64,000 nt of DNA from Pedobacter lusitanus (GTDB lineage: Bacteria; Bacteroidota; Bacteroidia; Sphingobacteriales; Sphingobacteriaceae). Of this stretch, positions 1-64,000 are shown piece by piece. Positions within the stretch are counted from its first letter, which is position 1. Every line of letters starts with the position of its first letter. The stretch spans positions 3,534,001 through 3,598,000 of the forward strand of contig NZ_CP157278.1 of the NCBI RefSeq assembly GCF_040026395.1, given 5' to 3'. The notes beneath the pieces are model-generated. The model saw only the letters and a program-made list of their open reading frames with translations. It did not search any database and had not been told where the DNA came from. Position numbers and translations under genes: made by a program.

Positions 1-252
1 CGTATATCCAATCGCATTGTAAATCAAGGTATCACCAGGATGAGCTACAAAAGAAAAATATCCTTTATAATTCGCTGCGTAACGCTGATCCTGATTAGTT
101 TTATTGGTTATAGTCACATAAGGGACAACAAAACCACTGTCCCTGTCAGTTATAATCCCGGAAAATTGAATCAGTTTCTTCCCCGAAGGAGTTTGCTGAG
201 CAAACAGTCCTGTAGTAAAAAAAATGAAAACTACCGCAAAAATGTATTTCAT
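1..252 (-). CDS. Carboxypeptidase-regulatory-like domain protein (3' part beyond window)
   Basis: The reverse strand is open from an ATG at 252 to the window edge, about 84 codons with no stop. The protein begins with a clear signal peptide (MKYIFAVVFIFFTTGLFAQ) and continues into a segment with the look of a carboxypeptidase-regulatory-like beta-sandwich (SGIITDRDSG, VPYVTITNKT, YKGYFSFVAHPGDTLIYNAIGY). In Bacteroidota such domains start TonB receptors or stand alone as small secreted or outer-membrane proteins; the C-terminal part is needed to decide. A TAnnTTTG box lies only 4 nt before the ATG, so the mRNA may be nearly leaderless. Exact function unknown. Confidence 0.8.
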   Translation of the reverse strand, partial: MKYIFAVVFIFFTTGLFAQQTPSGKKLIQFSGIITDRDSGFVVPYVTITNKTNQDQRYAANYKGYFSFVAHPGDTLIYNAIGYT

Positions 253-256
253 CGTA

Positions 257-264
257 CAAAAATA
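257..264 (-). promoter_or_regulatory. -7 box TATTTTTG
   Basis: On the reverse strand TATTTTTG matches the Bacteroidota -7 consensus TAnnTTTG and ends 4 nt from the ATG at 252. A 6-bp hairpin (ACTGTA/TACAGT, 265-281) lies directly upstream, so the same T-rich stretch could also be the tail of a weak terminator for the upstream nfu gene. No convincing -33 element was seen. Confidence 0.4.
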
Positions 265-306
265 ACTGTATTTCTTACAGTGACTAGTTAAATTTTGTTA
301 AATGGT

Positions 307-552
307 TTAAACCGACTCAGTCAGGTTAATTGCTTCAACGGCAGTAATTTGTGGTACCGCTTTCATAATAGCCTGCTCAATGCCGGCTTTCATGGTCATA
401 AAGCTCATTTTACAAGACCCACAGTTTCCCAATAATTTCAGTTTAACGACATTATCCGGTGTAATTTCTTCTATAGCAACATCTCCGCCATCTGCCTTAA
501 GATAAGGACGAATGGTTTCTAATGCTTGCTCTACTTGTTCTCTTAAATCCAT
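307..552 (-). CDS. NifU-like (Nfu) Fe-S scaffold domain protein
   Basis: An 81-residue protein made only of the NifU C-terminal domain. It has the diagnostic GNCGSCKMS motif, whose two cysteines can hold or pass on an Fe-S cluster, and the usual N-terminal half with IRPYLKADGGDV. Family role: scaffold or carrier delivering Fe-S clusters to apoproteins in the cytoplasm. It lies 32 bp downstream of mrp on the same strand, so the two are probably cotranscribed; this fits an Fe-S delivery module. Length is normal for stand-alone Nfu proteins in this phylum. Confidence 0.9.
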   Translation of the reverse strand: MDLREQVEQALETIRPYLKADGGDVAIEEITPDNVVKLKLLGNCGSCKMSFMTMKAGIEQAIMKAVPQITAVEAINLTESV

Positions 553-584
553 GATATATTTTAAAATATAAATTTACTAATTTT

Positions 585-1661
585 TTAGCAATCCGTCCGC
601 AATGCATTGTTAATTGCAATCTGTTGTGCAATTTTTCCTGCCATTTCTGAGAATGCAATAGACGTTTGGCTCTCTTTATTCATTGCAATAGGCGTACCAC
701 GATCCCCTCCTTCTGTAATCCCCTGAACCAAAGGTATTTCACCAAGAAAAGGAACGTCAAAAGAGGCTGCCAGCTCTTTTCCTCCATCTTTACCAAAGAT
801 ATAATACTTGTTCTCAGGTAATTCCTCCGGAGTAAAATAAGCCATATTTTCAATTACCCCCAATACAGGAATATTAATACCTGGCATTCTGAACATCGCC
901 AGACCTTTTCTTGTATCTGCTAAAGCTACCTGTTGTGGTGTAGTTACAATTACTGCTCCTGCAATAGGAAAACTTTGTGTAATAGTAATATGTATGTCAC
1001 CAGTTCCCGGAGGAAGGTCCACAATCAGGTAATCCAGCTCTCCCCAGTCAGCATCATTGAACAATTGTTTGATTGCATTGGAGGCCATAGGACCACGCCA
1101 TGGGACAGGTTGATCAGGATCGGCAAAAAAGCCTAAAGACAATAGTTTTATACCATATTTTTCTATGGGCAGTATAAGCGTTTTTCCTTCAGCTGTTTCC
1201 CTTGCACTAGGTTTAGCTCCAAGAAGATCAAACATAGTTGGTACTGAAGGGCCATAAATATCGGCATCAATTAAACCTACTTTTGCTCCATCTGCAGCTA
1301 AAGTAACAGCAAGATTACTTGCTACTGTTGATTTACCAACTCCACCTTTACCTGAAGATACCAATATGATATTTTTAATATCTTTTAGTTGCGTGGTATC
1401 ATTTGGTTTAGTTACTCTTGAAGTAATCTTAATATTTATTTCAGCCTCCTTGTCTACAAAATGCCTGATAGCATTTAAACATGCATTCTTAAGCATATCT
1501 TTCATTGGACACGCCGGAGTGGTGAGTTCTAAGGTGAAATTTATTTTTTTATCTTCGATGCTCAGCTCTTTAATCATGTTCAATGTCACCAGATCTTTTT
1601 TAAGATCAGGGTCTTCGACATTTCTCAAAGCAGCTAAAACTTGTTCATTGCTAATCTTCAT
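585..1661 (-). CDS. mrp: Mrp/ApbC-type P-loop ATPase, Fe-S carrier
   Basis: 358 residues. The N-terminal MIP18/DUF59 domain (about 1-85) contains the TPACPMKDM motif with Cys51. The Mrp ATPase domain follows, with the deviant Walker A GKGGVGKST at 104-112, DADIYGPS, and DLPPGTGD as Walker B region. The family loads Fe-S clusters on target proteins using ATP. The CxxC pair that bridges the cluster in ApbC/Nbp35 dimers is not visible; the corresponding stretch reads ENMAYFTPEELPENKYYIFG. The adjacent Nfu protein does have CxxC. A TAnnTTTG box is 4 nt from the ATG, implying a very short leader. Confidence 0.92.
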   Translation of the reverse strand: MKISNEQVLAALRNVEDPDLKKDLVTLNMIKELSIEDKKINFTLELTTPACPMKDMLKNACLNAIRHFVDKEAEINIKITSRVTKPNDTTQLKDIKNIILVSSGKGGVGKSTVASNLAVTLAADGAKVGLIDADIYGPSVPTMFDLLGAKPSARETAEGKTLILPIEKYGIKLLSLGFFADPDQPVPWRGPMASNAIKQLFNDADWGELDYLIVDLPPGTGDIHITITQSFPIAGAVIVTTPQQVALADTRKGLAMFRMPGINIPVLGVIENMAYFTPEELPENKYYIFGKDGGKELAASFDVPFLGEIPLVQGITEGGDRGTPIAMNKESQTSIAFSEMAGKIAQQIAINNALRTDC

Positions 1662-1665
1662 TGCC

Positions 1666-1673
1666 CAAAATTA
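1666..1673 (-). promoter_or_regulatory. -7 box TAATTTTG for mrp-nfu
   Basis: The reverse strand carries TAATTTTG, a full match to TAnnTTTG, with only 4 nt to the mrp ATG at 1661. If used, transcription would begin at or just before the start codon. Confidence 0.45.
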
Positions 1674-1779
1674 ACAAAAGGACGTTACAATTAATTGATT
1701 TTAGGCTTTTTAAGTGTAATTTTAACACGAAATAAACATTTGCATTTAGCGTTAAGCAATTAAACATCTATTTTACAGC

Positions 1780-3927
1780 ATGCGTCTTCCAAAAATAAAC
1801 ATCCCTAAAAAATACATCAAAACAGGTGCATGGGTTCTAGGGGTATTTCTTGTAATCATCATCATTCTTGGTTCTGTAGCCTACAGCAAAAGAGAAGCTC
1901 TCCTTAAACAAATGATAGCCAAGGCTATTAAGAAGGCAGACACAGATTACGGATTAGCTATAAAAATAGGTAACGCCGGTTTCAACGGACTGAGTACAGT
2001 ACACATGAAAGATATTTCTGTAGTGCCAAAAGACAGGGATACATTATCCACTGTAGCTGACCTCACTATTGGGGTTAAGCTCTTTCCTTTACTTTTTGGC
2101 GATGTTAAACTGGCAGAAATTGCTTTAAATTCCGGAAAGGTTAACGTGGTTTTGAAGGATAGTCTGACCAATCTGGACTTTATTCTGAAAAGAAAGAAGA
2201 AAGATAAAAAAGACAATAAAGCAAAAATTGATCTGAGTGAAATTGCTCATGACGTACTTAATCAGGTATTAAATAAAATACCTGATGATATGGAGATGAA
2301 AGACCTTCTTTTTACACTGAATGATAATGATACGGCAAAACTGAATTTCCTGACTACGACAGCTACAATTGATGGTGGAGACTTAAAATCAACTATTCTT
2401 GTGAATGGGCGTGAAGCTACCTGGCATATTGATGGTAAACTGAAACCGGGTAAAAAGCAAATGGATGTAATTTTCTTTGCTGACGGACAAAAGGTCGAAT
2501 TGCCTTACCTGGAAAATAAACTACATACAAAATTAAGTTTTGACACGGTCAGAACTGAGATGAAAAGTGCCGATTACAGTGGGGACAATTTTAAAATCAC
2601 AGGGTCATGGTCTGTCAAAAACCTATTAATCAACCATCCCAAAATAGCGTCAAATGATATTGTAGTAAAGGATGCGAAGATCGACGCAGATATGTTGATA
2701 GGGCCAAACTTTGTTGCCCTGGATAGTACATCAACCGTCTTTTTGAAAGATGCTGCAATTCATCCTTATTTGAAATACACACTTACACCAAATAAAATTT
2801 ATGAAGTAAAGCTTCATGCTGATGAACAGGATGCACAGGCAGTTTTAAATGCGTTTCCCGAAGGACTATTTGAATCTCTGGATGGATTACAGGTCAAAGG
2901 AAAGATTAAGTACGACCTTAATTTCTATCTGGATAGCAGCACACCGGATAGCCTCAAATTTACGTCTGCGCTAACACCATACAACTTTAAAATAGTCAAA
3001 TGGGGTAAGTTAAATCTGCAAAAGATCAATGATACTTTTGTTTATACACCCTATGAATATGGAAAACCAATGCGGGATATCACCATTGGTCCTTCAAATC
3101 CCAACTATACACCGCTCTCGGAAATTTCCAGCAATTTTAAAAATGCACTTTTAACATCTGAAGATCCTTCTTTTTACACACACAAAGGTTTTGTTGAGGA
3201 GTCTATACGTAAATCTTTTGTGATTAATTTCAAAGAGAAGAAATTTGTGAGAGGTGGTAGTACAATCTCTATGCAGCTAGTGAAAAATGTATTTCTAAGC
3301 CGTCAGAAAACACTAGCCAGGAAAGCAGAAGAAATTCTGATTGTCTGGTTAATTGAAAATAATCACCTCATCAGTAAGCAAAGAATGCTGGAGGTTTATT
3401 TCAATATCATTGAAATGGGCAAAAACATTTATGGAATCGGTGAGGCATCCAGACAATATTTTGGCAAAAGTCCGTCGCAACTGAACATAGGTGAAGGCAT
3501 TTTTCTGGCAAATATAGTTCCGCGTCCAAAAATAGCCATGTTCAAATTCCGCGGTGACGGAGGACTTAAAGATTATATGCTGCCTTACTTCAGATATATG
3601 GGTAGAATAATGGCTAAAAGAGGTTTAACGCCTGCAGATACCAGTGGTTATGGCTTTTATAATGTACGACTAAGAGAAGGCCTGCGCCGTTACCTGCTGC
3701 CTGATTCAGCAAAGGTTGATACAGCTGCTTTTGATACAGACACCGATGCACCTGTTAAAATGCAGGATGAATCAAAAAACCTTTTTGACAGGCTATTTGG
3801 CCGGTCTAAAAAAGATACCACGACAAAACAACTAACGGTACAGGACACAGTAAAAAAGACAAGAAAAGAACTGCGAAGGGAAAGACGGGAAAAACGCCGT
3901 CTGGAAAAAGAAAAAGAAGCAAATTAA
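1780..3927 (+). CDS. AsmA-like protein fused to GT51 peptidoglycan glycosyltransferase
   Basis: 715 residues. A TM helix near 15-37 (AWVLGVFLVIIIILGSVAY) anchors the protein with the rest outside the cytoplasm. Residues about 50-430 look AsmA-like: a repeated beta pattern including GLSTVHMKDISVVPKD and VKLAEIALNSGKVNVVL. A GT51 domain follows (about 430-620) with the catalytic-glutamate motif SEDPSFYTHKGF and RGGSTISMQLVKNVFLS. There is no transpeptidase domain. The C-terminus is a long Lys/Arg/Glu-rich tail. GT51 enzymes polymerise lipid II into glycan strands; AsmA-like domains are linked to lipid transport and envelope homeostasis. The combination suggests a monofunctional transglycosylase in a special envelope context. 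hpt follows after 16 bp. Confidence 0.85.
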   Translation: MRLPKINIPKKYIKTGAWVLGVFLVIIIILGSVAYSKREALLKQMIAKAIKKADTDYGLAIKIGNAGFNGLSTVHMKDISVVPKDRDTLSTVADLTIGVKLFPLLFGDVKLAEIALNSGKVNVVLKDSLTNLDFILKRKKKDKKDNKAKIDLSEIAHDVLNQVLNKIPDDMEMKDLLFTLNDNDTAKLNFLTTTATIDGGDLKSTILVNGREATWHIDGKLKPGKKQMDVIFFADGQKVELPYLENKLHTKLSFDTVRTEMKSADYSGDNFKITGSWSVKNLLINHPKIASNDIVVKDAKIDADMLIGPNFVALDSTSTVFLKDAAIHPYLKYTLTPNKIYEVKLHADEQDAQAVLNAFPEGLFESLDGLQVKGKIKYDLNFYLDSSTPDSLKFTSALTPYNFKIVKWGKLNLQKINDTFVYTPYEYGKPMRDITIGPSNPNYTPLSEISSNFKNALLTSEDPSFYTHKGFVEESIRKSFVINFKEKKFVRGGSTISMQLVKNVFLSRQKTLARKAEEILIVWLIENNHLISKQRMLEVYFNIIEMGKNIYGIGEASRQYFGKSPSQLNIGEGIFLANIVPRPKIAMFKFRGDGGLKDYMLPYFRYMGRIMAKRGLTPADTSGYGFYNVRLREGLRRYLLPDSAKVDTAAFDTDTDAPVKMQDESKNLFDRLFGRSKKDTTTKQLTVQDTVKKTRKELRRERREKRRLEKEKEAN

Positions 3928-3943
3928 CTTCGCTAGATAAAAA

Positions 3944-4489
3944 ATGATGAATACGATAGAAGTTGGAGACAGAAAGTTCGAGATATCGATAACGAACGAA
4001 CGCATTAACGAGCGTACAAAATTGATTGCAGCACAAATCAGTGCAGATTATAAAGATAAATGCCCGATTTTTATTGGGGTATTAAATGGCAGCTTTTTAT
4101 TTATGGCTGATCTGCTTAAGGAAACAGAAATCCCATGCGAGGTGGCTTTTATGAAAGTTTCAAGCTATCAGGGAGGTTTAACAAGCAGTGGAGAAATGAA
4201 AGAAATATTCGGCCTGCCTGATAACTTAAAAGACCGTCATCTGATTTTGGTAGAAGATATCGTTGATACTGGTTTTACACTAAAGTACATATTAGAAAAA
4301 GTTTATTTGCAGGCCCCGGCTTCTGTTCGTGTCTGCAGCCTCCTTTTTAAGCCGGAAGCGATACTTTCGCCAATTAAAGAATTAGAATATGTTGGCTTTG
4401 AGATTCCTAATGAATTTGTAGTTGGTTACGGTCTGGACTATGATGAATTAGGCAGAAATCTTAAACATATTTACCGTACAATTTCATGA
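3944..4489 (+). CDS. hpt: Hypoxanthine phosphoribosyltransferase
   Basis: 181 residues, standard length for bacterial HPRT. The PRPP-binding motif LILVEDIVDTG lies at 100-110, and there is a flexible loop with SSYQGG around 73-78. It makes IMP (and GMP) from hypoxanthine (guanine) and PRPP, in purine salvage, in the cytoplasm. It begins with two Met codons; I use the first, but the second is equally possible. It starts 16 bp after the AsmA-GT51 gene and probably shares its transcript. Confidence 0.93.
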   Translation: MMNTIEVGDRKFEISITNERINERTKLIAAQISADYKDKCPIFIGVLNGSFLFMADLLKETEIPCEVAFMKVSSYQGGLTSSGEMKEIFGLPDNLKDRHLILVEDIVDTGFTLKYILEKVYLQAPASVRVCSLLFKPEAILSPIKELEYVGFEIPNEFVVGYGLDYDELGRNLKHIYRTIS

Positions 4490-4554
4490 TCGAGATTCTT
4501 TAGCTTGATTCCCGTAAATTTTTCACAATTTTGCAAAAACATATTTATATTTAA

Positions 4555-5214
4555 ATGACAATACATAAAGAAGGTTATACAACCATCGCACTCTCACTCC
4601 TTTTTATCTTCGTCCTGAATGCCATCATCGACTATAGATTTGCTGATGTTACCTGGTTAAGATGGGCCGTATATGTCGCATCATTTGCTTTATTCGTTAT
4701 TGTCCTTCAATTCTTCAGAAATCCATCCCGGTCATTTGTAACAGGCAACAATCTGGTAATCTGCCCGGCTGACGGCAAAGTTGTTGTAATCGAAGAAACA
4801 CAGGAAAATGAATACTTCAAAGACAAAAGATTACAGGTATCCATTTTTATGTCTCCTGTAAACGTTCATATAAACAGAAATCCAATTGCAGGTGTCGTTA
4901 AATTTTTCAAGTATCACCCAGGTAAATACCTTGCTGCATGGAACCCCAAATCTTCTACAGAAAATGAGCGTACAACAGTTGTTGTAGAACATGCAAATGG
5001 AACGCCTGTATTATTCAGACAGATTGCGGGAGCTCTTGCCAGAAGGATTGTATGGTATGTTAAAGAGGGAGATATAGTAGAACAGACTAAAGAATTCGGT
5101 TTTATTAAATTCGGATCCAGAGTAGATATATTCCTTCCTGTTGGTACAAAAGTAAATCTTGAGCTAAATCAGGTAGTTAAAGGCGGGATTACTGTCCTGG
5201 CCGAATTAGCATAA
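4555..5214 (+). CDS. psd: Phosphatidylserine decarboxylase family protein
   Basis: 219 residues, the short archaeal-type PSD class. Two N-terminal hydrophobic segments (about 9-25 and 35-53) attach it to the inner membrane. PADGKVVVIEE (71-81) and SPVNVHINRNP (100-110) are family landmarks. Residues FGSRVDIF hold the Gly187-Ser188 self-cleavage site, where Ser becomes the pyruvoyl group. It makes phosphatidylethanolamine from phosphatidylserine. It ends at a strong hairpin terminator that also serves the opposite strand. The pathway partner cdsA lies about 35 kb away. Confidence 0.92.
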   Translation: MTIHKEGYTTIALSLLFIFVLNAIIDYRFADVTWLRWAVYVASFALFVIVLQFFRNPSRSFVTGNNLVICPADGKVVVIEETQENEYFKDKRLQVSIFMSPVNVHINRNPIAGVVKFFKYHPGKYLAAWNPKSSTENERTTVVVEHANGTPVLFRQIAGALARRIVWYVKEGDIVEQTKEFGFIKFGSRVDIFLPVGTKVNLELNQVVKGGITVLAELA

Positions 5215-5233
5215 TCTTTAACCGGAATAAAAT

Positions 5234-5279
5234 AAAAAAGAGGGGCAATGTGTAAGTATACACATTGCCCCTCTTTTTT
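5234..5279. terminator. Bidirectional rho-independent terminator
   Basis: An almost perfect inverted repeat of about 21 bp (arms around AGGGGCAATGTGTA and TACACATTGCCCCT) is flanked by A-run and T-run. It terminates psd on the plus strand and the putative 6S-like RNA on the minus strand. Confidence 0.9.
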
Positions 5280-5291
5280 GTTAAGCTTTTT

Positions 5292-5447
5292 CCAGATAAT
5301 ACAAGGCTTGTTTACATCTCAGCAGGGTCAAGATACAGACGCAGCACCCCAAACACCTACAATCCTGTTTTACGATCTTATATCGCTTTATAACGCCGCT
5401 TAACCGGCCATCTGCCTCGCTTAATCCATGTTCATGATTTTATCCGG
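5292..5447 (-). ncRNA. Putative 6S-like regulatory RNA
   Basis: There is no coding frame here, but on the reverse strand the ends pair: CCGGATAA (5447-5440) with TTATCTGG (5299-5292). Further in, GCAGATG pairs with CGTCTGT, GCGGCGTT with GGTGCTGC (with wobbles), and GCGAT-ATAAG-ATCGT makes an inner hairpin. The result is one long imperfect hairpin of about 156 nt with unpaired stretches between helices. It has a TAnnTTTG promoter abutting its 5' side and a strong terminator just after its 3' side. That architecture is typical of 6S RNA, which binds the RNA polymerase holoenzyme. The identity is inference from structure, not from sequence similarity; another structured sRNA is possible. The true 5' end may lie a few bases inside. 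Confidence 0.5.
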
Positions 5448-5455
5448 CAAAAGTA
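5448..5455 (-). promoter_or_regulatory. -7 box TACTTTTG for the 6S-like RNA
   Basis: The reverse strand reads TACTTTTG, an exact TAnnTTTG match, directly before the paired 5' end of the putative RNA. A clear -33 TTTG was not found. Confidence 0.55.
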
Positions 5456-5533
5456 CAAAACCAGGTTATCACGATAGACTAATAAATTTGTACAGATCGA
5501 AGTACCGAAAGTAAGGATGAGTTAAGTGCATAC

Positions 5534-5563
5534 AAAAAAACCTCCCCGATACGATCGGGAAGG
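5534..5563 (-). terminator. Rho-independent terminator of rplS
   Basis: On the reverse strand CCTTCCCGAT and ATCGGGGAGG form a 10-bp stem (one G-T pair) with a 3-nt loop, followed by seven T. It lies about 20 bp after the rplS stop. Confidence 0.88.
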
Positions 5564-5584
5564 CCTATATATTTTGTAGAGAAA

Positions 5585-5932
5585 TTAAACTCTCTTAGAC
5601 TTGATACGAGCTGCTTTACCAGTCAGTTCACGAAGATAGAACAACTTAGCTCTACGCACTTTACCGTGACTGTTAACTTCAATTTTAGCGATGTTTGGCG
5701 AATTGATTGGGAAGATACGCTCTACACCAACACCATTAGACATTTTACGAACAGTAAACGTCTCATTAGCACCTACGCTGTTACGTTGTAAGACTACACC
5801 TTGGTAAATTTGAACACGTTCTTTATTACCTTCGCGAATTTTATAGTGAACACTCACTGTATCTCCTGATTTGAATGCAGGAAACTCGTTCTTTGCGATT
5901 ACCTGCTCTTCAACAAATTTTACTAAATCCAT
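5585..5932 (-). CDS. rplS: 50S ribosomal protein L19
   Basis: 115 residues, normal L19 length. The conserved core with [22 protein letters not shown] and [15 protein letters not shown] identifies it, and the basic C-terminus ([13 protein letters not shown]) is as expected. L19 sits at the 30S-50S interface. It follows trmD as in the classical rpsP-rimM-trmD-rplS order, but here a small HTH-like gene lies between. A -7-like TATTG-type sequence about 50 bp upstream suggests it may have its own promoter. A strong terminator follows. Confidence 0.96.
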
Positions 5933-6097
5933 GATTTTAAGCTATTAAGCCGACTTTTTGTTGTTTAAAATCGGACTGCAATATTAGGAATTTTATTTAA
6001 TAAAAAAAAGTGATTCTTGTTTTTTTTCAACATTCTTTCCGAAATCCACAATAATTCTCTTTTTTTTTGTTTGTGAATTGAAATTATTTTACCCTTC

Positions 6098-6370
6098 TCA
6101 TTGGCCTTTAAGCAATTGTACAAGGCTTTTTCCATTCATTTTTGTATTTTCCAGCGCTCCGCTCTCTGTGTCAAATAAAATTTCCATGAGTTTGACTTTT
6201 TCATATGGAATATCCTGAGTCTCCCCAATCTTTATCCTGCGGTAGTTATGAAACGTGTTCATAGAAATATTCAACATTTTAGGAATAGTCTTCATTGCAA
6301 ACTTATATTCCTTAACGGTAAGCTGGTCTAAAAAATAATTGATCTTATATTTATCTATACTTTCGCTCAT
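6098..6370 (-). CDS. Small putative helix-turn-helix protein
   Basis: 90 residues, no family I can name. The middle part (about 19-65) is predicted helical, and AMKTIPKMLNISMNTFHNYRR looks like a helix-turn-helix in which NISMNTFHNYRR would be the recognition helix. It may bind DNA as a dimer, which is inference. It is inserted between trmD and rplS, with about 160 bp of AT-rich sequence on each side, so it is probably a separate unit rather than part of the ribosomal operon. The upstream stretch has repeated CAAATAAA elements (around 6457-6481) that could be its operator. Confidence 0.7.
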   Translation of the reverse strand: MSESIDKYKINYFLDQLTVKEYKFAMKTIPKMLNISMNTFHNYRRIKIGETQDIPYEKVKLMEILFDTESGALENTKMNGKSLVQLLKGQ

Positions 6371-6531
6371 TCTTATTGAATTTATTTACATAACCTATTT
6401 ATTGCCTGCTGACAGAGGCCCAAATATTATTTCGTAAATATATAAATAATTTCATTTGCAAATAAACAATAAGGCAAATAAATTATTTATTAAAGAATTA
6501 GAACAGTCTGCGGAAATATTCAAAGAAACCG

Positions 6532-7209
6532 TTAGTCTTCCAACAAATCAGGACGCAGTCGCTGAGTACGCAATAGAGCCTGCTCATGCCTCCAGTTGTT
6601 AATCTTTAACTCATGACCGCTCAGCAGGATTTCAGGCACCTGGTGCCCTTTATAATCGGCAGGACGGGTATATACCGGAGCGTCCAGTAATCCTCCCTGA
6701 AAACTATCACTCAAAGCTGACGTCTCATCATTCAGCACGCCCGGTATTAATCTGACAATTGCATCGACAAGTACTGCCGCAGGCAATTCTCCACCAGATA
6801 AAACATAATCACCAATAGAGATTTCACGGGTCACATAAATATCCCGGATACGCTGATCAATTCCCTTGTAATGCCCACACAAAATAATCACATTTCCTTT
6901 CCCTGATAACTCATTAGCCATTGTTTGGTTCAGCGTTACCCCATCAGGAGTCATGAAAATAATTTCATCATAGGTTCTCTGTTCTTTTAACGCATCAATA
7001 CAGCGGGCAAAAGGCTCAATTGACATCACCATCCCACTGCCACCACCATATGGATAATCATCCACACTTCGTTGCTTATTATTGGAATAATCTCTAAGAC
7101 TATGTACTACAATTTCAGCAATGCCTTTGGTCTGTGCTCTCTGCAAAATAGAGTGCGCAAAAGGACTCTGCAATAAATCCGGTAAAACCGTTATGATATC
7201 AAAACGCAT
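6532..7209 (-). CDS. trmD: tRNA (guanine37-N1)-methyltransferase
   Basis: 225 residues, standard TrmD size. SPOUT-family knot features are visible: [11 protein letters not shown], the SAM-binding [14 protein letters not shown] loop and [16 protein letters not shown]. It methylates G37 of tRNAs reading CNN codons, which prevents frameshifting. It starts 11 bp after rimM and is part of the rpsP-rimM-trmD operon. Confidence 0.97.
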
Positions 7210-7220
7210 AATGACAAATT

Positions 7221-7748
7221 TTAATTAGACAGATAAATATCAAGCAGGCCATCTGGCAGGTCAACCAGCAACGTACCGGCATCTTCATCAATTTCAACAA
7301 TCATATCTTCATTCAGGGGAAACATAATTTCTTTCTCCTGGTAGGATACTGTAGCTACAAATTGCTGCGGATATTCATTTACCTCAAGTATCTCTCCAAG
7401 TTCACCATGAGTTTCATCAGACACAATAAACCCTTTCAGGTCTGTATAATGAAAATCCTCATCATCCCTGTCTGGCATTTTACTGATCGGCAAATAAACC
7501 TTTTTCTTAAGTAAAATCTGCGCCTTATCAATATGATCAATATCATCGAGATAAATATTCCCTGTACTGTTCGGCTGCATTTTACATGCCGACACGAAAA
7601 AAGGCACCATCTTACCATTCATATCTGCAAATATGACATCAAGGTCAAGCAGACCAGGTTCATCATATTCAAAGAACAATTGAAGTTCCCCTTTTAATCC
7701 CTTTGTTTTGGTAAAATATCCTATATAAAAAGCTTCTTCGTGCGTCAT
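7221..7748 (-). CDS. rimM: Ribosome maturation factor RimM
   Basis: 175 residues with the N-terminal RimM beta-barrel (about 1-90; [20 protein letters not shown]) and the C-terminal PRC barrel (about 98-172; [20 protein letters not shown]). It assists 30S head assembly and binds S19. It lies between rpsP and trmD, with a hairpin between rpsP and rimM that could reduce downstream expression relative to S16. Confidence 0.95.
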
Positions 7749-7770
7749 TAAAATCTAAATCAGTATACAT

Positions 7771-7817
7771 TAAATAAAAATAGCGAAGAAAACCTTCAAA
7801 TGAAGGATTCTTCGCTA
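7771..7817 (-). terminator. Intra-operon terminator/attenuator between rpsP and rimM
   Basis: On the reverse strand TAGCGAAGAA and TTCTTCGCTA form a 10-bp stem enclosing an inner CCTTCA/TGAAGG hairpin, followed by a T-rich tail. The position between rpsP and rimM suggests partial termination so that S16 is made in excess over RimM and TrmD. Confidence 0.75.
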
Positions 7818-7837
7818 TAATCAAGAATTACAAATTA

Positions 7838-8404
7838 CTATGCTTCTTCTTCTTTTGTTTCTTCTGTTGCAGGAGCATCTTCAGTTGGAGTTTCAGCTAC
7901 CGGAGTTTCCTCAGTAGTTTCTTCAACAACAACTTCTTCTGCTACCGGTGCATTTTTCAATGCGATAGCAGCAGCACGGTCTGCATTTTTCTTAGCTTCA
8001 GCAGCAAGAGCAGTTTTTCTAACTTCATCCTTAGATTTAGTCAGACTGTCTTTTTTGCCTTCAATTTTACTGTCTTTAGCTACTAACCATTCAGCAAATT
8101 TAGCATCAGCTTGTTCTACTGTTAAAGCGCCTTTTTTAACACCACCTTGTAAGTGTTTTTTGTACAAGATACCTTTGTGAGATAAAATAGTACGGCAAGT
8201 ATCCGTAGGCTCAGCACCTTTGTTTACCCAGTCTAATGCTTTTTCGAAATTAATTTCGATGGTTGCAGGATTGGTGTTTGGGTTATATGAACCTAAACGC
8301 TCAATAAATTTACCATCTCTCGGTGAGCGTGAATCCGCTACCACTACGTGGAAAAAAGGTTTGCTCTTTTTACCGAATCTTTGCAATCTGATTTTAGTTG
8401 CCAT
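7838..8404 (-). CDS. rpsP: 30S ribosomal protein S16 with long acidic C-terminal tail
   Basis: 188 residues. The S16 core is residues 1-85 (KIRLQRFGKKSKPFFHVVVAD, PRDGKFIERLGSYNPN). After a charged linker (about 110-150) there is a strongly acidic Glu/Thr/Ala/Pro tail (155-188). Most bacteria have S16 of about 80-90 residues; extended forms are common in Bacteroidota. First gene of the operon, with an exact TAnnTTTG promoter box about 58 bp upstream. Confidence 0.96.
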   Translation of the reverse strand: MATKIRLQRFGKKSKPFFHVVVADSRSPRDGKFIERLGSYNPNTNPATIEINFEKALDWVNKGAEPTDTCRTILSHKGILYKKHLQGGVKKGALTVEQADAKFAEWLVAKDSKIEGKKDSLTKSKDEVRKTALAAEAKKNADRAAAIALKNAPVAEEVVVEETTEETPVAETPTEDAPATEETKEEEA

Positions 8405-8461
8405 TTCTTTATAAGTTTATGTATTCAACATAGTTCCCGGAGCTTCATGCTAGCGGGGATG

Positions 8462-8469
8462 CAAAAGTA
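8462..8469 (-). promoter_or_regulatory. -7 box TACTTTTG for the rpsP operon
   Basis: The reverse strand reads TACTTTTG, an exact TAnnTTTG match, implying a leader of roughly 50 nt. The leader contains GC-rich segments (GCATCCCCGC, AGCTCCGGGAAC) that could fold; no known S16 autoregulatory structure was recognised. Confidence 0.6.
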
Positions 8470-8544
8470 AGTAAAATACTAATGATTAGCAAGATGCCAC
8501 AAAAATTATTAATGCGCCATATCATAATGACGCCTATTCCTTTT

Positions 8545-9528
8545 TTATAAAGACAAGATCTCTACCAGTTTTAACCAGGCAGGACTGACTTCTTCAGCAT
8601 CAATATGTTTAATCGCATGATCAAAAGGAGTGAATAAGATTTCCTTATTAATCTGTCCGACCATACCACCGGATCTACCTGCCAGCAAGCCTTCTACAGC
8701 AGCGACACCAAAACGGCTGGCCAACACCCTATCCATACAGCTTGGCTTTCCACCACGCTGAATATGTCCTAAAACAGACACCCGGATATCATAATTAGGA
8801 AAATTTTCTTTTAGAACTTCTCCCACATTAAAAGCTCCGCCAACTTCATCACCCTCGGCAACTATTATAATTTTGGAAGCTTTATCTTTCCGTCCGTATT
8901 CTAACCTTTTAATTAGCCCATCAACACCCATATTGGCTTCAGGAATCATAATTGCTTCAGCACCTACACCAATTCCACTTCTTAATGCTATTAATCCGGA
9001 ATCTCTGCCCATAACCTCTACAATGAAAAGCCTGTCATGTGATTCTGCTGTATCTCTGATCTTATCAATTGCATTTACAACTGTGTTAATTGCAGTATCA
9101 TAACCAATTGTAAAATCAGTCCCTGCAAGATCGTTATCAATTGTACCTGGCAACCCAATTACAGGGAAATCAAATTCACTTGTAAATAAATTCGCTCCTG
9201 TAAACGTACCGTCACCACCAATCACAACCATAGCATCAATATTATGCTCCTTTAACTGGTTATAAGCTTTTTGTCTTCCTTCCTTAGTCCTGAAGTCATC
9301 ACTTCTGGCAGTTTTAAGAATGGTTCCTCCACGCTGGATAATATTTGCAACGGATTTTCTGTCCATAGCGATAAAATCACCATTTATTAATCCTTCATAT
9401 CCTCTTAGTACTCCTGAAACATTTAAATCATAATATATACCCGCTCTGACTACTGCCCTTATGGCAGCATTCATCCCGGGTGCGTCTCCCCCTGATGTTA
9501 ATACAGCTATGTTCTTAATTTTATTCAT
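8545..9528 (-). CDS. pfkA: ATP-dependent 6-phosphofructokinase
   Basis: 327 residues, the normal size of bacterial PfkA. ATP site: SGGDAPGMN (12-20) and GGDGT (104-108). Catalytic GLPGTIDNDL (125-134), with the conserved aspartate in TID. The PEP/ADP effector region and the HIQRGG loop are present. It phosphorylates fructose 6-phosphate in glycolysis. Its ATG overlaps the stop of the upstream dsbD gene by one base (TAATG), which suggests translational coupling. Confidence 0.96.
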   Translation of the reverse strand: MNKIKNIAVLTSGGDAPGMNAAIRAVVRAGIYYDLNVSGVLRGYEGLINGDFIAMDRKSVANIIQRGGTILKTARSDDFRTKEGRQKAYNQLKEHNIDAMVVIGGDGTFTGANLFTSEFDFPVIGLPGTIDNDLAGTDFTIGYDTAINTVVNAIDKIRDTAESHDRLFIVEVMGRDSGLIALRSGIGVGAEAIMIPEANMGVDGLIKRLEYGRKDKASKIIIVAEGDEVGGAFNVGEVLKENFPNYDIRVSVLGHIQRGGKPSCMDRVLASRFGVAAVEGLLAGRSGGMVGQINKEILFTPFDHAIKHIDAEEVSPAWLKLVEILSL

Positions 9529-11222
9529 TATTTCTTGGATGCTTTAAATTTATCAAGACCGCTTTGCAGATATGCAGCGTATTCTTTAGCGTCAAAGATT
9601 GCACCCTGAGGGGCAACCAAAGGAGCCAGATCATGCCCGCCAAGGACATAAAATGGCTGCGAGTTTGAGTTATAGGTCGTAGCCTGAAAATCTCCGTTCC
9701 AACGCCCCAGATCATCAGTTGTAGTTCTTAAAATTTTAGAATAATGAACTTTATCCTTAGGCATTTTCACCGAACGTTCGTCAACGTATAACTGTATAAG
9801 AACATACTCATCTTTAATTAAATGACCCACTTGCGGATCTATCCACACCTTGTCTTCCATTTTCCGGCAATTCACACATGCGTGACCGGTAAAATCTATC
9901 AGTACTGGTTTATTCACTTTTTTAGCATAAGCCAATCCTTCATCAAGATCAAAAAATGCATTAAAACCATGCGGAGGATGCAATACATCATTATATTTAA
10001 CTGAAGCAGGAAAATCAGATGATCCCTGTGAACTTCCATTACTGTTTCCACCCAAAATGAAATCCTGTGTATTCAAAGGAGGAGCGATACCACTTAAGAT
10101 ATTAACCGGAGCCCCCCAAAGACCAGGGACAAGATACATGGCAAAAGAGAAAGAGAAAATAGCAAAAAACAACCTTGGCACAGAAACGTAAGGGATATCA
10201 CTGTCATGTGAAAACTTAATTTTGCCAAGTATATAAATCCCCATCAGGAAAAAGATAACAATCCACAATACAAGGAATATCTCTCTGTCAAACCATTCCC
10301 AGTGCCAAACCAGATCAGCCGCAGATAAAAACTTAAGCGCCAGAGCCAGCTCTAAAAATCCAAGACAAACCTTTACACTATTTAACCAGCCACCCGATTT
10401 AGGCATACTATTCAGGAAACCAGGAAATATTGCAGACAAAGTAAAAGGAAGTGCCAGTGCCACAGCAAAACCAAACATCCCTATTGCGGGCGCAAGAATC
10501 TCACCTTTAGAACTTGCCTGTACCAGCAAGGTGCCTATAATCGGCCCGGTGCAGGAAAATGAAACCAAAGCCAGTGAAGCGGCCATAAAAAATATTCCGC
10601 CAAGACCTTTACTATCATCGGCCTTCTGATCAATTTTATTGACAAAAGAACTTGGCAGGGTAATTTCAAAAGCACCAAAAAATGATACTGCAAAAACAAC
10701 AAGTAAAATAAAGAAAGCGAAATTAAACCAACCACTGCTGCTCAACTCATTAAGTTTAGCCGAACCAAAAAGCAGCGTAATCAATAATCCAAAGGCTACA
10801 TAGATTATGATAATTGATATTCCATAAATTATTGCTTGTCCTATTCCTTTTTTTCGGCTGCCGGCTCTCTTAGTAAAATAACTTACAGTAAGCGGCACCA
10901 TAGGAAAAATACAAGGCATGAGAAAAGCAATGAATCCGCCAATTAACCCTTGTATAAAGGTCTGCCATAATGTTTTTTCCTGTTCAGTTTGCTGCAAAAC
11001 AGGCGCAGTTTTAACGTCAGAAACTGCTTTAACGCTATCCTTCCTGACACTATCTTTCACAACAGCATTTGCAGCACTATCTGCTGCAGAACCAATTTCG
11101 GTAAATTGAATGTCATCACTTACCGCAGTAGAATCATGACTTTGTACCAAAGCAAAACCCTCGCTGGAATGCAGGAAAAGCATTGAAAGGACCAAGCCTA
11201 GCATTAAAATTAACTTTTTCAT
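9528..11222 (-). CDS. dsbD: DsbD-type thiol:disulfide interchange protein (membrane plus thioredoxin domains)
   Basis: 564 residues. Signal peptide at 1-24, a Ser/Lys-rich linker, then the eight-helix electron-transfer domain with its two redox cysteines, Cys104 (LMPCIFPMVP) and Cys224 (SFSCTGPIIG). A periplasmic thioredoxin-like domain follows (about 415-560) with the CVNC active site at 449-452. It carries reducing power from cytoplasmic thioredoxin to the periplasm. The N-terminal DsbD-alpha domain of the classic three-domain protein is missing; the separate upstream gene at 11413-11862 encodes a domain of that type. Function assignment is firm at family level. Confidence 0.93.
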   Translation of the reverse strand: MKKLILMLGLVLSMLFLHSSEGFALVQSHDSTAVSDDIQFTEIGSAADSAANAVVKDSVRKDSVKAVSDVKTAPVLQQTEQEKTLWQTFIQGLIGGFIAFLMPCIFPMVPLTVSYFTKRAGSRKKGIGQAIIYGISIIIIYVAFGLLITLLFGSAKLNELSSSGWFNFAFFILLVVFAVSFFGAFEITLPSSFVNKIDQKADDSKGLGGIFFMAASLALVSFSCTGPIIGTLLVQASSKGEILAPAIGMFGFAVALALPFTLSAIFPGFLNSMPKSGGWLNSVKVCLGFLELALALKFLSAADLVWHWEWFDREIFLVLWIVIFFLMGIYILGKIKFSHDSDIPYVSVPRLFFAIFSFSFAMYLVPGLWGAPVNILSGIAPPLNTQDFILGGNSNGSSQGSSDFPASVKYNDVLHPPHGFNAFFDLDEGLAYAKKVNKPVLIDFTGHACVNCRKMEDKVWIDPQVGHLIKDEYVLIQLYVDERSVKMPKDKVHYSKILRTTTDDLGRWNGDFQATTYNSNSQPFYVLGGHDLAPLVAPQGAIFDAKEYAAYLQSGLDKFKASKK

Positions 11223-11360
11223 TCTTATATTTTTTTAACCTGATTGGGTATCACCCTATTCTATAAGGCTGTGAAATTACTTATAATTTCTTGTTTAAAA
11301 AGTATTGAGTTATCGGATAGCCAATATTTTACTATACAGCGATATTCGATAGAAAAAGAC

Positions 11361-11393
11361 AAAAAAAAAGAGTGTCAGGAATCCTGACACTCT
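11361..11393 (-). terminator. Rho-independent terminator
   Basis: A perfect stem AGAGTGTCAGGA/TCCTGACACTCT with a run of A on the plus strand, which gives a T-tail on the minus strand. It sits about 20 bp after the DsbD-alpha-like gene and before dsbD, so the two halves of the system may be transcribed from separate promoters or by read-through. Confidence 0.88.
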
Positions 11394-11412
11394 TCATAAG
11401 CTATAAACAAAT

Positions 11413-11862
11413 CTATTTGACCTGAACTGAAAACTTCACCTCATCCGGAGGAAGACATTTCGTAGCATCGCAAACCATAAATTCTATTGTTCCTGTCACA
11501 ACAGTGGAAGGTTTATTCAATTTGACTTTCTGCTGAAAAACAACCTGGTTTTCAAAATAACCAACGTTCATATCAAAAACCTTTTCAAATTTAGAAAGAG
11601 CTTTCGGTTCAATAGTTTTTCCAACTACGGTGAAATCTTTTGATGGATTAAATTTAATGGTTGTTTTAACCGGTCCACCAGGTTTCACTGTTTGCGAATA
11701 GATATGCCAACCATCCTGGATAGTCGCTTTAAGGTAAACTATTGCTTCTGTATTACTGATTTTCTTTTGTGCATAAGACCACGTTACCGGAGTCTCAATC
11801 TGAGCTGACGCCCCAAGAACTGTAAATAATAAAAATGCAAATACTAAGGTTATTCTTTTCAT
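11413..11862 (-). CDS. Periplasmic DsbD-alpha-like (disulfide corrector) protein
   Basis: 149 residues with a signal peptide (cleavage after GASAQ, about 21). The mature protein matches the N-terminal domain of DsbD: the pattern DGWHIYSQTVKPGGP, and the redox pair in MVCDATKCLPPDEVKF, where the two cysteines are spaced as in an nDsbD active site. Likely role: accept electrons from the CVNC domain of the adjacent DsbD and reduce periplasmic substrates. That pairing is inferred from adjacency and from the missing N-domain in the neighbour. Confidence 0.85.
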   Translation of the reverse strand: MKRITLVFAFLLFTVLGASAQIETPVTWSYAQKKISNTEAIVYLKATIQDGWHIYSQTVKPGGPVKTTIKFNPSKDFTVVGKTIEPKALSKFEKVFDMNVGYFENQVVFQQKVKLNKPSTVVTGTIEFMVCDATKCLPPDEVKFSVQVK

Positions 11863-11905
11863 GTTTATAAATTATAATGGTGTTTTATGAAATGATAATT
11901 ATTGT

Positions 11906-12679
11906 TTATGGATGAACAAATTCAATTTCTTTAAAATTATACGTCTTTAATCCATCACTGGTTTCAAGACTTAATAACCCACTCTCACTCACATCAGTGA
12001 TTCTTCCCTCAATTATCTCGCCATTTTGTCTGTAATTAGCCTTTATATTATATTGGTAAAGATAACTCAGGTATTCCTTACGCAGGCCGCTATCCTTACC
12101 CGCTTTAAGTTTTAAATACCCTGCTTCAATATGACTGCAAATTTCTGCTAAAAGCGCTACTAAATCAACATGCCGATGTAAAATTTGAAAGATCGAACCT
12201 GCACGGTGCTCTAGTTCCGTTTCGTAAATTTCCTGATTAACATTTATCCCGATTCCGATAATACATGCCTTTATTCGACTTCCAGAGACGATATTCTCCA
12301 ATAATAAGCCGCCTATTTTTTTATCCATAAAATAGATGTCATTTGGCCATTTTATACTTAAACCTTTATCAATAATGCCTGAAAGCGCCTTTTGAATTGC
12401 TATACTAATAGTCATATTCAGGTTAAATTGCTCATTAAGCGGAAGAAAAGAAGGATGGAGAAGTACGCTAAAAGTCAGGTTTTTGCCTGGTTCTGCATGC
12501 CATTTGTTTCCTGCCTGGCCGCGTCCCTCATATTGATTCTCTGCCATAATAACAGTTCCTTCGGGTAATGGCTCGGAATTTGACACCATCCTTTTCAGAA
12601 AATTATTGGTAGAATCAACTGCTAATAATTTGATAAGATTTTGACCAACAAATAGTGTTGAAAAAGTGTTATTTTGCAA
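11906..12679 (-). CDS. birA: Biotin--[acetyl-CoA-carboxylase] ligase
   Basis: 257 residues, group I BirA without an N-terminal DNA-binding domain. Catalytic motif GRGQAGNKWHA (the GRGRxG loop), the substrate stretch IKWPNDIYF, KIGGLLLE, and a small C-terminal domain. It activates biotin with ATP and attaches it to biotin carboxyl carrier protein. The reading frame begins with TTG at 12679; no in-frame ATG occurs before the conserved core, so TTG is the best start. Divergent from rsfS. Confidence 0.93.
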   Translation of the reverse strand: MQNNTFSTLFVGQNLIKLLAVDSTNNFLKRMVSNSEPLPEGTVIMAENQYEGRGQAGNKWHAEPGKNLTFSVLLHPSFLPLNEQFNLNMTISIAIQKALSGIIDKGLSIKWPNDIYFMDKKIGGLLLENIVSGSRIKACIIGIGINVNQEIYETELEHRAGSIFQILHRHVDLVALLAEICSHIEAGYLKLKAGKDSGLRKEYLSYLYQYNIKANYRQNGEIIEGRITDVSESGLLSLETSDGLKTYNFKEIEFVHP

Positions 12680-12705
12680 TAGTTGATTTTATAGTTGTTA
12701 TTTAT

Positions 12706-12713
12706 CAAAAATA
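12706..12713 (-). promoter_or_regulatory. -7 box TATTTTTG for birA
   Basis: Exact TAnnTTTG match on the reverse strand in the 44-bp birA-rsfS gap, giving a predicted leader of about 20 nt. Confidence 0.45.
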
Positions 12714-12723
12714 AAACATTTTA

Positions 12724-13098
12724 ATGGTAAAAAAGAAAATAGTAAACCTTTCTACCTACCTTTCAGAAATAGCCGTTCAAGGCATGCAGGAAAAAAAGGG
12801 CCACGATATCGTCCGTCTGGACTTAAGAGAATTAAACAGCTCCGTATCAGATTATTTTATAGTTTGTAATGCAGATTCTTCAACACAGGTAAAAGCAATT
12901 GCTGATAGTGTTGAAGATGAAATTTACAAAAACACAGAAGCCACGCCGTGGAGAAAAGAAGGATTAGAAAATGCAGAATGGATAATTCTGGATTATTTTG
13001 ACGTTGTTATTCATATCTTCAAAACTGAAAAAAGAGATTTTTACGGTATAGAAGACTTATGGGGCGATGCTCAGACCACTTCTTATCAAAGCGCATAA
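12724..13098 (+). CDS. rsfS: Ribosomal silencing factor RsfS
   Basis: 124 residues, typical for the DUF143/Iojap family. Core signature SSVSDYFIVCNADSSTQVKAIADSV and the C-terminal WIILDYFDVVIHIF are present. It binds L14 and blocks subunit joining under starvation. It precedes ftsH by 35 bp and is probably cotranscribed. Confidence 0.94.
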   Translation: MVKKKIVNLSTYLSEIAVQGMQEKKGHDIVRLDLRELNSSVSDYFIVCNADSSTQVKAIADSVEDEIYKNTEATPWRKEGLENAEWIILDYFDVVIHIFKTEKRDFYGIEDLWGDAQTTSYQSA

Positions 13099-13133
13099 CC
13101 AGTTACAATCTTATACATTTTTTTGAATCAACG

Positions 13134-15227
13134 ATGAAAGAGAAAGAAAATACTAAGCCCAAATTAATAAAGAGAATACCGAACATTCCAAAAAAGCCTC
13201 AAAAAGGATCAAACTTTAATATATTCTGGGTTTACGCTGCTATCATTTTAGGCCTTGTCCTGGTTTCCGTTTTATTTACCAATGATACTAATAAAACAAT
13301 TACATACAGGGAGTTTGAAACAAACATGCTCGCTCCTGGAGATGTTCAAAAAATAGTTGCCTACAAATATGAAGACCTGGTCAGGGCCGATGTTTTTATT
13401 AAGCCAGATCGTCTGAACCAGGAGAAATATAAAAAATACCAGACCAAAAGTAATTTTGGCTCAACCGGTGGCCCGACAGTATCTTTTACCGCGGGTTCAA
13501 TGGATGCTCTGGATAAGCAATTATCTGAGTCACAGAAAGCAGTTCCTGTTGACAGTCAGATTTTAGCTGAGAAAGAAACCAGACAGAGCACATTCAATTC
13601 ATGGTTCTTCACAGTAATTATTCCTGTGTTGTTATTCATTGGATTCTGGATCTTTATCATGCGCAAAATGGGTGGCGGTGCCGGCGGTGGTGGTGGACAG
13701 ATTTTCAATATAGGAAAATCTAAAGCAACCCTGTTCGACAAAGAAAGCCAGGTAAACGTGACCTTTAATGATGTTGCTGGTCTGGAAGAAGCCAAACAGG
13801 AGGTTATGGAAATCGTAGATTTCCTTAAAAACCCAAAAAAATATACTAACCTGGGTGGTAAGATACCAAAAGGAGCTCTTCTTGTTGGTTCCCCGGGTAC
13901 AGGTAAAACCTTATTGGCCAAAGCCGTTGCCGGTGAAGCTCAGGTTCCGTTTTTCTCTCTGTCAGGTTCTGACTTTGTAGAAATGTTTGTGGGAGTTGGT
14001 GCATCCCGTGTACGTGACTTATTCAAACAGGCTAAGGATAAAGCGCCTTGTATTATCTTTATTGATGAGGTGGATGCAATCGGTCGTGCCCGTGGAAAAA
14101 ACAGCATGATGGGTGGCAATGACGAACGTGAAAATACATTGAATCAGTTACTGGTAGAGATGGATGGTTTCGGTACAGATTCTGGAATTATTATTCTTGC
14201 TGCAACTAACCGTCCTGATGTATTAGATAGTGCATTACTTCGTCCGGGAAGATTTGACAGACAAATTTCTATTGATAAACCTGATTTGGTTGGCAGAGAG
14301 CAGATTTTTAAGGTTCACCTGAAACCAATCAAGACTGATGTAGTTGTGGACGCCAAAAAACTTTCCGCTCAAACCCCTGGTTTTGCTGGTGCCGAAATTG
14401 CCAACGTTTGTAATGAAGCTGCATTAATCGCTGCCAGAAGGAATAAGGAATCAGTTGACATGCAGGATTTCCAGGATGCAATTGACCGCGTTATTGGTGG
14501 CTTAGAGAAGAAAAACAAAATCATCTCTCCAGAGGAGAAACGCATAGTTGCCTATCACGAAGCCGGACACGCTATAGCAGGATGGTTCCTTGAACATGCC
14601 GACCCACTGGTTAAAGTTTCTATTGTACCGCGTGGTGTAGCAGCCCTTGGTTATGCGCAATATTTACCTAAAGAACAGTTCCTGTATACTACAGAACAAC
14701 TTACTGATGGCATGTGTATGACTATGGGTGGCCGTGTTGCAGAAGATCTTGTTTTTGGTAAAATATCCACTGGTGCACAGAATGACCTGGAAAGAATTAC
14801 CAAATTGTCTTATGCAATGGTGACTATTTACGGAATGAACACAACTATTGGAAATGTTTCTTTCCATGATCCGCAAAACGAGTATAATTTCAACAAACCA
14901 TATTCAGAAAAAACGTCTGAACTGATTGATATCGAAGTACGTACATTGATCAATCAGGTTTATGAAAGAACCATGCAATTATTGATCGAAAAGAGAGAAG
15001 GCCTGGAAAAACTTGCAGAAAAGCTATTGGAAAAAGAGATTCTTTTCCAGGCAGATCTTGAAGAAATCCTGGGCAAACGTCCTTTCGATAACCGTACTAC
15101 ATATGATGAATTCGTGAATGGAACAGGTGATCAAAAACCTGCTGCTGAAGGTCTACTTCATGAAGGCGTCGGAGAGACAACAGACCCGTCTTCTCCATTG
15201 GTAACGCCTTTAAATTCTGAATCATAA
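13134..15227 (+). CDS. ftsH: ATP-dependent zinc metalloprotease FtsH
   Basis: 697 residues from the ATG at 13134; an in-frame ATG at 13059 would overlap rsfS and add 25 residues unlike FtsH, so I reject it. TM1 about 31-48, periplasmic domain about 50-155, TM2 about 158-176, then a Gly-rich linker. AAA domain: Walker A GSPGTGKT (252-259), Walker B IIFIDE (307-312), arginine-finger region [19 protein letters not shown]. Protease zinc site HEAGH at 475-479. It degrades membrane and short-lived cytoplasmic proteins at the inner membrane. A hairpin follows the stop. Confidence 0.97.
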
Positions 15228-15243
15228 TAATTATCTTTATGGA

Positions 15244-15284
15244 GCTGTTACCAGAATATCTGGTAACAGCAAATCCATTTTTTT
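15244..15284 (+). terminator. Hairpin terminator after ftsH
   Basis: A 12-bp perfect stem GCTGTTACCAGA/TCTGGTAACAGC with a 3-nt loop at 15244-15270, followed by AAATCCA and eight T. The T-run ends next to the LUD gene ATG, so the LUD gene may be expressed by read-through. Confidence 0.65.
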
Positions 15285-15929
15285 ATGCAAGAGAATATTT
15301 CTTCAAAGGAGTTAATGCTAAAAAAGATAAGGAAAGCTCTGCTGGAAAAAAGAGATAACCCTTATCCTAATTTAGAAGAAACCCCACTCTACAAGACCAA
15401 TACAGAAATTCCGGAAATTTTATTTGCCGAGCAGCTCACTGCTGTTTCAGGAAATTTTATTTATTGTGAAAACGGTGTTGAATTTATTGAAAACATCCTT
15501 GAACTTGCGGATAAGTTTAAATGGAGAAAAATCTATTGCTGGGAAACCGAGCTTCAGAATTTACTTTCCACTTATGAATTTCCATTTTACAAGACTGATA
15601 AGGACTTTGAGATGGCTGAAGTTGGAATTACCATGTGTGAAGCCCTAATTGCCAGAAATGGCTCCATTTTGCTTAGCAATCAGAACGAAGCGGGTAGAAG
15701 ACTAAGTATTTTTCCTCATCATCATATTGTTATTGCCAGAACCGGTCAGTTGGTAATGGACCTTAAAGATGGCTTTCAATTAATAAAAAACAAATACGGA
15801 TCGCGGATTCCATCAATGATCAGTACGGTCACCGGCCCAAGCAGAACAGCCGATATTGAAAAGACACTTGTTCTTGGTGCCCATGGTCCAAAAGAATTAT
15901 TTGTTTTTTTAATTGATGATTTCTCTTAA
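15285..15929 (+). CDS. LUD (LutC/YkgG) domain protein
   Basis: 214 residues. The C-terminal half carries LUD hallmarks: MCEALIARNGSILLSNQNEAGRR, PHHHIVIARTGQLV and TGPSRTADIEKTLVLGAHGP. LutC-type proteins work with LutA and LutB in lactate oxidation, but no such partners are present here. The gene stands alone after ftsH, so the substrate is unknown; a general redox or chaperone role is possible. Confidence 0.85.
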   Translation: MQENISSKELMLKKIRKALLEKRDNPYPNLEETPLYKTNTEIPEILFAEQLTAVSGNFIYCENGVEFIENILELADKFKWRKIYCWETELQNLLSTYEFPFYKTDKDFEMAEVGITMCEALIARNGSILLSNQNEAGRRLSIFPHHHIVIARTGQLVMDLKDGFQLIKNKYGSRIPSMISTVTGPSRTADIEKTLVLGAHGPKELFVFLIDDFS

Positions 15930-15993
15930 ATTTTTGTTTTCAATAAATTAATCCTAGTTTTATACTAAATACTAAAATAGTATACGGTTCAGA

Positions 15994-17076
15994 ATGGGTA
16001 ATAAAAAGCATATATCTTCAGTAATTGCAGGCACAGGAAGTTACATTCCGGAGAACATCGTTTCAGGTGATTCTTTCCTGAACTCTACTTTTTACGAAAA
16101 CGGACTCATTCTTGAAAAGGACAACGCAGACATTATTAGTAAATTCTCTGAAATTACTGAAATTATAGAACGTCGTTACATAGATGATAACCTGTTGAAC
16201 AGCAACATTGCTACAATTGCCGCACAAAGGGCTCTTGACGATGCTAAAATCGATAAAGAGACATTGGATCATATCATTGTATGCCATAACTTCGGAGATA
16301 TCCACCATGGCAGTAACCGTATGGATATTCTGCCTTCGCTTGCTGCTAAAGTTAAACAGCAACTGGAAATCGTAAATCCGGATTGTGTTTCTTACGATAT
16401 CATTTTTGGATGTCCGGGGTGGGTTCAAGGTGCTATACAGGCAAATTATCTAATTCAAAGCGGCGATGCAAAACGTGTTTTGGTCATTGGATCAGAAACA
16501 CTATCCCGAATAATTGACCCGCATGACCGGGATAGCATGATATTTTCAGATGGGGCAGGAGCTGTAGTTTTTGAAGCAACTGAAGATGATCAGCCGATCG
16601 GTATTATTGCTCATAAAACTCAAACGTTTGCGGGTAATTTCGCCTCGCTCTTGTACATGTCTAAAAGCTGTAATCCAGCTGCAAATGATGGTAATACCTA
16701 CATGAAAATGAATGGTCGCAAGCTATATGAATTTGCGGTTGTAAACGTTCCTCATGTGGTAAAAATGGCTATAGATAAAGCAGAGCTGGATATTGAGGAT
16801 ATCAAAACCGTATTTATTCATCAGGCAAATGGCAAAATGGACAATGCGATTATGAAAAGACTTTTCAAATTATATCATAAGGACTCAGTGCCCGAAAACC
16901 TTGTACCTATGACCATTTCATGGTTAGGTAATAGTTCAGTTGCAACTATCCCTACCTTGTTAGACCTGGTCATCAAAGAAAAGGTTGCCGGCTATAAAAT
17001 AAAGAAAGGCGAATATGCCGTATTTGCTTCTGTAGGAGCAGGAATGCATATTAACGCCTTCGTATATCGATTTTAA
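15994..17076 (+). CDS. 3-oxoacyl-ACP synthase III (KAS III)-like protein
   Basis: 360 residues with the thiolase fold and a complete KAS III triad: Cys140 in IIFGCPGWVQG, His276 in FIHQANGKM and Asn313 in WLGNSSVATIP. It is longer than FabH (about 320-335) and has no neighbouring fatty-acid genes, so it may be a specialised condensing enzyme rather than the housekeeping FabH. The extension lies near the N-terminus (about 25-65). It overlaps the end of the convergent TPR gene by 4 bp. Confidence 0.85.
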   Translation: MGNKKHISSVIAGTGSYIPENIVSGDSFLNSTFYENGLILEKDNADIISKFSEITEIIERRYIDDNLLNSNIATIAAQRALDDAKIDKETLDHIIVCHNFGDIHHGSNRMDILPSLAAKVKQQLEIVNPDCVSYDIIFGCPGWVQGAIQANYLIQSGDAKRVLVIGSETLSRIIDPHDRDSMIFSDGAGAVVFEATEDDQPIGIIAHKTQTFAGNFASLLYMSKSCNPAANDGNTYMKMNGRKLYEFAVVNVPHVVKMAIDKAELDIEDIKTVFIHQANGKMDNAIMKRLFKLYHKDSVPENLVPMTISWLGNSSVATIPTLLDLVIKEKVAGYKIKKGEYAVFASVGAGMHINAFVYRF

Positions 17077-18578
17077 TTGTTCAGTTTTCTCAGACCGTCT
17101 TTTGCCTGAGTCTCAATACTGTTCTCATATTCATGATTTTTCATATTGATTGCCTGGCTAAAGTAAACTTTAGCCTTGGCATCATTCTTTTTACCTGCAT
17201 ATATCTTGCCCATATTCAAGGCAGAAGTTGCAGCATAATAGTATTTTAAATTCTTGCCATTGTTTACAGCATTCTGATAATATTGTAATGCGTTATCATC
17301 CTTGCCCAGAGCATCATATATTCTGCCCATACGATAGTAGTATTCTACTTTATCTTTTACAGACTGATAACCCGATGCGTTTTCATCCACGAGCAAATCC
17401 AGCGCTTTAGCATAATAGCCTCCATCAAATAATAGCCTGGCCTTTAATAAGCTGTTATCCGGAGCGGGGGCACCAGCCTCATTCACCGCTTGTTTATCTT
17501 TTTCTGCATAAGTATAACCTGAGCTCTTAACTTTAGCTATATAGCCTCTATAAGCTCCCGTGTCGCCATTTAATAACGCTATCCACGACAAGTGAAGGTT
17601 TGCATCTTTAATGTAATTCACGCCCTTATTCAGCTGCAAAAATCTTTTGAAATTATTTGTAGCTGAATAATCCAGTTTATTCAGCTTTGCAGTACCCATT
17701 AACAATTCCAGATAAGGGAATGCCTGATAACCTTCACCAGCAGGTCGTTTTGCAAGAATAGCTATAGCCTCTTCATTGTGACCGTTTCTGGCACATACAT
17801 ATGCTTGAAGATATGCTTTTAATAGGCTATTATCTGATATTCTGGCAGTATACTTCATAGTTTTAGCATAAGCTTCAGGAGAATGAATTACATCGGATAA
17901 AACATAAGAATAATAAAACACGACTTCTTCATAAAAGGGCTCGAAAGTAGAACGGGGTAGGTTTTGAGCAAGTTTATCCAGCATAACAAGTCCCTTTTGC
18001 ACATCCCCCTTTACACCAAAAGTAGAAAGAGTACTTTTGAGCACACCGTCTGGCAAATTCCCTAAAAAAACATTGATAAGACCTAAACCTTTACTATTTA
18101 AGTGAAATCCAGGAAATTTCTTATTATTTTCCTGCAATAAACCATTAGCTTTTTTGATTTCTCTGGCAGCAGTGAAATACTCTCCATACCGACTTCTCAA
18201 TAAAGCCCATTGCAAATTGATTTCCGCTTGCGCATATAAATAATATGGAGACTTTTCATCGTCATCTTCAATCTGGCTTAACCTGCTGGATTTTTCATCT
18301 TTCAATTTGTCAAAATCCTGCTTGCTTTCTACCGTGATCAGGTAAAAATAATCTGCATAATTCTCCAATAAAGGAACGATAGAATTCTTTGGGTGCACAT
18401 TCTTTTCTGCAGCAATCAATTGTTTTGCTGCATTTATTTTAAGCTCAAATATCAATTGATAAGCCTTCAGGCAATTTGCATTAAAATCAAAGTTGGCATG
18501 TACTGTACCGGGAAGAGCTAAAAGCAGAGGTAAAAGACAATATTTTAACAGGATTATCAGTTTCCTTTTGGCAGGCAT
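17073..18578 (-). CDS. TPR-repeat protein, exported
   Basis: About 501 residues from the ATG at 18578, which gives a textbook signal peptide (MPAKRKLIILLKYCLLPLLLAL ending GTVHA); an ATG 30 bp upstream is in frame and gives 511 residues. The C-terminal third holds tetratricopeptide-like repeats (YYYRMGRIYDALGKDDNALQYYQNAV, ALNMGKIYAGKKNDAKAKVYFSQAI). TPRs bind protein partners; no catalytic motif is seen. Function unknown. Confidence 0.85.
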   Translation of the reverse strand: MPAKRKLIILLKYCLLPLLLALPGTVHANFDFNANCLKAYQLIFELKINAAKQLIAAEKNVHPKNSIVPLLENYADYFYLITVESKQDFDKLKDEKSSRLSQIEDDDEKSPYYLYAQAEINLQWALLRSRYGEYFTAAREIKKANGLLQENNKKFPGFHLNSKGLGLINVFLGNLPDGVLKSTLSTFGVKGDVQKGLVMLDKLAQNLPRSTFEPFYEEVVFYYSYVLSDVIHSPEAYAKTMKYTARISDNSLLKAYLQAYVCARNGHNEEAIAILAKRPAGEGYQAFPYLELLMGTAKLNKLDYSATNNFKRFLQLNKGVNYIKDANLHLSWIALLNGDTGAYRGYIAKVKSSGYTYAEKDKQAVNEAGAPAPDNSLLKARLLFDGGYYAKALDLLVDENASGYQSVKDKVEYYYRMGRIYDALGKDDNALQYYQNAVNNGKNLKYYYAATSALNMGKIYAGKKNDAKAKVYFSQAINMKNHEYENSIETQAKDGLRKLNN

Positions 18579-18657
18579 AATTACAGTATTTCTATATCGT
18601 GAATCCATAAAAACGACTAAGGGTATATTATTATTTTAAATTCGGAAAATTCTGTAT

Positions 18658-18694
18658 AAAAAAAACGGTCAGATTACAATCTGACCGTTTTTTT
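18658..18694. terminator. Bidirectional terminator
   Basis: A 15-bp perfect repeat AACGGTCAGATT/AATCTGACCGTT with A-run on one side and T-run on the other. It ends the zinc-ribbon gene (minus strand) 26 bp after its stop. Confidence 0.9.
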
Positions 18695-18719
18695 TATAGT
18701 GTTAGCAATAATAGCTTAA

Positions 18720-19463
18720 TTATGCAGGTACATTTTCCAATGTCAATGCCTCATCAACTAAAATTCTACCGCAATGCTCACATACGATGATTTTTTTACG
18801 TTGACGAATATCCAGCTGACGTTGAGGAGGAATCTGATTAAAACATCCTGAACAAGAATCACGATCAATGGTTACAACAGCAAGACCATTGTTTGCATTT
18901 CCTCTTAATCTTCTGTAAGCAACCAATAATCTTTCTTCAATTACAGCTTCAGCTTTTTCGGCTTTTTTATTTAAAGCCTGCTCATCTTTTTCTGTTTCAG
19001 AAGTAATAGTCTGCAATTCTCCTCTTTTAATCTCTAAATCATTTTTTCTGGATTCAAGATCGGCCAAAGCTTTCTCATAAACTTCAGTTTTAGAAGAAAT
19101 ATCAAACCCGTATTCTCTGATTTTCTTTTCACAAACCTGAATTTCAAGAGATTGGATTTCAACTTCTTTTGTTAAAGCATCATACTCACGATTATTTTTT
19201 ACTTCTTTTAACTGAGTATCATATTTTTTAATCAAAGCCTGAGATTCTTTGATCATATTTTTACGTGTTACAATAGCATCTTCGGTATCATCCAATTCAG
19301 CTTTGAATTTTTGTATACGCGTCTCCAATCCAGCTACCTCATCTTCTAAATCCGCTACTTCCATTGGTAATTCACCACGGATCTGACGTATTTTATCAAT
19401 TTTTGTATGAAGGGTTTGTAATTCGTATAAAGCTTTCAGCTTTTGCTCTACAGTTTGTTCCAT
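18720..19463 (-). CDS. C4-type zinc-ribbon, coiled-coil protein
   Basis: 247 residues: a long coiled coil (about 1-180, rich in E/K/Q heptads) followed by a zinc ribbon with two CxxC pairs, CSGCFNQIPP and CEHCGRIL (DUF164 family). Related proteins are proposed to act in nucleic-acid metabolism or as adaptor proteins; the function is not settled. In many Bacteroidota this gene directly follows nif3, but here nif3 is about 14.7 kb away on the same strand. It has its own TAnnTTTG box about 145 bp upstream. Confidence 0.92.
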   Translation of the reverse strand: MEQTVEQKLKALYELQTLHTKIDKIRQIRGELPMEVADLEDEVAGLETRIQKFKAELDDTEDAIVTRKNMIKESQALIKKYDTQLKEVKNNREYDALTKEVEIQSLEIQVCEKKIREYGFDISSKTEVYEKALADLESRKNDLEIKRGELQTITSETEKDEQALNKKAEKAEAVIEERLLVAYRRLRGNANNGLAVVTIDRDSCSGCFNQIPPQRQLDIRQRKKIIVCEHCGRILVDEALTLENVPA

Positions 19464-19607
19464 TAAATGAAATAATTTATGGGTATAATTATATTTAACT
19501 AAATATCAGTTATTTAACCGTTTCTTAGCTTTCGCAAAGACTCAAAACAAAACTTAATTCCCTAAATTATTGGAATTAATTATCATACAGTCTATTGCTA
19601 AAGCTTG

Positions 19608-19615
19608 CAAAGATA
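19608..19615 (-). promoter_or_regulatory. -7 box TATCTTTG for the zinc-ribbon gene
   Basis: An exact TAnnTTTG match on the reverse strand, giving a leader of about 140 nt. The leader has no obvious ORF or strong hairpin. The remainder of the 19464-19710 gap is AT-rich with nothing else recognised. Confidence 0.5.
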
Positions 19616-19710
19616 AGTATTATATTTTCTTTCAGCCATACAATTTGCTATTAATCTGCTGATTGGCTTTTAATTAAATATTTTATCCTCGTCCGGTCGA
19701 GCTTAACCCT

Positions 19711-22131
19711 TTATTTCATCCTCCCTTTTAAGTCTTCACTTGCTGTACTACGTTGTTTACTACCAGATCCGTCTCCTCCAAAGCGATAACTGAATGAGAG
19801 GACTACTGCGCGGCTATCAGACCTGCTATGGCTATAGGTAGCAATATTATCATACGTAGCAGATTGTTTAATTTGCCTGCTCTGAAAAATATCATTAACC
19901 AGAAGCTTTATGCTGGCTTTTTCTTTCATAATATCCTTCTGGCCACCTGCTGATATCATATAATAAGCTTTTGTTGTAAACACTCCGGAGATTACTTTTG
20001 ATTTATACAATCCGTCAATTTCTGCCTTCCAGCCATCTCCCAGCTTAAATGAGTGCTGTGAATCAAAAGAAAAACTGGTCCCTTTAATATTTTCCTCTCC
20101 TTTTTGTCCTGCAACAGAAAAATTATTATGGAAAAGATTTGCAAACTGCGTTCCTGACCACCATTTGAAAAAATCTACTGAAGCTGTAAAACTGATGCCA
20201 TAATTTTTAAAAGTAGCCAGATTTTCAGGTTTCTGGAAGGATAATTCACCATTTCCTCCAACCAGACTACTGATTACATCCGTGCTTGAATTATAAGTAA
20301 GTGTCGTATAATACCGTGAACGAAACCCATGACTTAATTCAAACGCATTTACAACCGAAGGCCGCAGATACGGATTTCCTTCTTCATAAGAAAAAGGATC
20401 CATATAGACTCTAAAAGGATTCATGTCCCAGTAACCTGGTCGCTCTATACGTTTACTATAGCTTAACTGTACTCTATTTTTATCATTAATTTCCTGCGTC
20501 AGGAATACACTTGGAAACAATTTGAAATAACTTCTTTTCACCAGAGAGTCTGTAGTCAGCTGATGTCCCCTGGTATAAGTGTACTCGCCGCGAAGCCCGG
20601 CCTGTATACTAAATTTACCTATTTCTTTTTTCAAATTTATATACCCCGCCTGAATCTGTTCCTTATAAATGAAGTCATTGCTGGTTGAATAATCAGGTAC
20701 ATAAATCTCATTTTGCAGTGTATCATACTTCAAATTATTTAGCATCCGGACAAAACTTCCTTTCCAGCCAGCTTCCAGTTTTACCAGATTACCCACTGGC
20801 AATGCATAATCTATCTTTGCCACATAGATATCATTGTCAGAAGGCAGGTCTCCTTTTCTTGATTTACCTGTAGGTGAAACAGCATGGTGAGCTCCATTAA
20901 ACCAGGTATCCAGCTGCTGATTCATTTTAGAGGAATGTGTTACATAGTCCAGATCTGCAGTCAGTTCATGGCCACTATCATTGAACAGGTGCTTGTAATT
21001 AATGTTATAGAGCATATCTGTCCATCTTTCTTTTCCTTCAGTATTAGTCTGAGCATCCCAGATTAAAACACCTGTTGAATTATCATAAAGACGATTTCGC
21101 GTTGGCTGAATTGTTGGATATTGACCGACTCCTCCATTCACAAGAAAACCCAGCGTGTTCTTTTCATTAAGAAACAAATCCATCCCAACCTGGAAATTAT
21201 GGGACCGCAGCCTTGCTTTTTCATTCATTTGCTGTATGGAGCTGTTATATGCATTTCTGCTTCCATCGCGGTAAAAATTTCTTCTAACTTCTTCAGACCC
21301 TTCCAGATCCTGATAGAAATAGTTATAATTCCCAAAAAAACTTACTTTTTCTGACCGGTAGTTAAGACTTGTACCACCGCCAAAACGAGCAGCCCTTCCT
21401 GCCCCTCCATTAGCAGAAATTGTTCCGTTGAGGCCGGTTTTAACATTTTTCTTTAAGACAATATCGACTATACCTCCATTACCAGCCGCATCATATTTAG
21501 AGGATGGATTTGCCATGATTTCAATCCTGGAAATAGTGTTTGAGGCTGTTCCACGTAACAGATTTGCCAGTTGATTTCCCGATAAATAAGTCGGTTTTCC
21601 GTTAATCATGACCATAGTACCAGGTCTGCCTTTTAAACTTAGTTCGCCCTTATCACTAACGGTTACACCAGGTGCCTTACTCAATAATTCCAATGCCGTT
21701 CCGCCTTCTGCCATAATACTATTTTCCACATTCATCACCATCCGGTCAAGCTGTTGTACAATAGCTGATTTACCAGCTTTAATCTCAACCGTATTCAGGG
21801 CCAGTTGATCCGTTATCATCCTGATACGGCCAAGATTAGAGATTACATTAGTACCATTCAATTCAATAGGCTCACTAATATAGTGCTGATAACCTATAAA
21901 ACTAATTTTGACAAAATATTTGCCTTTAGGGATGTCCGAAAGATTAAAATATCCCGTAGAATCACTTACAACCGCTTTCACTTTTGCAGAATCTGCAGCC
22001 CTGAGCAAAAATATGCCTGCATAGCCAACCGGTTTTTGCTGTTCATCTGTCAGATGGCCTCTCACCTGATGTGTCTGTGCCTGTATAAGAGAGAATATGA
22101 AAAAACTTAATAGGGTCAGGAGTACTTTCAT
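19711..22131 (-). CDS. TonB-linked outer membrane beta-barrel protein (OMP_b-brl_3 type)
   Basis: 806 residues. Signal peptide about 1-18 (SLIQAQ), a carboxypeptidase-regulatory-like domain (about 20-110), a plug domain (about 130-225; LELLSKAPGVTVSDKG, RIEIMANPSSKYDAAGNGGIV), then a long beta-barrel. It is the last gene of the iron-type cassette and overlaps the PepSY gene by 4 bp (ATGA), implying translational coupling. Members of this subfamily are found near PepSY proteins and receptors; the substrate is unknown. Its C-terminus (SYRFGG, then a Ser/Lys-rich stretch ending GRMK) extends a little beyond the last barrel strand. Confidence 0.88.
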   Translation of the reverse strand: MKVLLTLLSFFIFSLIQAQTHQVRGHLTDEQQKPVGYAGIFLLRAADSAKVKAVVSDSTGYFNLSDIPKGKYFVKISFIGYQHYISEPIELNGTNVISNLGRIRMITDQLALNTVEIKAGKSAIVQQLDRMVMNVENSIMAEGGTALELLSKAPGVTVSDKGELSLKGRPGTMVMINGKPTYLSGNQLANLLRGTASNTISRIEIMANPSSKYDAAGNGGIVDIVLKKNVKTGLNGTISANGGAGRAARFGGGTSLNYRSEKVSFFGNYNYFYQDLEGSEEVRRNFYRDGSRNAYNSSIQQMNEKARLRSHNFQVGMDLFLNEKNTLGFLVNGGVGQYPTIQPTRNRLYDNSTGVLIWDAQTNTEGKERWTDMLYNINYKHLFNDSGHELTADLDYVTHSSKMNQQLDTWFNGAHHAVSPTGKSRKGDLPSDNDIYVAKIDYALPVGNLVKLEAGWKGSFVRMLNNLKYDTLQNEIYVPDYSTSNDFIYKEQIQAGYINLKKEIGKFSIQAGLRGEYTYTRGHQLTTDSLVKRSYFKLFPSVFLTQEINDKNRVQLSYSKRIERPGYWDMNPFRVYMDPFSYEEGNPYLRPSVVNAFELSHGFRSRYYTTLTYNSSTDVISSLVGGNGELSFQKPENLATFKNYGISFTASVDFFKWWSGTQFANLFHNNFSVAGQKGEENIKGTSFSFDSQHSFKLGDGWKAEIDGLYKSKVISGVFTTKAYYMISAGGQKDIMKEKASIKLLVNDIFQSRQIKQSATYDNIATYSHSRSDSRAVVLSFSYRFGGDGSGSKQRSTASEDLKGRMK

Positions 22132-23237
22132 GCAGTCATTCTTTTATTTTTATTCACTTTCTTTCTTTTACCCCACCAGACATAAAACCCCGTAATTGGT
22201 AAACTCGCACAGATCAAACTTGTTATAAAGGCAATAATTTTTGTAAAAAGCCCACCAACAGCTCCTACATGAAAGGCATAATTAGATTTACGGAGCCAGT
22301 CTGCAAAAGGAAGATCTGCTAAACGTTTCCCCGAATAAGGCAGTGCTTCAATTGTAACCGGATCAAAGTAAAGATCTCTCCAACTACCATTATGCATATC
22401 CGTACAGGCATAAATTGCTTCATCATTATGGTCAGGAATAGTAACAATAATGGCATTTTTTTCATGTACCGCCATTTCCTTTCTTACCTTATACCATACC
22501 TTGTCTGAACTGTAAACTATGGGGTTTGGCGGAGGCTGTATTTTAATTTCCTGCTGCTTCTGACGCTTGGAATTAGTGCCACCGGTCAGCCAGTAAACAC
22601 TTTTTGAAAACCATGAAAAGCTCATTATCAACCCCGTGCATGCTAGTACAACGGCTATTAACAAAGAATAAAATCCAAGTACATTATGAAGATCATAATT
22701 GACCCTTTTAAATTTAGCGTTCCATTTTATTTTAAAACTCTTATTGATATTCGTTTTATTCCATTTTTTTGGATACCACAAAATGAGTCCGCTGATTAAG
22801 AGCAAGAAAAAGATAAAAGTTCCCCAACCTACAACAGCTTTCCCGATTTTTCTCCCCATCCACAGATTCCGGTGACCTTCATCCATAAAATGAAAGAATG
22901 CATCATGATCAGCAACTGCAAGTATTTCTCCGGAAAAGGGATTAACATACACCGTAGAATCAGAATTAACCGTCACATGGGCAGATTTATCTAACCCATG
23001 ATACCAGATGCTCCCAGCTTTTTTACCCGGTAAGGCTTTTGCGATACTATTATAAATCTGAGAGGGCGGAAGATATTTACTTTCCGCCTCTGGCTCAACT
23101 GTCAGATATGGATAGAGTAAATTATTTATTTCCTGCTCAAACACTAGTATGCAGCCAGTCAGACTAACAATAACTACAATAATACCAGAAGCAAGTCCCA
23201 ACCACAAATGGAGCCAGCCATTGATTTTTTTGAACAT
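22128..23237 (-). CDS. PepSY-associated TM (PepSY_TM) protein
   Basis: 369 residues from the ATG at 23237. An upstream in-frame ATG at 23294 would place the start inside a terminator hairpin, so I prefer 23237; the protein then starts MFKKINGWLHLWLGLASG, typical of the family. There are four TM helices: residues about 10-33, 140-160, 190-212 and 335-358, with a large periplasmic loop. His residues in HLWLGL and HNVLGFY are family-conserved and may bind heme, as in ferric-reductase-like members. Context with TonB receptors and DUF4374 suggests a role in siderophore or heme iron release. Confidence 0.88.
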   Translation of the reverse strand: MFKKINGWLHLWLGLASGIIVVIVSLTGCILVFEQEINNLLYPYLTVEPEAESKYLPPSQIYNSIAKALPGKKAGSIWYHGLDKSAHVTVNSDSTVYVNPFSGEILAVADHDAFFHFMDEGHRNLWMGRKIGKAVVGWGTFIFFLLLISGLILWYPKKWNKTNINKSFKIKWNAKFKRVNYDLHNVLGFYSLLIAVVLACTGLIMSFSWFSKSVYWLTGGTNSKRQKQQEIKIQPPPNPIVYSSDKVWYKVRKEMAVHEKNAIIVTIPDHNDEAIYACTDMHNGSWRDLYFDPVTIEALPYSGKRLADLPFADWLRKSNYAFHVGAVGGLFTKIIAFITSLICASLPITGFYVWWGKRKKVNKNKRMTA

Positions 23238-23250
23238 TGAAAAACAGTTA

Positions 23251-23284
23251 AAAAAAGGGCCGCTTACACCTGATAATGCGGCCC
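23251..23284 (-). terminator. Terminator/attenuator between DUF4374 and PepSY genes
   Basis: On the reverse strand GGGCCGC and GCGGCCC form a 7-bp GC stem with a 14-nt loop followed by a run of T. It sits inside the presumed operon and could lower expression of the downstream PepSY and OMP genes. Confidence 0.8.
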
Positions 23285-23300
23285 AACAAAACACAATATT

Positions 23301-24536
23301 TTAATAGTTTAATTTCGATATAGCAGTTACACCATCCGCGCCCTCAATATGAACACCTCTTGTTGCCGTTCCGCTATCTGCATTGATAATGTAAACATAG
23401 TACTCACCTGCATCATCCTGCATTACATAATTGATTGTTTTACCATCTTGTTCAGCATAAACAATCAGCTTAAATCCACCAAATTCATGGACAGGAACAC
23501 CTGTAACGGGAGTAACTTTATTATTAAATACATCTGCGATAATCATCTTGATTTTTCCTCCGGTTGCTCCGGCATTAGTATAAACTGCCATCAGAAATTT
23601 GCCATTTCCAATATATTCACCTCTTGATATTTTTGACCCTGTCGCACCCTCAATATTAAAGAAATAGGATTTATCGAACTGTTCAGCTCCTTTTTTGATA
23701 CGTACAATACCAGATGGCTTTGCCGATTTTCTATGTTCACCATCACCCATTGCTGTAGACCATGCATAAGTATCGCCATTCTCGATTTGATGCATACCCT
23801 GCTGACTGCTCCAGTCTCCGATAAAACCAGTACGATCATCTCCTATTGTTTTTTCATATTTAAGCTCAGGATAACTGAAAACAGCCACCCACGTACTGTC
23901 TAAACTTCCGTACTCACCCTCGTAAACTCTGCCACCTGGAGTATGTTTAAACTTATAGTAAGGAAGATATATTTTATTCCCTACTTCAAATAAGCCTGTC
24001 CATACAGCATTAAAGCCAGTACCTGTTATTTTATTTAAATCAGTTGTACTTCTTCCTGAAATTTGAAGATTAACTGCATCAAAACGGTATAATTCACCTA
24101 TACCACTTGAACGCGGGTCACCACCACCTATCCAGAAATCTTTACCCACTTTACCGGATACACCTGTACGAAAAGTCGTTACTGATCTTCCGGCTTCAAC
24201 AACTTTGCCTTGTTCATTAAGACGAAATGGTCTTACAAGTCCCTGTTCATTATAAGCCTGGGCAAATACAGTATTATTCTGGACGATAAAAGACCAGGCG
24301 TCTACTTCCACGCCATTATTGACTGATGAAACTCCTCCTTTGGTAATATCATCAGTACTTACGATATATGTTGCGGCAGCTTCACCCTTTCCAGTATAAA
24401 CAAATACATATTTTGAACGAACAGGTTTTACAGGATCGACAGGACCCGGATTTTCTGAATTATTCTTACTGCAAGCGCCTAATAGTACACTCATCCCTAA
24501 TATGCCTGTTATTAAAAAATTAGTAGTCTTTTTCAT
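23301..24536 (-). CDS. DUF4374 lipoprotein
   Basis: 411 residues with a lipobox (LLGAC, Cys22). The rest is beta-rich with repeated patterns as in a beta-propeller (YVFVYTGKGEAAATYIVSTDD, AYAWST-like elements), typical for DUF4374. This family occurs beside TonB receptors and PepSY proteins and is thought to help substrate capture at the outer membrane. A related, more diverged protein is encoded at 27344-28552. Precise function unknown. Confidence 0.88.
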   Translation of the reverse strand: MKKTTNFLITGILGMSVLLGACSKNNSENPGPVDPVKPVRSKYVFVYTGKGEAAATYIVSTDDITKGGVSSVNNGVEVDAWSFIVQNNTVFAQAYNEQGLVRPFRLNEQGKVVEAGRSVTTFRTGVSGKVGKDFWIGGGDPRSSGIGELYRFDAVNLQISGRSTTDLNKITGTGFNAVWTGLFEVGNKIYLPYYKFKHTPGGRVYEGEYGSLDSTWVAVFSYPELKYEKTIGDDRTGFIGDWSSQQGMHQIENGDTYAWSTAMGDGEHRKSAKPSGIVRIKKGAEQFDKSYFFNIEGATGSKISRGEYIGNGKFLMAVYTNAGATGGKIKMIIADVFNNKVTPVTGVPVHEFGGFKLIVYAEQDGKTINYVMQDDAGEYYVYIINADSGTATRGVHIEGADGVTAISKLNY

Positions 24537-24701
24537 TGTTTTATAATTTGTTTTTACGTGTTATTTAAGTTTTTAATGGCTCTCAGGAGCACGTCGTGGT
24601 TAATTGTAGTCATGTACTACCGAGAGATAGTATTCATTTCGGTTTGCGTTCTGTTACACATGATGGTTTTATTTATTTAAGGATTAAATGGTCCTCCGCA
24701 A

Positions 24702-27146
24702 TCAGGTGCCTCTTTTTTTAGAAAAATAATAGCGGAACTTAACATTGAAAGAGCGGCTTGGCTTTTGCAATGCATAATTATCAAACAGCTCAGAATCAGT
24801 TAAATTCATACACTCTACTGCGATATTATATTTGCCCCCGCCTATCGCGTAGACCATACTGACATCATGCGCCCACTGTGTTGGCACTTCCATCTTACCC
24901 TCTTTAGATCCCTGACCAGGCCAGTACAGATAAAATTTATTGACATATAACAGATTATAACCCAGAGTAAGCTGGTTCCCTTTTTTCAGGACATTATTGA
25001 AATAAACACTGGCATTTGCATTTCCAAAAAGGTAGGGAGTATTAGGGATACGATCTCTGTAATTGATACTTCTTGTTGCAGAAAATTCTCCACTTCTCAA
25101 TTTTTCAAACTCATTGTTATCCCTTAAATTCTGATAAGTAAAATTGGTATTTAACGTGAATAATTGCTTATAGGCATAGCGCAGTTCTGCATCAATCCCA
25201 CGATTGGTTACTTTTCCTACATTCTCAGATATGCTCAAATAAGTTCCGTTACTCCCTCCGGGAAGTACTCTGGCCCGGATATAGTCGGTCGCATTACGAA
25301 AAATATAATTAGCCTGAATCTGGAAGAAATGTATTTTATCTATTTCTGCAGTATAAGTGGCTCCAATGTTAATATTATCACTTTTCTCCGGCCTGAGGTC
25401 CAGATTTGCAATAGTAGTATATACATTACCAAAGAACTCATCATTGTCTGGTAAACGATAAGCCTTTTCGTAAGAAGCCTTAAGCTGAATGTTTTCTGTT
25501 AAAAAATAAGATCCCGCAAGACCATATCCCTGTCTGGATAAGTCTTTGTTCCTTGAAAGTATACCGTAGACTTTTTCTTTAGTCACCTTATCAAGTTCAC
25601 TAACTACATTATTACTGGAAATATGCTGGTTATATTGTTTGATAAAGGCAGTAAAATTCGATTTTTCATTAAGATTAAAGCGATAACCTAATCCTAACAT
25701 GTTCTTCCTGGAAACCTGGGGTTGTTTATCCTGCAGGTTTTCCGGATCAAAACGGTTCAGTCCTTTCCTGTTAAAAGTGGAGAATTGCTCATTAAGAGAA
25801 AAGGAGTGACGGTCATTAAGCGTATAATTCAGACCTGCATTAGCCAGACCACTATTATTTTTAAACTTAAAATCGGTTAGACTAACTTCCCCGCCAATAG
25901 CATTAGGCATACCCCGGTATCTGGCTACCGAAGATCCATCCCAGGTAAATGTTCTGGGAACAGTATCCACATTACGCTCTTCTCCAAAATTAAAATTTCC
26001 ATTCACCCTTAAATCCAGTCCTTTAACAAATAAATCTCTCTTCACATATTTAAGGGTAGGTTGTATCGTATTTCCGGATTTCCATCTCGCACCAAATACA
26101 TCTTCCATCCTGTTTCCAACCTGTATGTCTGCCTTGTTTTGTCCTAAAGTAATACCCACCAGAAACTGGTCAGCATATTTTTTCCCGGACACTCCAATAT
26201 TTGCGATTACAGTTTCATTATGATACTGATCATGAAATCTGCGTACTCTTCTCAATGTATTTACTCCGGTTATACTGTCTGTTATGTTTCCGTTTATCCA
26301 GTAATTATTATCGGAGTAATTCTGAAAAGCACTTAGTTGTGCTGTAAAGCCAGATTTAGCAGTATAGCCTGCATTAACCGAGCTTTTATGTGTGTTAAAA
26401 GATCCATAAGAATAAGAAGCATCGACATAAGTTCCCGGATCTGTATTCGTTACTATATTTACTGCTCCGCCTAACGCGTCTCCTCCAAGCCATACCGGAA
26501 CAACTCCTTTATAAACTTCAATTCTGTCAGCAAGATTTACCGGAATATTATTTAGCTGGAAAGAAGATCCAAAATTCTCCATCGGTATTCCGTCCAGAAA
26601 GAACTTCACCTGATTACCAGTAAAGCCATTCAGACTAAAAGTCATATTCGACCCAACTCCGCCAGATTCACGGACACGCGCACCAGAAACCCGGTTCATG
26701 ACCTGCCCAAGATCCATCGTCGTATTATGAAGAGCTTTTGCGTCTATCGATATTACATTATATGCCTGCCTGTTCGTTTTCTGATTTTTGCTAAAGCCGA
26801 GAATAGCGACTTCATCGATCTGTCTTACATCCTGTTTAAGTCTGAAGCTAGCAGCGACCTCTTTTTCAGCAATAACCGTTAAGCTTTTCTCTGCTTTAAT
26901 ATGGCCCAGTGCATGAATTGACAACTTATAAGAGCCGGCAGCAACACCAGTAAAATGAAATTCCCCTCTTTCATCACTGACTGTTGTCTTATTAAGTGGT
27001 AATAATTTGATAATTGCGCCCGGAATAGCTTCCGACTGGTCATTATATACATTTCCTTTAATCGTGCCGTTCCTGCTGTTCTGAGCCTGAGCGAAAAAAA
27101 TGAGGGCGCACAAAATACCCGTCAGAAAAAAATTCTTACTTTGCAT
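24702..27146 (-). CDS. TonB-dependent receptor
   Basis: 814 residues. Signal peptide about 1-21 (FFAQAQ), carboxypeptidase-regulatory-like domain (about 24-112), plug domain (about 125-235; LGQVMNRVSGARVRESGGVG, DRIEVYKGVVPVWLGGDALGGAVNIV), then a 22-strand type barrel ending RSFNVKFRYYF plus a short basic tail. It looks like a siderophore or heme receptor of the FecA type because an ECF sigma factor and anti-sigma gene lie upstream. The ligand cannot be told from sequence alone. The 197-bp upstream gap contains an oddly oriented terminator. Confidence 0.92.
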   Translation of the reverse strand: MQSKNFFLTGILCALIFFAQAQNSRNGTIKGNVYNDQSEAIPGAIIKLLPLNKTTVSDERGEFHFTGVAAGSYKLSIHALGHIKAEKSLTVIAEKEVAASFRLKQDVRQIDEVAILGFSKNQKTNRQAYNVISIDAKALHNTTMDLGQVMNRVSGARVRESGGVGSNMTFSLNGFTGNQVKFFLDGIPMENFGSSFQLNNIPVNLADRIEVYKGVVPVWLGGDALGGAVNIVTNTDPGTYVDASYSYGSFNTHKSSVNAGYTAKSGFTAQLSAFQNYSDNNYWINGNITDSITGVNTLRRVRRFHDQYHNETVIANIGVSGKKYADQFLVGITLGQNKADIQVGNRMEDVFGARWKSGNTIQPTLKYVKRDLFVKGLDLRVNGNFNFGEERNVDTVPRTFTWDGSSVARYRGMPNAIGGEVSLTDFKFKNNSGLANAGLNYTLNDRHSFSLNEQFSTFNRKGLNRFDPENLQDKQPQVSRKNMLGLGYRFNLNEKSNFTAFIKQYNQHISSNNVVSELDKVTKEKVYGILSRNKDLSRQGYGLAGSYFLTENIQLKASYEKAYRLPDNDEFFGNVYTTIANLDLRPEKSDNINIGATYTAEIDKIHFFQIQANYIFRNATDYIRARVLPGGSNGTYLSISENVGKVTNRGIDAELRYAYKQLFTLNTNFTYQNLRDNNEFEKLRSGEFSATRSINYRDRIPNTPYLFGNANASVYFNNVLKKGNQLTLGYNLLYVNKFYLYWPGQGSKEGKMEVPTQWAHDVSMVYAIGGGKYNIAVECMNLTDSELFDNYALQKPSRSFNVKFRYYFSKKRGT

Positions 27147-27191
27147 TACTTTTAAATGATAAACGATTTAGAGGTAACCCCATCTGGGGAT

Positions 27192-27230
27192 GAGTCATAC
27201 AGGTACGAACTGTATGGCTCTTTTTTATTT
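27192..27230 (+). terminator. Orphan plus-strand terminator-like hairpin
   Basis: GAGTCATACAG and CTGTATGGCTC form an 11-bp stem (one wobble) with a 7-nt loop followed by TTTTTTATTT on the plus strand. A CCCC-ATCT-GGGG hairpin precedes it (27178-27189). No plus-strand gene lies upstream; the region is the 5' side of a minus-strand TonB receptor gene. It could end an antisense RNA or be a leader structure of the receptor mRNA. Confidence 0.55.
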
Positions 27231-27343
27231 AATTTTTACAACATAAACATCGGTTTCCCTGCTTCTACTTATACTATTATCATAAGCACGCAATTACCCC
27301 TACATCTATTTAGAATTATTTTAAATAAATTAGCCTGAAGATT

Positions 27344-28552
27344 TTAATCTGTTAACTTATCTATACGGATTATTTGTCCATTTACCTCAGTGCCACGTTT
27401 AAGTATCCCCGAACGGAGATCATATAGCCAGATTTGGCTCTTGTTATTTTCCTGATAGACAGAAAAATATGCAAAATTATCATCCGCAGCAACATTCATA
27501 AGAAAATCAAGAAATACCGGAGGCATGGCCAGTGCAATTTTTTTTTGCCTGCGAAGATCCACGAGTTCATACCTGGAGATTCTTTTCGTCATATAGTCAT
27601 CAAACTCCCTGATCACCGGAGACTCTACTATTTTTGTAACAGCCAGTCCATGACCTAAGTTGTAAAGCGTATAAGCTTCCTGTACGCCCTGATTTCCCAA
27701 CTTGAACAAGTACCCCGGGTCAAAAGTGTTTTCTCCCTTATTGAGCCTTAAAATAGCCGAAGGTGCAGAGGGATGATTACCCGTCCTGCCTCCTGGCTGC
27801 CCCAGTACATAAACTGTATCGTTCAGGACAAGAGAATTAGAACTCCAGATATTATAGCTTCCGGGCCAGGTAGTTCTTTTATCTTCAAATTTCCTTTGCA
27901 ATTTTAATGAAGGATAATTGAATATAGCCGTATGAACAGCATCATCAGGAGGATTAATATGTTCCCTCATAAAACCCTTTTGAAAAGTATAGGAAACAAA
28001 CAGTCTGTTATCAGCCATTTGTGCAGAAATCCCTGTATAATTTACCCCTTTCGGTGCAGGCGGAACAGCTAATATGCCATTACGCAATATTTTCATTTCT
28101 TTAAGATCGACTTCTGAATAACTGAACCGCTCATTTACTACACTACCCAATAGAATAGTATGATCATTTACCCGGTTTACCCAGCCCGAATAAGGTTCCC
28201 ATGCAATCGCCTTCATATCAACAGACTGCTGCAGTACCAATCCATCCGCTGTTGCCCTGTATTTAAGCAAAGTCTTATCTGATTTGTCCATCAAAAAGTA
28301 ACACCTGTCATCAACGGTAATAACCATTCCTGGCAAAGCAATCCCTTCTGGTTCCGGTTTTCCATTTTCCATGGAGTAAACAGGCATAAAATTGGTTACA
28401 TCTTTCTCCTGGTTATATACAATGAGCCCATAGCTAAATTTTTCCTTTCCTTTATTGCTTTCACAACCAGCAAAAAAAAGCAATATAAACAGGACTCCAA
28501 TATCAGTTATAATCCGGAGATGTAGGAGGGAATATCGTTTCAATCTAATCAT
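27344..28552 (-). CDS. DUF4374-like lipoprotein in the sigma/anti-sigma operon
   Basis: 402 residues. TM or lipoprotein leader with Cys30 (FFAGCESNKG). The body shares layout with the 411-residue DUF4374 protein of this cluster: an N-terminal YGLIVYNQEKDVTNFMPVYSM strand pair, a central TWPGSYNIWSSNSLVLND block comparable to GDWSSQQGMH, and a C-terminal YDLRSGILKRGTEVNG comparable to INADSGTATRGVHIEG. I infer a diverged paralogue. Its ATG follows the anti-sigma stop directly (TAA-ATG), so the two are cotranslated. A sensory or ligand-binding role with the anti-sigma factor is possible. Confidence 0.8.
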   Translation of the reverse strand: MIRLKRYSLLHLRIITDIGVLFILLFFAGCESNKGKEKFSYGLIVYNQEKDVTNFMPVYSMENGKPEPEGIALPGMVITVDDRCYFLMDKSDKTLLKYRATADGLVLQQSVDMKAIAWEPYSGWVNRVNDHTILLGSVVNERFSYSEVDLKEMKILRNGILAVPPAPKGVNYTGISAQMADNRLFVSYTFQKGFMREHINPPDDAVHTAIFNYPSLKLQRKFEDKRTTWPGSYNIWSSNSLVLNDTVYVLGQPGGRTGNHPSAPSAILRLNKGENTFDPGYLFKLGNQGVQEAYTLYNLGHGLAVTKIVESPVIREFDDYMTKRISRYELVDLRRQKKIALAMPPVFLDFLMNVAADDNFAYFSVYQENNKSQIWLYDLRSGILKRGTEVNGQIIRIDKLTD

Positions 28553-29206
28553 TTAGAGGTTAAAATCTCTCTTCATATTAATAGCCAGGGCTGGTGGCAT
28601 ATTTATGAGATTATGGTTCTCTACCATAACCAGTTCATCCTCTCTAAAAAGATAGTGTGCCAGTAAATAAGATCGTCCTTTGCGCAGGTTAATTTTTTTA
28701 GACCTGGTCTGGCCTTCACGATCTTTAGAAAGAACGATAAGCTCTTTATCAGCAGAAGTTGTATTACTTAACATCATATTTCCCGAAAAACTAATATCCG
28801 TTAAATCATCACTCTGCTGTGCTAATCTGACCATTCCATTATGTCCCAGACGGATCCGAAGCCCATCAAACTCTTTTTCCATTGAAGGCCGGGAATGGTC
28901 ATAATGAAACACCATTTGCTTTTCAGATATCCATTTATCCTGGAAACCAAAGAAATAGAATATTGCCACTAAACTTGCAGCAACTGCCATTTTAAATATC
29001 CGGTTTTTATAGAGCTGTGAATAATCATGCTTTAAGTTTTGTGCCTTGATTTTAGACCATGCGTCCTGTTGTGAAGGAATATTTTCAGCAGTAATTTCTT
29101 CCGCATCAAAATCGTCATCTCCCCCTTCTATCCAGTTCTCATAGATTTTCAGTTCTTCTTCAGAAGCATTTCCCGATAAACATTTTTTTAATAATTCCGG
29201 ATTCAT
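28553..29206 (-). CDS. Short FecR-like anti-sigma factor
   Basis: 217 residues, shorter than usual Bacteroidota FecR proteins (about 300-390). Residues 1-70 form a cytoplasmic part starting PELLKKCLSGNASEEELKIYENWI, typical for anti-sigma N-termini in this phylum. A TM helix lies at about 72-88 (MAVAASLVAIFYFFGF). The roughly 130-residue periplasmic part retains FecR-like strands (LRIRLGHNGMVRLAQQSDD) but lacks the C-terminal secretin/TonB-short (STN-interacting) domain. Role inferred: holds the adjacent ECF sigma factor at the membrane until a signal arrives. Confidence 0.75.
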   Translation of the reverse strand: MNPELLKKCLSGNASEEELKIYENWIEGGDDDFDAEEITAENIPSQQDAWSKIKAQNLKHDYSQLYKNRIFKMAVAASLVAIFYFFGFQDKWISEKQMVFHYDHSRPSMEKEFDGLRIRLGHNGMVRLAQQSDDLTDISFSGNMMLSNTTSADKELIVLSKDREGQTRSKKINLRKGRSYLLAHYLFREDELVMVENHNLINMPPALAINMKRDFNL

Positions 29207-29274
29207 ATACCTGGCTTACTGACTAATATTATCACAACCTGCCATTATCCCCTATAGCAGACGAAGAATGATTT

Positions 29275-29829
29275 TTAAGACAAAGGGTATTTTTCAAGCC
29301 CTTTACGGATAAATTTCAGGGCCTTTGTCAATTGATTTTCGACCGTTTTTTCAGAGATCAGCAGATTTCCTGCAATCTCCTGGTTATTTAACCCTTTTTC
29401 CCTGCTCAACACATAAACTTCCTTACAGCGATCCGGAAGACAACTGACAAGTTTATCAATATCTTCCCTTAAAAATCTGTATAAAACTTCCTGCTCTGTA
29501 TGATTGGTATCACCGACCGTTTGTCTCTGTAATAATTCATCCATCTTTTTTGCTTTCCGGACTTCATCACTATAAATCCTGCTGATCCGGAATCTTACTG
29601 CTCTGACCAGATAATTTTCTATAGTATCTTCGCTTAGCAATAAGCTATCCTTGCGTTGCCAGATAGAAGTAAAAACCTCCTGTACTACGCCTTCAGCGCG
29701 ATAAGCATCTCCAAGATATTTATATCCCAGCTGATATAGCTTTTTCCAATAGCGTTCGTAAAGATGAAAGAAAGAGACTTCATCAATTCTAAGCTGATTC
29801 TTTAATTTATCAGTTGACTGTTCAGACAC
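29275..29829 (-). CDS. ECF-family RNA polymerase sigma-70 factor
   Basis: 184 residues. Region 2 (about 20-95; FHLYERYWKKLYQLGYKYLGD, VVQEVFTSIWQRKD) and region 4 (about 120-175; LPDRCKEVYVLSREKGLNNQEIA, ISEKTVENQLTKALKFIRKGL) are clear. It is of the Bacteroidota FecI-like group. The start is GTG at 29829: the nearest upstream ATG is out of frame. First gene of the cassette; it likely directs transcription of the receptor genes when the anti-sigma factor releases it. Confidence 0.92.
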   Translation of the reverse strand: MSEQSTDKLKNQLRIDEVSFFHLYERYWKKLYQLGYKYLGDAYRAEGVVQEVFTSIWQRKDSLLLSEDTIENYLVRAVRFRISRIYSDEVRKAKKMDELLQRQTVGDTNHTEQEVLYRFLREDIDKLVSCLPDRCKEVYVLSREKGLNNQEIAGNLLISEKTVENQLTKALKFIRKGLEKYPLS

Positions 29830-29969
29830 GATCCATTATGAGTTAATCGTCAAAGGTAAGATAATTTAGAACGATTCAAAACAGATGTATATGTAACGAT
29901 ATTATGTAAAACGATATTAAATCGCCCCTGAAGCTTGCTTGTTAAAATAATTTTTAGATTTTTATTTAC

Positions 29970-32405
29970 ATGGAAAACAGAAGAGATTTTATCAGGAAAG
30001 CTTCATTACTAACCGGAGCTTTAAGTCTTTCAACAATTTTACCGGGATCAATACAAAGAGCTTTAGCTATTGATCCTGATCTTGGAACAACTTATTTAGA
30101 TGCAGAGCATATTGTATTTCTAATGCAGGAGAACAGGTCTTTTGACCACGCCTTCGGTTCATTGAAGGGGGTCCGGGGCTTTAATGATCCCCGGGCGATC
30201 CGTTTACCAAACAATTATCCCGTCTGGTTGCAGAGCAATAAAAAAGGAGAAACCTATGCTCCATTCAGATTAGATCTTAAAGACACCAGAGCAACCTGGA
30301 TGAATTCCCTGCCCCATTCCTGGGAAAATCAGGTTGATGCCCGTAACAACGGTGATTATAATGGCTGGCTGGAAGCAAAGAGATCAGGCAATAAGAATTA
30401 TGCCGATATGCCATTAACAATGGGTTACTATAACAGGGAAGATATTCCTTTTTATTATGCCCTGGCCGATGCCTTTACAGTTTGTGATCATAGTTTTTGT
30501 TCTTCCCTTACAGGAACAAGCCCCAACCGTACCTTCTTCTGGACAGGTAAAATCAGAGAAGAACAAAACGGAACAGCCAAAGCTCATCTGAACAATGGAG
30601 ATATTGACGGTTCAGAACGACTTTCATGGGGAACCTTTCCAGAGCGCCTGTCTAAACATGGAGTAGACTGGAAAATATATCAGAATGAGCTTAGTGCAGG
30701 AGTGGGCTTTGAAGGAGAACAAGATGACTGGCTTGGAAATTTCACAGACAACCCTATTGAATTTTTTCAGCAATACCATGTTAAAAGACACCCTGAGCAT
30801 ATTCTATGGCTTAAAAAGGCTACTGCTGATCTAGCTGCGAAAATAAAGATTAAACCAGACCCCAAACTCCAAAAAACTCTTGAACGCTATCAGAAAGATC
30901 TTGATTTTCTAGAGAATAATCCCCTCGAATCATTATCACCTGAACAACAGGAACTACATAAACGAGCTTTTACAACCAACAGAAATGATCCCGACTTTCA
31001 TAAACTGGAATCTATTACTTATAACGACAACGGAAAAGAAAGGACTACTGAAATTCCAAAAGGCGATGTATTACATCAGTTTCGCAAGGATGTAGATACA
31101 GGAAAACTACCTGCCGTTTCCTGGCTGGTTGCCCCATGTAATTTCTCTGACCATCCTGGTGCGCCCTGGTATGGTGCCTGGTACCTGTCAGAAGCCATTG
31201 ATATCTTAACCAAAAATCCCGAAGTCTGGAAAAAGACAATTTTCGTTCTTACTTATGATGAAAATGATGGTTATTTTGATCATTTACCACCATTCGTTGC
31301 TCCTAACCCAAAAGATTCATCTACCGGAATCGTTTCAAAAAGTCTTGATACTGAGGCTGAGTTTGTGCAGAAAGGACAAAGTGAAAGAGAAAGTCCGGTT
31401 GGGCTTGGCTATAGAATTCCTATGGTCGTTGTCTCCCCATGGACACGTGGAGGCTATGTCAATTCACAGGTCTTTGACCACACATCTTCCATTCAGTTCC
31501 TTGAACATTTCCTAAGCCATAAAACAGGACAGAAAATTCATGAAGACAATCTGACTTCCTGGCGCAGAAGTTTATGCGGGGACCTTACTTCTGTGTTCAG
31601 GCCTTATAACGGAGAGAAAATTCCGCTGCCAAAAACTATAGAGAAAAAGCCTTTCATTGAAGAAATCCATAAAGCTCAGTTTGCCAAATTACCAGATAAC
31701 TTTAAAAAACTGACACCTACTGAAATTGCTGAAATAGTTAAAAAAACAAAAGATTCAGCCCATCTTCCCAAACAGGAAAAAGGGATTAAGCCAGCCAATG
31801 CAATTCCATATGAAATTTACGCAGATGGTGGATTAACTACAGATAAAACAACATTTAAAATAACCCTCACTGCCGGTAATAAATACTTTGGAAAAAAATC
31901 AAGCGGAGCAGGTTTTAATATTTATGCAAAAGCCAAAAACTGGTCATTTACAGCCGATGCAGGAGATACGCTTTCATACCAATGGCCATTAGAAACCTTT
32001 GAAGATCAGCGCTATGATTTAAAAGTATATAGCATAAATGGCTTTTTCAGACATTTTACCGGTGATGTGAATGATCCTGAAATTATACTCACTCTGCTTT
32101 ATCAGAATCAGAAAGGTAAGATTGATCAATTAAATGGAAATGTTCTTTTGCAGATCAAACGTCTTAAAAAAGGGGTTCCGCTAAAGTTAACACTGACAGA
32201 CAATGCTTATTATAACCCTCCTCTGGATATTCTGATAGGAGCTAAAGAAACAGAAAAACTGGTTCCTTTAGCGTTAGGGAAGAGCCATCACTGGTATGAT
32301 TTCACAATAAAAGCGCAGGGTAATCACATATTCAGCCAGCAATTTGCAGGTCATGTTGAGCATTCCCGCGAGAGCTTTACTGACCCGTTAATGGGAGACG
32401 AATAA
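29970..32405 (+). CDS. Phosphocholine-specific phospholipase C family protein
   Basis: 811 residues. A twin-arginine signal (RRDFIRKASLLTGALSL) predicts Tat export of the folded enzyme. The alkaline-phosphatase-superfamily catalytic domain (about 40-510) has the family landmarks MQENRSFDHAFG and TGTSPNRTFFWTG, plus DENDGYFDH further on. The C-terminal part (about 600-800) holds two copies of the small beta domain found in bacterial PLCs (DUF756). It hydrolyses phosphatidylcholine or sphingomyelin to phosphocholine; substrate range is inferred. Divergent from the sigma-factor gene across 140 bp. Confidence 0.9.
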   Translation: MENRRDFIRKASLLTGALSLSTILPGSIQRALAIDPDLGTTYLDAEHIVFLMQENRSFDHAFGSLKGVRGFNDPRAIRLPNNYPVWLQSNKKGETYAPFRLDLKDTRATWMNSLPHSWENQVDARNNGDYNGWLEAKRSGNKNYADMPLTMGYYNREDIPFYYALADAFTVCDHSFCSSLTGTSPNRTFFWTGKIREEQNGTAKAHLNNGDIDGSERLSWGTFPERLSKHGVDWKIYQNELSAGVGFEGEQDDWLGNFTDNPIEFFQQYHVKRHPEHILWLKKATADLAAKIKIKPDPKLQKTLERYQKDLDFLENNPLESLSPEQQELHKRAFTTNRNDPDFHKLESITYNDNGKERTTEIPKGDVLHQFRKDVDTGKLPAVSWLVAPCNFSDHPGAPWYGAWYLSEAIDILTKNPEVWKKTIFVLTYDENDGYFDHLPPFVAPNPKDSSTGIVSKSLDTEAEFVQKGQSERESPVGLGYRIPMVVVSPWTRGGYVNSQVFDHTSSIQFLEHFLSHKTGQKIHEDNLTSWRRSLCGDLTSVFRPYNGEKIPLPKTIEKKPFIEEIHKAQFAKLPDNFKKLTPTEIAEIVKKTKDSAHLPKQEKGIKPANAIPYEIYADGGLTTDKTTFKITLTAGNKYFGKKSSGAGFNIYAKAKNWSFTADAGDTLSYQWPLETFEDQRYDLKVYSINGFFRHFTGDVNDPEIILTLLYQNQKGKIDQLNGNVLLQIKRLKKGVPLKLTLTDNAYYNPPLDILIGAKETEKLVPLALGKSHHWYDFTIKAQGNHIFSQQFAGHVEHSRESFTDPLMGDE

Positions 32406-32464
32406 AAAACTATTTCATTAAACCCTTATATTTAAGAATTCCCCAACTTAACCAAATAACCATT

Positions 32465-34105
32465 ATGAAAAAGCTTTTAGTATCGTTTGCGGCAGTCTGT
32501 TTGCTGATCAGTAATCAGCATGTATCAGCCCAGACGGAACCCCTCATTTCTCCCCGTCCCCTGATCCTGGAAACAGCAAAAAAAGGGACTTTAAACCTGA
32601 GTGCAGCAACAAAAATTATTGTTCATGGATTACCAGCGGAAGCACAGTACCTGAAAGACAAACTCTCGCTCATTGCCGGGCTGAATATTCCGGTAACTAT
32701 TACCCCAAAAGCCAGTAAAAACAATATACTTCTGGATTTGAAAGAAAATCCGGCAGCAACTTACGGTAAAGAAAGTTATGAACTTACTGTAAATACTAAT
32801 GGTATTAAAATATCAGCAGCAGATAAGGCCGGCTTATTTTATGGTATACAAAGTCTGCTGCAATTAATTACAGTAACCGAACCTGGAAAAAGTGCAACAG
32901 TGCCATATGTAACCATTAAAGATAAACCACGTTTTGGCTGGAGAGCTTTAATGCTTGATGAGGGACGTCATTTTAAAGGAGAAAAAGTTGTAAAACAACT
33001 GTTGGATGATATGGCAATGCTCAAAATGAATGTATTCCACTGGCACTTAACAGACGATCAGGGTTGGCGGATTGAAATCAAAAAATATCCTGAACTAACT
33101 AAAATCGGGTCCAAACGTAAAGATTCACAATTGGCCTGGAGAAGCGAAAAACGCTCAGGAAAACCACATGAAGGATTCTATACACAAGAACAAATTAAAG
33201 AAGTTGTCCGCTATGCAGCAGACAGACATATCACTATAGTCCCAGAAATCGAAATGCCGGGCCACGCTACAGCAGCGATTGCCGCCTATCCATGGTTGGG
33301 TACAACCGGAGAAAAAGTGGAAGTGCCGGTGACGTTTGGTAAATTTAAAGATACTTACAATGTCGCAGATCCAAAAGTTTATACCTTCTTAGAAGATGTA
33401 CTAACCGAAGTGATGGCATTATTCCCTTCTAAAGTTATTCATATTGGCGGAGACGAGGTTTTATATGACCAATGGAAAAGTTCCCCTCAGATACAGGCTC
33501 TAATGGGCAGAGAAGGCTTAAAATCGCCTGCCGATGTACAGATCTGGTTTACCAACAAAATTTCCAAATTCATTGCCTCAAAAGGTCGCCGGATGATGGG
33601 CTGGAATGAAATTATGGGAGGCAAAGTCCATGAATTCACAGATGACAAAGAAACTGTAGTTAAAGAAAAACTGGATCAGGGAACTATTGTTCATTTCTGG
33701 AGAGGTACAACTGATATGATTACCAGCGCAGCTTCAAAAGGATATGACCTGGTTAACTCCTATCATATTTATACCTATCTGGATTATGATTACAAGGAAA
33801 TCCCGATTAGAAAGGCTTATGATTTTAATCCGATTCCGCAAGGACTGGACCCGAAATATGATAAGCATGTACTGGGCCTGGGCTGTCAGATGTGGAGTGA
33901 ATTTATTCCGGAAGTAGCAGATATGCAGCAAAAAATTTATCCGCGTTTAGCTGCGTATGCAGAAGTAGGATGGACAGACTTATCCCGCAAGGATTATACT
34001 TATTTCCAAAACACAATGAAACTGATTGAGAACCATTGGAAAAAAGAAGGCGTGGAGGTCGCTGTCGTAGATTATAATGCCAGAGGCGAAGAAACTAAAG
34101 AATAA
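32465..34105 (+). CDS. Beta-N-acetylhexosaminidase (GH20)
   Basis: 546 residues. Signal peptide about 1-22 (QHVSAQ). The GH20b N-terminal domain (about 25-150) precedes the catalytic barrel starting at KPRFGWRALMLDEGRHF. The catalytic pair Asp330-Glu331 lies in IHIGGDEVLYDQW. It releases terminal GlcNAc/GalNAc from glycans or chitin fragments in the periplasm or outside. It starts 59 bp after the phospholipase gene on the same strand, so the two may form an operon for scavenging host or cell debris. A strong terminator follows. Confidence 0.93.
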   Translation: MKKLLVSFAAVCLLISNQHVSAQTEPLISPRPLILETAKKGTLNLSAATKIIVHGLPAEAQYLKDKLSLIAGLNIPVTITPKASKNNILLDLKENPAATYGKESYELTVNTNGIKISAADKAGLFYGIQSLLQLITVTEPGKSATVPYVTIKDKPRFGWRALMLDEGRHFKGEKVVKQLLDDMAMLKMNVFHWHLTDDQGWRIEIKKYPELTKIGSKRKDSQLAWRSEKRSGKPHEGFYTQEQIKEVVRYAADRHITIVPEIEMPGHATAAIAAYPWLGTTGEKVEVPVTFGKFKDTYNVADPKVYTFLEDVLTEVMALFPSKVIHIGGDEVLYDQWKSSPQIQALMGREGLKSPADVQIWFTNKISKFIASKGRRMMGWNEIMGGKVHEFTDDKETVVKEKLDQGTIVHFWRGTTDMITSAASKGYDLVNSYHIYTYLDYDYKEIPIRKAYDFNPIPQGLDPKYDKHVLGLGCQMWSEFIPEVADMQQKIYPRLAAYAEVGWTDLSRKDYTYFQNTMKLIENHWKKEGVEVAVVDYNARGEETKE

Positions 34106-34106
34106 T

Positions 34107-34142
34107 AAAAAAGGGCCTCCGAATAATTCGGAGGCCCTTTTT
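34107..34142. terminator. Bidirectional terminator
   Basis: A 16-bp stem AAAGGGCCTCCGAA/TTCGGAGGCCCTTT with a 3-nt loop and A/T runs on both sides. It ends the GH20 gene and probably also the convergent nif3 gene. Confidence 0.92.
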
Positions 34143-34161
34143 ATGCCTTAATTTATCTTGC

Positions 34162-35259
34162 TTAGTAGAAGTAATTTATCGGATTCGTATTCACTCCTGT
34201 TAAATGTACAGTCATTTCAGGGAACTTCCGTTCCAGAATATCAACCAGCAGGTTAGATGTGAACTGTTCACTTTCAAAATGTCCGATATCAGCTATCATA
34301 AGTTTCCCATCAGCATCAAAAAACTCATGATATTTGAAGTCTGCAGTAATAAAAGCATCTGCACCAGCAGCAATAGCATGTCCAAGCAGAAAACTTCCTG
34401 AACCACCGCAAACAGCCACTTTTTTTATCTTCCGGCCAGTATCCCGGGTGTGTCTGATCAGCGTTACGTTCATTCTTGATTTTACAAAGCGCAGAAAATC
34501 CGCTGCATCCAGCTCTTCTTCCAGCCAGCCCACCATTCCGGAACCAACTGTATCCAGTTTATTCTCCATAGGAAAAATATCATAGGCAACCTCTTCGTAA
34601 GGATGATTTTCCAGCAGCGCCAGCAATATTTTCCTTTCATCCTGAATCAGAAATACAGTTTCAATCCTTATTTCCTGTTCATGATGCTGCATTCCATGCT
34701 GACCAACATAAGGTTGTGTACCAGCAGAGGCCTTAAATGTACCTGTACCTTCTGTATTAAAACTACATTCACTGTAATTTGCAATATTCCCTGCACCAGC
34801 AGCAAAAAGAGCCTCTCTCAGTCTGCCTGCCTGAGCTATGGGACAAAAAGTGATCAATTTCTTTAAAATCCCAGCTTTGGGAGCCAGAATTTTAGCCTGC
34901 TTTAAGCCCAATCGTTTACAAATTACACCATTTACCCCATTCTGGACACTATCCAGATTAGTATGAATAGCATACAAAGCAATATTATTTTTAATGGCAT
35001 TGATAATTACCCGTTCCACATAATTTTTACCGGTGAATCTTTTTAATCCTTTAAAAACAATAGGATGATGTGTAATAATCAGATTACAGTTTTTAGCAAT
35101 CGCCTCATCAACAATATCTTCAGTACAATCAAGAGCAACCAGAGCTCCTGTGATTTCCTGGTTCATATCACCCGTCAGCAAGCCTGAATTATCATAGTCT
35201 TCCTGATAGTTCAGTGGCGCATAAGTCTCCAGATGTTTCGTAATTACAGCTAATCTCAT
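34162..35259 (-). CDS. Nif3-like dinuclear metal-centre protein
   Basis: 365 residues, the long Nif3 form with a middle insert domain (about 135-235). Metal ligands appear in the N-terminal THHPIVFKGLKRF and C-terminal DIGHFESEQF. The family is widespread (YbgI/YqfO, GTP cyclohydrolase I type 2-like) without a settled function. It faces the GH20 gene tail to tail. In many Bacteroidota the next gene is the C4 zinc-ribbon protein, which here is found at 18720-19463. Confidence 0.92.
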   Translation of the reverse strand: MRLAVITKHLETYAPLNYQEDYDNSGLLTGDMNQEITGALVALDCTEDIVDEAIAKNCNLIITHHPIVFKGLKRFTGKNYVERVIINAIKNNIALYAIHTNLDSVQNGVNGVICKRLGLKQAKILAPKAGILKKLITFCPIAQAGRLREALFAAGAGNIANYSECSFNTEGTGTFKASAGTQPYVGQHGMQHHEQEIRIETVFLIQDERKILLALLENHPYEEVAYDIFPMENKLDTVGSGMVGWLEEELDAADFLRFVKSRMNVTLIRHTRDTGRKIKKVAVCGGSGSFLLGHAIAAGADAFITADFKYHEFFDADGKLMIADIGHFESEQFTSNLLVDILERKFPEMTVHLTGVNTNPINYFY

Positions 35260-35309
35260 AATACGTAAAGATACAATAAGGTTTACAGCCAGCTTAAAAT
35301 TTATCTGAT

Positions 35310-35672
35310 TTATTGAGTTATAGCACCCATTTTTGCCATCTGTAAACTTTCAAAAGCAACCTTCTGATTATATTCAAAAGCCAGATTCTTATAATTTACC
35401 AGATCTATAATAGTACCGATCATACATAGTCCGTAAGTGAAAAAGTAAAGAATACCCATTCCAATCTGGTTTACTAAAAATCTCGACAATCCCGGTACAA
35501 AAAATCCCAGCACACAATACAGAACCATATCATCCGGATTTCTTCTTTTACTATTATAAATCATTAGAAATCCATTCAGCTGCTGCTCATTAAAACCTGT
35601 TGTTATAGATTGCAGGTAAGAAAACTCCTGAGGCGTGATGCCCGGAAGCATCATAAATGGTGAATTGTACAT
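35310..35672 (-). CDS. TM2-domain-like membrane protein
   Basis: About 120 residues from the ATG at 35672, which is preceded by AGGAGAGAG, a rare Shine-Dalgarno-like site; an upstream in-frame ATG at 35732 would overlap the DUF2752 gene. Two TM helices (about 50-68 and 72-92) with the PGLSRFLVNQIGMGILYFFTYGLCMIG pattern resemble TM2 domains. Function unknown. Probably cotranscribed with the DUF2752 gene. Confidence 0.8.
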   Translation of the reverse strand: MYNSPFMMLPGITPQEFSYLQSITTGFNEQQLNGFLMIYNSKRRNPDDMVLYCVLGFFVPGLSRFLVNQIGMGILYFFTYGLCMIGTIIDLVNYKNLAFEYNQKVAFESLQMAKMGAITQ

Positions 35673-35694
35673 AATCTCTCTCCTTATATTTAAT

Positions 35695-36036
35695 TTATCT
35701 ATTCTTATTTTTTTTCCACTCGTATCGACCAAGTGTTATTATTCTCAGCCCGATAATCACTACCGCTGGTATACCTAACCAGTGCTGATGAAAACTCTCT
35801 TCAAGGTTACCATGGAACAATTGCGTAACAGATCTTCCCAGTCCGCAGCCCGGACACCAGTCCAGTCCCAGATTCGCCAGCGGACAAAAAGTAAAGTGAT
35901 TTACGGCTTCATGTCCCTGAGGTTCAGCTATTGCCAGTAATAATAAACTCACAACCCAGAAAATTAATTCCAATGGTATGCGGCTTAACCAGTTAAGCAC
36001 CCTCGTTTTGAATTTTAGAGTTATAAATGGCTGCAT
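35695..36036 (-). CDS. DUF2752 membrane protein
   Basis: 113 residues with two TM helices (about 17-36 and 85-103) and the DUF2752 signature CPGCGLGRS (around 62-70), plus a preceding CPLANLG. The conserved cysteines suggest metal or redox binding, unproven. It occurs with TM2 proteins in this phylum. Divergent from mfd by 39 bp. Confidence 0.87.
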   Translation of the reverse strand: MQPFITLKFKTRVLNWLSRIPLELIFWVVSLLLLAIAEPQGHEAVNHFTFCPLANLGLDWCPGCGLGRSVTQLFHGNLEESFHQHWLGIPAVVIIGLRIITLGRYEWKKNKNR

Positions 36037-36063
36037 TGTTACATTTTAGCAAATCATAAATAT

Positions 36064-36071
36064 TATCTTTG
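36064..36071 (+). promoter_or_regulatory. -7 box TATCTTTG for mfd
   Basis: An exact TAnnTTTG match that ends 4 nt before the GTG start codon of mfd, predicting a leaderless or nearly leaderless transcript. Confidence 0.5.
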
Positions 36072-36075
36072 TGAA

Positions 36076-39000
36076 GTGAACATCCGTGACCTGATCAATA
36101 GATATAAAACTGATGAGCGCATCGAAGCGCTTGCAAAGACCCTCAACTCGGGTAAAGGTAATAAACTTCAATTAAAAGGTTTAGTTGGCTCTGCCGATGC
36201 CACAATTGCTGTAACCACCTATTTTTTACTGCATAAACCACAATTGTTTATTCTTCCCGATCGTGAAGAGGCTGCCTATTTTATGGCAGATCTGGAAAGT
36301 ATACTGGAAAAAGAAGTTCTTATTTTTCCTTCTTCATTCCGTAAAGCATTTGATTTCACTCAGGTAGATACCGCCAATGTATTAGCCAGAGCCGAAGTGC
36401 TCAATGAACTCAACCATAATTCATCTTATGGAAAAATTGTAGTTACTTATCCTGAAGCACTGGCAGAAAAGGTTATCAACAGAGACATTCTGGAAAAAAA
36501 CACACTTGAAATTAGTCTGGGTGTGAAATTAGGCATAGACTTTATCAATGAATTTCTGGTTGATTACGACTTTAACCGTACTGAATTTGTCTATGAACCG
36601 GGCCAGTTCTCTATTCGGGGTGGTATAGTTGATATTTTCTCTTTTTCTCATGATTTACCTTACAGAATAGAATTTTTCGGGGATGAGGTTGAGAGTATCA
36701 GAACCTTTGAAATTGAAAGCCAGTTGTCTGTAGAAGATGTTAAGACCTTCACTATTATTCCTAATGTACAATCCAAATATCTTACAGAAAGCAATATTAA
36801 TCTGCTTGATTATATTGAAAAAGATACCCAGCTCTGGTTTAAAGATGTGGAATTTACCCTGGATATAATTAAAACCGGTTATAAAAAGGCAGTAGAGCTC
36901 TGGAAAGCACTTCCCTCAAAAGAAAAACAGGAAAATCCGGACTGGATCGATCCAAAATTTGCCTTTTCAGATGAAAGAATGATTGGAGATATCGTTCATG
37001 ACTTCTCCCTGATTGAATTTGGAAAGCAATTTTTTTATAAGACCGACAATGTCTTTCTTTTTGACACTAAACCACAACCTTCTTTCAATAAAGATTTCAA
37101 TCTCCTGATTCATAATCTGAAAGAGAATGAGAAAAATGGTATTCATAACTTTATTTCCAGCTCTTCTCCAAAACAAACAGAGCGGTTATATGCCATACTT
37201 GATGACATTGACAAAACAGCTAAGTTCGTTCCTGTCAATATTCAGCTCAGAGAGGGATTTATAGATCCCCGTCAGTCAATTGCATTTTATACTGATCATC
37301 AGATATTTGACAGATTTTATAAATACAAATTAAAAAGAGGTTATCAGCGTAGTCAGGCGATAACCATGAAAGACCTGAGAGACTTGAAACCGGGCGATTT
37401 TGTTACTCATATTGACCATGGAATAGGTAAATATGCCGGTCTGGAAAAAGTAGAGGTAAATGGCAAAACACAGGAAATGATCCGTTTGGTTTATGCAGAT
37501 AATGACCTCCTTTATGTCAATATCAATTCACTGAACCGTATTGCAAAATATAGCGGAAAAGATGGTACACCACCAAAAATGAATAAACTGGGCACAGAAG
37601 CCTGGGATAAACTTAAAAAGACCACAAAAAAAAAAGTTAAAGACATTGCCCGTGATCTGATCAAGCTTTATGCACTGAGAAAATCACAGGTAGGAACTGC
37701 ATTTGATCCTGATGGCTATCTGGAAACGGAACTTGAGGCTTCATTTATTTATGAAGATACTCCCGATCAGATGAAAGCCACAAGCGATGTAAAAAAGGAT
37801 ATGGAAGCCCCGCATCCAATGGACAGGCTTGTTTGCGGAGATGTAGGTTTTGGTAAAACAGAAATTGCAATCAGAGCAGCATTTAAAGCAGTAGCCAATG
37901 GAAAACAGGCTGCGGTCTTAGTCCCTACAACTATTCTTGCTCTGCAGCATTTCAAAACCTTTTCAGGAAGACTTAAAGAATTTCCATGCAGGGTTGATTA
38001 TATCAACCGTTTCAAGACAAATAAACAGATCAAAGAGACCCTTGCACAGGTAGAAGAAGGTAAAGTTGACATTATTATCGGCACACACCGTTTACTGAGT
38101 AAAGACGTTAAATTTAAGTCTCTTGGTATTATGATTATCGACGAAGAACAGAAATTCGGCGTCTCTGCCAAAGAAAAACTCCGGGCACTGCGTGTCAACG
38201 TAGATACACTCACACTTACCGCAACTCCTATCCCGCGAACACTGCATTTTTCGCTGATGGGAGCGAGAGATTTGTCCATCATGAGTACTCCGCCACCAAA
38301 CAGACAGCCTGTAAATACAGAACTTCATGTTTTTAATGATAAACTGATACAGGAAGCCGTACAATTTGAACTGGACAGGGGCGGTCAGGTATTTTTCATT
38401 CATAACAGAGTAAATGATCTGCCACAACTGGGCGGACTGATACAAACCCTGGTGCCTAAAGCCCGTATTGGTATTGCGCACGGGCAATTGGATGGAGATG
38501 CACTGGAAGATGTCATGCTCGATTTCATTAATGGAGAAAAGGACGTGCTGGTAGCAACTACAATTATAGAAGCAGGACTGGATATTCCAAATGCCAATAC
38601 AATCATTATTAACCATGCTCATATGTTTGGTCTGAGTGATTTGCACCAGATGCGCGGAAGGGTAGGAAGATCCAATAAAAAAGCCTTCTGTTATTTGTTA
38701 AGCCCTCCACTATCCACCCTGACATCAGAAGCCCGGAAACGTCTGAGTGCAATCGAAGAGTTCTCTGATCTGGGCAGCGGCTTTAATATTGCCATGCGCG
38801 ATCTCGATATTCGCGGCAGTGGAAATCTTCTTGGTGCAGAACAAAGCGGCTTTATTGCAGAAATAGGTTTCGAAATGTATCATAAGATATTGGATGAGGC
38901 TATACAGGAACTCAAAGCAGATGAATTCAAAGAGCTTTTCAAAGATGATAAAGAACGTCCTTTTGTAACCTTCACCCAAATAGATACTGATCTGGAATTA

Positions 39001-39417
39001 TACATACCGGATGACTATGTAACCAATATTACAGAGCGATACAACCTCTATACCGAACTTTCCAAACTGGATGACGAATTACAGCTAAAGTCCTTCGAAA
39101 GTTCTTTAAAAGACCGCTTTGGCCCGGTTCCTAAGCCTGTAAAGACTATGTTGAATGTACTGCGTCTGCAATGGGCAGCTAAAAAACTGGGATTTGAAAA
39201 ACTGAGTTTTAAAAAAGGCGTTCTGAGAGGTTATTTTATTGCTGATAAACAATCGAACTTCTTTGATTCCCCAATATTCCATAATATACTTCATTTTGCG
39301 CAGCAACATCCCCGGATGTGTAATCTGAAAGAAGTCAAAAATACTTTAAGAATAGCATTTGAAGATTTGAAAACCGTAGATGAAGCTATTCAGATGCTGG
39401 AAATGGTTCCACAATAA
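36076..39417 (+). CDS. mfd: Transcription-repair coupling factor Mfd
   Basis: 1113 residues, normal for Mfd. The N-terminal UvrB-homology region has PDREEAAYFMADLE and GGIVDIFSF. The RNA-polymerase-interacting domain (about 430-510) includes PGDFVTHIDHGIGKYAGL. The helicase domains have Walker A GDVGFGKTE (near residue 590), the DEEQKFGV box and TATPIPRTL. The C-terminal TRCF domain is present. Mfd removes stalled RNA polymerase and recruits UvrA. The start codon is GTG at 36076. Confidence 0.97.
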   Translation: MNIRDLINRYKTDERIEALAKTLNSGKGNKLQLKGLVGSADATIAVTTYFLLHKPQLFILPDREEAAYFMADLESILEKEVLIFPSSFRKAFDFTQVDTANVLARAEVLNELNHNSSYGKIVVTYPEALAEKVINRDILEKNTLEISLGVKLGIDFINEFLVDYDFNRTEFVYEPGQFSIRGGIVDIFSFSHDLPYRIEFFGDEVESIRTFEIESQLSVEDVKTFTIIPNVQSKYLTESNINLLDYIEKDTQLWFKDVEFTLDIIKTGYKKAVELWKALPSKEKQENPDWIDPKFAFSDERMIGDIVHDFSLIEFGKQFFYKTDNVFLFDTKPQPSFNKDFNLLIHNLKENEKNGIHNFISSSSPKQTERLYAILDDIDKTAKFVPVNIQLREGFIDPRQSIAFYTDHQIFDRFYKYKLKRGYQRSQAITMKDLRDLKPGDFVTHIDHGIGKYAGLEKVEVNGKTQEMIRLVYADNDLLYVNINSLNRIAKYSGKDGTPPKMNKLGTEAWDKLKKTTKKKVKDIARDLIKLYALRKSQVGTAFDPDGYLETELEASFIYEDTPDQMKATSDVKKDMEAPHPMDRLVCGDVGFGKTEIAIRAAFKAVANGKQAAVLVPTTILALQHFKTFSGRLKEFPCRVDYINRFKTNKQIKETLAQVEEGKVDIIIGTHRLLSKDVKFKSLGIMIIDEEQKFGVSAKEKLRALRVNVDTLTLTATPIPRTLHFSLMGARDLSIMSTPPPNRQPVNTELHVFNDKLIQEAVQFELDRGGQVFFIHNRVNDLPQLGGLIQTLVPKARIGIAHGQLDGDALEDVMLDFINGEKDVLVATTIIEAGLDIPNANTIIINHAHMFGLSDLHQMRGRVGRSNKKAFCYLLSPPLSTLTSEARKRLSAIEEFSDLGSGFNIAMRDLDIRGSGNLLGAEQSGFIAEIGFEMYHKILDEAIQELKADEFKELFKDDKERPFVTFTQIDTDLELYIPDDYVTNITERYNLYTELSKLDDELQLKSFESSLKDRFGPVPKPVKTMLNVLRLQWAAKKLGFEKLSFKKGVLRGYFIADKQSNFFDSPIFHNILHFAQQHPRMCNLKEVKNTLRIAFEDLKTVDEAIQMLEMVPQ

Positions 39418-39428
39418 ATTATTTCAGG

Positions 39429-39641
39429 ATGAATCCACAATTATTAAATGATCTGGTAACCTTCAGAATGCCCTTTGGTAAATACAAAGACAAGCTGATT
39501 TGTGATCTCCCGGAATCCTATCTGATCTGGTTTAATCATAAGGGTCTGCCCCCTGGTAAACTCGGAGAGCTGATTGGTACCATGTATGAGATCAGATTAA
39601 ACGGTTTGGAATATCTGTTAAAACCATTAAAAACAAGATAA
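39429..39641 (+). CDS. DUF3820 family protein
   Basis: 70 residues. The family signature FRMPFGKYKDKLICDLPESYLIWF is clear. Small soluble protein of unknown role, sometimes called a putative quorum-sensing-regulated factor by homology. It starts 11 bp after mfd and is probably cotranscribed. Confidence 0.88.
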   Translation: MNPQLLNDLVTFRMPFGKYKDKLICDLPESYLIWFNHKGLPPGKLGELIGTMYEIRLNGLEYLLKPLKTR

Positions 39642-39679
39642 GAAATAACTGCCTGTCTATTTACCCGGCAGTCATTTCT
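39641..39679. terminator. Convergent hairpin between DUF3820 and a lipoprotein gene
   Basis: AGAAATAACTGCC pairs with GGCAGTCATTTCT over 13 positions (one mismatch), spanning both stop codons. The minus-strand tail (TTATCTTGTTTTTAA) is T-rich; the plus-strand tail is weaker. Confidence 0.55.
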
Positions 39680-40302
39680 TTGATAAAACGTAACTTATTT
39701 CCTTCCAGCTTAAAAAGCCAGTTAAAAGCAGATTCACCACAAACTTCTTCTTCATCAGGGTGTGCTTCCCTGTAAGCCTGATCAGAATTTGTTCCATATT
39801 GCAGATTCACCATATCTCCTTCAATACTGATCCGGTAAAAAGTATAGCAACTCTCATCTTTCACATGATGTTCACTGGTGACTTCCTGCTTGCTTTTCAG
39901 CTCATCCAAATCAACTGCTTTAAACAAATCACTGAAACCACCCATTTGGAAATAATCATAAATATCATTGAAGTTCTTTACAAAAAGATCCCTGCTGATA
40001 TTTCCTCCGGTTGATTTTCTTGCCAGATCAAAATCCTCGTTGACTTCATAAATTGATAAAGTACTGTCTGCTAGTGGAAAAATAAAGTATTTTTCAATTT
40101 TATTTACATCTTTATCTCCGAATGCCTGCTGCATTTGTTTCAGTTCGGCAACAATCAATTCTCTTTGATCAGGATTAATTGCTGCATCCTGCAGCCCTTT
40201 ATTTTTAGCAGAACCGGAACTGTTTTCTCCTGTTCCATTTTTTTGATTACAGGAGGCAGAAAGCAATACAAACAGCAAAAGGAAATAAGCTAATTTATTC
40301 AT
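39661..40302 (-). CDS. Hypothetical lipoprotein
   Basis: 213 residues with a lipobox (LLSASC, Cys18). After a Gly/Ser/Lys linker the soluble domain contains LKQMQQAFGDKDVNKIEKYFIFP and ESAFNWLFKLEGNKLRFI; the fold looks like a small alpha+beta NTF2/SnoaL-type cone, a guess from the pattern only. It lies 6 bp after cdsA. No function assigned. Confidence 0.8.
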   Translation of the reverse strand: MNKLAYFLLLFVLLSASCNQKNGTGENSSGSAKNKGLQDAAINPDQRELIVAELKQMQQAFGDKDVNKIEKYFIFPLADSTLSIYEVNEDFDLARKSTGGNISRDLFVKNFNDIYDYFQMGGFSDLFKAVDLDELKSKQEVTSEHHVKDESCYTFYRISIEGDMVNLQYGTNSDQAYREAHPDEEEVCGESAFNWLFKLEGNKLRFIKEMTAG

Positions 40303-40308
40303 CAGATA

Positions 40309-41118
40309 CTATTTTAAAACCAGGTATAAATAGGCAAAAACAACCGGAGCAGCTATTAATAAGCCATCAAATCTATCCAGTAAACCACCATGGCCTGGTA
40401 AAAGTGTACCAGAGTCTTTTGCATTCAGACTCCTTTTAAGCATGGATTCCACCAAATCTCCCAAAGTACCAAAACTTACGATTAAGATGGCCATTCCAGC
40501 CCAGACCAACACGGATATTTCGGTAAAAAACAAAGAAATAATATAAGAAACCACCAGGCTTGTAAACATACCGCCAAAGAAACCTTCCCAGGTTTTTTTC
40601 GGAGAATGACGTTCAAATAATTTATGACTTCCCAGTTTTCTGCCAAATAAATAAGCACCGGTATCACTAGCCCACAATAAAAGCAGAAAAGCCAGTGGCA
40701 AATGATAATTATGTGTTGTCCAGTCCTGTATAAATGCTAGTGAATAGAAAAAACAGAAAGGTACTGTCACATAGACAAATCCCACAAAAGTATAGGCAAT
40801 ATTGCCGAAAGGAATTTTATCCTTCTTGTATAATTCACCTAAAAACACAGCAGATACCAGCGGAATAAGTAACAATAAATACTTTGTTTCAAACTGATAT
40901 AAATGATAACCAGCTGTAATTAAAAATATCAATGCACTTACAACCAGACCAATGTTACGATGGGGTCTGATCCCGGAAGTTTTAACCAGTTTATAAAATT
41001 CTGCGAGCGAAAAAACGCTTAAAAGCAGATAGAAGAAAGTAAAAGTATAGGCCCCCAGAAAAATGGAACCCAACATAACAATCGTAAAAAAAAATGCCGT
41101 TATTGCTCTGGTTTTCAT
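40309..41118 (-). CDS. cdsA: Phosphatidate cytidylyltransferase
   Basis: 269 residues, polytopic with about eight TM helices. The CDP-alcohol signature is seen in the C-terminal third: SPKKTWEGFFGGM and GDLVESMLKRSLNAKDSGTLLPGHGGLLDRFDGL, with the conserved Lys/Asp residues. It makes CDP-diacylglycerol for phospholipid synthesis, upstream of psd in the pathway. Its start overlaps the DUF2007 stop by 4 bp. Confidence 0.95.
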   Translation of the reverse strand: MKTRAITAFFFTIVMLGSIFLGAYTFTFFYLLLSVFSLAEFYKLVKTSGIRPHRNIGLVVSALIFLITAGYHLYQFETKYLLLLIPLVSAVFLGELYKKDKIPFGNIAYTFVGFVYVTVPFCFFYSLAFIQDWTTHNYHLPLAFLLLLWASDTGAYLFGRKLGSHKLFERHSPKKTWEGFFGGMFTSLVVSYIISLFFTEISVLVWAGMAILIVSFGTLGDLVESMLKRSLNAKDSGTLLPGHGGLLDRFDGLLIAAPVVFAYLYLVLK

Positions 41119-41324
41119 TCTGTTTCTGTAGAATTTATATAAGCTTCAGCGGCATCAAAATCCTTTTGACTAACCAATACTTCAATGATACCGAAAGTCT
41201 GATAAGAAGAATCTTTTTTATTCATAACTACCGCTGCAATATCATTCTCTATTAATCCCTGTTTAATAATCTCTGCTGTTACAGGATTTTCTGTGGTATA
41301 AACCTTAACCCAATTGTTCTCCAT
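41115..41324 (-). CDS. DUF2007 (putative signal-transducing) protein
   Basis: 69 residues. The pattern NWVKVYTTENPVTAEIIKQGLIENDIAAVVMNKKDSS is typical for DUF2007, a PII-like ferredoxin fold. Located between the CPBP protease gene (20-bp overlap) and cdsA (4-bp overlap), so all three are tightly coupled. Function unknown; regulation of lipid synthesis is one possibility. Confidence 0.88.
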   Translation of the reverse strand: MENNWVKVYTTENPVTAEIIKQGLIENDIAAVVMNKKDSSYQTFGIIEVLVSQKDFDAAEAYINSTETE

Positions 41325-42237
41325 CGTTCGCTGTGGTTTTGTTTTTTAAATACTTAAATAAAAAGATGCTCAAAATTAAACTAATAACATATCCATACCA
41401 TGGAAAATTTGAAGAATTATCAGCTTCAGTCAAAGGAATATTATGTTTTTGCAGGTACCAGGCAACACTAACTGCATAAGCATTGTTTAAAAAATGAGCC
41501 AGCATCGCGTACCATAAACTTCCTGTCCATAAATAGATATACCCAAAAGCTGCTCCAAGGAATAATCTTGGAAAAAAACCAAAAAACTGGAGATGTATTG
41601 CACTAAAAATAAAAGCAGAAATCCATATAGCTACATGTGGATTCTTAAACATTCTGGTAAATGATCTTTGTACACCTCCTCTGAAAATAAGTTCTTCTCC
41701 TATAGCCGGAATCAAAGCAATGACCAGAATATTGATTAAAAAGTCAAAAACATTATTAGTTTTTAATAATAAAATTGTCATTTTCATTGCTTCATCTTCT
41801 TTATTTCTCATCCAGTTCTCAACTGGTTTCAGAAAATCAGGAAGTATCATTTTCTGATTAGCCAGTCCAACCCATTCCATAATCGGCATAGAACAAAGCA
41901 TGATCATAAACACTAAAAAAAGAAATGAAATTTTAGGTTTAATGAATCCATAAAAATTGCTGACTTTTCTTTTTTCCGTCCATGCAAGCATTAATGGCGG
42001 TAAAATGAACATACAGCCTGTAGTTAAAACCTGTGATACTTTAAGTACAGCAATAGCAGTTGCATCTCCACCTGTCAGTAAATCAGCATTGCCCAGGCCA
42101 TCAAAACCATAAACACCAAGTATGACTGCCAGACTAAGAACAGAACCAATAATCAAACCTATTATAGCGTAACAGAGAATCATAAGTAACTGTATATAAG
42201 CTCCCTTCTCTTCAGGCTCGTTGTAAATGAAATTCAT
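41305..42237 (-). CDS. CPBP family intramembrane metalloprotease
   Basis: 310 residues from the ATG at 42237; a longer in-frame start at 42348 would overlap dusB, and its extra residues do not resemble the family. About eight TM helices. Protease motifs: GEELIFRGGVQR (motif 1 with EE and R), FSAIHLQFFGF (motif 2 His) and MLAHFLNNAYA (motif 3 His/Asn). Such enzymes cleave membrane proteins or process prenylated or peptide substrates; substrate unknown. Confidence 0.9.
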   Translation of the reverse strand: MNFIYNEPEEKGAYIQLLMILCYAIIGLIIGSVLSLAVILGVYGFDGLGNADLLTGGDATAIAVLKVSQVLTTGCMFILPPLMLAWTEKRKVSNFYGFIKPKISFLFLVFMIMLCSMPIMEWVGLANQKMILPDFLKPVENWMRNKEDEAMKMTILLLKTNNVFDFLINILVIALIPAIGEELIFRGGVQRSFTRMFKNPHVAIWISAFIFSAIHLQFFGFFPRLFLGAAFGYIYLWTGSLWYAMLAHFLNNAYAVSVAWYLQKHNIPLTEADNSSNFPWYGYVISLILSIFLFKYLKNKTTANDGEQLG

Positions 42238-42253
42238 TATTGGGAATAGTTTG

Positions 42254-42261
42254 TACCTTTG
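42254..42261 (+). promoter_or_regulatory. -7 box TACCTTTG for dusB
   Basis: An exact TAnnTTTG match in the 53-bp gap between the CPBP and dusB genes, with a predicted leader of about 25 nt. Confidence 0.45.
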
Positions 42262-42290
42262 TGTTTTAATTTTGGATTGAAGATAGAAAA

Positions 42291-43298
42291 ATGTCTGTAA
42301 AGATAGGAAATATTGACCTGGGAGAGTTCCCTTTATTACTTGCACCAATGGAAGATGTAAGTGATCCGCCTTTTCGTTTTGTTTGTAAACAAAGTGGGGT
42401 GGATATGATGTATACAGAATTCATCTCTTCCGAAGGATTGATACGTGATGCTGCAAAAAGCAGACAGAAGCTGGATATTTTTGAATATGAAAGACCTATT
42501 GGTATCCAGATTTTTGGAAGCGAGATTTCCACTATGCAGGAAGCTACAGAGATTGCTACTCTGGCTAAACCAGATCTTATCGATATCAATTATGGCTGTC
42601 CTGTTAAACAGGTAGCCTGTAAAGGGGCAGGTTCAGCTCTTTTACAGGATATAGATAAAATGGTTAAAATGACTGAAGCTGTCGTAAAAGCTACGCATTT
42701 ACCAGTTACAGTTAAAACCAGATTAGGCTGGGATGATAACACAAAAAATGTAGATATAGTAGCTGAAAGATTACAGGATATCGGAATAAAGGCGCTGACC
42801 ATTCATGGCAGAACAAGATCTCAGATGTACAAAGGAGAAGCGGACTGGCGTATGATCAGGGAGATAAAAAGAAATCCCCGGATTAAGATTCCCATTTTCG
42901 GTAACGGAGATGTTGACAGCCCTCAGAAAGCACTGGACTGGCGCAGAGAATTTGAAGTTGACGGAATCATGATAGGCAGGGCAGCCATTGGTTATCCATG
43001 GATTTTCAGAGAAATCGCTCATTTCTTTAAGACCGGAGAAAAACTTGCCGGTCCTACTGTTGCGGAAAGAGTTGCCGTTTGCAGAGTCCATTTAGATAAA
43101 TCTATTGCCTGGAAAGGTCCGAAGGTAGGTATATTTGAAATGAGACGCCATTATGCTAATTATTTCAAAGGCTTACCTGATTTCAAGAATTATAGAATGT
43201 TATTGGTAAAAGAGGATAATATTGAAATAATTCATGCTATTTTAGACGAAGTGGCAGATAAATATCATCACCTGCTCCTGGAAGGAGAAATGGCTTGA
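42291..43298 (+). CDS. dusB: tRNA-dihydrouridine synthase
   Basis: 335 residues. FMN-binding TIM barrel with LAPMEDVSDPPFR at the start, the catalytic-cysteine motif DINYGCPVKQVACKGAGSALL, TVKTRLGW and the C-terminal ALTIHGRTRSQMYKGEADW and GIMIGRAAIGYPWIF. It reduces uridine to dihydrouridine in tRNA loops using NADPH. A single-gene unit followed by apaG. Confidence 0.95.
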   Translation: MSVKIGNIDLGEFPLLLAPMEDVSDPPFRFVCKQSGVDMMYTEFISSEGLIRDAAKSRQKLDIFEYERPIGIQIFGSEISTMQEATEIATLAKPDLIDINYGCPVKQVACKGAGSALLQDIDKMVKMTEAVVKATHLPVTVKTRLGWDDNTKNVDIVAERLQDIGIKALTIHGRTRSQMYKGEADWRMIREIKRNPRIKIPIFGNGDVDSPQKALDWRREFEVDGIMIGRAAIGYPWIFREIAHFFKTGEKLAGPTVAERVAVCRVHLDKSIAWKGPKVGIFEMRRHYANYFKGLPDFKNYRMLLVKEDNIEIIHAILDEVADKYHHLLLEGEMA

Positions 43299-43342
43299 TT
43301 TTTGAAAACCACTTAATCAATTAGACTACAATTTATAATACA

Positions 43343-43729
43343 ATGGTTACAGCGATTACACAAGGCGTTAAGATTTCGGTAGATACGGTGTATCAGGAAG
43401 AATATTCCAATCCTGAGAAAGAACATTTTATGTTTGCTTACCAGATTTCTGTAGAAAATCTGTCAGATTACGCTATACAATTAATGCGCCGTCAATGGTT
43501 CATATTTGACTCAAATGGTACTCAGCGTGAAGTTGAAGGAGAAGGAGTAGTAGGTATACAACCTGTTATCGAACCCGGAGAAAGTTATTCTTATGTTTCA
43601 GGATGTAATTTAACCACAGATATGGGGTCAATGTCAGGAAACTACCTGATGCACCGTATGGTTGATGAAAGTGATTTTACAGTTGATATTCCTGAATTTC
43701 AACTCATTGTACCCTACCGCTTAAATTAG
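43343..43729 (+). CDS. apaG: ApaG domain protein
   Basis: 128 residues, typical ApaG size. Immunoglobulin-like fold signature with YQISVENLSDYAIQLMRRQWFI, GEGVVGIQPVIEPGESYSYVSG and MSGNY. Linked by homology to Co2+/Mg2+ efflux phenotypes and diadenosine tetraphosphate metabolism; the mechanism is not known. Its end overlaps the convergent zinc-peptidase gene by 4 bp. Confidence 0.93.
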   Translation: MVTAITQGVKISVDTVYQEEYSNPEKEHFMFAYQISVENLSDYAIQLMRRQWFIFDSNGTQREVEGEGVVGIQPVIEPGESYSYVSGCNLTTDMGSMSGNYLMHRMVDESDFTVDIPEFQLIVPYRLN

Positions 43730-44421
43730 TTTTTATTTCTTCCGAATAACATGGATGCATAATATATTAAATTAGCCAATGCACCCAGTGCGGCTACCAC
43801 ATAGGTCATTGCTGCCCACCATAAAGCATCCTTGGCCTGTGAATTTTCTTCCTGACTATGCATAACAACCTGGTTGTTTTTAAGCCATATCAGAGCTCTT
43901 TTACTGGCATCAAATTCTATCGGAAGTGTAATAAAACTAAAAATGGTTATCAGTAAAAGTCCGGCAACACCAATTCCCAATACAAAAGGATTACCGGTAA
44001 AACCTATCAGTAAAATACCTATAATCAATACCCACTGCAAAAGATTGGAAGATATACTGACTACCGGAACCATATTTGTTCTGAATTGCAGCCAGTGATA
44101 AGATTTGGCATGCTGAACAGCATGTCCGCATTCATGTGCAGCTACTGCTGCGGCTGCAACACTTCGCCCGTAATAAACATCTGTACTAAGATTAACTGTT
44201 TTATCAGCCGGGTTATAATGATCTGTTAATTGTCCGTCAGCATTCATTACCCTCACATCATAAATACCATTATCATGAAGCATTTTCTCCGCAACTTCCC
44301 TTCCTGAAAATCCTGAATTTAATTGCATTTCTGCATATCTCGAAAATTTATGTCTGAACTTCCATTGCACAAACATGCTTAGAATCAGTATCGGAATTAT
44401 AAAAAACAAATAGGTTCCCAT
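43726..44421 (-). CDS. Membrane zinc metallopeptidase (YugP-like)
   Basis: 231 residues. N-terminal TM helix (4-20), zinc site HECGH at 96-100 within VAAHECGHAVQHAKSY, then three more TM helices (about 108-145 and 200-225). The arrangement matches the YugP/Zn_peptidase_2 family of integral-membrane peptidases with an inward-facing site. Physiological substrate unknown. Confidence 0.9.
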   Translation of the reverse strand: MGTYLFFIIPILILSMFVQWKFRHKFSRYAEMQLNSGFSGREVAEKMLHDNGIYDVRVMNADGQLTDHYNPADKTVNLSTDVYYGRSVAAAAVAAHECGHAVQHAKSYHWLQFRTNMVPVVSISSNLLQWVLIIGILLIGFTGNPFVLGIGVAGLLLITIFSFITLPIEFDASKRALIWLKNNQVVMHSQEENSQAKDALWWAAMTYVVAALGALANLIYYASMLFGRNKN

Positions 44422-44740
44422 CTCTTAATATCACATTTTACTAAATGTACATAACTCAAAAATTGTTCCTATAATTCTCTATTCCAATAATTTTTAAATG
44501 AAATCCACATAATTAAATTAAAACAGATGATTTAAATTAACAAACACTCTTTACAGTTAATAAATTAATTAACCATTAAAAAATTACACGCTATATCTCT
44601 TAAAATAATCAGTTTATTTTTTGTAAAAATATTTTATGTCTTATAAAAACTTCATAAAATCCACAATTTACACAGATTATAATACTAAAATACTTGTTAA
44701 AATCGTTTATATTATAGATTTTTGATAAAAAAATTAGTAA
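44422..44740. other. AT-rich intergenic region upstream of rmuC
   Basis: 319 bp with no ORF, terminator or RNA that I can recognise. It is extremely AT-rich (several stretches of 25-30 bp with almost no G or C) and contains AAATCCACA twice (44501-44509 and 44657-44665), each two mismatches from a DnaA box. Probably promoter DNA for rmuC and the peptidase gene. Confidence 0.6.
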
Positions 44741-46063
44741 ATGAACATTGTCATTATAGTATTACTCGCCATTGTTATCCTTTTCCTTTTTTTAATTCTG
44801 TTAAAAAAACCAGGAGTGGCCGATAACCAAAAAGATCTTCTTTGTTTAAAAGAAGCCGAACATGATAAGATTTTATCTTATTACAAAGAAGAAAAACAAA
44901 ATCTGGAAGATGAACTTATCGATTTGCGTAAAGGGTTTATGGACGAAAGAAGCCGTGCTGTAAAAGCAGAAGAAATGCTGAAAGCACAGCTCGATAAACA
45001 AACAGAACAGGAAAAATACATAGCCGAGCTTCAGCAAAAATTCCAGCTGGAATTTGAACATATTGCCAATAAGATCCTAGAAGAAAAGTCATCAAAATTC
45101 ACAGCAAACAATAAGGCTAACATGGATCTCATTTTAAGCCCGCTGAAGGAAAATATAAAAGCATTTGAGGAAAAGGTTGACCGGGTATACAAAGCGGAGT
45201 CTGATGAGCGGAATATACTCAAGGGAGCAATTTCACAGCTCATGGATCAGAGCAGACAAATACAGGAAGATGCCAATAATCTGACCAAAGCACTCAAAGG
45301 CGATAATAAAAAACAAGGTAACTGGGGGGAAATTATTCTGGAAAGAGTACTGGAACGTTCAGGATTGGTTAAAGACCAGGAATATCGCATACAATCCAGT
45401 TTTAGTACTTCCAGCGGCAACAGGGTACAGCCAGATGTAATAATTGATCTGCCGGAAGATAAACACATTGTAGTGGACTCTAAAGTCTCTCTGATTGCCT
45501 ATGAAAAATATGTAACTGCAGAAACAGAAGAAGAAAGAGAAATATTTGTTAAGCAGCATCTGCTCTCCTTAAAAAATCACGTACAGGATTTGTCAGGTAA
45601 AAACTATCAGGCGCTTTATCAAATCAATTCACCTGATTTTGTTTTACTTTTTATCCCTATAGAATCTTCATTTGGTATTGCTGTACAAAAAGATGCCGAA
45701 CTATTCAACTATGCCTGGGAAAGAAAAGTAGTGATCGTAAGTCCTTCAACTTTACTGGCCACATTACGTACAATTTCAAGTATCTGGAAGCAGGAAAGAC
45801 AAAATAGAAACGTATTGGAAATTGCCCGGTTAAGTGGTAGTATGTACGATAAATTTGTTGGTTTCATCACTGATATGGAAAGTATCGGACGAAACATCCG
45901 TCAAAGTCAGGATGCCTATGACAAAGCCATAGGAAAATTATCAGCAGGTACAGGAAATCTGGCTGTTACCGCAGATAAAATAAAAAAACTGGGTGCAAAA
46001 ACCACGAAACAGATTGATCGTAAATTTTTAGACCCAGCTTTAATAGACGATGAAATCCTATAA
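44741..46063 (+). CDS. rmuC: DNA recombination protein RmuC
   Basis: 440 residues. N-terminal TM helix (about 3-24), coiled coil (about 30-175), then the RmuC nuclease-fold domain with NWGEIILERVLERSGL, VQPDVIIDLPEDKHIVVDSKVSL and VLLFIPIESSFGIAVQKD. E. coli RmuC limits recombination at inverted repeats. The end overlaps the convergent thiL gene by 6 bp. Confidence 0.94.
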   Translation: MNIVIIVLLAIVILFLFLILLKKPGVADNQKDLLCLKEAEHDKILSYYKEEKQNLEDELIDLRKGFMDERSRAVKAEEMLKAQLDKQTEQEKYIAELQQKFQLEFEHIANKILEEKSSKFTANNKANMDLILSPLKENIKAFEEKVDRVYKAESDERNILKGAISQLMDQSRQIQEDANNLTKALKGDNKKQGNWGEIILERVLERSGLVKDQEYRIQSSFSTSSGNRVQPDVIIDLPEDKHIVVDSKVSLIAYEKYVTAETEEEREIFVKQHLLSLKNHVQDLSGKNYQALYQINSPDFVLLFIPIESSFGIAVQKDAELFNYAWERKVVIVSPSTLLATLRTISSIWKQERQNRNVLEIARLSGSMYDKFVGFITDMESIGRNIRQSQDAYDKAIGKLSAGTGNLAVTADKIKKLGAKTTKQIDRKFLDPALIDDEIL

Positions 46064-47098
46064 CTTAAAAGCACTCCATCCCTGTGCTTTCAGTTCATGA
46101 ACCACATTTGATTTAGAAATCATTTTACAGCCTGATGCTTTCTCAGTAATATGTCCAATGACGGTAATATCCACATCATGCTTTAATTTTGTATAATCAT
46201 CCTGTTTGATCGTGAACAGCAATTCATAGTCTTCTCCACCGTTTAAAGCACAAACAGTTGGATCCAGACCAAGTTCTCTTGCAGTTTCATAAGTCATCGG
46301 ATCAATAGGAAATTTATCTTCATACATGGTACAGCCTTTTTCAGATTGCTTGCAGATATGCATAATTTCAGAAGCCAGCCCGTCAGATACATCAATCATT
46401 GATGTCGGTATAATTTTCATCTGAGCCAGTAAATCCACTATATCCCTTCTTCCTTCAGGTTTAAGCTGTCTCTCAATAATATAATCTTTACCCTCCAGAT
46501 CAGGCTGAATATTAGGATTTTCCAGGAATATCTGTTTTTCTCTTTCCAGAATCTGAAGACCTACATAGGCACCGCCCAAATCGCCGGAAACACAGATTAA
46601 ATCACCTTCATTTGCACCATTTCTGTAGCAGATATCCTCTTTTGCAGCATAACCTATACTCGTTACACTCAATACTAATCCCTGTTTACTTGAAGAAGTA
46701 TCCCCCCCAATTAAATCAATATTAAACTTATTACAGGCCAGTTCTATTCCTTTATAAATTTCTTCAACAGCTTCCAGCGGAAATTTACTGGAAACACCAA
46801 TAGAAACTGTGATCTGGGTGGCTACTCCATTCATAGCATAAATATCACTCAGATTAACCTGTACGGCCTTATAACCAAGGTGCATTAAGGGTACATAAGC
46901 CAGGTCAAAATGAATTCCTTCCAGTAATAAATCTGTAGAAATCAATACTTCTTTATCACCCGAATGCAGTACTGCAGCATCATCACCAATTCCTTTGACA
47001 CTGCTTTCATGTCTTATTTTGAAATTATTGGTCAGGTGATCAATCAGACCAAATTCACCTAATTCACCTAACTCTGTACGTTCTTTATTTTCAAACAT
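46058..47098 (-). CDS. thiL: Thiamine-monophosphate kinase
   Basis: 346 residues, usual ThiL length. Metal/ATP motif KGIGDDAAVL near the N-terminus, DLIGGDTSSS, a substrate region with MIDVSDGLASEIMHI, and NGGEDYELLFTI near the C-terminus. It phosphorylates thiamine phosphate to the diphosphate. The N-terminus has a local ELGELGE repeat that is genuine coding sequence. It follows nadA by 44 bp, and a hairpin (47118-47141) lies between. Confidence 0.95.
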   Translation of the reverse strand: MFENKERTELGELGEFGLIDHLTNNFKIRHESSVKGIGDDAAVLHSGDKEVLISTDLLLEGIHFDLAYVPLMHLGYKAVQVNLSDIYAMNGVATQITVSIGVSSKFPLEAVEEIYKGIELACNKFNIDLIGGDTSSSKQGLVLSVTSIGYAAKEDICYRNGANEGDLICVSGDLGGAYVGLQILEREKQIFLENPNIQPDLEGKDYIIERQLKPEGRRDIVDLLAQMKIIPTSMIDVSDGLASEIMHICKQSEKGCTMYEDKFPIDPMTYETARELGLDPTVCALNGGEDYELLFTIKQDDYTKLKHDVDITVIGHITEKASGCKMISKSNVVHELKAQGWSAFKL

Positions 47099-47142
47099 TT
47101 TTTTCTATACTAATTTTAACCGGCGGAATCTCCGTTCGGTTT

Positions 47143-48135
47143 CTACAATCCAAGACTTGCTGAAATTTCCAGCATTCTTTCAATCGGTTTTCTTGCTTCT
47201 GTTATAATATGCTCAGGAACAGTCACTTCAGGAGATCCGTTTTTCAAACACAGATACAATTTTTCTAAAGTATTTCTTTTCATATACGGGCAGTCATTAC
47301 AAGCACAATTATTATTCGGTGGTGCCGGAATAAATGTTTTTGTAGGATTTGCCTTTTCCATCTGGTGGATTATACCACTTTCAGTAGCTACTATAAATTC
47401 TTTTGCATCACTTTTGATAGAATAATTTAACAAACCTGTAGTAGATCCGATATAATCAGCCATCTGCAATACTGCTTCTTCACATTCCGGATGCGCAATA
47501 AATTTCGCATTCGGATGACGTTCTTTAAGCTTTGTTATTTTCTCTCTTGAAAATATCTCATGAACCATACAGGCACCATTCCACAATACCAGATCTCTGC
47601 CGGTTTTCTTTGCTACCCAGGCTCCAAGATTTTTATCCGGACCAAAAATAATTTTCTGCTCTTTTGGCAGGCTTTCTACAATTTGGACTGCATTCGTTGA
47701 AGTACAAACGATATCACTCATCGCTTTTAATTCTGCTGTGCAGTTTACATAGGTAATTACCAGGTGATCCGGGTATTTTTCTTTAAATTTTTTAAACAAA
47801 TGTGGTGGACAACTATCAGCTAATGAGCACCCTGCCTTTAAATCCGGTAATAAAACCTTTTTTTCCGGAGAGAGGATTTTAGCTGTTTCTGCCATAAAAT
47901 GCACTCCTGCAAACACAATCACATCAGCCTCTGTTCTGGCGGCTTCCTGCGAAAGACCCAAACTATCCCCTATATAGTCCGCAACATCCTGTATATCAGG
48001 ATCTTGATAGTAATGTGCAAGGATTATTGCATTTTTCTCTTTTTTTAACTTTTCAATTTCCGCAAAAAGATCAAGTGTTGGGTCGATACTTTCTTCTACA
48101 AATCCTCTTCTGTTCAATTCTTCTAAGGTATCCAT
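47143..48135 (-). CDS. nadA: Quinolinate synthase A
   Basis: 330 residues from the ATG at 48135; a TTG two codons upstream is also possible. The 4Fe-4S cysteines are visible: [11 protein letters not shown] region, [18 protein letters not shown] and the C-terminal [29 protein letters not shown] identifies the family. It condenses iminoaspartate with dihydroxyacetone phosphate in NAD synthesis. Divergent from nadB, which makes its substrate. Confidence 0.95.
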
Positions 48136-48253
48136 TTTCAACGTTTCAATAATTAATAATTATTTAATATAAATAGATTTCTATTGTTTATTAGTGTGTT
48201 AGTAATGTTTGTAACTCTGGGATTTTTATTCGTTTTTATAACTTGTTCTATAC

Positions 48254-48262
48254 TTATCCACA
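48254..48262 (+). promoter_or_regulatory. DnaA box TTATCCACA
   Basis: A perfect match to the consensus TTATNCACA in the nadA-nadB gap. Confidence 0.6.
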
Positions 48263-48328
48263 AATAAATCACTTTTTTTTTAGAAAATATCCGCTGATTT
48301 ACAATTAGATATTTTTAAGATTAAAAAC

Positions 48329-48337
48329 TTATCCATA
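48329..48337 (+). promoter_or_regulatory. Near-match DnaA box TTATCCATA
   Basis: Eight of nine bases match the DnaA box, same orientation and 75 bp from the perfect box. Confidence 0.4.
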
Positions 48338-48500
48338 CTCAGATGTTTATTAGTTATCTGGTAGTAAAAAGTTAATAACTCATGCAAAGTTGCTGAAAAA
48401 TAACTTAAAATATTGTGTCTAATTCTCATTTTACCTTAGCTTTAAACATTCTTAAATAGTTACTCTATTTATTTAGACAAGTAATCAACATATTTCTAAC

Positions 48501-48512
48501 GTTGTTAACAAC
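48501..48512. promoter_or_regulatory. Palindrome GTTGTTAACAAC upstream of nadB
   Basis: A perfect 12-bp palindrome ending 22 bp before the nadB ATG, in a position suited to an operator or a transcription-factor site. No regulator can be named. Confidence 0.4.
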
Positions 48513-48534
48513 AAGGTAGAATTAGCAGAATTCA

Positions 48535-50121
48535 ATGAAGAATACAGACTTTTTAGTTATAGGATCGGGGATTGCGGGCTTGAGCTTCGCTTTAAAGGCC
48601 GCTAAGCATGGTAAAGTTTTGATTATTACAAAATCAAACGAAGATGAATCGAATACAAAATATGCCCAGGGTGGGGTAGCTGTAGTTGTTGATAAAGATG
48701 ATTCTTTTGAAAAACATATTCAGGATACTTTAATTGCCGGTGATGGACTTTGTGATCCGAAAATTGTGGAGATCGTGGTGAAAGAAGGGCCTCAGCGCAT
48801 TCAGGAGATCATAGATTACGGAATTAATTTTGACAAGGACACCGCTGGCGTTTATGATCTGGCTAAAGAGGGAGGGCATTCAGAGCATCGTGTTTTGCAC
48901 TATAAAGACGTTACTGGATATGAGATTGAGAGTGTTTTACTGAAGCAAATTCATGAAAATCCGAACATAGAGATATTAACACATTACTTTTGTTTGGAGT
49001 TAATTACCCAACATCACCTTGGTGAGTTTGTTGACAAGAGCACTAAAGTTATTAACTGTTTTGGTGTATATGCCTTTAATACAGAGCTTAACGATGTGGA
49101 AAAGATCTTAGCAAAGGTGACCGTTCTTGCTTCTGGTGGTGCTGGTCATGTCTATTCAAGTACTACAAACCCGGTGATTGCAACTGGAGATGGTATGGCA
49201 ATGGTTTATCGTGCTAAGGGAAAATTAAGGAATATGGAGTTCATTCAATTCCATCCGACGGCTTTGTATAACCCTGGAGAGTATCCATCGTTCTTAATTT
49301 CGGAGGCTGTAAGAGGCTTTGGAGGGGTATTAAAACGTAAGAATGGTGATGAATTTATGTATGAATATGACGAAAGAGGGTCTCTTGCACCACGTGATAT
49401 TGTTGCCAGAGCGATAGATTCTGAAATGAAAAAATCTGGAGAAGATTTCGTTTATCTTGATATAAGACATCGTTCAAAAACTGACATATTGACACACTTT
49501 CCTAATATTTATGCGAAGTGCTTATCTATAGGAATTGATATGACCAAAGATTTAATTCCTGTAACTCCGGCAGCACATTATATGTGCGGAGGAATTATGG
49601 TGGATGAATTTGGAAGATCTTCTATTCATAATTTATATGCCTGCGGAGAATGTTCTTCCACAGGTTTACACGGTGCAAACAGACTTGCTTCAAATTCATT
49701 GCTGGAAGCTCCTGTTTTTGCCCATCGGATTTATCTGGATGCAGTAGAAAAGTTTAAAGAAAGCTTTATTCCGGAAAATATTCCGGAATGGAACGACGAT
49801 GGTGTTGTTCAATCTGATGAAGATATTCTGGTTACACATAACCTGAGAGAAACTCAGAAATTAATGAGTGATTATGTGGGTATTGTACGTTCTGATTTCA
49901 GGCTTGACAGGGCTATGAGACGTTTGTTTTTACTTCATGAAGAAACTGAAGAATTTTATAAAGCGAATAAAGTATCAGTTAAGTTATGTGAATTAAGAAA
50001 TGTGATACAGGTTGCTTTTACAGTGATTAAGTCCGCAATGGCCAGAAAAGAAAGCAGGGGATTACATTATACTACTGATTATCCCGGTCATGCTGAAAAA
50101 TTAACAGATACTATTTTTTAA
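48535..50121 (+). CDS. nadB: L-aspartate oxidase
   Basis: 528 residues. FAD-binding motif VIGSGIAGLSFALKAA at the N-terminus, the KYAQGGVAVV loop, HRVLHYKDVTG, and GGIMVDEFGRSSIHNLYACGECSSTGLHGANRLASNSLLE near the FAD end. It oxidises aspartate to iminoaspartate, the substrate of NadA. The plus strand is noticeably G-rich here compared with genes to the left. The gamma-carbonic anhydrase gene follows after 12 bp. Confidence 0.95.
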   Translation: MKNTDFLVIGSGIAGLSFALKAAKHGKVLIITKSNEDESNTKYAQGGVAVVVDKDDSFEKHIQDTLIAGDGLCDPKIVEIVVKEGPQRIQEIIDYGINFDKDTAGVYDLAKEGGHSEHRVLHYKDVTGYEIESVLLKQIHENPNIEILTHYFCLELITQHHLGEFVDKSTKVINCFGVYAFNTELNDVEKILAKVTVLASGGAGHVYSSTTNPVIATGDGMAMVYRAKGKLRNMEFIQFHPTALYNPGEYPSFLISEAVRGFGGVLKRKNGDEFMYEYDERGSLAPRDIVARAIDSEMKKSGEDFVYLDIRHRSKTDILTHFPNIYAKCLSIGIDMTKDLIPVTPAAHYMCGGIMVDEFGRSSIHNLYACGECSSTGLHGANRLASNSLLEAPVFAHRIYLDAVEKFKESFIPENIPEWNDDGVVQSDEDILVTHNLRETQKLMSDYVGIVRSDFRLDRAMRRLFLLHEETEEFYKANKVSVKLCELRNVIQVAFTVIKSAMARKESRGLHYTTDYPGHAEKLTDTIF

Positions 50122-50133
50122 TATATATATAAT

Positions 50134-50643
50134 ATGCCCGTTATTTTGCCGGTTTTAGATAAAAATCCCCAATGGGGAGAGAATTGTTTCATTGCTCCCA
50201 ATGCAACTATAGTAGGAGATGTAACTATGGGAACAAATTGTTCGGTATGGTTTAATGCTGTGATCAGAGGCGATGTAAATACTATTACCATTGGAAATGA
50301 CAGCAATATCCAGGATGGTGCTGTTATACATGCTACGTACCTTAAGGCTGCTACTACAATAGGCAATAGAGTCTCTGTAGGGCATAATGCCATAGTACAT
50401 GGCTGTGTACTGAAGGATCATGTTTTAATAGGTATGGGAGCTATAGTGATGGATAATGCTATTGTAGAAGAGTATTGTATAATCGGAGCTGGTTCTGTGG
50501 TGCTGGAAAACACAATTTGTGAGAGCGGATTTCTTTATGCCGGTACACCAGCAAAAAAAATAAAGCCCATTACTGAAGAGCAAAGGGCTTTATTGAATAA
50601 GCTGCCGGATAATTATATTATGTATGCTGACTGGTTCAGATAA
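50134..50643 (+). CDS. Gamma-carbonic anhydrase family protein
   Basis: 169 residues forming a left-handed beta-helix with hexapeptide repeats (NATIVGDVTMGTNCSVWF, RGDVNTITIGNDSNIQDGAVIH). Metal-ligand histidines appear in DGAVIHATYL and VSVGHNAIVHG. Family members (YrdA/PaaY) bind metals, and only some show carbonic anhydrase activity. Probably cotranscribed with nadB. Exact activity uncertain. Confidence 0.9.
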   Translation: MPVILPVLDKNPQWGENCFIAPNATIVGDVTMGTNCSVWFNAVIRGDVNTITIGNDSNIQDGAVIHATYLKAATTIGNRVSVGHNAIVHGCVLKDHVLIGMGAIVMDNAIVEEYCIIGAGSVVLENTICESGFLYAGTPAKKIKPITEEQRALLNKLPDNYIMYADWFR

Positions 50644-50644
50644 T

Positions 50645-52279
50645 CTATTTTTCTTTAGGTAAGGTTATCGTCTCGTTTCTATCCCAGTTAGCACGTATTG
50701 AGAGCTCTTTAGGCTCATTATATATAGTTTCTGGTTGTAAACCCAGCTTGACATTACCCGTATCCCAGACGCCGTTTTTATTGGTATCATAGATAATTCT
50801 GATAAAATATTTTCCGGCTCTGTAATTAGCAAACTTTACGGTGGTATCACTGGATACCACCAGGCTGTTTACAATGGCTTTTGACTCATTTGTAACCTCC
50901 AGCAGGAATTGTTTATTAGGTTCCGGTACGACAATTTTCACCTGTAATGTACCATAATCATCTTTTTTAGCTAGTTGGAATTTTTTGGTAAACTCTTTAT
51001 TTTTGGTATCAAACAAAGCTGTAAATGAACCTTCTTTGAATTTGATTTCATAGATATTATTGGCTCTCCAGGGATAAATCAGATGGTAGGCAAGAAAATC
51101 TGAACTATCCTGTACTACAGTAAAATTGGTTTTGACTACTGAGTCTTCCATCAGGGTTATTTTTGATGGATCTACTGCTGTTATTGGTATACCAAAAGTT
51201 AATGTAAAAGGTTTATTCGGGTTAATCAGGTTTGCTTCGATATTATCTGTAGCTACAACTGTTCTTTTATAAGTATCCTTTTTTCCTCTGTTGAAATTGG
51301 CTGTCTGAAGCAATTTACCTGCATCAGTTATACTTATTTTTGTGGAGTCAAAGCTTAAATCTGCTAACCAGACTTTAACTGAATCACCCGTTTTATTGAA
51401 TTTTACCTTTTTACTGATGTCCAGATTTTTAGGTTCAAGGACTATAATTTCAGGTTTTTTCAGTTTCTGATTGAAATTCATGGTAATACTTCCATCGGGA
51501 TTTAATCTTCTGTCGTTTATTCTGAAGACAATTGCATCCTCTTTAAAGACGGCCATGTTAACATTCTGTGTGTCTTTTTTAAGTACTATCGGTTCCTTTA
51601 TAAAGCCTATTTCGTCAGAAACCTGCTGATAAATCTTGTCACTGCTTTGCTCTTTCAGCGCATAGATTTTATAGGTATCAGCTCTTAAATTATTTATTTT
51701 ATAATTTCCGCTACTGTCTGTTAAAGTATAAATTGAAGCTTTCTTTTTTCCGAACAGTGTGTCTCTGGATAGGGGGAATACAAAAGCTACACCTTCTATT
51801 AATGGTTTACCTGTTAACGATTCTTTGATATTTCCAGAGATACTTAAAGAGTCAAGAGATGGTCCGGTTGAAAAAACGTAGCTGAAATTTTTTAGTACGT
51901 TTCCTTCGTTAACGTCAGCAATTGCTTTACCAAAGTTTAGTGTATAAGTTGTGTTTTTTTCCAGGGAATCTTTAAAGGTAATTTCAAGTGATTTGTCTTT
52001 TACTTTTAAGGTAGGCAGTACTTCCACATCCGGAGAGATGGAAAATTGTTTGTACTGATCCACCAGTTTAAAATATTCATCAAATTGTATCACTATCTTT
52101 TTTGTACTGAAATTTCTGGTCAGATTTTTTGGAAGCATAGAAAGAACTTTTGGTGGAGTTTTATCTTTCGGGCCTCCCTGTGGACCCGGTCCAATGCTTG
52201 CGCAACCATAAATCAGGGAAATTCCTAAAAATATGTAAAAGAAAATCTGTGTAATCTTTAATAAGCTGTTTTTGGCCAT
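50645..52279 (-). CDS. Big_5 (Ig-like) domain lipoprotein
   Basis: 544 residues. A lipobox (LIYGCAS, Cys26) is followed by SIGPGPQGGPKDKTPP, a hallmark of this Bacteroidota family. A Big_5 domain (about 40-135; IQFDEYFKLVDQYKQFSISP) and a carboxypeptidase-regulatory-like beta domain (about 150-215) come next, with more beta-sandwich domains to the end. Likely on the outer membrane; function unknown. Upstream leader holds competing hairpins. Confidence 0.85.
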   Translation of the reverse strand: MAKNSLLKITQIFFYIFLGISLIYGCASIGPGPQGGPKDKTPPKVLSMLPKNLTRNFSTKKIVIQFDEYFKLVDQYKQFSISPDVEVLPTLKVKDKSLEITFKDSLEKNTTYTLNFGKAIADVNEGNVLKNFSYVFSTGPSLDSLSISGNIKESLTGKPLIEGVAFVFPLSRDTLFGKKKASIYTLTDSSGNYKINNLRADTYKIYALKEQSSDKIYQQVSDEIGFIKEPIVLKKDTQNVNMAVFKEDAIVFRINDRRLNPDGSITMNFNQKLKKPEIIVLEPKNLDISKKVKFNKTGDSVKVWLADLSFDSTKISITDAGKLLQTANFNRGKKDTYKRTVVATDNIEANLINPNKPFTLTFGIPITAVDPSKITLMEDSVVKTNFTVVQDSSDFLAYHLIYPWRANNIYEIKFKEGSFTALFDTKNKEFTKKFQLAKKDDYGTLQVKIVVPEPNKQFLLEVTNESKAIVNSLVVSSDTTVKFANYRAGKYFIRIIYDTNKNGVWDTGNVKLGLQPETIYNEPKELSIRANWDRNETITLPKEK

Positions 52280-52330
52280 TTATATGCGATATAATGAAAT
52301 CTTTAACCTTTTTAATAATTATGATCTGGA

Positions 52331-52379
52331 ACATCTGAAAGCGCCTTATATCGCTTTAAATCAAGTCGCTTTCGGATGT
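52331..52379. other. Nested, mutually exclusive hairpins upstream of the Big_5 gene
   Basis: ACATCTGAAAGCG (52331-52343) pairs with CGCTTTCGGATGT (52367-52379), 13 positions with one wobble. Within it, the same AAAGCG (52338-52343) can instead pair with CGCTTT at 52352-52357. The two structures exclude each other, as in a leader switch. It is in the mnmG-Big_5 intergenic region. Confidence 0.45.
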
Positions 52380-52395
52380 CTTTGTTTTGATAGTT

Positions 52396-52418
52396 AATAC
52401 ACTGATATTCAGTGTATT
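52396..52418. terminator. Hairpin after mnmG
   Basis: A 10-bp perfect stem AATACACTGA/TCAGTGTATT with a 3-nt loop, 6 bp after the mnmG stop. The minus-strand T-tail is poor, so termination may be partial; the plus side has a T-rich tail but no gene upstream. Confidence 0.5.
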
Positions 52419-52423
52419 GTGTT

Positions 52424-54286
52424 TTATTTGCTAATATGTACCATTAGAACTGAGATATCAGATGGAGAAACTCCGGAAATTCTTGATGCCTGTCCTAAAG
52501 TACGTGGTTTTATTTTCAATAATTTCTCTCTTGCTTCTTTTGACAAGGACACTAAAGATGAATAATCAAAATCAGGATTAATATCTTTGTCCTCCATCTT
52601 TTGCATTTTGTTTACGATTTCCTGTTCTTTCTGGAAATAGCTTTCATATTTGATTTTGATTTCTGCCTGTTCAATAGTTTCCTGATCAAAGGTATTCAGA
52701 TATTCATCCAGGCTTTTGCTTACCTTTCTTACATCATCTATGCTAACCTGTGGTCTGCCGAGTACACTTACTATTTTTACATTTTGAGCTAGTGGTGTAG
52801 AACCTAAAGTTTCCAGCATATCATTTGCTTCGGTCATATCAATTCCCTGTTTACGGGTAAATGCTACGATATCATCTGAGTTTGAAATTTTCTGATGAAC
52901 GATTGCTAAACGCTCGTCACTAATTAATCCCAGAGAGTGACCAATAGGGGAGAGCCTGATATCCGCATTGTCCTGACGTAATAGTAATCTGTGTTCTGCT
53001 CTTGAAGTAAACATGCGATAAGGCTCTTCGGTTCCTTTAGTAACCAGGTCATCAATTAATACACCTATATAAGACTCTGATCTCTTCATAATTAACGGAG
53101 ATTTCTCATTTATCTTTAAATGCGCATTTATTCCTGCGATAAAACCTTGACTAGCAGCCTCTTCGTATCCTGTAGTTCCATTAATCTGTCCTGCAAAGTA
53201 TAAATTCTCTATTAATTTGGTTTCTAATGTCAGAGAAAGCTGAGTAGGCGGAAAATAATCGTATTCAATTGCGTAACCTGGTCTGAACATTTTTGCATTT
53301 TCAAAACCTGGTATCTGAATCAGTGCTCTGTATTGTACATCTTCCGGCAGGGAAGTTGAAAATCCGTTTACATAGATTTCGCAGGTATTCCATCCTTCTG
53401 GTTCTACAAAAATCTGGTGTCTGTCACGTTCTGCAAACCTGTTTATTTTATCTTCAATTGAAGGACAATATCTTGGCCCAAGCCCCTTTATTCTTCCAGT
53501 GAACATTGGAGATTTTTCAAATCCTTCTTTTAAAGTTTCATGAACATTGCTATTTGTATAGGTGATCCAGCAGCATCTTTTTTCCGTTGGTCTTTCTACA
53601 TTTGTGTAAGAAAATCTTCCCGGATTTTCGTCTCCCCATTGCTCTTCCATCAGTGAATAATTTAATGATCTTCCATCCACGCGTGGGGGAGTACCAGTCT
53701 TCATTCTGCCGGCTTCGAAACCAATTGAAGTTAATTGTTCTGTAATTCCAGTAGCAGCTTTTTCACCTGTTCTGCCACCACCAAATTTCTTCTCACCAAT
53801 ATGGATTAATCCATTTAAAAATGTACCATTGGTTAGGACTACACTTTTGGCTTTTATCTCAACTCCGATGGATGTTTTTACACCCGTTACTTTATTGTTT
53901 TCTATGATCAGACTGCTGACCATATCCTGCCAGAAATCTACATTTGGTGTGCGTTCTAAAGCCAGTCTCCATTCTTCTGCAAATCGTTTTCTATCGTTTT
54001 GTGCACGTGGACTCCACATAGCCGGACCTTTAGAAAGATTCAGCATTCTGAACTGTAAAGTGGTCTTATCGCTGATGATTCCGGAGTAGCCACCCATAGC
54101 ATCTATCTCTCTTACTATTTGTCCTTTTGCCACTCCACCCATTGCTGGATTGCAACTCATCTGTGCAATTGTCTCCATATTCATGGTGACTAATAAAACG
54201 GAAGATCCCATGTTTGCTGCTGCCGCCGCGGCTTCACAACCTGCGTGTCCGGCACCTACAACAATCACATCATATTCTTTAAACAT
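52424..54286 (-). CDS. mnmG: tRNA uridine-5-carboxymethylaminomethyl modification enzyme MnmG
   Basis: 620 residues, standard length. FAD-binding [10 protein letters not shown] near residue 12, [43 protein letters not shown], and the C-terminal helical domain with [18 protein letters not shown]. Works with MnmE to modify the wobble uridine of tRNAs. Two parS-like sites lie upstream of it; in many bacteria mnmG is an origin-proximal gene. Confidence 0.97.
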
Positions 54287-54300
54287 CTTATTTTTATTTA

Positions 54301-54316
54301 TGTTCCACGTGAAACG
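54301..54316. promoter_or_regulatory. parS-like site 1, TGTTCCACGTGAAACG
   Basis: Matches the known ParB-binding consensus TGTTCCACGTGAAACA in 15 of 16 positions. It lies 15 bp upstream of the mnmG ATG. ParB loading here would nucleate the origin-segregation complex. Confidence 0.75.
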
Positions 54317-54346
54317 TCGCCTGTATTTTTCTTTGTGAAGCGAGTG

Positions 54347-54362
54347 TGTTCCACGTGGAACG
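54347..54362. promoter_or_regulatory. parS-like site 2, TGTTCCACGTGGAACG
   Basis: 14 of 16 positions match the parS consensus, and its inner 14 bases are a perfect palindrome. Centre-to-centre distance from site 1 is 46 bp. Confidence 0.7.
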
Positions 54363-54424
54363 TTAATTTTTATTATAGTTCAACGGGCTTGTTTATTTTA
54401 AAGAGAGCCTTGTGAGGGCTTAAA

Positions 54425-56299
54425 TTAAGCCGGTTTATTTGTTTTTTCTGATAATTCAACCCAGCGTTCCATAGTTTGTTCCAGGGTAGTATTCAACTTT
54501 TCAATTGCTTTGGTTACTTCTTGTATTTCCATATAGTTAGCACTATCAATAGAAAGCAATGAGTTCGTTAATTTATCTATTTCGTTTTCTGTTTCTGCTA
54601 TTTTTGCTTCAGAATCATCCAGTTCTTTCTGCTCTTTGTAAGTTAATTTATGAGTAGGAGCCGCTGCAGTTTTCTGTTCGTTTTTGGGAGATTTACTATC
54701 TGTTTTTTCTTTTGGAGTTTCAAGGCTGATTCTGTATTCTGAATAATTACCATTGTAAATGCTTACCGCACCATCACCTTCCATAATGAATAATTGCTCA
54801 CTCATTTTGTCTAATAAATACCTGTCGTGAGAAACCAGTATTAAAACACCAGGAAAATTTTCAAGGAATTCTTCCAGTACATTTAAGGTGTCAATATCTA
54901 AATCATTGGTAGGCTCATCCAGTATAAGGAAGTTAGGGTTTTGCATCAAAACCTTCATCAGGTGTAAACGCTTTTTCTCTCCTCCACTTAATTTTTCTAC
55001 CATCCCATGTTGTTTCTTAGGAGGGAAGAGGAATAAAGTTAATAACTGAGATGCTGAGATCATAGAACCATCAGCCATCTTAATATATTCAGCATCTGAT
55101 TTTACGATATCAATTACTCTTTCTTTTTCATTGAAAGCTAAACCACCTTGTTTATAATATCCATAGACAGTAGTTTCTCCGGTACTTACATTCCCTTTTT
55201 CAGGAGTTAAAAATCCTGTAATAATATTCAGAAGAGTAGATTTTCCGGTACCATTTTTTCCTGCCAGACCAATACGGTCTGCGCGTTTGAATGTATAGCT
55301 GAAATCGTTGATTATTTTTTTCTCATCAAAGGACTGACCGATATGATCCAGCTCCAGGATTTTATTTCCCTGGCGGGACATTTTCATACTCAGTGTTACA
55401 CTTCCATTGTCTGAACGTTGTTTGGTCTTAGACTCTAAATCATAAAAAGCATCTATTCTGGATTGAGATTTAGTTGTTCTTGCAGCAGGCATTCTGCGCA
55501 TCCATTCCAATTCTTTTTTCAGCAGGTTTTTATTTTTCTGAAAGGTAGCATCATCAGAAGCTTCCCTTTCTGATTTTTTTTCCAGGAAATAAGCGTAGTT
55601 CCCATTGTAATTATAAATCTTACCTCTATCCAGCTCGACTATAGTGTTACAAACATTATCCAGAAAGTACCTGTCGTGTGTTACCAGCAGGATAGTTTTA
55701 TTTCCTGAAGTCAGTAATTTTTCCAGCCATTCAATAGTGTCAATGTCCAAATGGTTGGTAGGCTCATCCAATACATAAATCTCCGGATCTTCAATTAACA
55801 GTTTAGCTAGTGCTAAACGTTTTTTCTGACCACCGGATAAGGTTGCTATTTTTTGCTGAAGATGATTTATACCCATACGGCTTAAAATCGTTTTGATTTC
55901 ATGCTCATATTCCCACGCATTATGTTCGCTTAATTCTTCATATAAACGGTTAAGCGTTTTTTCATCAGGATTAGGATCTTCAATCAGCTCTTCGTATTCT
56001 TTGATTAACTGTTGCTGTTTATTCTCTGTAGAAAAAATAAAATCACTGATAGAATAGCCGTCAGGGAAGGAGGGCTCCTGATCAAGAAAGCCAATCTTTA
56101 CAAATTTATTTTTTACAATTTTCCCTTCCAGCGGAGTAAACCGCTCGGCAAGTAATTTTAATAAGGTACTTTTACCGGCTCCGTTGATTCCAACCAACGC
56201 TACCCGCTGACCTGTCTGGATGCCTAAGGTTAAATTTTTGAATAACCATTCATCATTGTAGGCATGGCCTAAATTTTCTGCTGCAATTAATGTGCTCAA
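54425..56299 (-). CDS. ABC-F family ATP-binding protein
   Basis: 624 residues with two ABC domains. Walker A motifs GINGAGKST (37-45) and GKNGTGKST, signature motifs LSGGQKKRLALAK and LSGGEKKRLHLMK, and the linker typical for ABC-F proteins. The C-terminal region is a coiled coil of the Uup type. No TM segments, so it acts on ribosomes or nucleic acids. The start is TTG at 56299; an upstream stop excludes other starts. Confidence 0.93.
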   Translation of the reverse strand: MSTLIAAENLGHAYNDEWLFKNLTLGIQTGQRVALVGINGAGKSTLLKLLAERFTPLEGKIVKNKFVKIGFLDQEPSFPDGYSISDFIFSTENKQQQLIKEYEELIEDPNPDEKTLNRLYEELSEHNAWEYEHEIKTILSRMGINHLQQKIATLSGGQKKRLALAKLLIEDPEIYVLDEPTNHLDIDTIEWLEKLLTSGNKTILLVTHDRYFLDNVCNTIVELDRGKIYNYNGNYAYFLEKKSEREASDDATFQKNKNLLKKELEWMRRMPAARTTKSQSRIDAFYDLESKTKQRSDNGSVTLSMKMSRQGNKILELDHIGQSFDEKKIINDFSYTFKRADRIGLAGKNGTGKSTLLNIITGFLTPEKGNVSTGETTVYGYYKQGGLAFNEKERVIDIVKSDAEYIKMADGSMISASQLLTLFLFPPKKQHGMVEKLSGGEKKRLHLMKVLMQNPNFLILDEPTNDLDIDTLNVLEEFLENFPGVLILVSHDRYLLDKMSEQLFIMEGDGAVSIYNGNYSEYRISLETPKEKTDSKSPKNEQKTAAAPTHKLTYKEQKELDDSEAKIAETENEIDKLTNSLLSIDSANYMEIQEVTKAIEKLNTTLEQTMERWVELSEKTNKPA

Positions 56300-56801
56300 A
56301 GTATATTTTTAACGAATTATCAGATAAGAAATTACCGGCAAAAGTAAGCAATATTTGTGGGTATAATATTCATGTGTTTAAACATCTAAATATTATATTA
56401 CAATTAAGTAACGTACGGAGTTATAAGTATATAATGAAAATCAGAAATGGCAATGATTTGGGAAATCAGAATGCTGAAATAATTTATATGCCGTAGCCAC
56501 AGGGCCTTAAAAAACTGGGGTATCATTGTTCGTCATTTCAGCAGGTTTGCCGGATAATTTGAATCAAAATACAAAAAACCGGCGAAATGAGGTATTTGAT
56601 CTGGCTTCTGGTTTTAATCTTCCTTTTAACGTACATTAGAGGCGATTTAACGAGGTTATTGGCATTTTGGAATAATAACCCTAAGAAAAGTTAAAAATGG
56701 CCTGTACTGCTTTAAAATGAGTCGGGTTTTTGAGTCGAGAAAGTTGTCTGTAACTAGTTTATAATCAGTTGTTTATTTGTTTCTGTTGCTGGAAATCAAA
56801 A
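56300..56801. other. 502-bp gap between ybeY and the ABC-F gene
   Basis: AT-rich sequence. It contains a short plus-strand ORF (56587-56694), which I list separately, and an imperfect inverted repeat around its start: TCATTTC (56533-56539) with GAAATGA (56584-56590) and TTTGCCGG (56546-56553) with CCGGC. The ABC-F end carries a near -7 box (TACTTTTTG on the reverse strand). No tRNA or longer ORF seen. Confidence 0.6.
56587..56694 (+). CDS. Candidate 35-residue membrane protein
   Basis: An ATG-to-TAA frame in an otherwise empty 500-bp gap. The peptide is one hydrophobic helix (YLIWLLVLIFLLTYI) followed by a polar RGDLTRLLAFWNNNPKKS tail, a typical inner-membrane micropeptide layout. The start codon lies within the 3' arm of an inverted repeat. 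Transcription or translation is not shown. Too short for family recognition. Confidence 0.5.
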   Translation: MRYLIWLLVLIFLLTYIRGDLTRLLAFWNNNPKKS

Positions 56802-57254
56802 TCAAATAGCAGAATTAGTCAGTGCAGCACTCCATAAAGCAAGATATTCATCTTCTTTTTGGGTCATCAGCGTTTTTGCTGCTTTTCCTTTGTCTTTATA
56901 ACCTAACAGGTGAAGTGTACCATGAATCATTACTCTGCATAGTTCATGTTGTACAGTTCCTTTGAATTGTTTAGCATTTTCCTGTATGCGCTCAATACTG
57001 ATAAAAATATCTCCTTCAATCATTTTAAGCGTCTCTGAGTTATCAAAAGTAATTACATCTGTGTAGGTGTCATGATTAAGATATTGCTGGTTTATAGCCA
57101 GCAGATATTCGTCAGAACAAAGAATAAAGCTTAACTCCTCCAGCTGATAACCTTCTGCAATGATTGTATCATTGATCCATCCTCTGATCAGGGTTTTATT
57201 TTTAAGATTATACTTAACGTCTTCCAGAAAAAAATTGATAGCAGGTTTACTCAT
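56802..57254 (-). CDS. ybeY: Endoribonuclease YbeY
   Basis: 150 residues. Metal-binding signature MIHGTLHLLGYKDKGKA: the first two His are present, but the third position of the classic HGxLHLxGYDH is Asp-Lys here, a variation also seen in Bacteroidota homologues. Acts in 16S rRNA processing and ribosome quality control. Located 10 bp after the DUF4175 gene. Confidence 0.93.
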   Translation of the reverse strand: MSKPAINFFLEDVKYNLKNKTLIRGWINDTIIAEGYQLEELSFILCSDEYLLAINQQYLNHDTYTDVITFDNSETLKMIEGDIFISIERIQENAKQFKGTVQHELCRVMIHGTLHLLGYKDKGKAAKTLMTQKEDEYLALWSAALTNSAI

Positions 57255-57264
57255 GAATCACAGT

Positions 57265-60200
57265 TTACGGCTGCAAATTTAGCAATTTAAAATAGTCTGC
57301 TATTTTATTTTTGTAATAGTAATTCAAAGAAGGGGGAAGTTTCTGATACAATTCATTTTCGCTGGCTTGTTTCTTTTTGAATTGTTCCAGCAGTTTTGGA
57401 TAAGAAGGAGGGAAATCTTTTCCTGCTTTACTTTCTCTTTTACCATCTTCGTTTTGTTCACGGCTGGCTTTATCAGCTTCCAGCAGTTTGGTCAATACAT
57501 CCTGCTGCCGTTTGATTGTCGCCTCTTCCAGTCTTTTATTGATCAGGTCAGTTTCTGTAGTTTTCATATCCCTGATCGTCTGGTTTAAATTTCCCAGCTT
57601 TCCATTCCCGTCTTTATTTTCTTCGGTATTGAGTTTTTGCAATGCTTCTCTGATCATTTGCTGCTGCTGGGCCATTTTTGCAAAATTTTCACTCATCTCT
57701 CCTTTGGGAACATTACCCTGTTTACCTTCTTTTTGCAGTTGCTGTCTGGCCTGCTGCATGTTTTTATTGAGTTGCTGCTGCATTTGCTGGAGTTGCTGCA
57801 TAGATTGTTTTCCTTTTCCCTTTCCACCGGATTTTGAATTCCGTTTATTCTTTTCCAGCTGTTCCAGTGCCTCGTTTAGCATCAATGCCAGGTTATTGAT
57901 CGAAGTCATGGTGTACTGCTGATTTTTAATAGCTTCATAAGTTCTGCGATCAGCCAGATTTTCCAGGCTTTTATCCAGGTTAAAATTGATCTGCTGCATT
58001 TCTTCGCCCACTGCGCTTTGAATCTGGGGAACCCTTCTGCTCAATGAGGACAGGCTATCTGAAATAGTTTTCAGATTGTCTTTTATTCCACGCTGTAATT
58101 GTACCTGGGCTACATAAGCCGGGTCATTAAAAGCCATTTTCTTTAAGCTGAGCATTACTTTTTCCTGATCAAAAGAAGTTTTGAGCAAGTGTTGCAGTAA
58201 TAATCTTAGTTCCTCAGTCTGGAGATTACTTTCCATTTCTGCTGCTGATTGCTGATCATCTTTAAGCTGCTGTGCTATATCCTGCATTTTATCAGCAGCC
58301 TTTTGCTGTTGCTCCGCGGCTTTTTGCCTCTGGTTTTTTTCCAGACTTTCCAGGCTTTGCTGTTGCTGCTCCTGAATTTGCTGTTGCGTTTTTTCTTGTG
58401 GTTTGAAAGAATTTGGACGCTCCAGAGCCTGATTTTTGGCATCCAGCTCTTTGAGTTCTTTTTTCAGGAAGTTAAATTCCTGCTGCTGTTTTTCCTGCTG
58501 TTTCTGCAGATCATTTAAATTATTTTTTTTATCAGAAGTTAGCTTGCTCAGTTCTTTTTGTGTCTTTGCAAGATCAGTCAGCCGGTCAATTTTATTCTGC
58601 AGATTCTGCTCAAATTCCAGTTGTTTGTATAATTCTAAAATCCTGTCAAGTTCCTTTTTTAAGGATTTATTATCCATTGTCATTTTACCCAATTCCTGCT
58701 GAGTCTGCTCTTTGTTATTCTGATTAATTAAATTCTGCAGTTTTTCCAGTAGATCTTTGGTTTTAGAATCCAGGACATTATTAAACAACTCGTCTATTTT
58801 TTTCTGTTTTTCAGCCAGTTCTTCTTTTAGCGCATTATTTTCAGTTGTATTAAAGGTGTCTTTCTTTTTGGCTTCTTGTATTTCCCTGACCGCATCTTCC
58901 AGTTTTTTCTGTTTATCAAGTAATTGGCTGATCTCTTTTTTGTCCTCGAAAGTGAGATCTTTTTTATCCAGTAAGGTTTCTCCCAGTTTTTTGCTTTCTT
59001 TTTCTACCTGTGTGGCAAGCTTAATCGCAGATTCCATTTTTTGTTTGAGCTGCGTACTTGCCGTATTCATTTGTTTTTCCAGTTGTACGGCCGTAGGCTC
59101 CGCAAAAGACTTTACAGCTGTTCTGGTTTTTTTAGGTCCGTTAACAGCATCATTATCGGCCACCTCTAAATAATATTCAAGTACCTGACCAGGCTTTATT
59201 TCGATATTTTTCAGATTCCAGAAATAGAAAAAAGCATTTTCCTGCTGATTGGATTTCACTGGAATTCCTGTTTGAACAGTTTTTCTGGCAATTCCATTTT
59301 CCTTAAGGATGTAAACGAATTTCAATGCACTGAAACCGTGGTCATCATGTATATTTCCTGTAAAATATAAAGCCTTACGGCTTAATGAATCTGTAGTTTC
59401 TTTCACTTCAATAGCTGGTGAGAGATCAGCGATCACCTCAATTTTATGACGGATAGAATCATTATGTAAAGAGAATTCATTTTTAGGTACAATCCGGTAA
59501 TCCTGACTTTTTTTCAGCGTGGCTTTAAAAACGGCCTGATTATCCATTACAGTAAGATTCTGCAGATCCGGGCCGAGTGCGAATAAGAGCTGTTTTGTGT
59601 TTTCAGTTGAAATTTTCCAGGTCACAACCGTTCCTTCCGGTAAAATGATGTCGCCCGCATTGGGAATGATTTCGTTCTTTTTTTTCAGATAAGAAGGATA
59701 ACTCAGACTGGCTTCCAGAGTTAATACCGCAGGTCTGGGTTTAACAATTATAGTATAGGATCTGGAATCAAAGCCACCCGCACTAAATTGTATAACCTGC
59801 GTTTGCTGCAGGTTTTTTAGCGTATACTGAAAAAGACTGCTGCTCTTCTTTTCAAATTTGAAAGTATTCAGCCCTTCTTTCAGGTAAACTTCCTGTGGAA
59901 GCTGATCTCCATCGAGTTTTAAGCTGAGCTGTAAATCATCGCCCTGTGTAACTGTGAGTGCCTTGTTCAGCAGTATCATTTCAAAAGGCGCAGGGGGCAG
60001 TACTACTTTGTCATAAGCAACAAAACTTCTGGTTCCTTCTCTCAGTACAGCAGGGGCAAGGAGTCCGATGAGTAGAATCAGAGCCAGAGGTACCAGAAAA
60101 TACTTAACCAGTTTTTTATTTTCCCCAAGATTAATTGCCTTACTAAAAGGAACCGGGGTGAGCTCATTGATTTTCTGATCTATTCCTGCCAGGATCAGCT

Positions 60201-60579
60201 GATTATGTGCAGGAGATAAATCAGCCAGTGCTTTAAGCTGCAGCGTATTCAATAATTTATCCCTAACAGGTTGAAAATGATTGCCGATAATCTCTGCTGA
60301 TTCTTCCATACTCAGCGTTTTACTTAGTCTGAAGTAAGCAAGTGCAGGTTTAATAATGCCAATAGCGGCAGAGCCCAGCAATATCAGTAAGTAGGAAAAG
60401 AAAAGGATCGTTTTGATCAGCGGAGCTGGATGCAGAAAATACACCAGAATAAATAATAACAGGTATAGCGCAAATAGCAGGGCAAGCGTATAAATCAGGC
60501 CATGGAGCAATTTATTGAGATAAAACTGCTGTTTAAACTCATTAATCTTTGAAATTAAAAGACTGTAATTGCTATCCAT
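57265..60579 (-). CDS. DUF4175 protein, large coiled-coil membrane protein
   Basis: 1104 residues. Two N-terminal TM helices (about 22-45 and 50-72) and a third around 155-175, then a beta-rich extracytoplasmic region (about 190-470). From about 490 to 1060 it is almost wholly coiled coil, extremely rich in Gln, Lys and Glu. DUF4175 proteins are large envelope proteins of unknown function in Bacteroidota. The Gln codons give long antisense reading frames, which I do not count as genes. ybeY is 10 bp downstream. Confidence 0.9.
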   Translation of the reverse strand: MDSNYSLLISKINEFKQQFYLNKLLHGLIYTLALLFALYLLLFILVYFLHPAPLIKTILFFSYLLILLGSAAIGIIKPALAYFRLSKTLSMEESAEIIGNHFQPVRDKLLNTLQLKALADLSPAHNQLILAGIDQKINELTPVPFSKAINLGENKKLVKYFLVPLALILLIGLLAPAVLREGTRSFVAYDKVVLPPAPFEMILLNKALTVTQGDDLQLSLKLDGDQLPQEVYLKEGLNTFKFEKKSSSLFQYTLKNLQQTQVIQFSAGGFDSRSYTIIVKPRPAVLTLEASLSYPSYLKKKNEIIPNAGDIILPEGTVVTWKISTENTKQLLFALGPDLQNLTVMDNQAVFKATLKKSQDYRIVPKNEFSLHNDSIRHKIEVIADLSPAIEVKETTDSLSRKALYFTGNIHDDHGFSALKFVYILKENGIARKTVQTGIPVKSNQQENAFFYFWNLKNIEIKPGQVLEYYLEVADNDAVNGPKKTRTAVKSFAEPTAVQLEKQMNTASTQLKQKMESAIKLATQVEKESKKLGETLLDKKDLTFEDKKEISQLLDKQKKLEDAVREIQEAKKKDTFNTTENNALKEELAEKQKKIDELFNNVLDSKTKDLLEKLQNLINQNNKEQTQQELGKMTMDNKSLKKELDRILELYKQLEFEQNLQNKIDRLTDLAKTQKELSKLTSDKKNNLNDLQKQQEKQQQEFNFLKKELKELDAKNQALERPNSFKPQEKTQQQIQEQQQQSLESLEKNQRQKAAEQQQKAADKMQDIAQQLKDDQQSAAEMESNLQTEELRLLLQHLLKTSFDQEKVMLSLKKMAFNDPAYVAQVQLQRGIKDNLKTISDSLSSLSRRVPQIQSAVGEEMQQINFNLDKSLENLADRRTYEAIKNQQYTMTSINNLALMLNEALEQLEKNKRNSKSGGKGKGKQSMQQLQQMQQQLNKNMQQARQQLQKEGKQGNVPKGEMSENFAKMAQQQQMIREALQKLNTEENKDGNGKLGNLNQTIRDMKTTETDLINKRLEEATIKRQQDVLTKLLEADKASREQNEDGKRESKAGKDFPPSYPKLLEQFKKKQASENELYQKLPPSLNYYYKNKIADYFKLLNLQP

Positions 60580-60722
60580 CTCTGCTACATAAAATCTATT
60601 TGAGCTTTCCTGAATTTAAAGATAGAAAAGCCTTAAGCAGAGAACGAATCTAATTGTTGTTTTTTATCTTTTACGGATAAAAAACAGGAATTAAAGAAAA
60701 ACGAACCGCATCTGAAGGGCAT

Positions 60723-60756
60723 AAAAAAAGCTTCCCGATATCTCATCAGGAAGCTT
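60723..60756 (-). terminator. Terminator of the cold-shock gene
   Basis: On the reverse strand AAGCTTCCTGAT pairs with ATCGGGAAGCTT (one mismatch), followed by TTTTTTTAT. About 25 bp after the csp stop. Confidence 0.88.
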
Positions 60757-60779
60757 GTACGAATTATGGTTATAATAAT

Positions 60780-60971
60780 CTAGATTACTTTAACATTGAT
60801 CGCATTCAAACCTTTTTTACCGCTTTCAACATCGTATTCTACTTTGTCGTTTTCACGGATTTCATCGATAAGGCCTGTTGAATGTACAAAAATTTCGCTA
60901 TCGCCATTTGCTGGTACGATAAATCCAAAACCTTTAGTTACATTGAAAAATTTTACTGTTCCTTCTTGCAT
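60780..60971 (-). CDS. Cold-shock domain protein
   Basis: 63 residues, normal single-CSD length. RNP1 motif KGFGFIVP and RNP2 motif IFVHST are intact. It binds single-stranded RNA/DNA and may act as an RNA chaperone. A monocistronic unit with a strong terminator. A long leader of AT-rich DNA lies upstream, as often for csp genes. Confidence 0.95.
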   Translation of the reverse strand: MQEGTVKFFNVTKGFGFIVPANGDSEIFVHSTGLIDEIRENDKVEYDVESGKKGLNAINVKVI

Positions 60972-61066
60972 TGTATTATGTATTAATAATTAAGTCTGCA
61001 ATGTAGTAATTATTTTTTTATAATATGCAAATGCTTCATTTTTTGATAAATATAATTTTTGACGAT

Positions 61067-62011
61067 TTATTTTGCAGTCTTTCTGCCAGTTACGTCAACA
61101 GTAATTTCACTGGCGTGGGGTATCCCCAGGGTACTTCCCGGTTTAATTATAAGTAAATTTTGAAGGTATACACTGGTAATTCCGGCAAGGACTTTTTTAC
61201 GTGTTTCCTTGAATTCCGGAAGATTGGTAAAGAAATAACTCAGCTGTAATTTCCCATTTTCATCAACCACAACATTGAATTCATAAGCGAAATCTTTATA
61301 GGCATCAGGAATAACTAATTTATAACGTGGATAGAGGTAATCATAGGCCTCAGTGCGGCCATTTAGCTTATCTACACTGCTTAATCGTTCTACTGTAATA
61401 CGGTTATCTTTTGGTCGCAGCGTGGCGACCTGACGGCCTGCAAAGACGCTGTCCCTGTTATCCGGGTATTTATTAGCTCTTGCAACCAGTTCCCGGATAA
61501 AAATAGTATCAGCTTTGCTTGGACGCTGTAATTTTTCGGGCTTGGTCTTTAATTTATTCCTGATATAGTCATCTGCATAAAAAGTCATGTTCACATCCGA
61601 ACGGATATCATCGGCGATTTCCTTTTTAGAGACCTGGAGCCTTTGAAAAACAAGACTGTCTTTACTGATCAGCTTAAACCTGAACCATTCTTTGGCAAAA
61701 TTGAAGACGTCTGCATGATCATGATGCAAATGAAAACCCTGCATGATCTTCTGCACAGGATCGTATGCCAATACGGTATCGGCAGATTTAAATTCAATAA
61801 TCCAGCTTGGTTCCTGCTGGAAACCAGTAGTGTCAAAAGACAGTCCGTTACTAAAGCGGCGTTTTACCTCTGTATATCTGATCCCTTTTACCGGAGTGAC
61901 GTCCAGCTGAGTCTTTGATGGTGATTTTTCTTTTGCCTGTTTACTGTTATTGCAAGCTGTAAACAACAGAACGGAAATGACAAAAACGGACAGGGAGGGA
62001 TATGCTCTCAT
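61067..62011 (-). CDS. Hypothetical lipoprotein
   Basis: 314 residues from the ATG at 62011, giving a good lipobox (VLLFTAC, Cys20); an in-frame ATG at 62065 precedes it but spoils the signal. The soluble part is alpha+beta with a probable DUF-type fold I cannot name. It is close to the metalloprotease gene on the same strand, separated by a terminator. Function unknown. Confidence 0.8.
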   Translation of the reverse strand: MRAYPSLSVFVISVLLFTACNNSKQAKEKSPSKTQLDVTPVKGIRYTEVKRRFSNGLSFDTTGFQQEPSWIIEFKSADTVLAYDPVQKIMQGFHLHHDHADVFNFAKEWFRFKLISKDSLVFQRLQVSKKEIADDIRSDVNMTFYADDYIRNKLKTKPEKLQRPSKADTIFIRELVARANKYPDNRDSVFAGRQVATLRPKDNRITVERLSSVDKLNGRTEAYDYLYPRYKLVIPDAYKDFAYEFNVVVDENGKLQLSYFFTNLPEFKETRKKVLAGITSVYLQNLLIIKPGSTLGIPHASEITVDVTGRKTAK

Positions 62012-62123
62012 ATAACAGATAACGCTTTTTTTCTGCAAATATATCAGGCTTTCATGGCTAATCATAACTCAGGAAATATTCGCTTCCGGAACTCAGGAAT
62101 GAAATTGCGGATGCGTAAGAAAC

Positions 62124-62172
62124 AAAAAGCCCCTCAGCCTTAAAAACGGATGATTTTTAGGACTGAGGAGCT
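62124..62172 (-). terminator. Terminator of the metalloprotease gene
   Basis: On the reverse strand AGCTCCTCAGTCCT pairs with AGGCTGAGGGGCT with a large loop, followed by TTTTTTG. It sits 16 bp after the metalloprotease stop. Confidence 0.85.
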
Positions 62173-62187
62173 GTAAAAGATGATTTT

Positions 62188-64000
62188 TTATTTTTTAGGA
62201 TAAAGGATGTTGCTGATTCTGACAGACACGTCATCATAATGTGCTTTTGTCAGGTTGTCTCCTGCTACTGCTCTTGATTTAACTAGTGTCAGCAAGGTTT
62301 TGAGTTCTGCTCTGACCAGTGGTCTGATATCTGACAGAGAAACATTTACAGGAGTAAAACCATAATTAGCCAGGGCCTCAGGGCTTGCGCCTGATGGGGC
62401 TTCCATCTCTTTTGTCATTAGCTGTGAAAGTATCTCTACATAAGAGCGCTGCAGATTACGTTTGAAGGCATCTGGTCTGCTGGCAGAGAATATACCGGTT
62501 TTCAGATCTGTAAATAATTCAGGAAGCGTATAGGCACTTGCAATACCGTTTTTTGCTTCGTTGTCTAATAGTCTGGCTATGCGGGATGGATTCAGCAAAT
62601 TATCCAGTGTACTGGTTTGTACGGCTTTTATTTTATTCAGTATCTGTCCGTTATCAAACTTATTCAGCTGTTCATTATTAATCAGCCATAGTGGAGTGTT
62701 AAATAGTTGTGCATTGAAAAAGGCAATTGCTTCTTTCTGCTTCGTCTTTGGCAGATATGTATACACTGCACCTTGCTGATCATAGGTTTTGAAGTTCTCA
62801 CTCATTCCACCGACATTGGCTCTTACATGGCCCATATAACGGTTAAACTGAGCAATTACTTCACCATAGATATCTTTCAGGTCACTAAAATCTGCCCCTT
62901 TCTGGTAAGTCCATTTTTCTATATTTGGCAGGATCCGTTTAAGATTTGCAATGCCATATGTGCTGGCCTTCATTGCATTATCTCCTAAATCTTCGCTTTG
63001 TAAACGAGGATCAAGACTTGTGCCCTGACGTCCATAGAAGTACAATGGATTTCCAGCCTTTGCAACTGTCCATACATCCAGTTTTTCTCTTTCCTGTTTC
63101 GGGGTTAAATTTCCCGGAAACCAGGTATATCCCCATTTAATTGACCATTTATCATACTCACCGATGCCAGGGTGAAGTTTTGTTACACCGTCCCCGGGTT
63201 GTGCGATATAATTAAAACGGGCATAATCCATGATTGAAGGAGCAGTCCCATGTGTATTGGTAAAAGTTTTAGAGCGCAGAGAGTCTACGGGATAAGCATA
63301 ACTGGAACCAAAGTTATGTGGCAGGCCCAGTGTATGACCAATCTCATGAGAAGACACAAAACGGATGAGTTCACCCATTTGTTTATCATCAAATTTTGCT
63401 TTTCTGATTGCGGGGTTTACTGCCGCAGTTTGCACAAAATACCAGTTTCTGAGTAAACTCATCACATTATGATACCAGCCAATATGTGTTTCCAGAATTT
63501 GTCCGGTGCGTGGATCAGAAACATGAGGGCCATAGGCATTGGCAATATTTGAAGCAAAATAACGAACTACAGAATATCTGGAATCTTCTACACTGAAATC
63601 GGGATCCTGGGCTGGTGTAGGGGCTTCTTTTCCTATAATTGCATTTTTAAATCCGGCTTCCTGAAAGGCGATATTCCAGTCATTGATTCCCTGTATTAAA
63701 TAAGGAACCCATTTCTTTGGGGTAGCAGGGTCAATATAAATGACTATAGGTTTAACCGGTTCTACCAGTTCGCCGCGCATATAAGCAGCAGTATCTTTAG
63801 GAATCAGGCTCCAGCGGTGGATATAAGCGGTACGTTCTGCTTTTTGTGCATCAGTACCATAGTCAGTCTGAGACTGTCCGAAAAAGCCTACTCTTGCATC
63901 CGTTAACCTGGCTTTCGCAGGTTTTTTTGGTAAAAGGAGCATGGAAGTATTGAATTCGAAAGTTACAGCTCCAATAGTATTGTCAATCGGTGATTCTGCC
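62188..64000 (-). CDS. Zinc-dependent metalloprotease (DUF4953/metzincin type), N-terminus beyond window
   Basis: The frame is open from the window edge to the stop at 62188, about 604 residues. Zinc motif HEIGHTLGLPHN (metzincin HExxHxxGxxH) and the Met-turn-like SIMDYARFNY are both present. This matches the C-terminal part of Bacteroidota zinc-dependent metalloproteases with DUF5117/DUF5118/DUF4953 domains; the N-terminal half lies outside. Probably exported; substrate unknown. Confidence 0.88.
   Translation of the reverse strand, partial: AESPIDNTIGAVTFEFNTSMLLLPKKPAKARLTDARVGFFGQSQTDYGTDAQKAERTAYIHRWSLIPKDTAAYMRGELVEPVKPIVIYIDPATPKKWVPYLIQGINDWNIAFQEAGFKNAIIGKEAPTPAQDPDFSVEDSRYSVVRYFASNIANAYGPHVSDPRTGQILETHIGWYHNVMSLLRNWYFVQTAAVNPAIRKAKFDDKQMGELIRFVSSHEIGHTLGLPHNFGSSYAYPVDSLRSKTFTNTHGTAPSIMDYARFNYIAQPGDGVTKLHPGIGEYDKWSIKWGYTWFPGNLTPKQEREKLDVWTVAKAGNPLYFYGRQGTSLDPRLQSEDLGDNAMKASTYGIANLKRILPNIEKWTYQKGADFSDLKDIYGEVIAQFNRYMGHVRANVGGMSENFKTYDQQGAVYTYLPKTKQKEAIAFFNAQLFNTPLWLINNEQLNKFDNGQILNKIKAVQTSTLDNLLNPSRIARLLDNEAKNGIASAYTLPELFTDLKTGIFSASRPDAFKRNLQRSYVEILSQLMTKEMEAPSGASPEALANYGFTPVNVSLSDIRPLVRAELKTLLTLVKSRAVAGDNLTKAHYDDVSVRISNILYPKK

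Follow-up and report, generated by a model that had tools for sequence, protein, structure and literature searches.

Where does replication of the Pedobacter lusitanus chromosome begin? The question is raised by a gap between two genes within the window, by which we mean the whole 64-kb stretch analysed here (3,534,001-3,598,000 of a one-contig genome of 6,049,699 bp). A first-pass annotation of this DNA had described a gap of 393 bp between divergent genes and proposed it as the origin; the description is borne out, with nadA on the minus and nadB on the plus strand, and the gap (genome 3,582,142-3,582,534) is present in a single copy. The listed start of the nadA reading frame is a TTG, with an ATG six bases inward at 48135, and NadB is 85-92% identical to its counterparts in nine named Pedobacter and 76-81% identical to those of Mucilaginibacter, Sphingobacterium and their kin. 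RNA families and tRNAs numbered zero in the 64-kb window. Our sequence analysis supports the proposal: the nadA-nadB gap is very probably the chromosomal replication origin, oriC. Among the features that mark an oriC, the gap combines a skew minimum (in samples of its own genome), a cluster of one exact DnaA box, one 8/9 match and five weaker conserved positions, an AT-rich element of predicted instability beside the boxes, and a place and sequence conserved in relatives; a neighbouring dnaA is absent, the copies lying 1.2-2.5 Mb away.

Table 1. Features of the proposed origin region and the dnaA genes; positions refer to the window unless marked as genome.
Feature	Position	Strand	Remarks
Proposed oriC, whole nadA-nadB gap	48142..48534		cumulative GC-skew minimum at 48,500; conserved; single copy
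nadA, quinolinate synthase, left flank	47143..48141	-	TIGR00550 and NF006878 over cut-off
nadB, L-aspartate oxidase, right flank	48535..50121	+	TIGR00551 and NF006567 over cut-off
Predicted DNA unwinding element	48144..48193		lowest 50-bp stability in 64 kb; aligned in relatives
Conserved TTATTAG element beside B1	48188..48194	+	exact in 37/52 aligned gaps; putative function
B1, DnaA-box-like, TTACTAACA	48197..48205	-	conserved position; TTATCCACA in one relative (L067)
B2, DnaA box, TTATCCACA, exact	48254..48262	+	TTATCCACA in 9/52 and TTAYYAACA in 39/52 gaps
B3, DnaA-box-like, TTATCCATA, 8/9	48329..48337	+	TTATCAATA in 27/51, TTATCCATA in 10/51
B4, DnaA-box-like, TAATAAACA, weakest	48344..48352	-	position conserved, letters degenerate
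B5, DnaA-box-like, TTATTAACT, weak	48370..48378	-	conserved position; TTATCCACT in some relatives
B6, DnaA-box-like, TAATCAACA, weak	48482..48490	+	conserved position; TTATCCACA in one relative (L102)
B7, DnaA-box-like, TTGTTAACA	48502..48510	+	conserved position; TTATCCACA in one relative (L088)
parS-like pair beside mnmG, GTTCCACGTGNAAC	54301..54362 (54301-54316 and 54347-54362)		similar offset in relatives
dnaA paralog	genome 1115043-1116476	-	full-length
dnaA paralog	genome 1561434-1562861	-	full-length
dnaA paralog	genome 4760182-4761609	+	full-length

Strand composition points to an origin at or very near the gap. We followed GC skew through the genome in 40 spread 10-kb samples, assigning arms on the premise of an origin at the gap and a terminus near 0.46-0.56 Mb. 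Skew is negative in 17 of the 20 left-arm samples and positive in 17 of the 20 right-arm samples, so that 34/40 are consistent with two arms joining at the gap; the left-arm exceptions are single positive samples at 2.55, 3.00 and 3.30 Mb, and those of the right arm (3.70, 0.30 and 0.45 Mb) each lie within 0.01 of zero. The sole sustained switch from C-rich to G-rich in the sampled genome falls at 3.57-3.62 Mb. The local shift that the first-pass annotation had estimated by hand is real (GC skew -0.214 over 46001-48000 vs +0.169 over 48001-50000), and the skew minimum that it predicted near 48.3 kb was found at window position 48,500, as the raw cumulative minimum over the surrounding 184 kb and 129 genes. 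Over the same 184 kb, a changepoint model that used third codon positions and fitted the two gene strands separately put the best break at 47,099-47,146, the left boundary of nadA, with the gap 0.9 log units below; breaks at 46,061 and 50,119 are worse by 5.5 and 10.1, the remainder are lower, and all those beyond 46,061 leftward or right of nadB trail the best by 10 log units or more. The resolution of this model is about one gene, and the gap is inseparable from nadA. Across the break, GC3 skew goes from -0.04 to +0.25 in plus-strand genes and from -0.17 to -0.02 in minus-strand genes read on the plus strand.

The opposite switch lies at 452-463 kb (167 genes in 14 stretches), giving arms of about 3.12 and 2.93 Mb for a switch at about 0.46 Mb. 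A dif site was considered as a marker of the terminus: ATAANNNNNNTTATGTTAA, presumably the dif pattern of proteobacteria, is matched exactly at three places, among them 475,667. We do not claim that match as dif, because, with up to one mismatch allowed, the pattern occurs less often than its reversed control (44 vs 63) and because the switch at 452-463 kb is preferred to 475,667 by 11.8 log units. Separately, two dif-like words at genome positions 3264523 and 3270696, 6 kb from each other, have identical surroundings and each a partner word at a distance of 67 bp, and are perhaps copies of a repeated mobile element that uses a dif-like site.

Skew around the gap is disturbed in some relatives. 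Of six closed relatives compared over 120 kb around nadB, G009 alone has its raw cumulative minimum in the gap; the minimum lies to the right by 22 kb in G019, 13 kb in G048, 35 kb in G008, and 12 kb in both G041 and G058. Under the model corrected for gene strand, the gap ranks first in G009 and trails the best position by 0.8 log units in G019, 2.1 in G048, 1.6 in G008 (with little power), 3.3 in G058 and 8.0 in G041, where the model clearly favours another break; it is thus within 2.1 log units of the best in four of the six and worse in two. Spread samples from four relatives fit the two-arm pattern in 28 of 40 cases (G008 9/10, G048 8/10, G041 7/10, G019 4/10), the pattern failing in G019. 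Of 23 loci taken with 8 kb on either side, eight have their raw minimum inside the gap, and own-strand GC3 skew pooled over the same loci changes as expected, from -0.06 to +0.10 in plus genes and from +0.14 to -0.02 in minus genes. Rearrangement is a possible source of the misfit in some relatives.

In Pedobacter and its near relatives, the divergent order nadA-gap-nadB recurs at 52 of the 54 loci compared, where the gap measures 392-616 bp; at the other two, the sequence ends short of nadA. These 54 loci comprise our own, the 29 best NadB matches with loci and 24 of 80 further NadB matches, and their 52 gaps reduce to 51 distinct sequences, one being duplicated. We scored conservation as aligned fraction times identity at 17 of 24 named loci. 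At the nine from named Pedobacter, the gap scores 0.66, against 0.77-0.81 for coding controls and 0.03-0.18 for five other nearby gaps; at the eight from other genera, it scores 0.12 vs 0.00-0.04 for other gaps. The controls that are fairest as to length score 0.03 (44422-44740) and 0.05 (56300-56801). Three of the five control gaps are short and hence carry less power, and one short gap, 41119-41304, reaches 0.85 and 0.73 in the two closest relatives, about equal to the nad gap at 0.86. Conservation of the nad gap could in part be owed to nad promoters within it.

As first presented, the argument from DnaA boxes in the gap is weak. The first-pass annotation had pointed to two boxes in the same orientation, an exact TTATCCACA and TTATCCATA, and both are present (B2 and B3), together with the five weaker conserved positions that we add. 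As evidence for an origin, two such boxes alone are at chance level: the window holds 22 boxes with at most one mismatch vs 21.2 expected, and the genome 69 exact boxes vs 63 for a reversed control pattern. What raises the gap above chance is the genome-wide skew and the comparison with relatives. The positions B1-B7 were picked by eye on the alignment. In the P. lusitanus genome, only B2 and B3 differ from the E. coli consensus TTATCCACA by no more than one letter, and B1 has three mismatches to it; across relatives, B1, B2, B6 and B7 each match TTATCCACA perfectly in one or more. At six of the seven positions, the AC close to the end of the box word hardly varies; B3 ends in ATA. The wider pattern TTA[CT][CT][AC]ACA (TTAYYMACA) occurs 100 times in the 51 distinct gaps and is present in all of them, vs 6.6 ± 2.4 in dinucleotide shuffles, and exact TTATCCACA occurs 15 times, in 12/51 gaps, vs 0.3 expected; the shuffles leave the kinship of the gap sequences in play, so that these counts are not independent events. 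Control patterns in the same 51 gaps gave 0 vs 0.3 (ACACCTATT), 10 vs 5.0 (ACAA[CT][CT]ATT) and 0 vs 0.2 (TATTCCAAC).

Could the gap be a mere shared promoter-operator of nadA and nadB, with the true origin in some other gap no more than a few kb away, for example beside parS and mnmG? The flanking genes are divergent NAD genes, B7 lies within a palindrome, GTTGTTAACAAC, a short way ahead of nadB, which could be an operator of nadB instead of or in addition to a box, and a conserved block, TTAGCTTTAAACATTC (window 48437-48452), is perhaps a nadB promoter in the Bacteroidota style. The skew model is no finer than about a gene, and in five relatives the raw minimum falls 12-35 kb farther right. 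Against this stand the low conservation of the five other nearby gaps, read with the reservations given above, the penalty of at least 10 log units for breakpoints right of nadB in the genome itself, and the DNA upstream of nadB elsewhere. An origin at nadB outside Pedobacter and its near relatives was considered and rejected: exact boxes precede nadB at 0 of 56 loci outside these genera (of the 56, one has no upstream DNA and one 219 bp only) and TTATCMACA at three of the 56, so that the boxes are not tied to nadB itself. We regard the promoter-operator explanation as improbable, and the gap as very probably the origin.

At the nadA end of this presumed origin lies the predicted unwinding element. 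By nearest-neighbour energy in sliding windows over the 64 kb, it ranks first for instability at 50 bp, third at 100 bp and second at 300 bp; the gap 44422-44740 is less stable than the nadA-nadB gap at the two larger sizes. The AT-rich stretch is followed by TTATTAG, replaced at the same position by TTATTAA in 6/52 and by TTATTGG in 4/52 gaps, and then by the reversed box B1. A published rule for basal unwinding asks for a box with at most two mismatches, a spacer of at most 16 bp and at least three DnaA-trios with a central A (PMC8287927). In either orientation, a search of the gap for box, spacer and trios gave 13 matches, against 3.5 ± 3.4 when mononucleotide shuffles were searched likewise; B1, whose three mismatches exceed the rule, is not among the 13.

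The parS-like sites that the first-pass annotation had placed 6 kb away are likewise there, between mnmG and an ABC-F gene, and GTTCCACGTGNAAC without mismatch occurs nowhere else in the genome. At 20 of 23 loci, between one and three parS-like sites are found at a distance of 5.7-7.1 kb on the right of nadB, the other three loci ending earlier, and all six closed relatives have a pair at 5.8-6.5 kb with no further such site in 120 kb. The one ParB-type gene that we found lies at 4,417,065, away from the proposed origin.

The first-pass annotation had also remarked that dnaA is absent from the window, and matches there are indeed zero; three full-length paralogs, 85-91% identical, lie elsewhere. 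All have what we take to be Walker A, Walker B and Arg-finger regions of the usual kind. The paralogs, near 1.12, 1.56 and 4.76 Mb, fall within the arms and not at skew switches, and the switch at a distant dnaA that was named as telling against the gap is not seen in samples at 1.05-1.20, 1.50-1.65 and 4.60-4.90 Mb, where the sign is the same on either side of all three copies. This constancy argues against replication from a distant dnaA locus, the arrangement of many bacteria, with the box clusters of its promoter as the origin and the 3.58-Mb switch as a relic. DnaA-box-like sites do stand in the promoter of every one of the three paralogs, with up to five TTAYYMACA in 320 bp before the 1.12-Mb copy and two in the nadA-nadB gap of the same genome. 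Nearly the same two boxes precede dnaA paralogs in 14 genomes, as autoregulation predicts: in raw counts over 30 genes, a plus-strand box lies at -158 to -182 in 28/28 genes with DNA reaching there, and a minus-strand box at -82 to -101 in 27/29. We therefore consider a distant dnaA origin very unlikely. At both promoter places, TTATCCACA, TTATCAACA, TTATTAACA, TTACCAACA and TTACTAACA interchange, and these fixed places support TTAYYMACA as the probable DnaA box of the lineage. A helix-turn-helix 16-mer is identical in 28 of the 30 genes; in the remaining two, its final residue is changed.

Most remote is the explanation that the skew switch marks an inversion or an assembly boundary, which the disturbed skew of some relatives might suggest and which we find scarcely credible given the two long arms, the opposite switch half a chromosome away and the recurrence of the order nadA-gap-nadB-parS across genera.

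We counted full-length dnaA genes in 60 genomes of the genus, of which many are drafts: 44 carry a single copy, eight carry two and eight carry three. In a dnaA tree, in which 11 of 27 inner branches are open, extra copies group apart from the canonical ones. One separate group of paralogs (L257-L263, from G032, G012, G056, G059, G047, G014 and G029) has an altered lead-in to Walker A, listed directly as GASGLGKTH or GPSGMGKTH in five of the seven and recognised in the other two by failure of the pattern only. G008 has six equal short DnaA-domain matches under the family cut-off, in open frames of 253 aa, which are perhaps ATPases of an insertion sequence.

Computation shows where the strand switch lies, how well the gap is conserved, which box-like words it contains, that its AT-rich end is of low calculated stability and that a parS-like pair is close by; from these features we infer binding by DnaA and ParB, melting, and a start of replication at the gap. 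DnaA made from the three paralogous genes would bind the seven strong and weak boxes across 48197-48510; a filament would grow leftward from the reversed B1 across TTATTAG into the AT-rich stretch, which would melt and there receive the helicase. Two forks would depart from the gap and converge near 0.46 Mb, and ParB on the parS pair 6 kb off would segregate the new origins.

The arrangement resembles that of E. coli oriC (NC_000913.3:3925744-3925975, between mnmG and mioC), where an AT-rich left end, TTATTAG, a reversed box and more boxes follow one another in the same order; by analogy, TTATTAG may be an element common to both. The gene mnmG is also near in both, adjoining oriC in E. coli and lying 4 kb away here. 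The E. coli origin has a longer spacer from TTATTAG to the box and other flanking genes, while most sites here are TTAYYAACA. Elizabethkingia, a member of the Bacteroidota, belongs to a class other than that of Pedobacter. The oriC predicted for Elizabethkingia meningoseptica, at 0.74 Mb, is unlinked to dnaA, at 2.61 Mb, as here, to go by the positions stated in that report (PMC8994065). For Pedobacter itself, the sole earlier statement on an origin that we found is a one-line Ori-Finder prediction for strain Hv1, an oriC of 447 bp at 65,484-65,930 of a contig (PMC4683228). That length equals the gap in two relatives (L076 and L087) and is within 3 bp of the 445-450 bp of several more, and the predicted Hv1 oriC is likely the same place, judged by length; it is a draft-genome prediction, and the line on it gives no neighbours, boxes or skew (PMC4683228). 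The composition and boxes that Ori-Finder 2022 looks for, as outlined in its description (PMC10225481), are found here, but dnaA, the usual indicator gene of Ori-Finder and DoriC-type origins, is not nearby. In the open-licence literature, we found no report of nadA-nadB as an origin, or of a triple dnaA in Pedobacter.

The gap would belong to a known kind of element; any novelty would lie in the question of multiple initiators. We suggest, tentatively and at rather less than even confidence, that part of Pedobacter combines one origin with two or three full-length, diverged DnaAs whose DNA-reading motifs are identical or almost so and whose genes have boxes in their promoters, so that an initiator network acting on a largely weak TTAYYAACA origin, and not one master DnaA, times initiation; the multiplication of dnaA makes this question of several initiators at one origin testable. 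For this Pedobacter, the analysis offers a precise, testable origin, described down to its boxes, unwinding stretch and parS, and conserved in related genera. Chromosome numbering could be corrected accordingly, since the contigs of G008, G009, G019 and G052 start at dnaA and the origin should be elsewhere. An origin at this place would permit the construction of oriC plasmids and the estimation of growth rates from metagenomes.
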